Below are positions 1 through 29,264 of a stretch of 29,264 bases of DNA, one piece after another. The stretch comes from a virus. The notes beneath the pieces are model-generated. The model was given only the letters and a program-made list of their open reading frames with translations. It was not told the DNA's origin and ran no database searches. Where the stretch lies: positions 1 to 29,264 of IMG/VR virus record IMGVR_UViG_3300048672_000155; one strand, given 5' to 3'. Each line of letters starts with the position of its first letter. The stretch's first letter is position 1. A program made the translations under genes and the position numbers.

Positions 1-2
1 CT

Positions 3-698
3 ATAAAAGCTATTGAGAAAAAATTAGAAATACCATATAAAGTTATTAAAAGAAAGATAGACGGATACAATATTAGACAACGAAATTATACGGAGTACAC
101 AAATACATCTGAGTTTAAAAATTTAGATTTGAGAAGAAAGACTAAACATATAAATAAAGATATGTTGTTTAAAATGTATGTTGATGAAAAATTATCTTCT
201 ACAACTATATCAGAAATATTAAATCTTTCTAAAGCTGCTGTTGTTAAAATGTTAAATAAGTACAAAATACCTATAAGAGATGTTGAACAATTAAGAAAAA
301 TATCTTCAGCAAAAGCGCAAGGAATAAATATTGATGAATGGGAAAGATTCGTTGTTACAGAAGACCAAAGATTAAGAAAGAAAGAATCTCACAGAAAAAT
401 AATTAGAGATGTTTTAAAAGGTGATGATTATACTTGTCAATGTTGTAATAAGAGAGGTGGGAGATTAGCAGCACATCACATATTAAATTTCAAACAATAT
501 CCTGAATACAGAGAGACTTTTGATAATTTAATAACCCTATGTGAAGATTGTCATAGCCCTACAATAAAAGGAAGCTATCATCATACATTTGGTGTTAGTA
601 ATAATTGTAAAAGAGAGTTAGACGAATATGTAGACAATCTTAATTTTTATACAGGTAAATCAGATTGGGAAACTTTTGAAGAATCAGTAAAACAATAA
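3..698 (+). CDS. HNH homing endonuclease, 5'-truncated by the window edge
   Basis: The frame is open from base 3, so the gene starts upstream; a TTG at 129 is an internal codon rather than a convincing start. The visible part is about 231 residues. A helix-turn-helix-like segment (LSSTTISEILNLSKAAVVKM, bases about 189-248) precedes a C-terminal HNH nuclease with two CxxC zinc knuckles (CQCC at about 437-448, CEDC at about 540-551) and the HH of AAHHIL between them. HNH proteins with DNA-binding repeats of this kind are usually free-standing homing endonucleases in T4-like phages, cutting an allele that lacks them. It lies just upstream of the prohead protease gene, a typical intergenic insertion position. 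The HNH assignment is strong; the homing role is inferred from context. Confidence 0.85.
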   Translation: MKAIEKKLEIPYKVIKRKIDGYNIRQRNYTEYTNTSEFKNLDLRRKTKHINKDMLFKMYVDEKLSSTTISEILNLSKAAVVKMLNKYKIPIRDVEQLRKISSAKAQGINIDEWERFVVTEDQRLRKKESHRKIIRDVLKGDDYTCQCCNKRGGRLAAHHILNFKQYPEYRETFDNLITLCEDCHSPTIKGSYHHTFGVSNNCKRELDEYVDNLNFYTGKSDWETFEESVKQ

Positions 699-701
699 AA
701 T

Positions 702-709
702 GATAAATA
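702..709 (+). promoter_or_regulatory. late promoter, GATAAATA box
   Basis: AAAATGATAAATAGTTTTA lies 31 bases before the gp21 start. The box is one base from T4 late TATAAATA and recurs before most blocks in this window. Predicted start of transcription is about 715-717. Confidence 0.8.
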
Positions 710-740
710 GTTTTAAGAGACTTTAACAGGATAGACAAAC

Positions 741-1427
741 ATGGTACTTATAAAAGAATTTGTTGATATAAAAGATATGGAATTGATAGTGGAGGATGGC
801 GAAAAACTTGGCTGCCATTCAAAAAAAGATTATTATGTTTCCGGCCCTTTTATGTGTGCAGAGGATAGGAACAAAAACGGAAGAGTCTATCCTAGAAGTA
901 TAATGGAAAAGGCTGTTAATAATTATAATGAAAACTTTGTAAAAACTGGTAGAGCAATTGGGGAACTTGACCATCCTCTTGACCAAACGCTAAACCTTAA
1001 GAATGCCTCCCACAAGATCATATCGCTTGGGTTTCGCTCTGAAGACGATCACAAAGTTTATGGGAAAGCCAAGATTCTAAATGAAAATTATTTCCCACTC
1101 GCCAAGATCGCAAAAGGGTTCTTAGAAGAGGGAATAATGTTAGGAATTTCTAGTAGAGGTGTTGGATCACTTGACGATAAGGGAATGGTTGGTGATGACT
1201 TTCAAATTATAAGTCTCGACCTGGTGGCAAATCCGAGTGGTAGTGGTTGTTTTCTGGAGGGAATTTTAGAGAACAAGGAATATTTTTTGGATGGAGAAAA
1301 CCAAATTGTCGAACGCGCAGTAAACAATCTCAAAAAGGCCACCGATCGCAAATATTCTTCAACTGATTCTAAACTTGTGTTGGAATATTTTCAGAACTTT
1401 ATGAACGATTTGAGAGGTAAGCTGTAA
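741..1427 (+). CDS. 21: prohead core protease (T4 gp21-like)
   Basis: This 228-residue protein is the serine protease that matures the T4-type prohead by cutting scaffold, capsid and internal proteins after (L/I)-X-E. The family's catalytic His sits in GELDHP (His78) and the nucleophilic Ser in GISSRG (Ser137 or Ser138); the N-terminal segment YVSGPFMCAEDRNKNGRVYP is also typical, and the length matches T4 gp21. The ATG at 741 has a weak AGGAT ribosome site (728-732) and its own late promoter at 702. It opens the capsid block, followed by a protein with many candidate cleavage sites, then scaffold and major capsid protein. Codon use is more G+C-rich than in the homing endonuclease upstream, as expected for a resident core gene. 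Confidence 0.93.
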   Translation: MVLIKEFVDIKDMELIVEDGEKLGCHSKKDYYVSGPFMCAEDRNKNGRVYPRSIMEKAVNNYNENFVKTGRAIGELDHPLDQTLNLKNASHKIISLGFRSEDDHKVYGKAKILNENYFPLAKIAKGFLEEGIMLGISSRGVGSLDDKGMVGDDFQIISLDLVANPSGSGCFLEGILENKEYFLDGENQIVERAVNNLKKATDRKYSSTDSKLVLEYFQNFMNDLRGKL

Positions 1428-1436
1428 ACAAACTTT

Positions 1437-1503
1437 GAATTGTCGGGGTGATACTAGACCAATGCGATAGCCAAGCTGAACGGTCTACTCACTCTAACAA
1501 TTC
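1437..1503 (+). other. long imperfect inverted repeat after gp21
   Basis: The 131-base gap after gp21 contains nested complementary arms: GAATTGT (1437-1443) with ACAATTC (1497-1503), GGGGTGA (1445-1451) with TCACTCT (1489-1495, two G-U pairs), and TAGACC (1455-1460) with GGTCTA (1482-1487), about 20 base pairs with small interruptions. No T-run follows, so it is not a classical terminator. It may be an RNA-processing or stability element on readthrough mRNA, as it lies upstream of the next late promoter. Confidence 0.5.
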
Positions 1504-1531
1504 ATTAAAAATTAGAAATAAATATTAAAAT

Positions 1532-1539
1532 GATAAATA
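1532..1539 (+). promoter_or_regulatory. late promoter, GATAAATA box
   Basis: AAAATGATAAATAGTTTTA repeats almost exactly the sequence at 698-716 and lies 31 bases before the ATG at 1571. Confidence 0.8.
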
Positions 1540-1570
1540 GTTTTAACAAGTCTAACGAGTGGAGATAATG

Positions 1571-3289
1571 ATGAATAAACTTACCGATCTTGACATGGCG
1601 AATAATCTTTTATGTGAGCACGATGAACTTTCTGAGGGTGTTAAAAAGAAGGTGGAAACTTATATAAACGGAGAATACTTTTCAACATCATTAACAGATA
1701 AGAAAGCGGATCAAGTTAAGCAAGATATGTTGAAAGCTATAGAAGATGGTTCATATAAATCTGGAACTTTTATGACTGGTTCTCTTAAGGATAAAATAGC
1801 GAAGATGATAGAAGATGGTAAAGAGATTAAGATTAAGACTTTTTACGTTAAAGAATCTACCGAAAGTATCAATGAGTCGGAACTTTCAGATGATGCCGCA
1901 AACGCTATTAGAGATGTGTTTTTTAGCAAGCAGTTCGATAAAAAGGTTCCTCGATCAATTATTGCAAGAGTTCTAAAATCTCCGAGATGGATTGATATGT
2001 ATGGGGAAGATGCGATTGAACAGGCTTGGGAAGAGTTGAGAGACGAGGGATATGTTCGATTGATTGGTGATAATTGGGTATGGGGATTGGAATTTGATGA
2101 GGATGTTGATGGTGGAAAAATTATAGAAGACGAGGATAAGGTTGATAGAATTTTCCTTGTTTACCTTAAGGGAGATTTTAAGGAGCCATTTGTTACCGAG
2201 TTTAATAATGTTGAAGTTGCTAAGAGAGAAATGAAAAAACATGATATGAGAGCCAAAGCAGAGATAGTTACTGCCAAGGACCCTCAAGAAGCGATTAATG
2301 TTTGGAAAGAAAAAAATATTGTCAAAGAAGAAGAGACTATAAAAGAAATGTCATCCAAAAGAGATATTTTTATTAGTGATGATGGCGCACTTAAATACTC
2401 TGTCTCTAAAAGTTATGAAACTGATGAGTGGGTAGCAAAAGCATATGTAAATGGAAAGTACGATGAAGGTAAGACTATTTATGAAACAGATAGAGAAAGT
2501 GCAGTAGGATCAGCAAAATATGAAATGACTCGTTGGAATAAATTACATCCGGTTGTCAAAGAAGAAGAGACGATCAAAGAAGGTGAAGAAGAGTATAACA
2601 TTCCAGATACCAATTTATTTGTTGTTGGTTTTGGAAGAGATATTAATGGAAATGTTGGAATAAGAGTTAAAACACCAAATGAGAGAGTCCGTTCGTTGTC
2701 TGTTGGCGATGTGTTTCAAGGTAAGACAGTTAGAGATGGTTATTGGAAAGATTCAAAACCAGAGGAAGTTGCCAAGATTAATGCGGCTCTTATTAGTTAT
2801 GTTGAAAGATTTGTAAAGGGACTTCCACTCAAAAAATATGGTGTTAAAGAAGAAGAGACGATCAAAGAAGTTACAGAATATCAAATAGGTTCAGATATTC
2901 TTTTCCGTAAATCGAGTGAAGATAATGATTGGCTAGCGGGAAAAATATCAACAATTTTGGCTAATGATGTTGTTTTGAAAGATGAAAAAGGAATAACTCA
3001 TATAATCAATAAGCAATTTGTCAGACTTGCTCCTGTTGCTCCTGAAAAAGAAGACGAGTCCATTGAGGAAAGTGAGAGATTTATTAACAAATTTCTTACA
3101 GAGGCTTTTACTTCGGATGATAATAAAAAAGTAAAAATAAAGTTTGATCCGATAAAAGGTGATACATATAAAATAAATGGAAGATCGGCAGAATTTGTAA
3201 CAAAAACAAGAGATAATCGGCTATGTTTTTATATGTTCGATGTTGATGCTCTTGAAAATTTTGATGCCGATGATTTTGTAGATGAATAA
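1571..3289 (+). CDS. candidate prohead polyprotein with repeated protease-site linkers
   Basis: This 572-residue protein has no homologue I recognise. Its striking feature is a near-identical linker, VKEEETIKE, at residues 251-259, 329-337 and 425-433, with a diverged fourth copy EKEDESIEE ending at residue 500. Each ends in I-X-E, the known cleavage rule of gp21-type proteases; further sites are SINE/S at 102 and FLTE/A at 511. Cutting at these would release segments of about 102, 157, 78, 96, 67-78 and 61 residues. Residues 103-180 look like a winged helix (DAIEQAWEELRDEGYVRLIG). The gene lies between protease gp21 and scaffold gp22, with its own late promoter. Start: ATG 1571 is 6 bases after GGAG (1561-1564); ATG 1568 and GTG 1559 fit less well. 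Packaging and cutting are inferred. Confidence 0.75.
   Translation: MNKLTDLDMANNLLCEHDELSEGVKKKVETYINGEYFSTSLTDKKADQVKQDMLKAIEDGSYKSGTFMTGSLKDKIAKMIEDGKEIKIKTFYVKESTESINESELSDDAANAIRDVFFSKQFDKKVPRSIIARVLKSPRWIDMYGEDAIEQAWEELRDEGYVRLIGDNWVWGLEFDEDVDGGKIIEDEDKVDRIFLVYLKGDFKEPFVTEFNNVEVAKREMKKHDMRAKAEIVTAKDPQEAINVWKEKNIVKEEETIKEMSSKRDIFISDDGALKYSVSKSYETDEWVAKAYVNGKYDEGKTIYETDRESAVGSAKYEMTRWNKLHPVVKEEETIKEGEEEYNIPDTNLFVVGFGRDINGNVGIRVKTPNERVRSLSVGDVFQGKTVRDGYWKDSKPEEVAKINAALISYVERFVKGLPLKKYGVKEEETIKEVTEYQIGSDILFRKSSEDNDWLAGKISTILANDVVLKDEKGITHIINKQFVRLAPVAPEKEDESIEESERFINKFLTEAFTSDDNKKVKIKFDPIKGDTYKINGRSAEFVTKTRDNRLCFYMFDVDALENFDADDFVDE
2321..2869 (+). repeat. three copies of a 27-base linker-coding repeat
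   Basis: Copies at 2321-2347, 2555-2581 and 2843-2869 encode VKEEETIKE and differ only at silent positions (gtc/gtt, act/acg, ata/atc). The intervening domains do not resemble each other, so the linker rather than whole modules has been copied or conserved. A fourth, diverged copy ends at 3070. Confidence 0.85.
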
Positions 3290-3312
3290 ATATTAAGTAA
3301 AAATATTAAAAT

Positions 3313-3334
3313 GATAAATAGTTATAGATAAATA
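3313..3334 (+). promoter_or_regulatory. tandem late promoters before the scaffold gene
   Basis: Two GATAAATA boxes, 3313-3320 and 3327-3334, lie 14 bases apart (GATAAATAGTTATAGATAAA). The first has the full AAAAT lead-in common to the other late promoters. It is the only doubled box in the window and would give two staggered starts for the scaffold mRNA. Confidence 0.7.
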
Positions 3335-3360
3335 GTAGAACATCAAAGAAAGGGTTTAAC

Positions 3361-4146
3361 ATGAAAGAACTAATTACCGAGAAGATCAAGGGGCTGTTGA
3401 CTCCGGAGGATCTTGCTATTTTTGAGACAGCGATGAGTAAACTTGTATCTGATTCTGTCGCTCTTCGTGAGACTGAACTCAAAGCAGAATATGACCAGCT
3501 TTCAGAATCATATTGCGCAAAGAGAATAGCAGAAGACACAGAAAAGGTCAAGTCAACCCTCATTGAAGAGTATGACCTGAAACTTGAAAACCTTGAACAG
3601 AAAGTTGTCGCAAGGTTGACATCATTTATTGACCATCTTATCACTGAGCAGATTTCGGATAAAGCTATTGAGAAGATTGCCATTAGTGAAGTTGCTTCCC
3701 CAATAGTTGAGAAGATTCGTAAGATTTATGCCGAGAGCTTCATCACTCTTGACACTGACGGCTCAACTCAAATTAAAGAGTCTGAGAAACGTCTGAAAGC
3801 ATTGGAAACTCAACTCTCAGAAGCAATCTCAAACAAAATGGAACTTCAAGATAAACTAGACCAAACAGCTTCTTATCTCTTGATCTCTGAGAAAACTTCA
3901 GGTCTCATGGAATCACAGAAAGAACGTGTGGTAAAGATGTTCAAAGGTAAAAAGTTCTCTGATGTTTCGGGACAGATCGATAACTTCATTGGCGTTATCA
4001 AGGAAAGTCGAACCTTCCCCAAAACAGAAAAGAAAACAATTGATGCAGTTCTTGATGAATCGGATTGCATTGTTCCCGAAAAGAAAGTAATCGAGGAAAA
4101 TGATTCAAGCCTTGTCGGTGCAGCTTCGAGATTTTTGGAAGAGTAA
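3361..4146 (+). CDS. 22: prohead scaffold core protein (T4 gp22-like)
   Basis: This 261-residue, highly charged, helical protein forms the internal scaffold on which the capsid assembles and is degraded by gp21 before packaging. Coiled-coil-like heptads dominate residues 35-80 and 140-175 (for example EKRLKALETQLSEAISNKME). Several (L/I)-X-E sites are present, and the C-terminus ends in SRFLEE. A hydrophobic central stretch, ARLTSFIDHLITEQISDKAI, and the later MFKGKKFSDVSGQIDNFI resemble gp22 relatives. ATG 3361 follows AAAGGG (3350-3355). The order gp21 - gp22 - gp23 is conserved in the T4 superfamily, apart from the extra large gene inserted here. Identification rests on position, composition and the C-terminal region. 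Confidence 0.85.
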   Translation: MKELITEKIKGLLTPEDLAIFETAMSKLVSDSVALRETELKAEYDQLSESYCAKRIAEDTEKVKSTLIEEYDLKLENLEQKVVARLTSFIDHLITEQISDKAIEKIAISEVASPIVEKIRKIYAESFITLDTDGSTQIKESEKRLKALETQLSEAISNKMELQDKLDQTASYLLISEKTSGLMESQKERVVKMFKGKKFSDVSGQIDNFIGVIKESRTFPKTEKKTIDAVLDESDCIVPEKKVIEENDSSLVGAASRFLEE

Positions 4147-4155
4147 TAATAAAAT

Positions 4156-4163
4156 GATAAATA
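4156..4163 (+). promoter_or_regulatory. late promoter, GATAAATA box, for the major capsid gene
   Basis: AAAATGATAAATAGTTTTA begins six bases after the gp22 stop and leaves an unusually long leader of about 95 bases before gp23. Confidence 0.8.
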
Positions 4164-4182
4164 GTTTTAAGTGCAGTTCAAC

Positions 4183-4230
4183 GATGCTTGTAAGTGTTTT
4201 GATAGTTTAGGATCTAGTTTACAAGTCATC
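4183..4230 (+). promoter_or_regulatory. stem-loop in the major capsid mRNA leader
   Basis: GATGCTTGTAA (4183-4193) is complementary to TTACAAG-T-CATC (4219-4230): 11 base pairs with one bulged T and a 25-base loop. It lies in the late transcript, about 35 bases before the gp23 start and clear of the AAGGAG ribosome site at 4252-4257. A role in mRNA stability or translation is plausible but unproven. Confidence 0.5.
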
Positions 4231-4263
4231 ATAAATCTAATACGTTTTAACAAGGAGAATAGA

Positions 4264-5619
4264 ATGGTAGTAAACAAACGCGAACTTCTCAAAAAATGGG
4301 AAGGCGCAAAAGGCAACATGAGCATTAAGAATATTGCAAACAGTGATATTCGTGGTAACATGGCTGTAATGCTCGAAAACCAAGAGACCACCGATTTTAC
4401 CAACATGAGCCTCCTCCGTGAAGCCTCTGCTGGTGCGATCAATACTGGAACCCTTGGTGGTTATACTGACGGTGTAGCTGCAAGTGATAGCTATATTTTT
4501 AAACCCATCGCCCTCGCTCTCGTTCGGCGCACTTTCCCTGATCTCTTCGCACATAAAGTTTGCGGTGTTCAGGCAATGTCAACCCCTGTCGGTCTCGCTT
4601 ATGCTCTCCGTGCTACTTATGTAGACGGTAAGAATAATGAAGCCGCTTGGGATGTAGTTGATCAATATGCTGGTTATACTGGTTCACAGGTTGGTACTTC
4701 TGGAATTGGCTATACCTCGGCAAACAATGGTACAAATTATAACGGTTTCAACAACACTTCGGCCACTGGTGCTGCCACCTCTGCCGCTGAAGGTTGGACT
4801 CTCTCTGCAGGCCCTTGGGCGATTACCACAACCTCTGGAGCACTCTCTGTTCCTACTGGTTATGGACAGTGGCCTCAGCTTAAAATGAGAATCGATCAGA
4901 AACCAATTCAGGCTACCGAACGTAAACTTGCTGCAACTTACTCACTCGAATCGGCAATGGATGTACGAGCTATGCACGGTCTTGATGTTGAAAAAGAAAT
5001 GCTTAACTTTCTCCAATATGAAATTACCGCTGAAATGGATCGTGAAATTCTTACCGCAATTAAGACCGCTTCTATTGACACTGCTAATGGTGGTGCTGTT
5101 CTAACGTCAATCGATCTTACTGGTAACGGTACAGGCATTGATGGTCGTTGGAGTGGTGAGAAATATATGAACATTATTGCAAGTATTGTTCATCAGGGAA
5201 ATCAAATCGCTGTGGCAACTCGGCGTGGTGCGGGTAACTTTGTCATTGCTTCTCCTGCCATTTGTTCTGCTCTTCAGTGTGCTGGTCATCCTTGGGTAAA
5301 CCTCACCTCGAATGTCAATGCTGCTCACGTTATGGCAAGCGTTGGTAAACTTCAGGGTTCGATGGATATTTATAGGGATCAGTATTCGACAGTTGATTTT
5401 GCTACTGTTGGTTATAAAGGCCCTGGAATTAGTGATGCCGGGGTGATATTCTCGCCTTATGTTTTAGGATTAACCAACCGTGCTATCAACGCGCAGGACT
5501 TCTCTCCGTCAATTGGTGTGTTGTCGCGTTATGCAATATCGACCTCGCTTTTGGGTGCAGGAAGATATTACCGTACACTCAGTTTTTACAACACACCACG
5601 CTTAATCGCTGGTGCATAA
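4264..5619 (+). CDS. 23: major capsid protein (T4 gp23-like)
   Basis: This 451-residue HK97-fold protein forms the head shell. Family hallmarks include KRELLKKWEG at the N-terminus, IANSDIRGNMAVMLENQE (compare T4 IANSKQ..IFENQE), LVRRTFPDLFAHKVCGVQ and MSTPVGLAYALRA. A prohead-protease site, SLLRE/ASAG, lies after residue 53, so the mature protein should start at Ala54, as T4 gp23 is cut at FLTE/A. I chose ATG 4264, six bases after AAGGAG, over the open frame extending back to 4171, which covers the leader hairpin. Codon use is notably richer in C-ending codons than in neighbours, as expected for a very highly expressed gene. A terminator follows directly. Confidence 0.97.
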   Translation: MVVNKRELLKKWEGAKGNMSIKNIANSDIRGNMAVMLENQETTDFTNMSLLREASAGAINTGTLGGYTDGVAASDSYIFKPIALALVRRTFPDLFAHKVCGVQAMSTPVGLAYALRATYVDGKNNEAAWDVVDQYAGYTGSQVGTSGIGYTSANNGTNYNGFNNTSATGAATSAAEGWTLSAGPWAITTTSGALSVPTGYGQWPQLKMRIDQKPIQATERKLAATYSLESAMDVRAMHGLDVEKEMLNFLQYEITAEMDREILTAIKTASIDTANGGAVLTSIDLTGNGTGIDGRWSGEKYMNIIASIVHQGNQIAVATRRGAGNFVIASPAICSALQCAGHPWVNLTSNVNAAHVMASVGKLQGSMDIYRDQYSTVDFATVGYKGPGISDAGVIFSPYVLGLTNRAINAQDFSPSIGVLSRYAISTSLLGAGRYYRTLSFYNTPRLIAGA

Positions 5620-5653
5620 TTGTAAGAATGTAGAGAATTAGGTTGTTGATTGT

Positions 5654-5690
5654 AAAGGAAGAGAGTTTGGTTGCTCTCTTCCTTTTTATT
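5654..5690 (+). terminator. rho-independent terminator after the major capsid gene
   Basis: A perfect 12-bp stem, AAAGGAAGAGAG (5654-5665) with CTCTCTTCCTTT (5674-5685), has an 8-base loop and is followed by a T-rich tail. It is the clearest terminator in the window and separates the capsid block from the accessory island. Confidence 0.92.
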
Positions 5691-5694
5691 TTAC

Positions 5695-5723
5695 TTGACA
5701 ACCTTAAAATAATTTGCTATCTT
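5695..5723 (+). promoter_or_regulatory. sigma70-like promoter for the accessory island
   Basis: TTGACA (5695-5700), a 17-base spacer and TATCTT (5718-5723) give a good host-type promoter directly after the terminator. No other clear sigma70-like promoter was found in the window. It would allow expression before the late programme. Confidence 0.65.
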
Positions 5724-5734
5724 AATATTAAAAT

Positions 5735-5742
5735 GATAAATA
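5735..5742 (+). promoter_or_regulatory. late promoter, GATAAATA box, before the structured RNA
   Basis: AAAATGATAAATAGTTATG follows the sigma70-like promoter. Initiation 6-7 bases after the box falls at 5748-5749, the first base of the structured RNA. Confidence 0.75.
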
Positions 5743-5747
5743 GTTAT

Positions 5748-5851
5748 GAGTCGTGGAAAGCTCACCCAAAAAATTAAAACAATCACTGTGAATCGACACT
5801 ATATCTTTTTGCATCTACTTCCACGGCTCTTGCAAAAAGAAGTGATTGTTT
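5748..5851 (+). ncRNA. pseudoknotted leader RNA or non-coding RNA
   Basis: Three long helices can form. Helix C pairs 5804-5813 with 5831-5840 (10 bp, perfect). Helix B pairs 5777-5787 with 5841-5851 (11 bp, perfect) and continues directly from C on the 3' side. Helix A pairs 5748-5758 with 5819-5829 (11 bp, one G-U), and its 3' strand lies wholly inside the 17-base loop of hairpin C, making a pseudoknot. A small GTG/CAC hairpin (5788-5790 with 5797-5799) may fill the B-C junction. The element ends 13 bases before the downstream ATG. I recognise no known riboswitch, ribozyme or toxin-antitoxin RNA. It could control translation of the nuclease gene or be a stable RNA. Confidence 0.72.
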
Positions 5852-5864
5852 ATTTTAGGAATTT

Positions 5865-7259
5865 ATGAAAAAAGGATTAACAAAATTAACTACAAAAGAT
5901 TTTATTAAACAAGCTACTAAAGTTCATGGTAAAACATATGATTATTCTCTTGTTGATTATAAAGGTACTAAGAAAAAAGTAAAAATAATTTGTAGAAAAC
6001 ATGGAATTTTTGAACAAGTTTATAGAGATCATGTTACACTTAAAATGAATTGTCCTGTTTGTTTTAAAGAGAGAAGAATTAATTCTAACCCTAAATTAAC
6101 AACAAAAGAGTTTATTAAAAGAGCCAAAGAAGTTCATGGAGATCGTTATGATTATTCTAAGGTTGATTATGTTAATTCTGGTGTTAAGGTTTGTATAATT
6201 TGTAAAGAACATGGAGAGTTTTGGCAATATCCTTTAAATCATACAAGAGCAAAAATGAAATGCCCCCCTTGTGCCATAATTCAAAGAGCTAATAAACGTA
6301 GGGGGACAACAGAACAATTTATTACAAAGGCTAAATTAACTCATGGGAACAAATATGATTACTCTAAATCTATTTTTACAGGAGTTGATGATAAATTAAT
6401 TATCATATGTCACAAGTTAGACAAAGATGGAAAAGAGCATGGAGAATTTAAACAAAGTGCTTATAGTCATGTTAATGGGTCTGGATGTTTTAGATGTGTT
6501 CATAAAAAATCCAACACTCAACCAAAAATTCTAACAACAAAAGGTTTTATAGAAAAGGCTGTTAAAATACATGGAAATCGTTATGACTATTCTAAGATTG
6601 ATTATAAAGGATATAATGTCCATGTTTGTATAATTTGTTTAGAGCATGGGGAATTTTGGCAAAGACCAGCAAGACATTTAACAAGTGAGGCTGATTGTCC
6701 AAAATGTGCAAAAATACAACACGCTTTAGATGCTTTTTTAACTCAAGAGGAATTTATAGAAAGTGCTAAAGAAGTTCATGGAGATCGTTATGATTATTCT
6801 CTTGTCAAATATACAGGAATGAAAAATAAGGTTACTATAAAATGTTCAAATGGTCATATATTTAAACAATCAGCAGGAACTCATATAAATGGTCACGGAT
6901 GTCCTAAATGTAACAGAAGTAAAGGCGAGATAATTATAGAAGATTGGTTGATAAAAAATAATATAAGGTACAAGCACGAGAAAACTTTTAAAGGATGTAA
7001 AGATAAAGGATTTTTAAGATTTGATTTTTACTTAATAGATTTTAATATGTGTGTAGAATTTGATGGTAAACAGCATTTTGAAGTTATAGGCAAATGGAAA
7101 AATAATGGTGATCTTGAAGGAACTATAAGAAGAGACAAAATAAAGACCAATTACTGCAAATCAAATAACATAAAACTTCTACGCTTCAATTACAAACAAT
7201 CAAAAGAAGAAATAACAAATAGATTGACTTTTAACTTCAAATCAACTATATTACAATGA
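5865..7259 (+). CDS. zinc-ribbon repeat protein with PD-(D/E)XK (Vsr-like) nuclease, probable homing endonuclease
   Basis: The 464-residue protein has five repeats of about 60-70 residues starting near 13, 83, 152, 228 and 297. Each has the pattern F-I-x-x-A...HG-x-x-YDYS...K-V-x-IIC...HG-x-F...H...C-P-x-C and probably binds one zinc. The C-terminus (residues 352-450) is a Vsr/PD-(D/E)XK-type nuclease: RFDFYL (Asp387), CVEFDGKQHF (Glu398, Asp400, Lys402), then a helix and IKLLRFNY. Repeat-plus-nuclease proteins of this kind occur in phages and giant viruses and are thought to be mobile endonucleases, with the repeats giving DNA specificity. ATG 5865 follows TAGGA (5856-5860). The gene is AT-rich relative to gp23 and overlaps the next nuclease gene by four bases. 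Confidence 0.8.
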   Translation: MKKGLTKLTTKDFIKQATKVHGKTYDYSLVDYKGTKKKVKIICRKHGIFEQVYRDHVTLKMNCPVCFKERRINSNPKLTTKEFIKRAKEVHGDRYDYSKVDYVNSGVKVCIICKEHGEFWQYPLNHTRAKMKCPPCAIIQRANKRRGTTEQFITKAKLTHGNKYDYSKSIFTGVDDKLIIICHKLDKDGKEHGEFKQSAYSHVNGSGCFRCVHKKSNTQPKILTTKGFIEKAVKIHGNRYDYSKIDYKGYNVHVCIICLEHGEFWQRPARHLTSEADCPKCAKIQHALDAFLTQEEFIESAKEVHGDRYDYSLVKYTGMKNKVTIKCSNGHIFKQSAGTHINGHGCPKCNRSKGEIIIEDWLIKNNIRYKHEKTFKGCKDKGFLRFDFYLIDFNMCVEFDGKQHFEVIGKWKNNGDLEGTIRRDKIKTNYCKSNNIKLLRFNYKQSKEEITNRLTFNFKSTILQ

Positions 7260-7345
7260 TGAAAACTAAATTACAAACTTTTATAGAACGTGCCAAATTG
7301 ATTCATGGAGATCGTTATGATTATTCTAAGGTTGACTATGTTAAT
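6135..7345 (+). repeat. 42-base repeat shared by the two adjacent nuclease genes
   Basis: Bases 6135-6176 (repeat 2 of the first nuclease) and 7304-7345 (repeat 1 of the second) match at 41 of 42 positions, and a partial copy starts at 6777. Both encode HGDRYDYSKVDYVN. The near-identity is greater than elsewhere in the domain repeats and suggests recent duplication or gene conversion. Confidence 0.8.
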
Positions 7346-8965
7346 GGAAAGACCAAGGTTATGATAATTTGTAGAAAAGAAGATCATGGTGAATTTATGC
7401 AGACACCGGATTCTCATATTTTTCAGAAGGCAAAGTGTCCGATCTGCAGCTATGAGAACCGTAACGAGAGTAGGATGGTTGATTGGCAAGAGGTTTTAAA
7501 AAGGATAGAAGAGGCTCATAAGGAAGATTTTAAATATTTGGATTTTTCTCAAGTTGTTTATAAAAATAGTCAAACGAAGATAAAGATAATCTGTAAAAAA
7601 GAAGATCATGGAGAATTTTGGCAGAGACCATCAGACACTTGTAGAGGAGTTAGTTGTCCTAAGTGCGGTAGAGATAAAACTAATAAGGCAATGACAGGAA
7701 CGACAGAGAAGTTTATAGAGGCTGCCAATAAGGTTCATAACAATATATATGATTATTCTAAGGTTGATTATGTTGGTGCTTATACGAAGGTTGAGATTAT
7801 ATGCGAACGACACGGATCATTTTTTCAGAACCCAGCAGACCATGTGAATAAAGAATCTAAATGTCCGAAGTGTTATAATGAGAGAAGGAGCAGTATTGGT
7901 AGATCAAATAAAGAAGAATTTATAAACAGTGGTATGATTAAGTATAATGGTACAGTTAAATATGACTTAGTAGAATATGTAAATTCTAAAACCAAAGTTA
8001 CGTTGATATGCGATAAAGGCCATCAATATGAGCAGACACCTAACGGTCATCTAAACGGCTATGGTTGTCATATGTGTTGTAATATAGGAGTTTCAAAATT
8101 AGAAAAAGAAGTTTATGATTTTATTAAGATTTATTACAATGACGCTATATCAAACACAAACGAAATATTATCGCCAAAAGAACTTGATATTTATATTCCA
8201 TATATTAAACTTGCTATAGAATTTAATGGTTTATATTGGCATAGTTCTGAATACAAAGATAAAAACGATCATAAATTAAAAACTGATATGTGCGAAAAAC
8301 TTGGAATCCACCTTGTACAAATATTTGAAGATGATTGGAAATATAAACAAGATATAGTAAAGTCTCGCCTATTAAATCTGATGGGTAAGAACGATAATAA
8401 AATAGCCGCACGTAAATGTGTTATTAAATTAGTAGATCAAAAAGTAGGCAAACAATTTCTTCAACAAAATCATTTACAGGGATACACTTCTTTTACTATT
8501 GGTTGTGGATTATTCTTTAATGATGAGTTAGTTTCTCTTATGACTTTTGGAAAGAGGCGAGTTTGTTTAGGTAAGAAAGAATCACAAGAGGGTGAATTTG
8601 AATTGATGAGATTTGCTAGTAAACTTAATACTTCTGTTATGGGTGCGGCAAATAAACTCTTTAAATATTTTGTAGACAATTATAAGCCAAAACATATAAT
8701 ATCTTACGCTGATAGATGTTGGACAATGAATAATGGATCTACTGTTTATGATAAGTTAGGATTTACTTTAGAAGGATTAACACCGCCGAATTATTATTAT
8801 GTTGTTGGAGATAAAAGAAAACATAGATTTGGTTTTAGAAAGGCAAAGTTAGTTGAGGATGGTTACGATGCTTCAATGACTGAGAGTGAAATTATGCAGG
8901 ATCGTGGAATACCTAAGATATATAATTCCGGCAATCTTAAATATTCCTTGACTTTCCCATCATAA
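7256..8965 (+). CDS. zinc-ribbon repeat protein with Vsr-like (EDxHD-type) endonuclease and C-terminal GNAT-like domain
   Basis: The 569-residue protein begins with four zinc-ribbon repeats (starting near 9, 80, 152 and 221; CPIC, CPKC, CPKC and CHMC pairs) like those of the preceding gene. Residues 280-372 form a Vsr-like nuclease with ELDIYIP (Glu309, Asp311), AIEFNGLYWHSS (Glu322, His329) and H339-K-L-K-T-D344, the EDxHD pattern described for phage homing endonucleases. Residues 388-530 have a different fold, with MRFASKLNTSVMGAANKLF, VYDKLGFTLEG and KHRFGFRK reminiscent of GNAT-type acyltransferases. That last assignment is tentative. The ATG overlaps the previous stop (ATGA), so the two nucleases are probably translationally coupled, both behind the structured RNA. 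The repeats probably recognise DNA. Confidence 0.8.
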   Translation: MMKTKLQTFIERAKLIHGDRYDYSKVDYVNGKTKVMIICRKEDHGEFMQTPDSHIFQKAKCPICSYENRNESRMVDWQEVLKRIEEAHKEDFKYLDFSQVVYKNSQTKIKIICKKEDHGEFWQRPSDTCRGVSCPKCGRDKTNKAMTGTTEKFIEAANKVHNNIYDYSKVDYVGAYTKVEIICERHGSFFQNPADHVNKESKCPKCYNERRSSIGRSNKEEFINSGMIKYNGTVKYDLVEYVNSKTKVTLICDKGHQYEQTPNGHLNGYGCHMCCNIGVSKLEKEVYDFIKIYYNDAISNTNEILSPKELDIYIPYIKLAIEFNGLYWHSSEYKDKNDHKLKTDMCEKLGIHLVQIFEDDWKYKQDIVKSRLLNLMGKNDNKIAARKCVIKLVDQKVGKQFLQQNHLQGYTSFTIGCGLFFNDELVSLMTFGKRRVCLGKKESQEGEFELMRFASKLNTSVMGAANKLFKYFVDNYKPKHIISYADRCWTMNNGSTVYDKLGFTLEGLTPPNYYYVVGDKRKHRFGFRKAKLVEDGYDASMTESEIMQDRGIPKIYNSGNLKYSLTFPS

Positions 8966-9020
8966 AATATTATCTTTAATCTTTACCTAACATTATTTAA
9001 ACTATTCAAAGGATCTCTAA

Positions 9021-10424
9021 ATGTCAGAAGTATCTCAGAATTATGATAACAAAGCCATAACGGAATCAGGACTTTCAAACGAGGAGATAGTAGATCGTTG
9101 TATTAAATTGAATTACCGCTATTTAAAACTTGGATTGATGGGGCCGATGTATGGTGCTAAGAATGGGTTGAGAACGAGTCTGAAGGATGGGAGATTACTT
9201 TATAGTGTTTCTGAGGATAAAAAGTTCATAGGATTTCTTCTTTGGAATATTTTAAAAAGGACAAATACTATTGATATAAGAAAGGTTGCTATTGAAGAGG
9301 ATTTTAAATATCAAGGTTTTGGAAAGAAGTTATATGAGCAGGTGGTTAATATTTGTAAAGAGAAGAATATTAATTTCATAAGAGCCAAAGCATCAAACCT
9401 TAACACAGATTCTCATAAATGGTATACTGGTTTGGGGTTTATAAAGGTTGATGAAGGAGATAACACAGTAACTTTTATTAAGGAATTGAACGGCAAGAAA
9501 TATGAACCAATAGTAAAAAAAGATAATAGTGTTAAGCCAGTTAAATTAGAATGGGTGATAGGTGAAGAAGCTCCTAAAGAGTTTGAAGATATTGTTAATT
9601 TTTTTGATGAAGAGGAAAGAAAAAATGATAACGGGGAAGTGACTCCTTGGATATTTAAAAATGATTTGACTCTATTTAAAAAACAATATGATAGATTATG
9701 CAGGGGAACAATTTTACCAACAAATCGCCACATTGCTTGTTTAGACCTTATGGAATTTTATCATAAGCAGATGTGGTTTATGAATGGAATGGCATCTATA
9801 TTGGAATGGCAGAACAACAAAAAGCATATAATAAATAACAGGCTTAAATATGTTGATCTGCAGCCGAGAGCATTGAGAAGGTATTTTAGAATTTGTTATA
9901 TGGTGCCTAATTTGTTTCAAGATAATGTTGCTCGTTATATGTCTTCCGAGATTGTTGGAAATTTAATATATGATCCTTTTGCGGGGTTCGGTGGTAGAAT
10001 GTTGGGTGTTTCTTCTATGGGTAAACAATACATAGGAAATGATATTAACGCTCTATCTGTCAACGCAAACAATCAAATTATAAGAGATATTGGTTTAAAG
10101 AATGTTGAAGTTTTGTGGAGGGATAGTAGAAATTTTGAAATAGAGTGTGACGGTCTTATAACTTCGCCTCCGTTTTATAATAAAGATGTTTACAAAGAAG
10201 ATAGTGAATTTAAGTCTCTTGATGATTTTAAAACATTTATTCATGATATTTTTTGTAAAGTTAAAGTAAGAGATAAAGCAATCATAGACTTTAAAGAAAA
10301 TAAACACTGCTCTCTTGATGATTTTGAAAGTGCTTTGCCGTTTAAAAATATAGAGAGAAAACAACATAATTTTAACGGTATGAAAAATCACGGATCTATA
10401 CATACTTGGTTCTATTGCTCATAA
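9021..10424 (+). CDS. GNAT acetyltransferase - DNA methyltransferase fusion
   Basis: This 467-residue protein joins two enzymes. Residues 30-155 are a GNAT domain: KFIGFLLWNI, IDIRKVAIEEDF, the acetyl-CoA loop YQGFGKKL (97-104) and WYTGLGFIKV. Residues 270-467 are a Rossmann methyltransferase: DPFAGFGGRMLG (318-329, S-adenosylmethionine loop), GNDIN (339-343) and the catalytic TSPPFY (381-386), an S-P-P-F variant typical of amino-methyltransferases acting on adenine N6 or cytosine N4. The middle (RLKYVDLQPRALRRYFRICY) may contact substrate. Chemistry on DNA bases is the simplest reading; whether both domains act on one base is unknown. It follows the nuclease pair by 55 bases and closes the accessory island. 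ATG 9021 follows AAAGGAT. Domain calls are firm, substrate is not. Confidence 0.8.
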   Translation: MSEVSQNYDNKAITESGLSNEEIVDRCIKLNYRYLKLGLMGPMYGAKNGLRTSLKDGRLLYSVSEDKKFIGFLLWNILKRTNTIDIRKVAIEEDFKYQGFGKKLYEQVVNICKEKNINFIRAKASNLNTDSHKWYTGLGFIKVDEGDNTVTFIKELNGKKYEPIVKKDNSVKPVKLEWVIGEEAPKEFEDIVNFFDEEERKNDNGEVTPWIFKNDLTLFKKQYDRLCRGTILPTNRHIACLDLMEFYHKQMWFMNGMASILEWQNNKKHIINNRLKYVDLQPRALRRYFRICYMVPNLFQDNVARYMSSEIVGNLIYDPFAGFGGRMLGVSSMGKQYIGNDINALSVNANNQIIRDIGLKNVEVLWRDSRNFEIECDGLITSPPFYNKDVYKEDSEFKSLDDFKTFIHDIFCKVKVRDKAIIDFKENKHCSLDDFESALPFKNIERKQHNFNGMKNHGSIHTWFYCS

Positions 10425-10491
10425 AATCTTCTCAATAAGCCTCAAAAACGCGCCAAATTCTTAAAGTTTTATTACCCAAAATTAATAAAAT

Positions 10492-10499
10492 GATAAATA
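10492..10499 (+). promoter_or_regulatory. late promoter, GATAAATA box
   Basis: AAAATGATAAATAGTTTAA lies 79 bases before the next start and reopens late transcription after the accessory island. Confidence 0.78.
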
Positions 10500-10502
10500 G
10501 TT

Positions 10503-10526
10503 TAATAGCCAGAAGATCGGTTATTA
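10503..10526 (+). promoter_or_regulatory. leader stem-loop
   Basis: TAATAGCC (10503-10510) pairs with GGTTATTA (10519-10526), 8 bp with one G-U and an 8-base loop, at the expected 5' end of the late transcript. The 154-base gap between 10425 and 10578 otherwise holds only the late promoter and the ribosome site. Confidence 0.4.
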
Positions 10527-10578
10527 TTCTTTTTGTCATTTATTTCACTATTTTATAAACCTTTTCATAGGAGTTAGC

Positions 10579-10872
10579 ATGGATTTTAGGGAATTTTTTA
10601 TCAGAGAAGCACAAGAAGAAGATGAAGCACAGTATGACGAGAAAGAACTTGAAGCTGGTAGAAAAGAAGAAGAAGAGCATACAGAAATTTATGATATTTT
10701 TGAGACGTTTATTAAAGAGAACGGATTAGAATCTCCTATGTCAAAAAAAGAGTTTATTGATATGTTAGTTAAAAAGCATCTCTCAAAAGATCCTACATAT
10801 TACTCAAAAGAATTAGAAACAGATGAGCAAACAGAAGAAACCACAGATAACAATGAGACAGAGGAGAACTAA
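10579..10872 (+). CDS. small acidic protein, candidate internal head protein
   Basis: This 97-residue protein is very rich in Glu and Asp and has no recognisable enzyme motif. It begins MDFREFFIREAQEEDE, matching the pattern of the T4 capsid-targeting peptide (MKTYQEFIAEA in the internal proteins), with a gp21-type site I-R-E/A at residues 8-11. Residues 37-77 may form a helix pair (IYDIFETFIKENGLESPMSK). ATAGGAG (10567-10573) places the start at ATG 10579, and it has its own late promoter. The next gene starts one base after this stop, so the two form an operon. Packaging into the head is inferred from the N-terminus only. Confidence 0.7.
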   Translation: MDFREFFIREAQEEDEAQYDEKELEAGRKEEEEHTEIYDIFETFIKENGLESPMSKKEFIDMLVKKHLSKDPTYYSKELETDEQTEETTDNNETEEN

Positions 10873-10873
10873 G

Positions 10874-11506
10874 ATGAAAACACTTATGGAAACAGCTAAT
10901 TACTTTTTGGATGTTGTTGAAGAAAAGGAAGTTATAAGCGAAGGTTATTATGAGACCGTTAAGAGAGTAGAAGCCGCACCTCTTCAGGATAGGATAGATG
11001 CTAGAAACGATTATATGAAGGATATGCGTGACAATCCTGAGATCGTTGGCGAGAGGATTGGTTGGCTTCTCGATGGAAATTACGGAAAAGAGGAGATGGA
11101 AAGAGGGATAAAAATTGTTGATAGTCCTCGAATGAATAGGATAGCTGCTTTGTCGTCTATGATAGCAGTCCTGGAATGGTCATGTACTCCTGTCGGTGCT
11201 ATTGCTGCTTGGAAGAAATTGACACCAGAAGAGCAATCTAAAGTCGATGGAGAAATTGCAAAGACTATTAAAAAGTTTGAAGATAATCGTAAAGAGGAAT
11301 TTAAAGAAGGTGAAGAAAAAACTCTTATGTTTGCAGATACGATAAATGGAGTTTTTGATATGACAAGACAAGATGTTATTGATATGGTTAAAGCAAATCC
11401 ATATTTTTCTAATCCTGAAGATGTTGCGTTTGTTGATAGTGAAGGAACAGAATACACAGGTTATGATGTTCTTGAAATGGCAGGAGTAGAGAACGAAGAA
11501 GTTTAA
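10874..11506 (+). CDS. conserved-looking virion-associated protein of unknown function
   Basis: The 210-residue protein starts MKTLMETANYFLDVVEEKEV, followed by candidate prohead-protease sites including VISE/G near residue 23. The rest is a mixed helical domain (for example RIGWLLDGNYGKEEMERGIK and GAIAAWKKLTPEEQSKVDGE), which I do not recognise. ATG 10874, preceded by GAGGAG (10861-10866), is preferred over the open frame reaching back to 10823, which overlaps the previous gene and has no good ribosome site. A late promoter follows directly after the stop. Function unknown; head or tail association is only suggested by the late operon. Confidence 0.65.
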   Translation: MKTLMETANYFLDVVEEKEVISEGYYETVKRVEAAPLQDRIDARNDYMKDMRDNPEIVGERIGWLLDGNYGKEEMERGIKIVDSPRMNRIAALSSMIAVLEWSCTPVGAIAAWKKLTPEEQSKVDGEIAKTIKKFEDNRKEEFKEGEEKTLMFADTINGVFDMTRQDVIDMVKANPYFSNPEDVAFVDSEGTEYTGYDVLEMAGVENEEV

Positions 11507-11511
11507 AAGAT

Positions 11512-11519
11512 AATAAATA
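11512..11519 (+). promoter_or_regulatory. variant late promoter, AATAAATA box
   Basis: GATAATAAATAGTTCTGA keeps the downstream AAATAGTT of the other late promoters but has A for G at the first box position. Confidence 0.6.
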
Positions 11520-11552
11520 GTTCTGATTATATTTGTTTGAGTCAGAACTATT
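11516..11552 (+). terminator. inverted repeat overlapping the late promoter, possible terminator
   Basis: AATAGTTCTGA (11516-11526) and TCAGAACTATT (11542-11552) pair perfectly over 11 bp with a 15-base loop and are followed by TTAATTTAATTTTA. The left arm overlaps the promoter, so the hairpin forms only in readthrough RNA, where it could end or process the upstream message. Confidence 0.5.
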
Positions 11553-11582
11553 TTAATTTAATTTTATAACAAAGGAGAAACA

Positions 11583-11957
11583 ATGCCAAACTTTACGTTA
11601 GATCATTTGACGAAATATCTCACAGAAGACGAGAGTGTAGAAGATCAAAAGGCAACCAATGATGTAGAAGCTGGATTTACAATGGAGCCAAAGGAAGACG
11701 GAAGCTATACAATTTTTAAAGGTTCTAAAAAGATTGTTGACGTTTCATATACAAATAAGAAAAATGATGAGTCTGAAGATTTTGAAGTTGCTCAAGAAAA
11801 TCCAGATAATTATGATGTTTACCTATCAAATGTGGCAGATGTGATTTACTCCAAGGAGTTTGAAAAGAAGTTGGAAGCTCTTGGTTTTGATAATATTATT
11901 TCTACAGACGATCAAGTTATTTCTGATGAGCCTGTCGAAAAAGTAGATGAGGAGTAA
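11583..11957 (+). CDS. small acidic late protein, unknown function
   Basis: This 124-residue acidic protein begins MPNFTLDHLTKYLTEDES, with an L-T-E/D protease-like site at residues 13-15, and then a compact mixed alpha/beta region (DGSYTIFKGSKKIVDVSYTN, then YDVYLSNVADVIYSKEFEKK). AAAGGAG (11571-11577) fixes the ATG. It has its own late promoter and is followed two bases later by another small gene. I do not recognise the fold; an internal head protein is possible given the N-terminal pattern, but the evidence is weaker than for its neighbours. Confidence 0.65.
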   Translation: MPNFTLDHLTKYLTEDESVEDQKATNDVEAGFTMEPKEDGSYTIFKGSKKIVDVSYTNKKNDESEDFEVAQENPDNYDVYLSNVADVIYSKEFEKKLEALGFDNIISTDDQVISDEPVEKVDEE

Positions 11958-11959
11958 CC

Positions 11960-12187
11960 ATGAAATTTAGAGATTTTTTATTGGAGAGTAGTTCGGAAGT
12001 TGATGCAGAAGGTAAAAGGATTGCTAAAATGTTGGGTCTTGATTTCATATCATTTTGGAAGGATATGGGTAAATATCTTTTTAATGATAGACAAACGGGA
12101 TCTAGTGTTACGGGTAGCGATTTTGCAGAGACTAAAAGTAAAGTAGAAGCGAGTAGAGCTAAATTTAAAGGCAAGAAGGTTTATTAA
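11960..12187 (+). CDS. small protein with capsid-targeting-like N-terminus
   Basis: The 75-residue protein starts MKFRDFLLESSSEVDAEG. The first nine residues closely match the T4 capsid-targeting pattern (M-K-x-x-x-x-F-x-x-E), and L-L-E/S at residues 7-9 would be a gp21 cleavage site leaving a 66-residue basic product (ending FKGKKVY). T4 internal proteins are small, basic and injected with DNA, which this product resembles. GAGGAG (11949-11954) fixes the ATG, two bases after the previous stop. A role as an ejected internal protein is inference; no enzymatic motif is visible. Confidence 0.68.
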   Translation: MKFRDFLLESSSEVDAEGKRIAKMLGLDFISFWKDMGKYLFNDRQTGSSVTGSDFAETKSKVEASRAKFKGKKVY

Positions 12188-12210
12188 CGAAGTTTTAAAG
12201 GAGTATAAAA

Positions 12211-12918
12211 TTGGCCTATCAATATTACTACGCCCACACGATCAGAAACGTAACAACTTCTATCATGAATTTGTTAAAGGATCAAATTGTCAAGAAGTAT
12301 GATAAAAATGGAAATGTTGTTAAAGAGATTATTTGTCCTTTAGAATTTGGTACTCCGGAAAAAAGTGTGCAGTATCTTTTACAAGGAGAGTATCATGACA
12401 AAAATGGTATTGAAGTAGGCCAACGATCTTATCAAAAGTTTCCTAGAATTAGTTTGGCTTTTGAGGGAATGACATATGATGCGGATCGGGTTACAGGTTC
12501 TAATGATACTCGTGAATGGTTGGCCGAATCTTTTGCTCTAAGTGGTACAGATTCACAAAGTATAGTAACCGATCTTTCTCCTTCTCCTTGGTCTTTTAAT
12601 TACTCTATAAAGATCAGAACAGACGGAATTGATTATCTCTGCCAACTATTAGAAAACATATTAGTTTATTGGAATCCTATTAGAGCAATTAGAGTTAAAG
12701 AGTTCTCTGGTATGAATATTGAGAGAGAATTGATAACAAGGATAACAGGAGTGTCGCCAACAATTACAACAGAGATTGCCGAGAGTGAAGTTAAACAATC
12801 TGCAGTTGATATTAATTTAGAAGTTGCTGGATTTTTATATCGACCTATCTCATCGGCAAAAGTAATAAAGTTGGTAAATTCTCGATACTATACAAACGGA
12901 GATATAAATAGCCTATGA
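12211..12918 (+). CDS. 15: tail sheath stabiliser / tail completion protein (T4 gp15-like)
   Basis: This 235-residue protein should form the ring at the head-proximal end of the tail that locks sheath and tube and joins the tail to the neck. Similarity to T4 gp15 is seen in YYYAHTIRNVTTSIMNLL (gp15 begins GYFYNSSFRRYATLMGDL), KFPRISLAFEGMTYDADR, and SPSPWSFNYSIKIRTDGIDY followed by LLENILVYWNP (gp15: NPSPIKMIYELSIFTRYEDD, then VEQILPYFQP), and in VAGFLYRP near the C-terminus (gp15: VNGWMYPP). The start is TTG 12211, supported by AAAGGAG upstream (12196-12202); no in-frame ATG precedes the conserved N-terminus. The next gene overlaps it by four bases (ATGA). Confidence 0.88.
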   Translation: MAYQYYYAHTIRNVTTSIMNLLKDQIVKKYDKNGNVVKEIICPLEFGTPEKSVQYLLQGEYHDKNGIEVGQRSYQKFPRISLAFEGMTYDADRVTGSNDTREWLAESFALSGTDSQSIVTDLSPSPWSFNYSIKIRTDGIDYLCQLLENILVYWNPIRAIRVKEFSGMNIERELITRITGVSPTITTEIAESEVKQSAVDINLEVAGFLYRPISSAKVIKLVNSRYYTNGDINSL

Positions 12919-13094
12919 TTTCTATATTACAAACATATTATCAAACAAGTGGCTATCCTATAACTTCTGCTGGTCTCTCTGCCGTTCCTATATCTGCCGC
13001 ACCTTCTACATATTTGACAAGTGGAACATATGTAGAAGGAGATCAGAGCTATGTTTATTGGCATTCTACTATATACGTTTCTGGAACAAATTAA
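12915..13094 (+). CDS. small Ser/Thr/Tyr-rich protein
   Basis: A 59-residue frame starts with an ATG overlapping the gp15 stop (ATGA) and ends 20 bases before the small terminase gene. It begins MISILQTYYQTSGY and ends YVSGTN, and is rich in Ser, Thr, Tyr and Gly with almost no charged residues, unlike random frames in this AT-rich DNA. Upstream GGAGATATAAATAGCCT offers a plausible ribosome site. Unknown function; the fit to the overlap pattern and the filling of an otherwise empty 196-base gap argue that it is real. Confidence 0.6.
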   Translation: MISILQTYYQTSGYPITSAGLSAVPISAAPSTYLTSGTYVEGDQSYVYWHSTIYVSGTN

Positions 13095-13114
13095 ACCGTT
13101 AAGGAAAAATTGAT

Positions 13115-13630
13115 ATGGATGATGAAAATAGGGATTCTTTCGAGAAGATTTCGGATGCTTTAGGAACAACATTTGAACAAGAGGCAGAACCAGTTACGAA
13201 AGAGTTAGAAGTTGTACAAGAGAAAAAATCTGCTTTGACTGTTTCTGAGGATTTTGGAAGTGTTATGTTTGAGGATCAGGAGTATTTGAGAAACGATTTA
13301 AAAGACTTGATAGATTCTTCAAAGAGAGTCATGGCAAAGCTCGAACAAGACATTAAGATAGGTGCAAATCCTCGAAGCCATGAAGTGTATAGCGAGATGG
13401 TTTCAAGCACTCTAAGAGCCTATAACGAGCTAAGGGAGTTAAATAAATCAATGTTCGATGCCAGATTTAAAGTTAATGGTCTAAAGGGTGGTAAAAAGAG
13501 TACAAAAAGTGGTGATGGAACTATTGAATTAACCGCTGCTCAACTATCTGAATTAATGTCTAAGGCTAAAAAAGATAGTAGCACGAATGCGATAGAAGTC
13601 GATTTTAAAGTAAGTGAGGATAAAAAATAA
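13115..13630 (+). CDS. 16: terminase small subunit (T4 gp16-like)
   Basis: The 171-residue protein should form the ring that recognises phage DNA and stimulates the TerL ATPase. The match to T4 gp16 lies in the centre: SEDFGSVMFEDQEYLRNDLK (gp16: [20 protein letters not shown]) and NPRSHEVYSEMVSSTLRAYN with ELRELNKSM (gp16: [20 protein letters not shown] and EILKLHKDM), a long helical hairpin at residues 50-120. The N-terminus is acidic, the C-terminus Lys-rich, and the length is close to that of gp16 (164). AAGGA (13101-13105) precedes ATG 13115. The next gene begins in its stop codon (TAATG). Confidence 0.88.
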   Translation: MDDENRDSFEKISDALGTTFEQEAEPVTKELEVVQEKKSALTVSEDFGSVMFEDQEYLRNDLKDLIDSSKRVMAKLEQDIKIGANPRSHEVYSEMVSSTLRAYNELRELNKSMFDARFKVNGLKGGKKSTKSGDGTIELTAAQLSELMSKAKKDSSTNAIEVDFKVSEDKK

Positions 13631-13977
13631 TGTCAATAGCCGATATTTTAACTCAGCAATATCTAAAAAATACGTCTGTTCAAAATAAATGTACATCTCC
13701 AATTTTTGAACAAGAGGAAATGCCATACGAAGTTATCCAAGCAAACAAAGTATATAAAGTCGGAGATGTTCGTATAGAATTTCAATCGATCAAAGACAAT
13801 GAGATTTATAGTTTCTCTTTGTCAACGGAAGAAGGTATAAAAGAGTTAGGAACCGTTTATAAGATTGCTCAAAATGTATGGACAGCGAGAGCAAAAGATA
13901 TTCCAGATTTTGAGGGTACAGGAAGTGATATGGTTTTGGCAACTATTGAATGTTTAAGTCAGTTAGGAGAAATATGA
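13630..13977 (+). CDS. hypothetical protein between the terminase genes
   Basis: This 115-residue protein overlaps genes on both sides by one and four bases (TAATG, ATGA), showing tight translational coupling with small terminase and the next gene. It starts MSIADILTQQYLKN and has a predicted beta-rich middle (YKVGDVRIEFQSIKDNEIYS) and a short helical end (SDMVLATIECLSQLGEI). I do not recognise it. Two unknown genes between gp16 and gp17 are not found in T4. Confidence 0.65.
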   Translation: MSIADILTQQYLKNTSVQNKCTSPIFEQEEMPYEVIQANKVYKVGDVRIEFQSIKDNEIYSFSLSTEEGIKELGTVYKIAQNVWTARAKDIPDFEGTGSDMVLATIECLSQLGEI

Positions 13978-14423
13978 AATCAGCGGAACAATATTTGAAT
14001 TTATTGTTAGAAGGATTACAACATTTTAATAGTCTAAAAACAATATTAGATTCTGATGCTGCTTATGATATTTTGGATAACTCTGAAGCTGAGGGATCTA
14101 CTTGGACTTCTGGTGGTTGTGCTATATTGGCGTTTGCTCTTAATAGATATTTTGGTTATCAAGTTTATGTTATTTATAATTTAGATAAGGACAATTCGGA
14201 ACATTTCATAGTTAGAGATAATAATAATAACTTTATTGATTATGATGGAAAACACTCTGACGAAAAAGAGATGATTGAGAGATTTAAAGACTTAGAAAAT
14301 ATTAAAGGTAGATTGAAAGTTGATAAGTGGAATAGTCGAATTAATTCAAAAGGCATTCCTATAGATCAAAAAGCTATTAATAAGTTGGTCGACCTGTTTA
14401 ATGTTAATAATTTGAAAGGATAA
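13974..14423 (+). CDS. possible papain-like (Cys-His-Asp) enzyme with capsid-targeting-like N-terminus
   Basis: The 149-residue protein begins MKSAEQYLNLLLEGLQHF, with L-L-E/G at residues 11-13, a gp21-type site after an N-terminal helix. The remainder has the order seen in papain-fold and transglutaminase-like enzymes: SGGCAILAFALNRYFG (Cys49 at a helix start), VYVIYNLDKDNSEHFIV (His77 on a strand) and NNFIDYDG (Asp89 or Asp91). If processed and packaged, it would be a small enzyme delivered with the DNA. ATG 13974 overlaps the previous stop and follows AGGAGA (13965-13970). The fold call rests on residue order and spacing alone and needs a structure prediction. Confidence 0.6.
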   Translation: MKSAEQYLNLLLEGLQHFNSLKTILDSDAAYDILDNSEAEGSTWTSGGCAILAFALNRYFGYQVYVIYNLDKDNSEHFIVRDNNNNFIDYDGKHSDEKEMIERFKDLENIKGRLKVDKWNSRINSKGIPIDQKAINKLVDLFNVNNLKG

Positions 14424-14429
14424 TTGATA

Positions 14430-15032
14430 ATGTTTGAAAAGAATAAAAATTTGAGATCCAAGAATGAGACTGTTAAATTTACTCAAGAAATGTTAGAAGA
14501 GTATATGAGATGTTCTGAAGATATTTTATATTTTGCTAGCAAGTATTATTACATTACAACTATTGACTATGGGAAGATTATTATACCTTTGTGGGATTTT
14601 CAAAAAAAGGTATTGCTTGCTATGCAGAATCCCCCCAATGGTAAGAGACATACGATAATGAATTTTTCAAGACAATCAGGCAAAACAACTTTATCTTCTA
14701 TATTTTTGTTACATCAAGCATTATTTAAAACTAATCAAGTTTTTGCAATTCTAGCCAACCGAGAAAAAACCGCCATAGAAATTTTAAGACGAATAAAAGA
14801 TGCTTATGAAATGCTTCCTTTATGGTTACAGCAAGGTGTTGTTGAATGGGCTAAAGGTAAAATTGCGTTAGAAAATGGTTGTGTTATATTAGCGTCATCA
14901 ACATCATCAACGGCAATCAGAGGATATACTATAAATTGCGTTACTGCTCCGACAAAAGTAACAGTAAGGAATAAAAAAACAGGTAAGATTGAAGAGATGT
15001 CTATAAAAGAATTGGAGAAGTGTTTATGTTAA
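14430..15032 (+). CDS. 17: terminase large subunit N-half with 31-residue split-intein N-fragment
   Basis: The first 169 residues are the N-terminal part of the TerL packaging ATPase: adenine-binding region PLWDFQKKVL (53-62), Walker A SRQSGKTT (80-87) and SSTAIRGYTIN just before the expected Walker B strand. At Cys170 (base 14937) an intein block A begins (CVTAPTKVTVRNKKTGKIEE) and the frame stops after only 31 intein residues. The rest of the protein is in the -1 frame in the next gene, whose ATG (15026) overlaps this stop. ATG 14430 after AAAGGA is preferred to TTG 14424. Activity requires trans-splicing with the downstream product. A true split gene and a frameshifted continuous intein both fit; the new ribosome site favours the former. 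Confidence 0.9.
   Translation: MFEKNKNLRSKNETVKFTQEMLEEYMRCSEDILYFASKYYYITTIDYGKIIIPLWDFQKKVLLAMQNPPNGKRHTIMNFSRQSGKTTLSSIFLLHQALFKTNQVFAILANREKTAIEILRRIKDAYEMLPLWLQQGVVEWAKGKIALENGCVILASSTSSTAIRGYTINCVTAPTKVTVRNKKTGKIEEMSIKELEKCLC
14937..15029 (+). other. split intein N-fragment
   Basis: There are 31 codons from the splice-junction Cys to the stop. Features are Cys1, the T-K-V of block A at residues 6-8, and the turn RNKKTGKIEE leading to MSIKEL. Block B (T-x-x-H) is absent here and lies in the other gene. Such short N-fragments characterise atypically split inteins, of which AceL-TerL (25 residues), also in a TerL gene, is the known example. Confidence 0.88.
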
Positions 15033-16132
15033 AAAGAAACGATCTTGATATTGAAGAGCATAAGAAATTTATTTATGCTTATAAAATTACTAATACGATA
15101 GACAATACTATATATGTAGGTATTCACGGTACAAATAATTTAGATGATGGGTATATGGGTTCTGGAAGTTATCTTAAGAGAGCAATTAAAAAGTATGGAA
15201 GAAAAAAATTTACAAAAGAGATACTTCAATATTTTAAATCGTATAAAGAGGCATTAGATTATGAGGCTGTAATAGTAACAAAAGAGTTTATAGAGCGTCA
15301 TGATACTTATAATCTTAAAGAGGGTGGTTTTTGTAATTATGAGTGGTCTGATGAATATAAAAGAAATCAATCTATAGCTATAAGAGGAAGTGAACTATGT
15401 AGAAATAAAATAAAAATTCTTAATAAAAATCCAGAGAAAATAAGAAAAATGGCAGAATCTCACACAGGAATGAAAAGAACGGAAGAAAGTAAAAAGAAAA
15501 TGTCTGATGCAGGAAAAGGAAAGCATGATGGTATTTTGAATGGTTGGTTTAAAGGATGGTATATAACTCCTAAAGGAAAGTTTGAAAGTTTACGAAAAGC
15601 AGGTAAAGAATTTGATAGTTGTGATGCTAATATAGATAATTGGTGTGTTAGATTAAATTCTAAAAAAATAGTTAAAGGAACAATATTAAGAAGACCTGAT
15701 TTGTTTGATTTGTCTATGTTAGGTAAAACTTGGAAAGAACTTGGATGGGGGTTTGATGCTGCTACTAAAAAAGAAAGAAAAGTTAAATATGACACTCTTA
15801 AAGAAAACACAGAATATGAAATACTAACATCCGAAGGTTTTAAGGATTTTAAGGGTATTGTAACTTCTAAAGCAGCAACATTAATTTTAACATTTGATGA
15901 TAATAGCACTTTAGAATGTACAAAAAAACATAGAATATTTTATAAGACAAAAGTAGGAAAGAGATATAAATATGCACAATCTTTCAAAATTGGTGATAAT
16001 GTTGTAAGTAAGGACGGGTTCAAAACAATAATAAAAATAGAAAAAGTTCAAGGAGCATATCAAACAGTATATGAAATATTGCAAGTTTCTGACAATAATG
16101 AATACTATACAAATGATATTTTGAGCCACAAT
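15026..16132 (+). other. split intein C-fragment carrying a GIY-YIG homing endonuclease
   Basis: It runs from the start codon to the terminal Asn before Cys370. The last 21 residues contain EILQVSDNNEYYTNDIL and end S-H-N, giving the penultimate His and terminal Asn needed for cyclisation; T299-K-K-H302 is block B. Splicing would release this 369-residue piece as an endonuclease fused to the intein C-domain. Confidence 0.88.
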
Positions 16133-17152
16133 TGTCTTGTATTAGACGAGTATGCTCATGTGCCACCAAATATACAGGATGATTTTATGTCTTCTGTAAT
16201 ACCCACAACATCATCGGGAAAAACTTCTAAGATTATTATTATGTCAACTCCGAATGGTACAGAGATGTTTTATAATATTTGGACTGCTGCTGTTCGTGGT
16301 CAAAATTCTTATTATCCTATTAAAGTATTATGGTCTGACATTCCTGGTAGAGATGCTGCTTGGCGAAAGAGAATAATAGATGATCTTCCTGGTGGACTCG
16401 ATAGTTTTCTCCAAGAGTATGATTGTCGTTTTATAGGATCAGCAAACTCTCTAATTGACACAGATAAATTAGAAAAATTCAAATATAAACCATACTTAGA
16501 TACAAAATGGAGCGGTTTGATGAAGATTTATGAGTACCCTATAGTTGGCTGTAAATACGTGATAGGGGTTGACACTGCAGGAGGTGGTGGTCAACTTAAA
16601 TCAAATTATTCAGTAATTCAGGTAATAAAGATCAAAAGTAAACAAGATTTGGAACAGGTGGCTATTTATAGATGCAACACAGTAAACCCATATGATTTTG
16701 CTATTATTGTTAAGGATGTATCAAACTATTATAACGATGCGTCTGCTATGATAGAAAATAATGCAGACGTTGGTGGAATATTATTGGCGACACTTTGGAA
16801 CGACTTGGAGTTTGATAAGATAGTAAATATATCTCCGAAGTGGCTAGGTGTTAAAGCTACATCAATAACAAAGAGCGAAGGTAATATGTTATTGAAGAGA
16901 TACCTTGAGTCGGGTTGGTTGACATTGTGGGATAAGGATACAATACATGAGTTAAGTATGTATCAAGAGGTTCGTTTGGGAATTTTTAAGGCACAAAGGG
17001 ACAGTGATTTTGATGATTGTGTTACTTCTCTTATTTGGGCTGTTTATTATACCAAGACGGATGAATTTTCTGATTTAAACATGGATGATATTTATAGACC
17101 AGATGTTGTGAGAGATGATAAGAATTATGAGATGATGGCTATTTTTGATTGA
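15026..17152 (+). CDS. 17: GIY-YIG endonuclease - intein C-fragment - terminase large subunit C-half
   Basis: This 708-residue protein has three parts. Residues 14-101 are a GIY-YIG nuclease (FIYAYKITNTIDNTIYVGIHG, then MGSGSYLKRAIKKYG and NLKEGG), followed by NUMOD3-like ESHTGMKRTEESKKKMSDAG (144-163) and a further probable DNA-binding segment ending GKTWKELGWGF. Residues about 252-369 are the intein C-fragment, with block B CTKKH (298-302) and a terminus ILSHN, then Cys370 as the +1 residue. Residues 370-708 are TerL: Walker B LVLDEYA, coupling motif STPNG, and RNase H-like nuclease motifs GVDTAGG, IENNAD and DFDDCVTSLIWA. Joined to the N-half, the extein is 508 residues, a normal TerL. GGAG (15014-15017) eight bases before ATG 15026 supports independent initiation over the GTG at 15020. 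Confidence 0.9.
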   Translation: MLKRNDLDIEEHKKFIYAYKITNTIDNTIYVGIHGTNNLDDGYMGSGSYLKRAIKKYGRKKFTKEILQYFKSYKEALDYEAVIVTKEFIERHDTYNLKEGGFCNYEWSDEYKRNQSIAIRGSELCRNKIKILNKNPEKIRKMAESHTGMKRTEESKKKMSDAGKGKHDGILNGWFKGWYITPKGKFESLRKAGKEFDSCDANIDNWCVRLNSKKIVKGTILRRPDLFDLSMLGKTWKELGWGFDAATKKERKVKYDTLKENTEYEILTSEGFKDFKGIVTSKAATLILTFDDNSTLECTKKHRIFYKTKVGKRYKYAQSFKIGDNVVSKDGFKTIIKIEKVQGAYQTVYEILQVSDNNEYYTNDILSHNCLVLDEYAHVPPNIQDDFMSSVIPTTSSGKTSKIIIMSTPNGTEMFYNIWTAAVRGQNSYYPIKVLWSDIPGRDAAWRKRIIDDLPGGLDSFLQEYDCRFIGSANSLIDTDKLEKFKYKPYLDTKWSGLMKIYEYPIVGCKYVIGVDTAGGGGQLKSNYSVIQVIKIKSKQDLEQVAIYRCNTVNPYDFAIIVKDVSNYYNDASAMIENNADVGGILLATLWNDLEFDKIVNISPKWLGVKATSITKSEGNMLLKRYLESGWLTLWDKDTIHELSMYQEVRLGIFKAQRDSDFDDCVTSLIWAVYYTKTDEFSDLNMDDIYRPDVVRDDKNYEMMAIFD

Positions 17153-17161
17153 TATTAAAAT

Positions 17162-17169
17162 GATAAATA
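17162..17169 (+). promoter_or_regulatory. late promoter, GATAAATA box, for the tail sheath gene
   Basis: AAAATGATAAATAGTTTTA starts five bases after the TerL stop and lies 43 bases before the sheath ATG. Confidence 0.8.
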
Positions 17170-17212
17170 GTTTTATAGACAACAATAAGCAAAATTTAAC
17201 ATAGGAGACAAC

Positions 17213-19123
17213 ATGGCCGTAAGAAAATTATCGACACCTGGAGTATATCGTCAGGAAATCGATCAGAGTGATGTCAACGCACCTGCAGGAACTTCGACAG
17301 GTGGGATAGTTATACGAAGTCAACGTGGCCCAATCAATCGACCTGTTTTGGTAACATCTGACAAGGATCTGATTGATATTTTCGGAAAGCCAGTATTTAC
17401 AAGTGGAGCTACAGGAGTTAAAGCAGCAAATGATTCTACAGCTATTAATGCTGCTGGTTTGTCATTGATTCCTGATAATGGTTATGGTATTTACGCCGCT
17501 TTGGAATTTCTTAAAGAGTCGAATGCTTTATATGTTGGTAGAATTGCTGCCGCTACTGATAAATATGCCGCTTTGTCAATTAAAAAAGCAAATTATAACT
17601 ATACTGCTTCTACCGGACTTTCGGCAACAAGTGGTTATGGTGTAGCATCTGTTATGATAGGTGCATCGGATCAGTTCGATATGGGTGATAATATTTCTAC
17701 CATTGAGAGCGATTCTGGGTGGCAAACTTACGCTGTTGCTACTGGAGTTTCTGGAGATTTTCTTATATCTTCACTTAGCCCTGGTATTGATGGTAATAAT
17801 GTTGCTGTGTCTGTCGAAACATTTTCTTCTGGTTGTGATTGGCTATATAAATATGATGGTGTATCTTTGTCTGGAACATCAGCAACTTCCGTAGCAACTC
17901 AGCCGATAGAATCAAAAATCGTAAGGATTGACGTATACACAAAAGACACCGCCGCAAATTGGGATACTATAAAATATGATATTCAACAAAAACAAGCAGC
18001 TTCTTCTACATCGGCAAGTGATTTGAGAGCTTTGTATAGTCCGGTAGAAACTTTTTATGGAACTATAGAAGACAAAATAGATGGCAGTGGAAAACAATTA
18101 AAACTAAGCACTGTTATTAATGGAAGTTCAAAATATATTTATGTTAAAGATGGTGCTCCTGCTGTAACATCTTTTGGAACTGTTTCTTATTCTAATTATT
18201 CATTGATGAAGTATTTTGATCTGCTTCCTCTCGGTGGTGGTGCTGTTAATTCTACTGGTACTGGTCTGGGAACTTCTGATTCCGTTACGTCAACTTGGGA
18301 TCTTTTTGCAAGTCGTGAAAAACTCCCAGGTGTCAATATTCTAATTAATCCGGATTGGTCTACTGCTGTTAAAGTAAAAGTAGCCCAAATTGCAGCAAAT
18401 CGTATGGACTGTATAGCTGTTGGTCAAGTTGCAGATCCTTCTGTAACAACCGTGGCAAATACCAAATCAGCAGAAAGTTATGGTTATGTTAATCCTTCTT
18501 ATATGGCTTTGTATGCTGGTTATGATAAGCTGTACGACCAATATAATGACAAGTTCTATTACATGCCTAAAGCGGTGTTTGGTGCTTGTGTGATGGCAAG
18601 GGTTGATAGAATTGGCAACACATGGGACGCGCCAGCGGGGGTTAATCGTGGTATACTTCCATCATACTCGCAGAAGGTTGTCTTTACTGATGCGGAGATT
18701 GGACAGCTTTACGATCTCAATATTAACACTTCTAAAAGTATGATAGGAATTGGTAGCGTTCTTTGGGGTCAGAAAACAGCACAACTTAAGAAATCTGCTC
18801 TTGATCGTATTAATGTTCGTAGACTTCTTGTTTATTTGGAGAACTCTATTGAACCAACTCTACAGCAATTTTTGTTTGAGTTGAATACTGATCGAACTCG
18901 GCAACGTATTACAAGCATAGTAGATAGTTTTCTAAATGGTGTACAAAGTGCTGGAGGTTTGACAGGTTTTAAAGTGGTTTGTGATGGTTCCAATAATACC
19001 AGTGATGTGATAGACAATAACCAACTCTTTTGCGATATTTATGTTCAGCCGTCAAGAGCAATAGAGTTTATTACATTGAGGACTATTATCACTCGAACTG
19101 GCGTAACAATCACTCAAATCTAA
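17213..19123 (+). CDS. 18: tail sheath protein (T4 gp18-like)
   Basis: This 636-residue protein polymerises around the tail tube and contracts to drive it through the envelope. The N-terminus (STPGVYRQEIDQSD, then TSTGGIVIRSQRGP and PVLVTSDKDLIDIFGKP) is the family signature, and the C-terminal domain carries the conserved region LYDLNINTSKSMIGIGSVLW, INVRRLLVYLENSIEPTLQQ and a final ITLRTIITRTGVTITQI, which matches the sheath C-terminal strand. The length is near T4 gp18 (659). The central 250 residues are variable and Ser/Thr/Gly-rich, as expected for surface-exposed domains. AGGAGA precedes ATG 17213. It sits directly after gp17 and before gp19, the T4 order. Confidence 0.96.
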   Translation: MAVRKLSTPGVYRQEIDQSDVNAPAGTSTGGIVIRSQRGPINRPVLVTSDKDLIDIFGKPVFTSGATGVKAANDSTAINAAGLSLIPDNGYGIYAALEFLKESNALYVGRIAAATDKYAALSIKKANYNYTASTGLSATSGYGVASVMIGASDQFDMGDNISTIESDSGWQTYAVATGVSGDFLISSLSPGIDGNNVAVSVETFSSGCDWLYKYDGVSLSGTSATSVATQPIESKIVRIDVYTKDTAANWDTIKYDIQQKQAASSTSASDLRALYSPVETFYGTIEDKIDGSGKQLKLSTVINGSSKYIYVKDGAPAVTSFGTVSYSNYSLMKYFDLLPLGGGAVNSTGTGLGTSDSVTSTWDLFASREKLPGVNILINPDWSTAVKVKVAQIAANRMDCIAVGQVADPSVTTVANTKSAESYGYVNPSYMALYAGYDKLYDQYNDKFYYMPKAVFGACVMARVDRIGNTWDAPAGVNRGILPSYSQKVVFTDAEIGQLYDLNINTSKSMIGIGSVLWGQKTAQLKKSALDRINVRRLLVYLENSIEPTLQQFLFELNTDRTRQRITSIVDSFLNGVQSAGGLTGFKVVCDGSNNTSDVIDNNQLFCDIYVQPSRAIEFITLRTIITRTGVTITQI

Positions 19124-19126
19124 GAT

Positions 19127-19134
19127 GATAAATG
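19127..19134 (+). promoter_or_regulatory. degenerate late promoter before the tail tube gene
   Basis: AAGATGATAAATGAATATG has GATAAATG instead of GATAAATA and lacks the TAGTTTTA tail; strength is uncertain. Confidence 0.45.
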
Positions 19135-19135
19135 A

Positions 19136-19171
19136 ATATGAGTGTTGGTTAAAATTGGCTAACACTCATAT
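19136..19171 (+). other. stem-loop between sheath and tube genes
   Basis: ATATGAGTGTT (19136-19146) pairs perfectly with AACACTCATAT (19161-19171), and GGTTA with TGGCT extends it to 16 bp with G-U pairs around a 4-base loop. No T-run follows, so RNA processing or protection of the downstream tube mRNA is more likely than termination. Confidence 0.6.
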
Positions 19172-19203
19172 AATAAAGAATAATTAACAATAGGAGATAT
19201 AAA

Positions 19204-19812
19204 ATGGCCGATACCAAGCAAAATTATACAATCGAGGGACGTGCTGGAGCGATTATTAAGGATGTTCAGAGGGAGTGGATGTGGAACTTGTCTATCCCAA
19301 ACATTACTAATATGGTCGATACAAACGATCTCGACTTGACAAAGGATCTAGTAGAAGAGATGACTATACGAGCTAGAAGTGTTTCGATGCCGTCCCGTGG
19401 TGTAGAAACGATTGAGAGTGTTTTCATGTCTCAAAAACAATTCTTCCCCGGTAAACCAACTTTCGGAAATACTGTATCTGTTCAATTCGAGGAGTCTGAA
19501 AATCAAAATGTTGCTAAGATACTTTACTCGTGGCAGCAGAACATTATGGACATTCGATCTGGACATTCTAATAGGCTCGGTAAACGTCCTGCAAATCAAC
19601 CAGGATCTTACGTTACCGATATGATTCTCAACATGGTCTCTTTTAATGGGACAGCTTCGGATAAGATTATACTTTTTAAGAATGTATTTCCTGAGAATGT
19701 TGGTGATGTTGCTTTAAGTTATGATGGGGCAGGATCTGTTAAGTTTGATGTAACATTCAGATTTGACTTCTGGTATCTCATGCGTTTAGGGGAACCCATC
19801 ATCACTGCTTAA
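19204..19812 (+). CDS. 19: tail tube protein (T4 gp19-like)
   Basis: This 202-residue protein stacks into the inner tail tube. Typical are EWMWNLSIPNI near the start, MTIRARSVSMPSRGVETIES, the long strand-loop QKQFFPGKPTFGNTVSVQFE, WQQNIMDIRSGHS, and the terminal VKFDVTFRFDFWYL. Length and motif order agree with T4 gp19 (163 residues) plus modest insertions. AATAGGAGATATAAA precedes ATG 19204. Two genes downstream encode related folds; this one is the main tube candidate because it is closest to the sheath gene, preceded by its own regulatory region, and has the most regular family features. Confidence 0.93.
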   Translation: MADTKQNYTIEGRAGAIIKDVQREWMWNLSIPNITNMVDTNDLDLTKDLVEEMTIRARSVSMPSRGVETIESVFMSQKQFFPGKPTFGNTVSVQFEESENQNVAKILYSWQQNIMDIRSGHSNRLGKRPANQPGSYVTDMILNMVSFNGTASDKIILFKNVFPENVGDVALSYDGAGSVKFDVTFRFDFWYLMRLGEPIITA

Positions 19813-19842
19813 CATTTTCAATAACACTCTAAGGGGATCAAA

Positions 19843-20589
19843 ATGAATCTAGTAGACCCAACAAAATCCTCAATGGTGGGGTTGAATAAAAGTATATTAC
19901 AAACAGGAAACTTTACTATAAATGGTCGCCAAGGGATCGGAACATATGCTTCTGATCCCCAACGCACTTACAATTGGGATTTGACTATTCCACAAGACCT
20001 CATCAATCGTGTTAAAAAAGTAGCAGCAAAACGTGGACAAACAGGAAGACCTTTAGCAAATATACCAAACGCTCCGACAATTCCTACAATAAGTAATGAA
20101 GCTAATAAAATTTTGGTAGAGGAAGACCTAATTATCAAATGTAAATCAGCTACAATTCCTAATAAAGCGTTCGATGAGATTTCTACTTCTTTTTTTGGTC
20201 ATAAGAAAATGTTCCCAAGTAAAGTCGCATATTCTAATAGTGTGGATGTTGAATACGAAGAGAATGAGCGGCAAACAATTAAGAGATTTTTTGATGATTG
20301 GCAGTGGGCTATTTATAACGCTGACTTTTATTCTGGCGAAGAGGTTGGAAACAGTTCTTATAGCAGAGATCAATTTACCACAAAGATTCAATTGGCTTTT
20401 TACGGATATAATGGTATAGGATTAGATAAGAATATACAATTTATAAACGCTTGGCCGAAAGAAGTTAAAGATTCTGGAGTTACTTATAATGGTGGTTCAG
20501 AAACAGTTAAATATTCTGTCTCCTTTACTTATGATTTTTGGGAGTTTGGTGCTAATTCTTTGGTTAAAATTCCAGGAGGTTTAATTTAA
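19843..20589 (+). CDS. second tail-tube-fold protein (gp19 paralogue)
   Basis: The 248-residue protein repeats the gp19 layout: RTYNWDLTIPQDL, DLIIKCKSATIPNKAFDEIS, HKKMFPSKVAYSNSVDVEYE, DDWQWAIYNADFYSGE and VKYSVSFTYDFWEFG align in order with the preceding gene. It has an added 25-residue loop (QTGRPLANIPNAPTIPTISN) between the first strands. Paralogues of the tube in T4 are the tube initiator gp54 and the cap gp48; this could be a tube initiator, a tail-terminator-side subunit or a second tube type. AAGGGG (19831-19836) precedes ATG 19843. The next gene starts in its stop codon (TAATG). Confidence 0.82.
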   Translation: MNLVDPTKSSMVGLNKSILQTGNFTINGRQGIGTYASDPQRTYNWDLTIPQDLINRVKKVAAKRGQTGRPLANIPNAPTIPTISNEANKILVEEDLIIKCKSATIPNKAFDEISTSFFGHKKMFPSKVAYSNSVDVEYEENERQTIKRFFDDWQWAIYNADFYSGEEVGNSSYSRDQFTTKIQLAFYGYNGIGLDKNIQFINAWPKEVKDSGVTYNGGSETVKYSVSFTYDFWEFGANSLVKIPGGLI

Positions 20590-21119
20590 TGAGTGCTCTA
20601 AATACAAAAGAATATAGCCCACTCAAATCATTCTTTTCTGCTAATACTAAAACTATACAAAAGAATTTTAGGTTTGAAGTTATTATAGATTCTTACCCAG
20701 AGATTAAACCTTGGCACGTATTAAAAGTTTCGTTTCCTGTTTCTTATGGTTTTAAATTAGAGAATATGAAGATCGGCCCTTATTCTTATGGTATTCCTTT
20801 GATGGATCACACAGGATTTGACATCGATATTACTTTAGAGGAAGATGACAAAGGAACAATTTTTGATTTTATTTTTGATGTACAAGATAGAATAATAGGC
20901 TCTGGATCTTCGGCTAACGGTAATTATAATCCACAAACATCAAATCGCATTCCATCAATAAAGATAAATATGTATAAAGATGATGGAGAGATTTTAAGAT
21001 CATATACCTTTACCAATTGTTTTTTCATGAAAGCGGATAGTTTGAGTTTGGACTATGAAGGAAACGATTCTGTTAAGTATATGGTATCGTTTCATTCTGA
21101 TCTTTTAAGTGTCCAATAA
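20589..21119 (+). CDS. third tail-tube-fold protein (distant gp19 relative)
   Basis: This 176-residue protein is a more distant member of the same fold: NFRFEVIIDSYPEIKPWHVL, VSFPVSYGFKLENMKIGPYS, DHTGFDIDITLEED, SIKINMYKDDGEILRSYTF, and SLDYEGNDSVKYMVSFHSDL at the C-terminus, where gp19 has its final strands. It overlaps the previous stop (TAATG) and so is coupled to the second paralogue. A tube-initiation or neck-side connector role is plausible; T4 has no tandem trio at this point. The fold call is moderately sure and the specific role is unknown. Confidence 0.72.
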   Translation: MSALNTKEYSPLKSFFSANTKTIQKNFRFEVIIDSYPEIKPWHVLKVSFPVSYGFKLENMKIGPYSYGIPLMDHTGFDIDITLEEDDKGTIFDFIFDVQDRIIGSGSSANGNYNPQTSNRIPSIKINMYKDDGEILRSYTFTNCFFMKADSLSLDYEGNDSVKYMVSFHSDLLSVQ

Positions 21120-21125
21120 TAAAAT

Positions 21126-21133
21126 AATAAATA
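21126..21133 (+). promoter_or_regulatory. variant late promoter, AATAAATA box
   Basis: AAAATAATAAATAATTTTA matches the consensus except for two G-to-A changes and lies 24 bases before the next start. Confidence 0.6.
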
Positions 21134-21157
21134 ATTTTAAAGAGCCAAGGAGCAACG

Positions 21158-22375
21158 ATGAATTTTGAGAGCTATTATAACAAACAAGATTTAAAAGAGT
21201 TTGGCGATTTTGCTGGAAGTGTTGCTGCTGTTGGCCAAGGAATAGGCAAAGGTTTAAATCTTGTTGGTAAAGGTATTGGTAAACTTGTTGGAAGTGCTAT
21301 TAAAGACCTTGTTAAATTTTCTGGATACTCTGCAGAAGCTCTCAAAGATAAATCTGATAATGTTATAAAGTTGGCAGAATATATTTACCCGTTCGACAAA
21401 GCTATTTACGAGAAGTTTAAAGCATTACCAGACAAAAAAAATGTTTGGTTGAATTATAAAAAACTCGTAGGTAGTGGTAACGCTCCAATATTTCAAGATT
21501 ATTCTGTTGGTTTGGATATTGTTTTCAGAGCTTATAGTGCCGTTGTTGGTGGTGTATCTAAAGAATTGTTGAGTCCTAGTAAAAAACCATCGATGAAATC
21601 TCTTATTGATGGTACAGATAGAGTTGATGTTAATATAAAGAAGATGACTAAGCCTGCAGAAGTTGAACAATATTTTGAACAGAGTGGTGCAAATGAAACT
21701 TCTATGATAAGTAAATGGATAGAAGCATCAATTTATTTCTCTACATGGAAAATAAAATATGAAAATAATGATGATGAGAGTGTAGAAAGTCCTATTGTAA
21801 AGTTAGCTATTAGTATGCCAGAAGTTCCGTTGAAAGTTCTTGATACAACTATGGTAGAATTAGATAGCCAAGGAACAGAAATAAATGCAGAAAATGTTAG
21901 ACAGGCGATGAATATTTCTACAGACAAAATTATTCCTATTATAAAATCAAAGTTAGATGGTGGCTTAATATCTGGAATTTCTTATAATGAACAAGATGTG
22001 AGCGATGAAGATATTAAGAACTTTATCGATCTTGGTTTGAGAAAATTTACAAAAGGATCTCCAATTAGAAATCCTGATATGGTTGGAAAATATTTTGTTG
22101 CTTGTAAATACATATTAGAACAAAGTGGATGGAATTTGCCGTTAGAAAAAGTGTTTGATGTTTCTAATTTCCCTAAAGTCTTTTCTAAAATCAAAGAATC
22201 TAAAACAATAATTAAAGGAGCACCACAACAAACATTTTTAAAGAATTTTGGAGATTTTGTTGGAGGAAAACTAAAAGACTCTAAGGGTACAACAATTCCT
22301 CTTACAAAAGAAAACTTACAATTACAAAAACTATTCTCTATTTTATCTGCAGGAATAGTAACTAAACAAAAATAA
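21158..22375 (+). CDS. large late protein of unknown function
   Basis: The 405-residue protein is not recognised. It begins MNFESYYNKQDLKEFGDFAG, with a possible L-K-E/F protease site, followed by a Gly-rich amphipathic or membrane-seeking stretch (AAVGQGIGKGLNLVGKGIGK, residues 23-42) like those in tape-measure or ejected proteins. The rest is a helical globular region with DQDV-type acidic patches and no catalytic signature. CAAGGAGC (21146-21153) supports ATG 21158. The next gene begins similarly (MKSFESFYMINE), so the pair may share a targeting signal. Roles as an ejected or neck-associated protein are guesses from context. Confidence 0.65.
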   Translation: MNFESYYNKQDLKEFGDFAGSVAAVGQGIGKGLNLVGKGIGKLVGSAIKDLVKFSGYSAEALKDKSDNVIKLAEYIYPFDKAIYEKFKALPDKKNVWLNYKKLVGSGNAPIFQDYSVGLDIVFRAYSAVVGGVSKELLSPSKKPSMKSLIDGTDRVDVNIKKMTKPAEVEQYFEQSGANETSMISKWIEASIYFSTWKIKYENNDDESVESPIVKLAISMPEVPLKVLDTTMVELDSQGTEINAENVRQAMNISTDKIIPIIKSKLDGGLISGISYNEQDVSDEDIKNFIDLGLRKFTKGSPIRNPDMVGKYFVACKYILEQSGWNLPLEKVFDVSNFPKVFSKIKESKTIIKGAPQQTFLKNFGDFVGGKLKDSKGTTIPLTKENLQLQKLFSILSAGIVTKQK

Positions 22376-22392
22376 ATTTGATAGGATATATA

Positions 22393-23298
22393 ATGAAGAG
22401 TTTTGAATCTTTTTATATGATTAATGAAGGATATGGATGGGATACTTTTTTAGGTAGTCTCACTGTCGATATTACTTCTGATATTATACGATTTAAACAG
22501 ATAGACGAGAAGACTTATAAAACAGGAACTAAATATCTAAGTCAATTAAAAAATATTAACAGATCATTTAAAGTGGATAATAAATATTTTGGAGTAACTA
22601 AGGCATTTAAAACTAACGACAAAAATAGTAAAGTGATTGATAGTAGTTATGAGTTAAAAAAACTGTATTCTAAAGTAAATGAAATATGCGCTTTTTATAC
22701 CAACACAGGAAATGGAATTATTGGTGGTAAAGGGAAAATCTATTTCTTTATACTCGAAGGAAAAAATGAGCCGTATTATTTTATAGCAATTGACAAGGCT
22801 TTCTATAATTCTACAAAGATTACAGAGAGTGATATTATTAAAAAGATAAATGGTAATGAAGACAATAAAAAAATATCATCGAGTTCAGAAATAGATCAAA
22901 AAGAACCAGAGATAGCGAAGCCAAAGAATTATGGATATTTTGATATAACTTCTGATGATTATGATGATATTGATAAAAAGTTAATGAGTAGAGATTTTAA
23001 GAAGTATATAGATAGAGAAGTTATTAAAAATTCTTGGGGATCTGGTTTTGAATATGTTATAGAAAAAGAGAGAGAAGGTGTCAAGAGAAGTGGTAAAGTT
23101 TGGCTATTAAAATCGAGCAATAAAGATTTAAAAATTCCTGTGATGATATTCGATGGAGTTAAAAGTTTTCATTTGCTTTATAATATGGGCGTTTTTCTTG
23201 ATTTGGAATTAGGAGTGGGTAATAACAAGAAGATTTTACACGGAGTAGAACAAATTAATTGGCGATCAGAGAGTCCTTCAGAAATGACAAATGATTAA
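22393..23298 (+). CDS. late protein with capsid-targeting-like N-terminus, unknown function
   Basis: The 301-residue protein begins MKSFESFYMINEGYGWDTFL; residues 1-12 fit the capsid-targeting pattern, with I-N-E/G as a prohead-protease site. A domain of about 120 residues (LKKLYSKVNEICAFYTNTGN, then KGKIYFFILEGKNEPYYFIA) is followed by a charged linker near 155-175 and a second domain (FKKYIDREVIKNSWGSGFEY, then SFHLLYNMGVFLDLELGVGN). I do not recognise either. ATG 22393 after ATAGGA is preferred to an in-frame upstream start at 22378, because it gives the conserved-looking N-terminus. If cleaved and packaged, it would be one of the larger internal proteins. Confidence 0.65.
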   Translation: MKSFESFYMINEGYGWDTFLGSLTVDITSDIIRFKQIDEKTYKTGTKYLSQLKNINRSFKVDNKYFGVTKAFKTNDKNSKVIDSSYELKKLYSKVNEICAFYTNTGNGIIGGKGKIYFFILEGKNEPYYFIAIDKAFYNSTKITESDIIKKINGNEDNKKISSSSEIDQKEPEIAKPKNYGYFDITSDDYDDIDKKLMSRDFKKYIDREVIKNSWGSGFEYVIEKEREGVKRSGKVWLLKSSNKDLKIPVMIFDGVKSFHLLYNMGVFLDLELGVGNNKKILHGVEQINWRSESPSEMTND

Positions 23299-23323
23299 TA
23301 CACAATGTTAAAGGAGAATTGAA

Positions 23324-24127
23324 ATGGCTAAGATGGTTGATATTGAAGAAACAACTGCTAAGGTTCAAGAAGTTATTCCAGAAAAGACCGTAGTTTCAAA
23401 AGACAATTATTACGTTATTAAAGGTTTGCCGAGTGGTGGTAAGTTCTATCCACAAGGTACAGAGATAATGGGTAGGCCGTTGAAGGTTTTGGAAGTCAAA
23501 CAACTGTCGGCTATTAATGAAGATAACGCGGATAATATAATCAACAGTATCCTTCGTAAATCTGTAAAAGGTTTGCCAATTGATGATATTCTAATTGCTG
23601 ACAAACTCTTTATTATGTTTTGGTTGAGGACTAATACTTACAGGGAATCTAATTATATCTTGAATTATAAATGCGGAACGTGTAAAGAAGAAGTATCATA
23701 CGAATTTCTTTTAGAGAATCTTGGTATTAAAAATGTTCCTGATACTTTTTCTATTGAGCGGCTAACTTTTAAATTGAAGGGAAACCAAGATGAGATTAAG
23801 TTTGGCTTTCCTACAATCAAACAAGAGCGGGTTGCTGATGAATTTAAAAATAACGCTTCATATATAAACAACATTGATACAGATATTGTTGGTTTGTGTG
23901 TTCTTATAAAGTCTATTAACGGTGAATCAAAATCAATGTTGGAGAAGTACAATTATATTATTAGTTTAGATCCTAGTGACTATGCTTACTTGATCTCCTA
24001 TATTAACAAGTGGAGTTTTGGTATTGATCCTATAGTTAATGCCACTTGTAAGAATTGTGGGGGTGTGTCCTTGATGGGCGTGTCGTTTCAAGGAGATTTC
24101 TGGATTCCCTCGATTTGCATTGACTGA
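23324..24127 (+). CDS. 26: baseplate hub / hub-assembly protein (T4 gp26-like) with zinc ribbon
   Basis: The 267-residue protein contains the recognisable T4-type baseplate segment IKGLPSGGKFYPQGTEIMGR, then EVKQLSAINEDNADNIINSI, and RLTFKLKGNQDEIKFGFPTI. Two CxxC pairs, CGTC (about residue 123) and CKNC (about 241), should bind one zinc. Proteins of this family help build the central hub and precede the tape-measure gene in many T4-like and Mu-like phages. AAAGGAG (23310-23316) precedes ATG 23324. Its 3' end overlaps the next small gene by eight bases. Family placement is good; naming it gp26 rather than a general tape-measure chaperone is less certain. Confidence 0.78.
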   Translation: MAKMVDIEETTAKVQEVIPEKTVVSKDNYYVIKGLPSGGKFYPQGTEIMGRPLKVLEVKQLSAINEDNADNIINSILRKSVKGLPIDDILIADKLFIMFWLRTNTYRESNYILNYKCGTCKEEVSYEFLLENLGIKNVPDTFSIERLTFKLKGNQDEIKFGFPTIKQERVADEFKNNASYINNIDTDIVGLCVLIKSINGESKSMLEKYNYIISLDPSDYAYLISYINKWSFGIDPIVNATCKNCGGVSLMGVSFQGDFWIPSICID

Positions 24128-24308
24128 TATATATGAGATGGGGTTTACACTTGGTTATAATTTCAAGTGTTCCCCTAGCTCTTTTGACGATGTTGATTTC
24201 TTTGAATTTCTTTGGATGTTTGAGAGATTAGGTAAACAGAAAGATCAAGAGAATAAAGATAGACAAAGTAACCCTAGCGGAACATCTTTAGAGACTTTAA
24301 TGAGGTAA
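24120..24308 (+). CDS. small hub or tape-measure chaperone, probably gp51-like
   Basis: This short protein (62 residues from TTG 24120, 56 from ATG 24138) has FSSFD-type acidic residues followed by FFEFLWMFERLGKQKDQEN, a pattern common in the small tail-assembly chaperones encoded just before tape-measure genes. Neither start has a strong ribosome site; overlap with the preceding gene suggests translational coupling. The frame is +1 relative to the upstream gene, so a fusion by ribosomal frameshift, as in many tail chaperone pairs, is conceivable, but no convincing slip site was seen. It ends two bases before the next ATG. Confidence 0.65.
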   Translation: MTDIYEMGFTLGYNFKCSPSSFDDVDFFEFLWMFERLGKQKDQENKDRQSNPSGTSLETLMR

Positions 24309-24310
24309 CA

Positions 24311-25957
24311 ATGGTCGAAGAAAAAACAGTACAAGAGCTTACAAAATCTATAAATATTCTTAATAGTTCTGCACAATCAATTATTAAGTCTAAGGCTAAT
24401 TTATTTCCATCCGCTCAAACTGCTCAAACACAAAATCCCACAACAACTGAAGGAACCTCTCGCTTTGTAAAAAAAGTTGATACATCTGAGAGTTTTTATA
24501 AGAGAAGTTTAGGATCGATGAGAGAACTAATAAACATCGAGAAGACAAAGCAGAGAGATTGGGGCAAAGGAGCTTCAGGATTAGGTAAACTTCTTGCTCT
24601 TGGTGGATTGATAGGCTACTTATTAACAGGCAAACAAGAGCTTCTGGGGGCGGTTATAAAGGGTTTTGAAAAGGCGTTTGTGCTTCCAATAGTTAAGGTA
24701 TTTGATGTAGTTCTTATGAAGGTTGCCGGATCACTTTTAAAATATCTTCCTAAAGTTGGTGGTAAAGTTGCCAGTGTTGGAAGTAAGGTTGTGAGCGGTG
24801 GAGCAAAAATATTAGAGAAGGTTGGAGTTATTGGAGCTAAAAAAGTAACAGAAAAAGTAGGTGCTAAGGTTATAGAGGAAGGTGCTGAAGTTGTTGCTAA
24901 AGGTGCAGGAAAATCTCTAATAAAAATTGGTGGTAAATTAGGTATTAAAGGATTGGCTAAGATTCCAATTCTGGGTACTATATTGGGGCCGATTGTGGGT
25001 ATTAAATTTGCTATGGATCGTTGGAAAAAAGGTGATAAATTTGGAGCATTAGGAGAACTTGCTTCTGGTTTGGCTACTATGATCCCTGGGGCTGGTACTT
25101 TTATATCTTTAGGAATTGATGCTTTACTTGCGGTTAGAGATGTCTTAGGTAAAGCTCCAGAACAGAAGAATCAATTTTCCGATGCTTCTCCTTCTGGTAC
25201 TAAAATGGCTGGAGATTTTATAAACAGAAGCAAACGTAAACCTAAAAATGCTGGTGGTTTTGTGGGAAAGTTGACAGGTGGTTGGTCGATGTTTCCAACA
25301 GATTTTGATGCTGGTGTCAATCCTTCTAATGATGTCTATATGCGTGGTATGTCTCCTTTTGCTTTGGCTGATAGATACGTTGATGTGGCTGATTTGAATA
25401 GTGATGTTAGAAGTAATTTAGAGGGAATGGCAAGTGATTATTTTGCTATGACAGGTAAAAAACTTCCAATAGATTCTGCATTTAGAAGTCACGATCAACA
25501 AGTTAAGTTATATAATGATGCTTTACTTACAGGTGATCCTAATAAAATAGCAATGGTAGCAAAGCCCGGAAACTCTCGTCATGAATTTGGAAGAGCGGTT
25601 GATATTCGTTCCGATAATGCTAATGAGTTGGAAAGATTAGGATTATTAAAGAAGTGGAAGTTTGAGCGACCTTTGATGAATCCTTCCAAGAAACCATTTG
25701 AACCGTGGCATGTGGAACCAATTGGAAATAGACAACAAGGCGATAATGTTCAACAAGCAGAAATAATAAATACTGATGCGATAAAGAAGAATGATTTTAT
25801 GTCTACTTTGATGAAGATACAGACAAACGATAAAGGTGGTGTTGATCTTCAGGTTTTGATAGAGGCGACAAGAGAGAATGGTTTCATGATTAAAAAGGCG
25901 ATAGAGGGAATTAAGATGAACAATCGCCAAACGGTTTCAGTTTCTTCAGCAGGATAA
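24311..25957 (+). CDS. tape-measure/hub protein with C-terminal M15 (VanY-like) peptidase
   Basis: The 548-residue protein sits where the T4 hub/tape-measure gene (gp29, 590 residues) is expected. Residues 1-80 are helical. Residues 88-275 are Gly/Ala/Val-rich with hydrophobic stretches (LLALGGLIGYLL; LGTILGPIVGIKFAM; ATMIPGAGTFISLG) typical of tape-measure membrane-active regions. Residues 350-470 are a zinc peptidase of the VanY/L-Ala-D-Glu type: SAFRSHDQQVKLYN, SRHEFGRAVDI (His424, Asp431) and EPWHVEP (catalytic Glu464, ligand His467). The enzyme would cut peptidoglycan cross-links as the tail crosses the cell wall. The peptidase call is very strong; the tape-measure role is from position and composition. 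GAGG precedes ATG 24311. Confidence 0.88.
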   Translation: MVEEKTVQELTKSINILNSSAQSIIKSKANLFPSAQTAQTQNPTTTEGTSRFVKKVDTSESFYKRSLGSMRELINIEKTKQRDWGKGASGLGKLLALGGLIGYLLTGKQELLGAVIKGFEKAFVLPIVKVFDVVLMKVAGSLLKYLPKVGGKVASVGSKVVSGGAKILEKVGVIGAKKVTEKVGAKVIEEGAEVVAKGAGKSLIKIGGKLGIKGLAKIPILGTILGPIVGIKFAMDRWKKGDKFGALGELASGLATMIPGAGTFISLGIDALLAVRDVLGKAPEQKNQFSDASPSGTKMAGDFINRSKRKPKNAGGFVGKLTGGWSMFPTDFDAGVNPSNDVYMRGMSPFALADRYVDVADLNSDVRSNLEGMASDYFAMTGKKLPIDSAFRSHDQQVKLYNDALLTGDPNKIAMVAKPGNSRHEFGRAVDIRSDNANELERLGLLKKWKFERPLMNPSKKPFEPWHVEPIGNRQQGDNVQQAEIINTDAIKKNDFMSTLMKIQTNDKGGVDLQVLIEATRENGFMIKKAIEGIKMNNRQTVSVSSAG

Positions 25958-25963
25958 ATAAAA

Positions 25964-26896
25964 ATGGCATTAGGAAAATCTATATTTCATAAAGAAAGTT
26001 ATTCAAACGCTATTGACAAATCAAAGGGAGGGCAGTATGGTATCAAATTTTATGTTAATACTGCCGGAGGAATTACCAATAATAGATCAACTACAATTGA
26101 AGGAATTTTAAAAGAGTCTATAAAATGGGGAGTAAATGCCACTTGGGATGCTGCAGGTTTGAATGGTGTTATAAGTGCTATCGCTTCTAGTAATCCTGTT
26201 TTAGATACTATTGATAAAGGTTTAGATTTTATGAATGGTGTTACTGGAAGAAGTTTTACCAACACCGGAATATTTACAAGGAAGTTCTATAGTCAGAGTG
26301 GCGATTTAAAAATTTCTCCTTCGTTTAGAGTGATGGATTTTAACAATGAAGGTCTCCCTGTTTCTGCTGCTTTGATATTTTCTTCTCTTTGTATTCCTAA
26401 AAAGAATGGTCAAAGTTTAAATATATTACCCGATTCTGCTGCTAATACTGCAAAAGAGGGAGTAGATAACCTGAAGAATGCTGCTTTAAAAATAACGGCT
26501 CCTACCGATTCTGGTGGGGCAGATAAAGAAAGCAATACAGAAAATAGTAAAGGTATTATTCCTAATGTTGTAAATGCCCTTTCTGACCAAGCTAAAGATA
26601 CTATAGATGTTTTTAGAAATCAAAAAGCCAATTGGTCTGTATCTCCTTCAACGGTTGATATAGATATTGGTGGTTGGTTATCTATTACTGATATGGTTTT
26701 GACAGATGTTGGTGTTGAATTTTCTATGGAGACATCTGTAAACGGCCCGATATATGCAGACTTTAATTTAACATTGGTGACAAGAGAGAATCTAGTTTTA
26801 AATGAAGATGGCACAATGGATCAAATTTCTATGAGCGGTTTGAGTACATTAGATAAAAATAATACTGGTAGAGTCTCATATGGCAAGGTAGGTTAA
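25964..26896 (+). CDS. baseplate tail-tube cap/initiator (gp48-like)
   Basis: The 310-residue protein resembles the T4 proteins that cap the baseplate and start tube growth (gp48/gp54). Its C-terminal part, VSPSTVDIDIGGWLSITDMV, then VGVEFSMETSVNGPIYADFN and LTLVTRENLVLNED, is the characteristic strand set. The middle is Ser/Asn/Lys-rich (SGGADKESNTENSKG). It begins seven bases after the preceding stop, lying between the tape measure and gp53 as baseplate genes do. gp54 remains an alternative identity. No Shine-Dalgarno of note is present, only a GGATAAATA stretch. Confidence 0.7.
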   Translation: MALGKSIFHKESYSNAIDKSKGGQYGIKFYVNTAGGITNNRSTTIEGILKESIKWGVNATWDAAGLNGVISAIASSNPVLDTIDKGLDFMNGVTGRSFTNTGIFTRKFYSQSGDLKISPSFRVMDFNNEGLPVSAALIFSSLCIPKKNGQSLNILPDSAANTAKEGVDNLKNAALKITAPTDSGGADKESNTENSKGIIPNVVNALSDQAKDTIDVFRNQKANWSVSPSTVDIDIGGWLSITDMVLTDVGVEFSMETSVNGPIYADFNLTLVTRENLVLNEDGTMDQISMSGLSTLDKNNTGRVSYGKVG

Positions 26897-26898
26897 TA

Positions 26899-27219
26899 AT
26901 GGCTAGATTTACAAGAACAAATTTTTATCCTAAAGTTATTGTAGATGGCATCGAAGAGTGTGATCTGCTTAATAACTTTTTTAATAGAGCGTTTAAGATT
27001 CAAAGAGATGTTGGCTTTTATACTCTTAGACAACAAGATATATATCGCCCTGACTTACTTAGCTATAAATTTTACGGTACTCCTGATCTTTGGTGGATTC
27101 TTTACAAATTCAACAAGATAGAAGATGTTTGGAATGATCTTGAAGTTGGCAAAGTAATTCAAGTTCCCGATAGAGCGGACATAGAAGATTTTTATTCAGA
27201 AGCCCAAAAATTAAAGTAA
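26899..27219 (+). CDS. 53: baseplate wedge protein (T4 gp53-like)
   Basis: This 106-residue protein is a short gp53 homologue; gp53 joins baseplate wedges into the hexagon around the hub. Diagnostic are YRPDLLSYKFYGTPDLWWIL (residues 49-68) and the LysM-like end GKVIQVPDRADIEDF, both seen in the family. T4 gp53 has 196 residues, so this is the reduced core form common outside enterobacterial T4-like phages. ATG 26899 follows AAGGTAGG, two bases after the previous stop. Confidence 0.9.
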   Translation: MARFTRTNFYPKVIVDGIEECDLLNNFFNRAFKIQRDVGFYTLRQQDIYRPDLLSYKFYGTPDLWWILYKFNKIEDVWNDLEVGKVIQVPDRADIEDFYSEAQKLK

Positions 27220-27258
27220 AACCCAACAAGTTAAAAATTATTCCACATAGGTTAATAA

Positions 27259-28476
27259 ATGGCAAATTCTGTTCCACAAGGTAAGAATCAACAAGACCTA
27301 TCAAAGAATCGTAATTTCTTTTGTAAATTATCTATTGGTGGTATAGATATTAACCCCATGATGATTGGATCTATTGTTGTGAGAGAATGGGTATTTGATA
27401 TATTGCCTAGATTGGAATTGACTCTTTCTGATGATGGAACTCTTTTTGAAGTATTTAATTTAAAAGATCAGACATTAATACACGTTGAACTTTCTAAAAC
27501 TGATTCTATGGTTGGTGGAATTGTTGCTGACTTTACTTTAGATAATTGGAGTGTTGATACTATTACAGGAAACTCTCAATATATTTTTACCATTAACGCT
27601 CTATTAGAAACAAAAAACAATTCTTTTTTCTATCCTGTTAAAACCAGATCATTTAAAAAGAAGACATCTATTGCTGCATTGGAACAAATAGGCAATGAAG
27701 CTGGAATGAAAGTTGTTAAGGCTCCACAAATTAGTTCTCAAGATTCTATGACTTGGTTGCAGATTAATATAAATAACTTTGACATGATTAAGCATATTAG
27801 AAAAAGAGCAAATGTCAATAATGATGCTTTACTTACTTATGTTTCTGTTGACAATAAATTTCATATTACTTCTATTAAAAACGAATCAGAAAAAGACAAG
27901 TCAATAGTAGCAAGATTTGATTTAAAGAACGCTAGCGCAGATGTATTTAAAAACGCCGCCGATGAAAAAATTATATGGTTCAATGGATATAAATTAGATA
28001 ACATTCAAGGATACTATAATAAAAATACTGGTTATGGTTTGGAATATACTTACTATGATCTTAAAAATAATAAGAAGAAAAATACAGGAACACCATACCA
28101 TCCATTCACAAAACATCACGATCAAGATGACAAGAATAATGTAGACTCTGTGAACTTTGGTATGTTGACTGATAATGTCTTTGATAATTATATAACAGCA
28201 CAAATAAATAATAAGTTTTTAAGAAGTATAACATTTGGTCAGCGTTTGGCTCTCTCTATTAATTCTATATATGATGTTAAGTTGATGGATAAAGTCAGTG
28301 TTATTCTTCCATCAATTATTAAAAAAGATGAGATAAATGCGATATACAGTGGCAATTATTTAGTTTGTGGTGTTATATACTCTGCTACTTCTGAAGGTAT
28401 GTTTAAAAAGGAAATAAGCCTACATAGGAACGGATACAATGATAGTTCCTTCAAAGTTAAAAAAAATGATAAATAG
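27259..28476 (+). CDS. 27: baseplate central hub protein (T4 gp27-like)
   Basis: The 405-residue protein matches the size and placement of gp27 (391 residues), the trimeric hub that holds the spike protein and connects to the tube. The N-terminal domain (IGGIDINPMMIGSIVVREWV, LPRLELTLSDDGTLFE) and a central part with KTSIAALEQIGNEAGMKVVK, SMTWLQININNFDMIKHIRK and KRANVNNDALLTYVSVDNKF are typical of gp27/GpD-type hubs, as is QRLALSINSIYDVKLMDKVS near the C-terminus. The stop codon TAG is part of a late promoter. ATG 27259 follows ATAGG. The gene lies directly before the OB-fold spike protein, which is its known partner. Confidence 0.82.
   Translation: MANSVPQGKNQQDLSKNRNFFCKLSIGGIDINPMMIGSIVVREWVFDILPRLELTLSDDGTLFEVFNLKDQTLIHVELSKTDSMVGGIVADFTLDNWSVDTITGNSQYIFTINALLETKNNSFFYPVKTRSFKKKTSIAALEQIGNEAGMKVVKAPQISSQDSMTWLQININNFDMIKHIRKRANVNNDALLTYVSVDNKFHITSIKNESEKDKSIVARFDLKNASADVFKNAADEKIIWFNGYKLDNIQGYYNKNTGYGLEYTYYDLKNNKKKNTGTPYHPFTKHHDQDDKNNVDSVNFGMLTDNVFDNYITAQINNKFLRSITFGQRLALSINSIYDVKLMDKVSVILPSIIKKDEINAIYSGNYLVCGVIYSATSEGMFKKEISLHRNGYNDSSFKVKKNDK
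28468..28475 (+). promoter_or_regulatory. late promoter embedded in the end of the hub gene
   Basis: AAAATGATAAATAGTTCTA; the last codons of the hub gene (Asn-Asp-Lys-stop) are read from the promoter itself. It serves the spike gene at 28505. Confidence 0.78.
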
Positions 28477-28504
28477 TTCTACAAGTTCATAAAGGAGAAT
28501 AACT

Positions 28505-29164
28505 TTGAACGGTCATACAGAAAATCCAAGAACAAAATTTAATACGCCAATAGATGAACTTCAAAAAGAATTTCTCAATGATGATTTTAAAGATGATTAT
28601 AGAGAATTTTTTACAGGGAAGGTTGTCAATAATAAAGATCCTGAGAAGTTGGGAAGATGTCGAATAAGAGTTTATAATTTGTTTGATATTTCTATTCCTG
28701 ATAGTGATCTTCCTTGGGCTATTCCTGATATGTCGTTTGTCGGAAGTAAAGTTGGATCGTTTATTGTACCGCCAGTTGATGCTTTGGTTAATGTTTATTT
28801 TGACAGAGGAGATATTTATTGTCCTCGATATACTACTAAAGTTGTTGATAAAAGTAATCTACCAAAAGAGCGATTAAAAAACTATCCAAATAATATGGTT
28901 TTTTATGAAAGCGATAATGGAGATTTTTTTACGGTTGATAGATTGACAGGAGTTACAAAATTTAAACATCGGTCGGGAACTTCTATAAAAATTAATATTG
29001 ATGGTAGTTTGGATATTAATGCAAGAGTGATTAGTATAAAGGGTAGCGAAGAGAGTCCTATTGGTGGTGGTTTTGTGGCTCCAAGTTCCGGGCCATTTTG
29101 CTCTTTACCTGTATGTTTATTAACAGGCGCGCCACATACGGGATTCAAAGCAATTAATACATAG
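28505..29164 (+). CDS. 5: baseplate spike/hub OB-fold protein (T4 gp5-like, no lysozyme domain)
   Basis: The 219-residue protein begins with an acidic region and then an OB-fold like that of gp5 N-termini: FFTGKVVNNKDPEKLGRCRI followed by RVYNLFD, LPWAIPDMSFVGSKVGSFIV, PPVDALVNVYFDRGDIYCPR. Residues 140-190 (YESDNGDFFTVDRLTGVTKF, then HRSGTSIKINIDGSLDINAR) form a short beta-repeat like the gp5 needle. The lysozyme domain of T4 gp5 is absent; the tape-measure protein carries a peptidase instead. TTG 28505 is supported by AAAGGAG (28491-28497), with no suitable ATG upstream. A sharp tip protein, if present, is downstream of the window. Confidence 0.85.
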   Translation: MNGHTENPRTKFNTPIDELQKEFLNDDFKDDYREFFTGKVVNNKDPEKLGRCRIRVYNLFDISIPDSDLPWAIPDMSFVGSKVGSFIVPPVDALVNVYFDRGDIYCPRYTTKVVDKSNLPKERLKNYPNNMVFYESDNGDFFTVDRLTGVTKFKHRSGTSIKINIDGSLDINARVISIKGSEESPIGGGFVAPSSGPFCSLPVCLLTGAPHTGFKAINT

Positions 29165-29174
29165 GATAAATATA

Positions 29175-29264
29175 ATGTTTGATGGTAAAACAATAATTTG
29201 TAAACACTGCAGTAAAGAATATATAAGAATAAAGGGTGTTGGTGGTTATACTTTTTGTTCTAAA
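29175..29264 (+). CDS. start of a small zinc-ribbon protein, truncated by the window edge
   Basis: An open frame from ATG 29175 gives MFDGKTIICKHCSKEYIRIK and continues to the end with a further Cys (TFCSK). The CxxC plus downstream Cys suggests a zinc ribbon or a start of an HNH/zinc-knuckle protein. It begins ten bases after the previous stop. Only 30 residues are visible, so no function can be given. Confidence 0.5.
   Translation, partial: MFDGKTIICKHCSKEYIRIKGVGGYTFCSK

Follow-up and report, generated by a model that had tools for sequence, protein, structure and literature searches.

What is the RNA that begins at a predicted late transcription start behind the capsid gene of a T4-type phage, and what does it do for the genes that follow it? 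We analyzed a linear viral record of 29 kb (IMGVR_UViG_3300048672_000155, 29,264 nucleotides, hereafter the window) carrying prohead scaffold, gp23-type major capsid protein and T4-like terminase genes, with the T4_CASP and Gp23 neighbours identified by Pfam. An initial annotation had proposed a compact pseudoknotted RNA in this record and had suggested that it might regulate the downstream nuclease pair, be a mobile-element RNA, or act alone.

Gene neighbourhood of the leader

Between 5619 and 5865 the order was capsid terminator, sigma-70-like match, GATAAATA box, RNA and then endonuclease gene 1 (Table 1). The nuclease pair recognized earlier proved to consist of Hef-type homing endonucleases by PHROG matches. 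The product of gene 1 also matched Pfam DUF4379 above the cut-off, and the DNA of gene 2 matched Campylobacter phage Hef genes. The two genes overlap by 4 nt, so translational coupling is probable.

Relatives of the capsid protein aligned only from residue 22-39 of the longer ORF, and its true start is likely ATG 4264 behind AAGGAG, not GTG 4171. GTG 4171 sits 2 nt past a predicted late start. The capsid leader counted from ATG 4264 is 95 nt long and showed no unusual structure.

Several other features were seen in the window. ORF 129-698, directly upstream of the first late box, encodes an HNH-like endonuclease with weak relatives (32-35%) in two capsid-related loci. ORF 9021-10424, beside the homing endonucleases, encodes a GNAT acetyltransferase domain fused with a DNA-methyltransferase-like region. 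The large subunit of the T4-type terminase (14424-17152) is split by an interruption: an intein-N-like stretch (NCVTAPTKVTV...) closes ORF 14424-15032, and ORF 15020-17152, in another frame that overlaps the first by 13 nt, starts with a GIY-YIG-like domain, after which the terminase resumes behind an intein-C-like ...ILSHNC. The interruption is either a frameshift or a split intein that carries an endonuclease.

Table 1. Features of the leader and its surroundings in the window.
Feature	Position	Strand	Description
gp23-type major capsid protein gene	4264..5619	+	Pfam Gp23 E 7e-81; ORF listed from 4171
Capsid-gene intrinsic terminator	5654..5685	+	terminator scan: 13-bp stem, then TTATTTTACT
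Sigma-70-like promoter TTGACA-17-TATCTT	5695..5723	+	consensus match only
T4-type late promoter box GATAAATA	5735..5742	+	family of sites, shared context, purine at +1
Helix A	5748-5758/5819-5829	+	11 bp, one G-U (U5751-G5826)
Linker	5759..5776	+	18 nt; C5766-C5767 pairable with Shine-Dalgarno G5858-G5859 in the knot-free fold
Helix B	5777-5787/5841-5851	+	11 bp, all Watson-Crick
Small fourth stem (stem-loop GUG-AAUCGA-CAC)	5788..5799	+	pairs 5788-5790/5797-5799 at the three-way junction; minimum-energy fold
Helix C	5804-5813/5831-5840	+	10 bp, all Watson-Crick
Shine-Dalgarno AGGA	5857..5860	+	5 nt past helix B end, 4 nt before ATG 5865
Hef-type homing endonuclease gene 1	5865..7259	+	PHROG 559 endonuclease E 1e-87; PHROG 9084 homing endonuclease E 2e-25
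Hef-type homing endonuclease gene 2	7256..8965	+	PHROG 3339 homing endonuclease E 2e-109

Late promoter and predicted transcription start

The box at 5735, from which the start of the RNA had originally been predicted, belongs to a genuine family of T4-type late promoters. GATAAATA occurred 13 times against 3.25 expected, always on the + (coding) strand (702-29172), and eight copies shared the context AAAT-GATAAATA-GTT with a purine 6 nt past the box. With the usual spacing of T4 late promoters, the +1 of the 5735 box would be G5748, which is the first base of helix A, as the initial annotation had expected. The late box of this phage is GATAAATA, in place of the T4 TATAAATA; the scaffold gene has a pair of them in front of it, at 3313 and 3327, with a spacing of 14 nt.

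Related phages often have a late box, mostly TATAAATA, and a small gene behind their capsid terminator. The late box is probably ancestral, with the nuclease genes inserted. The sigma-70-like promoter would transcribe the RNA as well, and the count of such consensus matches was not above chance. At 117 nt, the nuclease leader is long beside those of the other late genes of the window.

Architecture of the fold and comparison with chance

All three helices of the proposed RNA were present, with the strands in the order A-B-C-A'-C'-B'. Helix C is nested in helix B, and A' lies within the loop of C, which creates the pseudoknot; the 17-nt loop of helix C consists of 5 nt, the 11 nt of A' and 1 nt. 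The architecture is that of a hairpin whose loop pairs to an upstream strand. The wobble pair favours an RNA from the + strand, since an RNA from the opposite strand would have an A-C mismatch in its place. The 11 bp of helix A are crossed by just 5 nt, and on this geometry perhaps 8-10 of the 11 pairs would form. A tRNA check found no tRNA.

The initial annotation had judged three such helices unlikely to arise by chance, and the statistics bear this out. When the local 122 nt were shuffled 20,000 times with dinucleotides preserved, no shuffle reached a descriptor score of 27. We also scanned viral loci (3.0 Mb, both strands) for the same helix order within 110 nt. The arrangement A-B-C-A'-C'-B' at this score and span occurred once in 3,006,610 bases, at the present site, with a score of 31.5 against 27.5 for the runner-up (two sites of at least 27 in all); because the descriptor was chosen with the structure already in view, the uniqueness figure errs on the favourable side, though the margin remains large. 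Even the knot-free fold gave a z score of -3.5 to -3.9. As an internal control, we folded the 110 nt that begin each of the leaders behind eight strong late promoters: this leader had a z score of -3.85 and the remaining seven lay between -0.4 and +1.2, so that only the nuclease leader was unusually structured. The statistical evidence is strong that the fold is well beyond chance: it is a real structure, and it is well placed.

Search for relatives

No match to Rfam was found in the window at the gathering threshold, and at permissive thresholds matches were far below the cut-off (best E 4.5), in keeping with the earlier statement that no known RNA family fits. A blastn search against phages returned weak AT-rich matches only. 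Pattern scans of viral contigs gave 57 chance matches for the helix A pair, 50 matches for B and A' with no relative among them, two GC-rich matches with no resemblance for the small stem and A', and none for C and B'; a pattern scan of GTDB bacterial genomes gave 45 matches and no relative. A copy is caught by such scans only if it has retained the letters chosen for the pattern, and a diverged RNA of the same fold escapes them. About 40 leaders of related Hef genes, from loci also covered by the descriptor scan, contained no relative of the RNA. The capsid relatives are at most 64% identical, so close relatives may be missing from the collections, and with no homologue found, covariation is unavailable.

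Three candidates from the scans were rejected. One locus (L100) shared GTCGTGGAA...TTCCACGGC with helix A, but these letters were imposed by the search pattern, and the locus folds as nested stems resembling c4-2, whereas the window has no c4 match. The second (L123) lies opposite an intact ORF. The third (L184) has all three pairings, yet sits inside a TsaB-like coding sequence and is a chance product of a very large scan. L100 itself (3262-3330 in IMGVR_UViG_3300035698_003928) is a c4-2-like antisense RNA (38 bits, cut-off 41, E 5.5e-7) that directly precedes a small phage gene.

We also considered a Hef operator, that is, a copy of the homing site over the promoter as in I-TevI, and rejected it: no 16/20 match linked the RNA to any other part of the window, apart from one AT-rich site. 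The homing site may lie outside the window.

Hef genes at the same site in related phages

Relatives of Hef gene 2 were carried by 7 of the 23 capsid-related loci, three of the seven being near copies of one another. They were 44-56% identical over the matched part and lay about 0.7-1 kb after the capsid gene. In this phage group, Hef-type genes have landed repeatedly at the site just behind the gp23-type capsid gene (L007, L012, L013, L014, L016, L017 and L019). The leaders of the related Hef genes, including those at the same site, were short or plain and had no such structure. The RNA is thus no constant component of a Hef cassette at this site, and Hef expression does not need it. The suggestion of a mobile-element RNA is not supported by this comparison, as relatives carry a Hef gene at the same post-capsid site without the RNA.

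Comparison with known leader structures

Translation of I-TevI and Aeh1 mobE is limited by RNA structures, and RNA structures have been found or implicated for I-TevII, I-TevIII and segB (PMC2988022, PMC3014915). In T4-type homing endonuclease genes, late promoters are placed so that the late mRNA escapes the structure (PMC2988022, PMC3014915). The window shares with this group a leader structure and a late promoter at a T4-type homing endonuclease gene, with a stable structure directly upstream of the gene and next to the Shine-Dalgarno. However, its late promoter (GATAAATA, 5735-5742) lies upstream of the structure, so that the late mRNA carries all of it rather than escaping, and the Shine-Dalgarno would be only weakly covered.

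Closest in layout comes seg43 of Aeromonas phage 25, which has a very stable hairpin directly upstream of its RBS that leaves the RBS uncovered (PMC2988022). When we read and folded the seg43 leader (NC_008208), it formed a single 9-bp hairpin. In both T4-type phages a very stable structure abuts the Shine-Dalgarno of a homing endonuclease gene, but the seg43 leader has no pseudoknot, and the stretch read contained no late promoter box.

A knot is known from the gene 32 leader of T4, T2 and RB69, in a region 67 nt upstream of the start codon, and is thought to nucleate gp32 binding (PMC3014915). The gene 32 leader and the present RNA are both pseudoknots in a T4-type mRNA leader upstream of a translation start. 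They differ in that the gene 32 knot has two stems against three long helices here, and the downstream gene here encodes an endonuclease, not the ssDNA-binding protein of gene 32. The c4-2 antisense RNA (Rfam RF02944) is similar only by way of the L100 match, and the window is unmatched to c4. Overall, the leader resembles the T4-type leader-structure group at most in part and is not a proven member of it. RNA control of homing endonuclease translation is documented in T4-type phages; the present fold is not known to have been described for them.

Competing folds and proposed translational control

Of the three roles originally suggested, regulation of the nuclease pair fits best, as an inferred function. 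We give an even chance to the reading that the late mRNA for the two Hef-type homing endonucleases has in this RNA a pseudoknotted 5' leader by which its translation is tuned.

The computed pairing alternatives bear on how such tuning might work. The knot-free fold of 5748-5880 totalled -27.4 kcal/mol, and in the knot-free ensemble the Shine-Dalgarno GG had an unpaired probability of 0.18-0.20 (about 80% paired); this rose to 0.95-0.98 when the linker was blocked in the calculation. Extension of helix B over the Shine-Dalgarno took the energy from -22.0 to -24.0, a gain of only about 2 kcal/mol, and gating by this extension would therefore be weak. Helix A closed by a tetraloop was worth about -17 kcal/mol, and B and C with the small stem about -22. 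Even with a pseudoknot penalty near 10 deducted, the knot can compete with the knot-free fold, and the two differ by no more than the error of such estimates. In folding of the growing chain, helix A was complete once base 5830 had been added (-18.4 kcal/mol), when B and C could not yet close.

We propose that the late promoter would give an RNA starting at G5748, in which helix A would form first during transcription and B and C would close around A afterwards to produce the knot. With 5 nt between its end and the Shine-Dalgarno, the structure would border on the 30S footprint and would set translation of the pair. In the knotted state the linker would be stretched along C and B, out of reach of the Shine-Dalgarno on geometric grounds, and a knot formed as the leader is made would leave the translation start open but crowded. 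In the knot-free alternative, B would zip through the U-rich stretch and the Shine-Dalgarno GG would pair with C5766-C5767. Melting A, or preventing its formation, would thus be predicted to close the start, the direction of this effect following from the model. The 5' end held in a helix may also protect the mRNA.

Alternative explanations

5'-terminal structure protects mRNA in E. coli. The fold might be a 5'-end stability element whose buried first nucleotide blocks decay of the RppH/RNase E type, so that the endonuclease message is longer-lived with no translation switch. The start of helix A at the predicted +1 and the great stability of the whole fold for its composition are consistent with this, but a simple hairpin would suffice for protection, and the knot and its closeness to the Shine-Dalgarno would be left unexplained; we regard this reading as rather unlikely. 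The leader could also be a small RNA in its own right, about 105-110 nt long with its end in the U-rich 5849-5856, and would then act in trans on RNA or protein of the phage or the host. This would fit the promoter of its own, the compact fold, the GUUUAUUUU after helix B and the length of the leader. The initial suggestion of a free RNA of about 105 nt is possible to that extent, but the site was not flagged in the terminator scan (which sees loops of 3-8 nt only), the base of helix B is A/U-rich, the Shine-Dalgarno and ATG of the nuclease gene follow immediately, and no relative was seen in any phage searched, which together make a separate RNA distinctly unlikely. Autoregulation would be a third way to use the knot, with Hef or another phage protein binding it and repressing translation as in T4 gene 32. 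The gene 32 leader pseudoknot does give translational autocontrol (PMC3014915), and I-TevI of T4 autoregulates, though via a DNA operator (PMC2988022). However, the present fold is unlike the two-stem gene 32 knot and its ligand is putative, and we consider such an operator very doubtful.

It is highly improbable that the structure arose by chance or is a functionless remnant, for example of past insertions or deletions at the Hef site. Such an origin would agree with its being a singleton with neither relative nor covariation, but it has against it the shuffles and the 3 Mb of comparable DNA, the near-perfect pairing of three helices in which the sole non-Watson-Crick pair is an RNA-compatible G-U, and the exact placement between promoter and Shine-Dalgarno. 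We also weighed whether the RNA is the first member seen of an undescribed class of pseudoknotted phage RNAs, as a switch, gated by a ligand or a protein, that gives up the knot in exchange for Shine-Dalgarno pairing in a homing endonuclease message or as a discrete trans-acting late small RNA, and we judge this unlikely.

Implications for homing endonuclease expression in T4-type phages

T4-type phages restrain their homing endonucleases with leader RNA structures, and those described so far are hairpins. If tuning by a pseudoknotted leader is correct, a knot that begins with the late mRNA itself and takes up the whole leader would solve this differently, with control exerted on the late transcripts themselves. 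According to a review of 2010, the gene 32 knot was perhaps the sole viral pseudoknot with a known part in translational autoregulation (PMC3014915); were the RNA of this phage to act in that way, it would be a second one beside gene 32.

What the first reader, a model, noticed from the sequence alone, without database searches (positions are those of the whole stretch)
14430..17152. Terminase large subunit encoded by two overlapping genes joined only by an atypically split intein
Seen: TerL is interrupted just before Walker B by block A (Cys170, T-K-V), the frame stops 31 residues later, and the remaining intein (T-K-K-H block B, terminal S-H-N/C) and TerL C-half lie in the -1 frame behind their own GGAG and ATG. 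Known: AceL-TerL and a few metagenomic inteins have very short N-fragments (about 25 residues), useful because nearly all the intein is in the C piece. Inference: the virus must trans-splice to package DNA. Overlapping genes (ATGTTAA) fix near-equal synthesis of both halves. A 31-residue N-fragment is rare.
Basis: partly seen in the sequence, partly recalled or inferred. Interest (0 to 1): 0.88.

Follow-up and report, generated by a model that had tools for sequence, protein, structure and literature searches.

The report
Phage DNA-packaging gene split by nuclease-intein
In this phage fragment the gene for the DNA-packaging motor is broken in two by a protein-splicing element, and a DNA-cutting homing endonuclease sits in the break, here fused to the second half of the element instead of being a separate gene as in its relatives; the split itself is a common and partly known arrangement, the fusion is the unusual part.

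Summary
IntC matches CatC (6dsl), so this is an AceL/GOS/Cat-type atypically split TerL intein. A short IntN is not rare in phages: of 98 distinct IntC sequences examined, 77 are split near the same point (IntN mostly 30-45 aa), 54 of them with room for another gene in the break, often an endonuclease. A tree puts the window's HEN inside a clade of 17 HENs from TerL split inteins; the other 16 are free-standing, so the fusion looks derived. Only one other HEN-IntC fusion turned up (L050, HNH type, another TerL site). Caveat: one extra A in an A6 run at the junction would restore the relatives' three-gene layout, and no second copy of this locus was found. Trans-splicing and homing are inferred, not shown. 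New variant of a known kind.

The parts
14430..14936 (+). TerL N-extein (169 aa; Walker A SRQSGKTT)
   Evidence: Pfam Terminase_6N 1.8e-10, phrog_5989 2e-51; T4 gp17 117-274
14937..15029 (+). IntN, 31 residues, Cys1 (block A), ends CLC; stop 15030-15032
   Evidence: translation; profile of IntN sequences matches at 51 bits, but the window's IntN is one of the sequences the profile was built from
15014..15028 (+). GGAG Shine-Dalgarno-like site, 8 nt before ATG 15026; ATG overlaps the upstream stop (ATGTTAA 15026-15032)
   Evidence: sequence; the bare pattern GGAG-N8-ATG is not more frequent in the window than by chance
15026..15754 (+). GIY-YIG homing endonuclease, residues 1-243: GIY-YIG domain ~15-101, NUMOD3 148-166, C-terminal module ~177-243 ending GKTWKELGWGF
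   Evidence: Pfam SegE_GIY-YIG 5.6e-6 (above cut-off) and GIY-YIG 1.9e-4; phrog_314 3e-38; model pLDDT >90 over the GIY-YIG domain, top fold hit I-TevI 1mk0
15755..15799 (+). linker joining HEN and IntC without a stop codon (DAATKKERKVKYDTL); A6 run 15767-15772; out-of-frame ATG 15756 where relatives start IntC
   Evidence: pLDDT <50 at residues 247-254
15800..16132 (+). IntC: YEILT..., block B ECTKKH, block F/G ...EYYTNDILSHN
   Evidence: alignment A1, 33-47% identity to 15 relatives; CatC 6dsl E 4e-10; model pLDDT 89.6, top fold hit 6dsl
16133..17149 (+). TerL C-extein, starts C|LVLDEYAHV (Walker B), with the gp17-like nuclease domain
   Evidence: gp17 3ezk E 3.9e-29; phrog_2

Best explanation
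A mobile split intein occupies TerL just before Walker B. TerL-N-IntN and HEN-IntC-TerL-C are made as two chains from overlapping genes. IntN docks on IntC, Cys1, the block B TxxH, Asn369 and Cys+1 carry out class 1 trans-splicing, and the products are a 508-residue TerL and a freed HEN-IntC protein. The GIY-YIG HEN would cut intein-free terL and drive homing of the whole insert. HENs in the break between block A and block B are probably what fractured the ancestral contiguous intein; in this phage the usual separate HEN gene has become fused to IntC, so that the nuclease is released from TerL-C by the same splicing event. Shown here: anatomy, homology, position of the break, nested placement of the HEN, open fused frame as assembled. 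Inferred: splicing, homing, reality of the fusion in the virus.
For: IntC and IntN homology and complete splicing motifs. HEN domain by family, model and fold. Closest full-length HENs are the free-standing ones in the same pre-Walker-B TerL split intein of L094 and L031, whose C-termini (GWGFEDA*, GWGFKEK*) stop exactly where the window's HEN reads on. HEN tree: window inside 17 TerL-intein HENs, support 97/90 and 96/80, the other 16 free-standing. Second fusion in L050: HNH_3 6.5e-12 joined to IntC in a 559-codon open frame, with no homopolymer run of 4 or more at the junction. Contiguous and split forms interleave in the IntC tree, e.g. L138 (contiguous) next to L145 (split with an HNH_3 ORF).
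Against: No activity data. A one-base difference in the A6 run at 15767 would give the canonical three-gene layout. Only two HEN-IntC fusions among 98 distinct IntCs. The record is a fragment, so a second intact terL elsewhere in the genome cannot be excluded.
Confidence: 0.75

Rival explanations
1. The fusion is not real: the phage has three overlapping genes (terL-N-IntN / free HEN / IntC-terL-C) like L094, and the assembly has lost one A in the run 15767-15772.
For: An out-of-frame ATG at 15756 lies where L094 starts IntC; with one more A it would read into IntC, and HEN would stop at 15784. The three-gene layout is much the commonest.
Against: 66 A/T runs of 6 or more occur in the window and 17 AAAAAAG sites lie in genes without any other frame break in a recognised family, so the assembly handles such runs well; L050 shows an independent fusion without such a run.
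Confidence: 0.15
2. Slippage at A6 (transcriptional, or -1 ribosomal at A_AAA_AAG read from ATG 15756) makes both a HEN-IntC fusion and a free IntC-TerL-C from one sequence.
For: A_AAA_AAG is in the slippery phase relative to ATG 15756.
Against: AAAAAAG is common in this AT-rich window (17 on the + strand); no relative with the same feature was found to test conservation; ATG 15756 has only a weak G-run upstream.
Confidence: 0.06
3. TerL works as two unspliced polypeptides (gene in pieces), the intein being dead.
For: Gene-in-pieces enzymes made by HEN insertion are known (ribonucleotide reductase; cited in PMC10448857).
Against: All splicing residues are intact, and IntC retains conserved motifs at 33-47% identity across relatives, which a dead intein would lose.
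Confidence: 0.04
4. RNA-level splicing (intron) removes the insert.
For: Phage terL can carry group I introns (ICP1; PMC10448857).
Against: No Rfam match in the window; the insert's ends code for intein blocks A, B and G in exactly the right places.
Confidence: 0.01

Closest known systems
AceL-TerL, GOS-TerL and engineered Cat-TerL atypically split inteins (PMC11766414; structure 6dsl)
   Same: in phage TerL, short IntN (25, 37 and 30 aa; here 31), large IntC, Cys+1; CatC is the best sequence and fold match
   Different: IntC carries a 243-residue GIY-YIG endonuclease at its N-terminus; those were characterised without one. Whether their native loci hold a HEN was not seen here
Fractured genes: split intein with an endonuclease gene between the halves (Dassa 2009, known from citations only; AceL-NrdHF with a GIY-YIG HEN, PMC7891396; MIJ3 polB with an HNH HEN, PMC6892783)
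   Same: essential phage gene, split intein, HEN in the break
   Different: AceL-NrdHF is split at the typical HEN site (98 + 48 aa); here the break is after ~31 residues, and the HEN is not free-standing but part of the IntC chain
Tequatrovirus SP21535 and Jiangsuvirus PspYZU05 terL loci (L023, L022)
   Same: terL-N-IntN / endonuclease-like ORF / IntC-terL-C, each overlapping the next
   Different: free-standing TnsA-like ORF, insertion after rather than before Walker B; annotated as plain terminase or hypothetical protein
L094 and L031 (IMG/VR contigs)
   Same: same insertion site, same HEN lineage including the C-terminal module
   Different: HEN is a separate gene with its own stop; IntC has its own ATG

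Membership tests
Atypically split TerL intein (AceL/GOS/Cat) | IntN of roughly 25-45 aa ending between block A and block B | tested here: met
   31 aa, block A in IntN, block B TKKH in IntC
Atypically split TerL intein (AceL/GOS/Cat) | sequence and fold kinship to CatC | tested here: met
   6dsl_B E 4e-10; Foldseek 4e-7, TM 0.73/0.76
Atypically split TerL intein (AceL/GOS/Cat) | catalytic residues Cys/Ser1, TxxH, terminal HN, Cys+1 | tested here: met
   C170, TKKH, SHN369, C370
Atypically split TerL intein (AceL/GOS/Cat) | trans-splicing activity | not testable with these tools
   needs co-expression
Fractured gene | free-standing endonuclease gene between the intein halves | tested here: not met
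   endonuclease present but open in frame into IntC, no stop, no in-frame start with a Shine-Dalgarno near IntC; one-base caveat
GIY-YIG homing endonuclease | GIY-YIG fold and conserved residues | tested here: met
   Y17, Y30, G32, E80, N96 among the invariant columns; best hit I-TevI, E 1.7e-3, prob 1.00
GIY-YIG homing endonuclease | cuts the intein-free allele and homes | not testable with these tools
   needs cleavage assay or phage cross
Canonical HEN-containing intein | HEN between the halves of the splicing domain near C35 (after block B), one chain | tested here: not met
   HEN lies before block B and in a two-chain arrangement; C35 rule from PMC6801210

The most novel reading that the evidence does not exclude
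Natural inteins exist with a homing endonuclease covalently joined to the splicing domain on the N-terminal side of block B, contrary to the stated rule that all intein HEN domains sit at the C35 site; it is tolerated because the chain is broken at that point, and splicing itself then releases the nuclease. Arisen at least twice (GIY-YIG here, HNH in L050).
Probability: 0.6. Interest if true: 0.65.

Novelty: new variant of a known kind. Interest (0 to 1): 0.52.

Why it matters
Beyer et al. 2019 (PMC6801210) state that all HEN domains within inteins sit at one site and propose that insertions elsewhere would clash with the host protein. The family seen here gives a natural test: endonucleases of several kinds sit at another place, almost always with the chain broken, and twice fused to IntC. 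It also offers an explanation for why atypically split TerL inteins are split where they are, namely that endonuclease genes occupy the break, and a series of states (contiguous, split without HEN, split with HEN, fused) to study how a split intein arises. Practically, it supplies many new short-IntN split inteins, and shows that annotation pipelines miss split TerL in T4-like phages, where TerL is a marker gene.

Tried and rejected
Rfam for an intron: nothing. The phages collection for the fused architecture: HEN hits cover at most ~58% of HEN-IntC, none joined to an intein. An exact junction pattern in genome contigs and a gapped one in viral contigs, to find a second copy and settle the A6 length: none; the tools may leave out near-identical records. 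Mixed HEN+IntC alignments (A5, A6) misaligned the two domains, so structures were predicted apart. Internal start for a free IntC: the nearest in-frame ATG (15716) lies inside the HEN and has no Shine-Dalgarno. The slippery A_AAA_AAG reading was kept only as a rival because the motif is common here. Equating the break with the 'N35' site was rejected: by counting residues it lies a few residues earlier. IntN alone finds nothing meaningful in the PDB (31 aa). Dassa 2009 is not in the library.

Full report
Check of the observation. The two overlapping frames are as described: 14430-15032 and, in the -1 frame, 15026-17152. The extein halves are TerL: Terminase_6N and phrog_5989 for the N-half, T4 gp17 by sequence for both halves. 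Cys170, TKKH, SHN369 and C370 are in place. The record is a 29,264-base virus fragment with no second TerL match. Neighbours are T4-like head, neck and tail genes.

Residues 1-243 of the second gene are a GIY-YIG homing endonuclease: phrog_314 (3e-38), SegE_GIY-YIG (5.6e-6, above its cut-off), GIY-YIG (1.9e-4, just under its cut-off), a weak NUMOD3. An AlphaFold2 model from 17 related sequences (mean pLDDT 79.6) has a confident GIY-YIG domain, a confident C-terminal module at ~177-243 and a disordered tail at 247-254; its best fold matches are the I-TevI catalytic domain. IntC follows from about residue 259.

The intein. IntC aligns with 15 relatives at 33-47% identity. Its best solved match is CatC, the engineered consensus of the atypically split TerL inteins, by sequence (E 4e-10) and by fold (model pLDDT 89.6, TM 0.73/0.76). 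GOS-TerL, AceL-TerL and Cat have IntN of 37, 25 and 30 residues (PMC11766414); here it is 31.

How common the split is. Three profile scans of viral contigs with IntC alignments (up to 226 relatives, the best 80 kept each time) and annotated phages gave, after removing near-copies, 98 distinct IntC sequences: 77 split, of which 54 have over 250 bases between IntN stop and IntC; 10 counted contiguous; 8 with no IntN on the stretch held; 3 with a long N-terminal extension, namely the window, L050 and L110. These counts are lower bounds from a pattern-based search and depend on the cut-offs. IntN lengths run 26-65, mostly 30-45. The intervening ORFs include GIY-YIG (24 of 55 proteins scanned), HNH_3, TnsA-like, DUF559, Vsr and others; several have no recognised domain. 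Insertion sites in TerL differ: before Walker B (the window's), after Walker B, and at QEY|CEF. So a short IntN is the usual state in this family, and endonucleases of several kinds occupy the break.

Origin of the window's endonuclease. Its closest full-length relatives, including the C-terminal module, are the free-standing HENs of L094 and L031, which sit in the same pre-Walker-B intein. In a tree of 34 GIY-YIG sequences the window falls inside a set of 17, all from TerL split inteins (97/90), the other 16 free-standing. The free HENs end GWGFEDA* and GWGFKEK*, with the IntC start codon overlapping in another frame; the window reads GWGFDAATKKERKVKYDTLKENTEYEILT with no stop. The simplest reading is that a separate HEN gene became fused to IntC. 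The IntC tree has too few columns to resolve deep order.

How firm the fusion is. At 15756, in the +1 frame, an ATG lies where L094 starts IntC. One more A in the run 15767-15772 would let it read into IntC and would end HEN at 15784. That is a real weakness. Against it: 66 A/T runs of six or more occur in the window without obvious damage to its genes, and L050 has an unrelated HNH endonuclease (HNH_3, 6.5e-12) fused to IntC at another TerL site, with no long homopolymer at the joint. No second copy of the window's locus was found.

Mechanism. Most likely the two chains associate and trans-splice by the class 1 route, giving TerL and freeing HEN-IntC; the HEN then spreads the insert by homing. 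Known for relatives: splicing of AceL/GOS/Cat inteins in vitro (PMC11766414). Not shown here: splicing, cleavage, homing.

Relation to what is known. Fractured genes with a HEN between split-intein halves are known (Dassa 2009 by citation; AceL-NrdHF with a GIY-YIG HEN, PMC7891396; MIJ3 polB with an HNH HEN, PMC6892783), and Campylobacter phage IBB_35 TerL was described as carrying an intein and a HEN (PMC3322345). Beyer et al. (PMC6801210) state that all HEN domains within inteins lie at the C35 site and argue that insertions elsewhere, such as N35, would clash with the exteins. Here the HEN lies before block B, by residue count a few residues before N35, and the chain is broken there. I found no description of a HEN fused to IntC at that place, but the paper search covers open-licence papers only.

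Verdict. Observation confirmed, interpretation partly supported, new variant of a known kind. Interest 0.52: the split alone is ordinary for this family; the endonuclease-IntC fusion and the family-wide position of the endonucleases are the interesting part.

Noticed in passing
L110 2429-5071 and 3051-3746: A contiguous TerL ORF with a cis intein at the same pre-Walker-B site whose ~230-codon insert reads, in another frame, as an HNH/NUMOD3 endonuclease ORF lying wholly inside the open intein frame: an overlapping gene or a frame-shifted relic.
   Followed up: partly
L138 and L145: Near-identical IntC at the same TerL site, contiguous in one and split with an HNH_3 ORF in the break in the other: a possible before/after pair for intein fracture.
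   Followed up: partly
L019 1002-6278 (Campylobacter phage vB_CcoM-IBB_35, HM246721.1): TerL appears to hold three inteins: a cis one at Walker A, a split one with an ORF in the break, and a third whose IntN-like start is followed in the same ORF by a region annotated as MobE homing endonuclease.
   Followed up: partly
L023 and L022 (Shigella phage SP21535, Pseudomonas phage PspYZU05): Split terL of isolated T4-like phages is annotated as separate terminase and hypothetical proteins; the inteins are not marked.
   Followed up: yes
L031, L085, L089, L099, L157: Two or more IntC matches in one terL region, i.e. probably several split inteins in one gene.
   Followed up: partly
window 129-698, 5865-7259, 7256-8965: Further endonuclease-like genes: an HNH protein before the head protease and two adjacent large HNH/homing endonucleases after the major head protein.
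   Followed up: no
window 9021-10424: 467-aa protein with acetyltransferase matches near its N-terminus and a weak DNA methyltransferase match in the middle, among structural genes.
   Followed up: no
window 19204-21119: Three consecutive genes match the same tail tube family phrog_45.
   Followed up: no

What the first reader, a model, noticed from the sequence alone, without database searches (positions are those of the whole stretch)
15026..16132. GIY-YIG/NUMOD3 endonuclease physically fused to the C-fragment of the split intein
Seen: GIY-YIG (FIYAYKI...YVG), NUMOD3-like and another DNA-binding segment precede intein block B in one protein. Known: intein endonucleases are mostly LAGLIDADG or HNH, and in fractured phage genes the endonuclease often is a separate gene. 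Here the split lies before the endonuclease, so splicing would liberate an endonuclease-intein C-domain fusion. This could be an intermediate between a mobile intact intein and a split intein with a free endonuclease.
Basis: partly seen in the sequence, partly recalled or inferred. Interest (0 to 1): 0.72.

Follow-up and report, generated by a model that had tools for sequence, protein, structure and literature searches.

The report
Homing endonuclease fused to split-intein half
In this phage the gene for the DNA-packaging motor is broken in two by a protein-splicing element, and a DNA-cutting enzyme that would spread the element is fused to the second half; this arrangement is rare but already marked in one sequenced phage, so it is a good example of a known kind rather than a first.

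Summary
The TerL gene of a T4-like phage contig is split just before Walker B by an atypical split intein (31-residue IntN). The second ORF (ATG 15026, good ribosome site, 7-nt overlap) encodes a Seg-like GIY-YIG/NUMOD3 homing endonuclease, IntC and TerL-C in one frame. Conserved GIY-YIG and intein residues are intact, the model matches I-TevI, and removing the intein aligns gap-free with an intein-less TerL (L003). Predicted action: trans-splicing makes TerL and frees a 43-kDa endonuclease-IntC protein that homes into intein-less terL.

It is not the first. Yet it is rare: 3 of 86 non-redundant IntC domains examined. The same endonuclease family, often at the same terL site, is usually a separate gene (31 of 80 loci) and sometimes fused to IntN (4 of 80). 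No ORF joins IntN, endonuclease and IntC. So "intermediate" is possible but undirected. The most interesting point is that endonucleases sit at an N-proximal intein site, contrary to the published view that intein endonucleases occupy one C-proximal site, and here always beside a break.

The parts
14430..14936 (+). TerL (gp17-like) N-extein with Walker A (RQSGKTT, 14670-14690); the ORF is listed from TTG 14424, the ATG is at 14430
14937..15029 (+). IntN, 31 residues, Cys1, atypically short; stop codon 15030-15032
15014..15017 (+). Shine-Dalgarno GGAG, 8 nt before ATG 15026
   Evidence: read directly
15026..17152 (+). second ORF: endonuclease + IntC + TerL C-extein; overlaps the IntN ORF by 7 nt
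15068..15325 (+). GIY-YIG catalytic domain (residues 15-100); Y19, Y30, E80, N96 kept
15467..15523 (+). NUMOD3-like DNA-binding motif
   Evidence: E 0.16, below cut-off; alignment with relatives
15524..15799 (+). C-terminal part of the endonuclease (similarity to SegD-type proteins ends at residue 231) and linker to IntC
15800..16132 (+). IntC, block B His, ends SHN; C+1 at 16133
16133..17149 (+). TerL C-extein starting C-LVLDE (Walker B 16136-16150) and nuclease domain

Best explanation
It is a mobile, naturally split TerL intein of the atypical (short-IntN, AceL/Cat-TerL-like) type whose Seg-like GIY-YIG homing endonuclease is translated as an N-terminal fusion to IntC. Two coupled ORFs give TerL-N-IntN and endonuclease-IntC-TerL-C. 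IntN and IntC associate, trans-splicing joins RGYTIN to CLVLDE and restores the packaging ATPase, and a 369-residue (43-kDa) endonuclease-IntC protein is released, probably still bound to IntN. It would cut intein-less terL near the Walker B codons and spread the element by repair-driven copying. Because IntC has no start of its own, a stop or frameshift in the endonuclease would also kill TerL, so the fusion ties upkeep of the endonuclease to an essential gene. Shown: ORF layout, domains, conserved residues, precise insertion relative to an intein-less relative. Inferred: splicing, release, DNA cutting, homing, selective benefit.
For: Layout, ribosome site and overlap. Domains. The columns invariant among 10 aligned family members, window included, contain Y19, Y30, H34, E80 and N96. 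The GIY-YIG domain is modelled at pLDDT 93-98 and its top PDB match is I-TevI 1mk0, prob 1.00, E 0.013. IntC columns invariant in 12 relatives (His, Asn, Cys+1 and others) kept. Spliced TerL aligns without a gap at the junction to intein-less L003, 291 of 509 aligned residues identical. The endonuclease lies within a weakly supported group (82/52) of TerL-associated endonucleases. Cultured phages with the same architecture: PX29 and three AsFcp isolates, Va1. The window's KYDTLKENTEYEILT aligns by eye, in frame, with the leader of separately translated IntCs, e.g. YKHKTFKNTNFEVLT in L039/L041.
Against: No experiment. One contig only; no near-identical sequence was found to confirm the fused frame. 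GIY-YIG and NUMOD3 score just under Pfam cut-offs. The AlphaFold model is poor over the linker and IntC (mean pLDDT 63.8; the mixed alignment misplaced the IntC rows). An arginine equivalent to I-TevI R27 could not be placed, and invariant E80 falls one column from I-TevI E75 in the profile alignment.
Confidence: 0.82

Rival explanations
1. The fused frame is a one-contig indel (assembly error or fresh mutation) in what is normally a separate endonuclease gene followed by a separately started IntC, as in the nearest relatives.
For: 15 loci listed (several near-copies) have the same endonuclease family as a separate ORF whose stop lies at or overlaps an IntC ATG. In the window an ATG at 15789 lies just before IntC, out of frame with it by one, much like the overlapping ATG in L001 or L020.
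Against: The fused frame reads through the part resembling known IntC leaders in the correct frame. Two unrelated cultured lineages (PX29, Va1) are fused as well. The neighbouring large ORFs of the window are open.
Confidence: 0.1
2. Trans-splicing works but the endonuclease is no longer an active homing enzyme; it persists as a passenger or as a folding aid on IntC.
For: Related inteins lose their endonuclease: L033 keeps only the catalytic part before in-frame stops, and 10 of 86 IntC domains were split with nothing between the halves.
Against: The window's endonuclease is full length with all family-invariant residues.
Confidence: 0.12
3. The halves do not splice; TerL-N and TerL-C assemble as two chains, as reported for the split NrdA of Aeromonas phage Aeh1.
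For: Split enzymes without splicing exist (PMC2988022, passages read).
Against: Cys1, block B His, Asn and Cys+1 are all kept, and the extein junction matches an intein-less TerL exactly; none of this would be kept without splicing.
Confidence: 0.03

Closest known systems
Aeromonas phage PX29 gene 17A/17B (NC_023688; also AsFcp_1, _2, _4)
   Same: TerL split by an atypical split intein; GIY-YIG/NUMOD3 endonuclease fused N-terminally to IntC in one ORF, overlapping the IntN ORF
   Different: Another terL site (QEH|C...HN|CCRFMG); endonuclease only about 24% identical in the aligned part
Vibrio phage Va1 terminase ORFs (MK387337)
   Same: Endonuclease fused to IntC in one ORF behind an IntN ORF
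   Different: DUF559/Vsr-like endonuclease, other terL site
Free-standing layout at the same terL site (IMG/VR L029, L039, L041, L047, L085 and others)
   Same: Same site before the L-x-x-D-E Walker B, same Seg-like GIY-YIG family, atypical split intein
   Different: Endonuclease is its own gene; IntC has its own ATG
IntN-fused layout (L147, L164, L171, L174; decayed L033; other families in JK32-like phages)
   Same: Endonuclease at the same intein position; L147-type sites lie two residues from the window's; L033 has the window's site
   Different: The break lies after the endonuclease
AceL-TerL / GOS-TerL / Cat-TerL atypical split inteins
   Same: TerL intein with a 25-37 residue IntN (PMC11766414 passages); CatC is the best structural match
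   Different: No endonuclease in the characterised constructs
T4 SegD and relatives (phrog_314)
   Same: GIY-YIG catalytic domain plus NUMOD3-type DNA-binding part
   Different: Seg proteins are free-standing, not joined to an intein

Membership tests
GIY-YIG homing endonuclease (Seg-like) | GIY-YIG fold and catalytic residues | tested here: met
   equivalent of I-TevI R27 not placed
GIY-YIG homing endonuclease (Seg-like) | site-specific DNA cleavage | not testable with these tools
   needs an assay
Atypical split intein (AceL/Cat-TerL type) | short IntN (25-37 residues in the known ones) and long IntC on separate ORFs | tested here: met
   IntN 31 residues; IntC matches CatC; published IntN lengths
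Atypical split intein (AceL/Cat-TerL type) | splice-site residues Cys1, block B His, terminal Asn, Cys+1 | tested here: met
Fractured gene with split intein (Dassa 2009) | free-standing endonuclease gene between the two halves | tested here: not met
   endonuclease is in frame with IntC; definition recalled, the paper is not held
Canonical endonuclease-containing intein | endonuclease inserted at the conserved C-proximal (C35) site of one continuous intein | tested here: not met
   endonuclease follows a 31-residue IntN, and the intein is split; rule as stated in PMC6801210

The most novel reading that the evidence does not exclude
Phage TerL inteins have a second, N-proximal docking place for homing endonucleases, used by several unrelated endonuclease families. 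It is tolerated only when the intein is broken on at least one side of the endonuclease, so the atypical split is the price of placing an endonuclease there. The window is the form in which the remaining covalent link, to IntC, makes the essential gene hostage to the endonuclease.
Probability: 0.35. Interest if true: 0.65.

Novelty: new variant of a known kind. Interest (0 to 1): 0.45.

Why it matters
Beyer et al. [quoted passage not shown] TerL atypical split inteins carry endonucleases near that N-terminal end, attached to IntN, to IntC, or to neither; in this census none is attached on both sides. That makes the steric rule, and the proposal that endonuclease invasion creates split inteins, directly testable with natural sequences. 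The fused form is also a possible source of targetable nuclease-intein proteins. For this single locus the result is a rare but precedented arrangement.

Tried and rejected
Rejected: (a) missed IntC start: no in-frame start with a ribosome site lies before IntC; the in-frame ATG at 15716 lacks one, and the ATG at 15789 is out of frame. (b) Novelty of the architecture: PX29 17B is so annotated. (c) Direction of evolution from a tree: 58 endonuclease rows, the window not inside any well-supported set. (d) Cellular relatives: genome-contig scan with the endonuclease-IntC protein, 22 pattern stretches, 0 relatives. (e) Two whole-protein alignments (A5, A6) misplaced the IntC rows; only A5 was folded, so its IntC part is not used. 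(f) T4 late-promoter motif TATAAATA (recalled): 12 in the window against about 5 by chance (2 of 100 shuffles as many); one at 15965 lies inside IntC; not pursued. (g) Literature: searches 'split intein'+'GIY-YIG' (7 papers), 'fractured genes' (28), 'PX29'+'intein' (1), 'terminase large subunit'+'split intein' (5), 'GIY-YIG'+'intein'+'terminase' (17), 'free-standing endonuclease' etc. (83), 'AceL-TerL' (1), 'C-terminal intein' and others (94), 'Aeromonas phage'+'gene 17'+'intein' (0). No listing or passage that I saw describes an endonuclease-IntC fusion; most papers were seen only as listings, and Dassa 2009 is not held, so absence from print is not established. (h) The profile matches to designed PPR proteins were taken as chance.

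Full report
What is there. The window is a 29,264-base IMG/VR virus record with a T4-like structural gene run. Its large terminase gene lies in two ORFs: 14424..15032 and 15020..17152, with the ATG of the second at 15026. The first ends in 31 residues of IntN after RGYTIN. The second runs endonuclease, IntC, TerL-C. A GGAG lies 8 nt before ATG 15026, which overlaps the first ORF's stop by 7 nt, as expected for coupled translation (read directly).

Domains. The first 258 residues are a Seg-like GIY-YIG endonuclease: Pfam GIY-YIG 3e-4 and NUMOD3 0.16, both just below cut-off; TIGR01453 3e-8; phrog_314 homing endonuclease 3e-39; about 33-37% identity to phage SegD-type proteins over residues 19-231. 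Twenty columns are invariant in ten aligned family members, including Y19, Y30, H34, E80 and N96. In the profile alignment to I-TevI (1ln0) Y19, Y30 and N96 fall on Y6, Y17 and N90; E80 is one column off E75; no R27 equivalent could be placed (I-TevI numbering from the chain positions printed there). AlphaFold gave pLDDT 93-98 for the catalytic domain, but only 63.8 overall, with IntC unreliable; the top PDB match is the I-TevI catalytic domain 1mk0 (E 0.013, prob 1.00, target TM 0.66). IntC matches CatC, the consensus atypical split intein, and keeps the invariant His, Asn and Cys+1.

The empty site. L003, from a 169-kb record, is the closest TerL found (54% over TerL-C) and has no intein. 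Joining the window's two extein halves gives 510 residues that align with L003 without a gap at the junction, 291 of 509 aligned residues identical; the site is RGYTIN|CLVLDE against RGLSFS TLLLDE. The intein thus sits just before Walker B.

Precedents. Aeromonas phage PX29 gene 17B carries the GenBank note 'contains putative GIY-YIG endonuclease and C-intein'. The same fusion is in AsFcp_1, _2 and _4 at 99% or more (AsFcp_4 is flagged UNVERIFIED). Providencia phage PSTRCR_127 and Serratia phage 92A1 have the same endonuclease type (42% identical to PX29's) as a separate gene. Vibrio phage Va1 has a DUF559/Vsr-like endonuclease fused to IntC. So the architecture is recorded in cultured phages.

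How common. An IntC alignment scan of IMG/VR gave 221 relatives, best 80 kept. Pooling these with the endonuclease scan and the phage records fetched on purpose, and leaving out L002 and L004 (copies fetched through the genome search), 157 IntC domains in 135 loci reduce to 86 non-redundant (<95% by a simple string-similarity ratio). 75 of 86 have under 60 residues before IntC. Of the 11 with more, 3 are endonuclease-IntC fusions (window, PX29, Va1), 7 are continuous mini-inteins with TerL-N directly upstream, and 1 (L171) is a Walker A intein. A second sorting of the same 86 gave 49 with a separate ORF of 150 residues or more between the halves (one of these, L016 at 3906, is really a continuous mini-intein), 13 long-in-ORF, 10 split with nothing between, 8 without TerL-N in the locus, 5 with an endonuclease-sized tail on the TerL-N ORF (L051 is doubtful), and 1 with a gap only (L033). 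The samples are not random: PX29 and Va1 were fetched because they matched.

From the endonuclease side. A scan with the endonuclease alignment gave 464 relatives, best 80 kept. Of these 80, 31 lie as a separate ORF beside IntC-TerL, 4 are fused to the IntN ORF (L147, L164, L171, L174; the script filed the last two as 'HEN+IntC' because an earlier intein is in the same ORF, corrected by reading L171; L174 has the same coordinates), 45 have no IntC in the locus (several end at the contig edge there), and none is fused to its own IntC. Free-standing copies at exactly the window's terL site include L029, L039, L041, L047 and L085, 39-46% identical over 178-193 residues. L033, at the window's site, has the endonuclease fused to IntN and broken by in-frame stops, with IntC starting at its own ATG.

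Reading. The fused frame is the true IntC frame: by eye, the window's KYDTLKENTEYEILT matches leaders such as YKHKTFKNTNFEVLT. The alternative, a one-contig indel, is kept as a rival because the nearest relatives are unfused and an out-of-frame ATG lies at 15789. The fusion removes the separate IntC start, so damage to the endonuclease would also cost the phage its terminase; L033 shows what can happen when that link is absent. This selection argument is inference.

All one-sided and two-sided breaks exist, but no continuous IntN-endonuclease-IntC ORF was seen among the 86 IntC domains or the 80 endonuclease loci. The endonuclease tree (58 rows, 200 columns) puts the window in a weakly supported TerL-associated group (82/52) without a supported partner. 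So whether the fusion is an intermediate or a secondary joining is open.

Wider point. Pfam scans of 20 of the 28 listed intervening ORFs that the GIY-YIG profile did not hit, plus those, show several families at this place: GIY-YIG, DUF559/Vsr-like, TnsA-like, T5orf172, HNH_3, DUF7487; 5 of those 20 had no Pfam hit at E 0.01. The position follows an IntN of about 31 residues, whereas PMC6801210 (passages) holds that intein endonucleases occur only at C35. PMC7891396 (passages) describes a split class 3 intein with a separate GIY-YIG gene at the usual split site. PMC11766414 (passages) gives the AceL/GOS/Cat TerL intein lengths and notes that atypical inteins need threading of the N-extein during assembly. 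PMC2988022, PMC10448857, PMC12363816 and PMC3653736 were read as passages only.

Noticed in passing
L005 1485-2813, L008 (Campylobacter Fletcherviruses): The IntC-TerL-C half stands next to a neck-protein gene with no TerL-N in the fetched stretch (3 kb flanks asked for), so the two halves of the split terminase seem physically unlinked.
   Followed up: partly
L067, L096, L098-L100, L006, L016, L034, L061, L171: terL genes with two or more inteins, some at the Walker A motif, including long ones that look like LAGLIDADG inteins (by eye).
   Followed up: partly
L033 1949-3504: Same terL site as the window; GIY-YIG endonuclease in frame with IntN but interrupted by in-frame stops: a decaying endonuclease caught in the act.
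   Followed up: yes
L014 4844-6275 (Campylobacter phage IBB_35): A second terL intein carries a long insert in frame after IntN, resembling an HNH-type endonuclease by eye, and its IntC reading frame is broken, while sister phage CP21 (L016) has a continuous mini-intein there.
   Followed up: partly
L031 6684-7307, L032 6680-7303: A further GIY-YIG endonuclease resembling PX29's lies outside terL in these contigs.
   Followed up: no
L092 1501-3399: The ORF between the TerL halves combines DUF7487 repeats with a weak Mom-like match (E 1.5e-5, below cut-off).
   Followed up: no
window, 12 sites: TATAAATA (T4 late-promoter-like, recalled) occurs 12 times against about 5 expected by chance.
   Followed up: no
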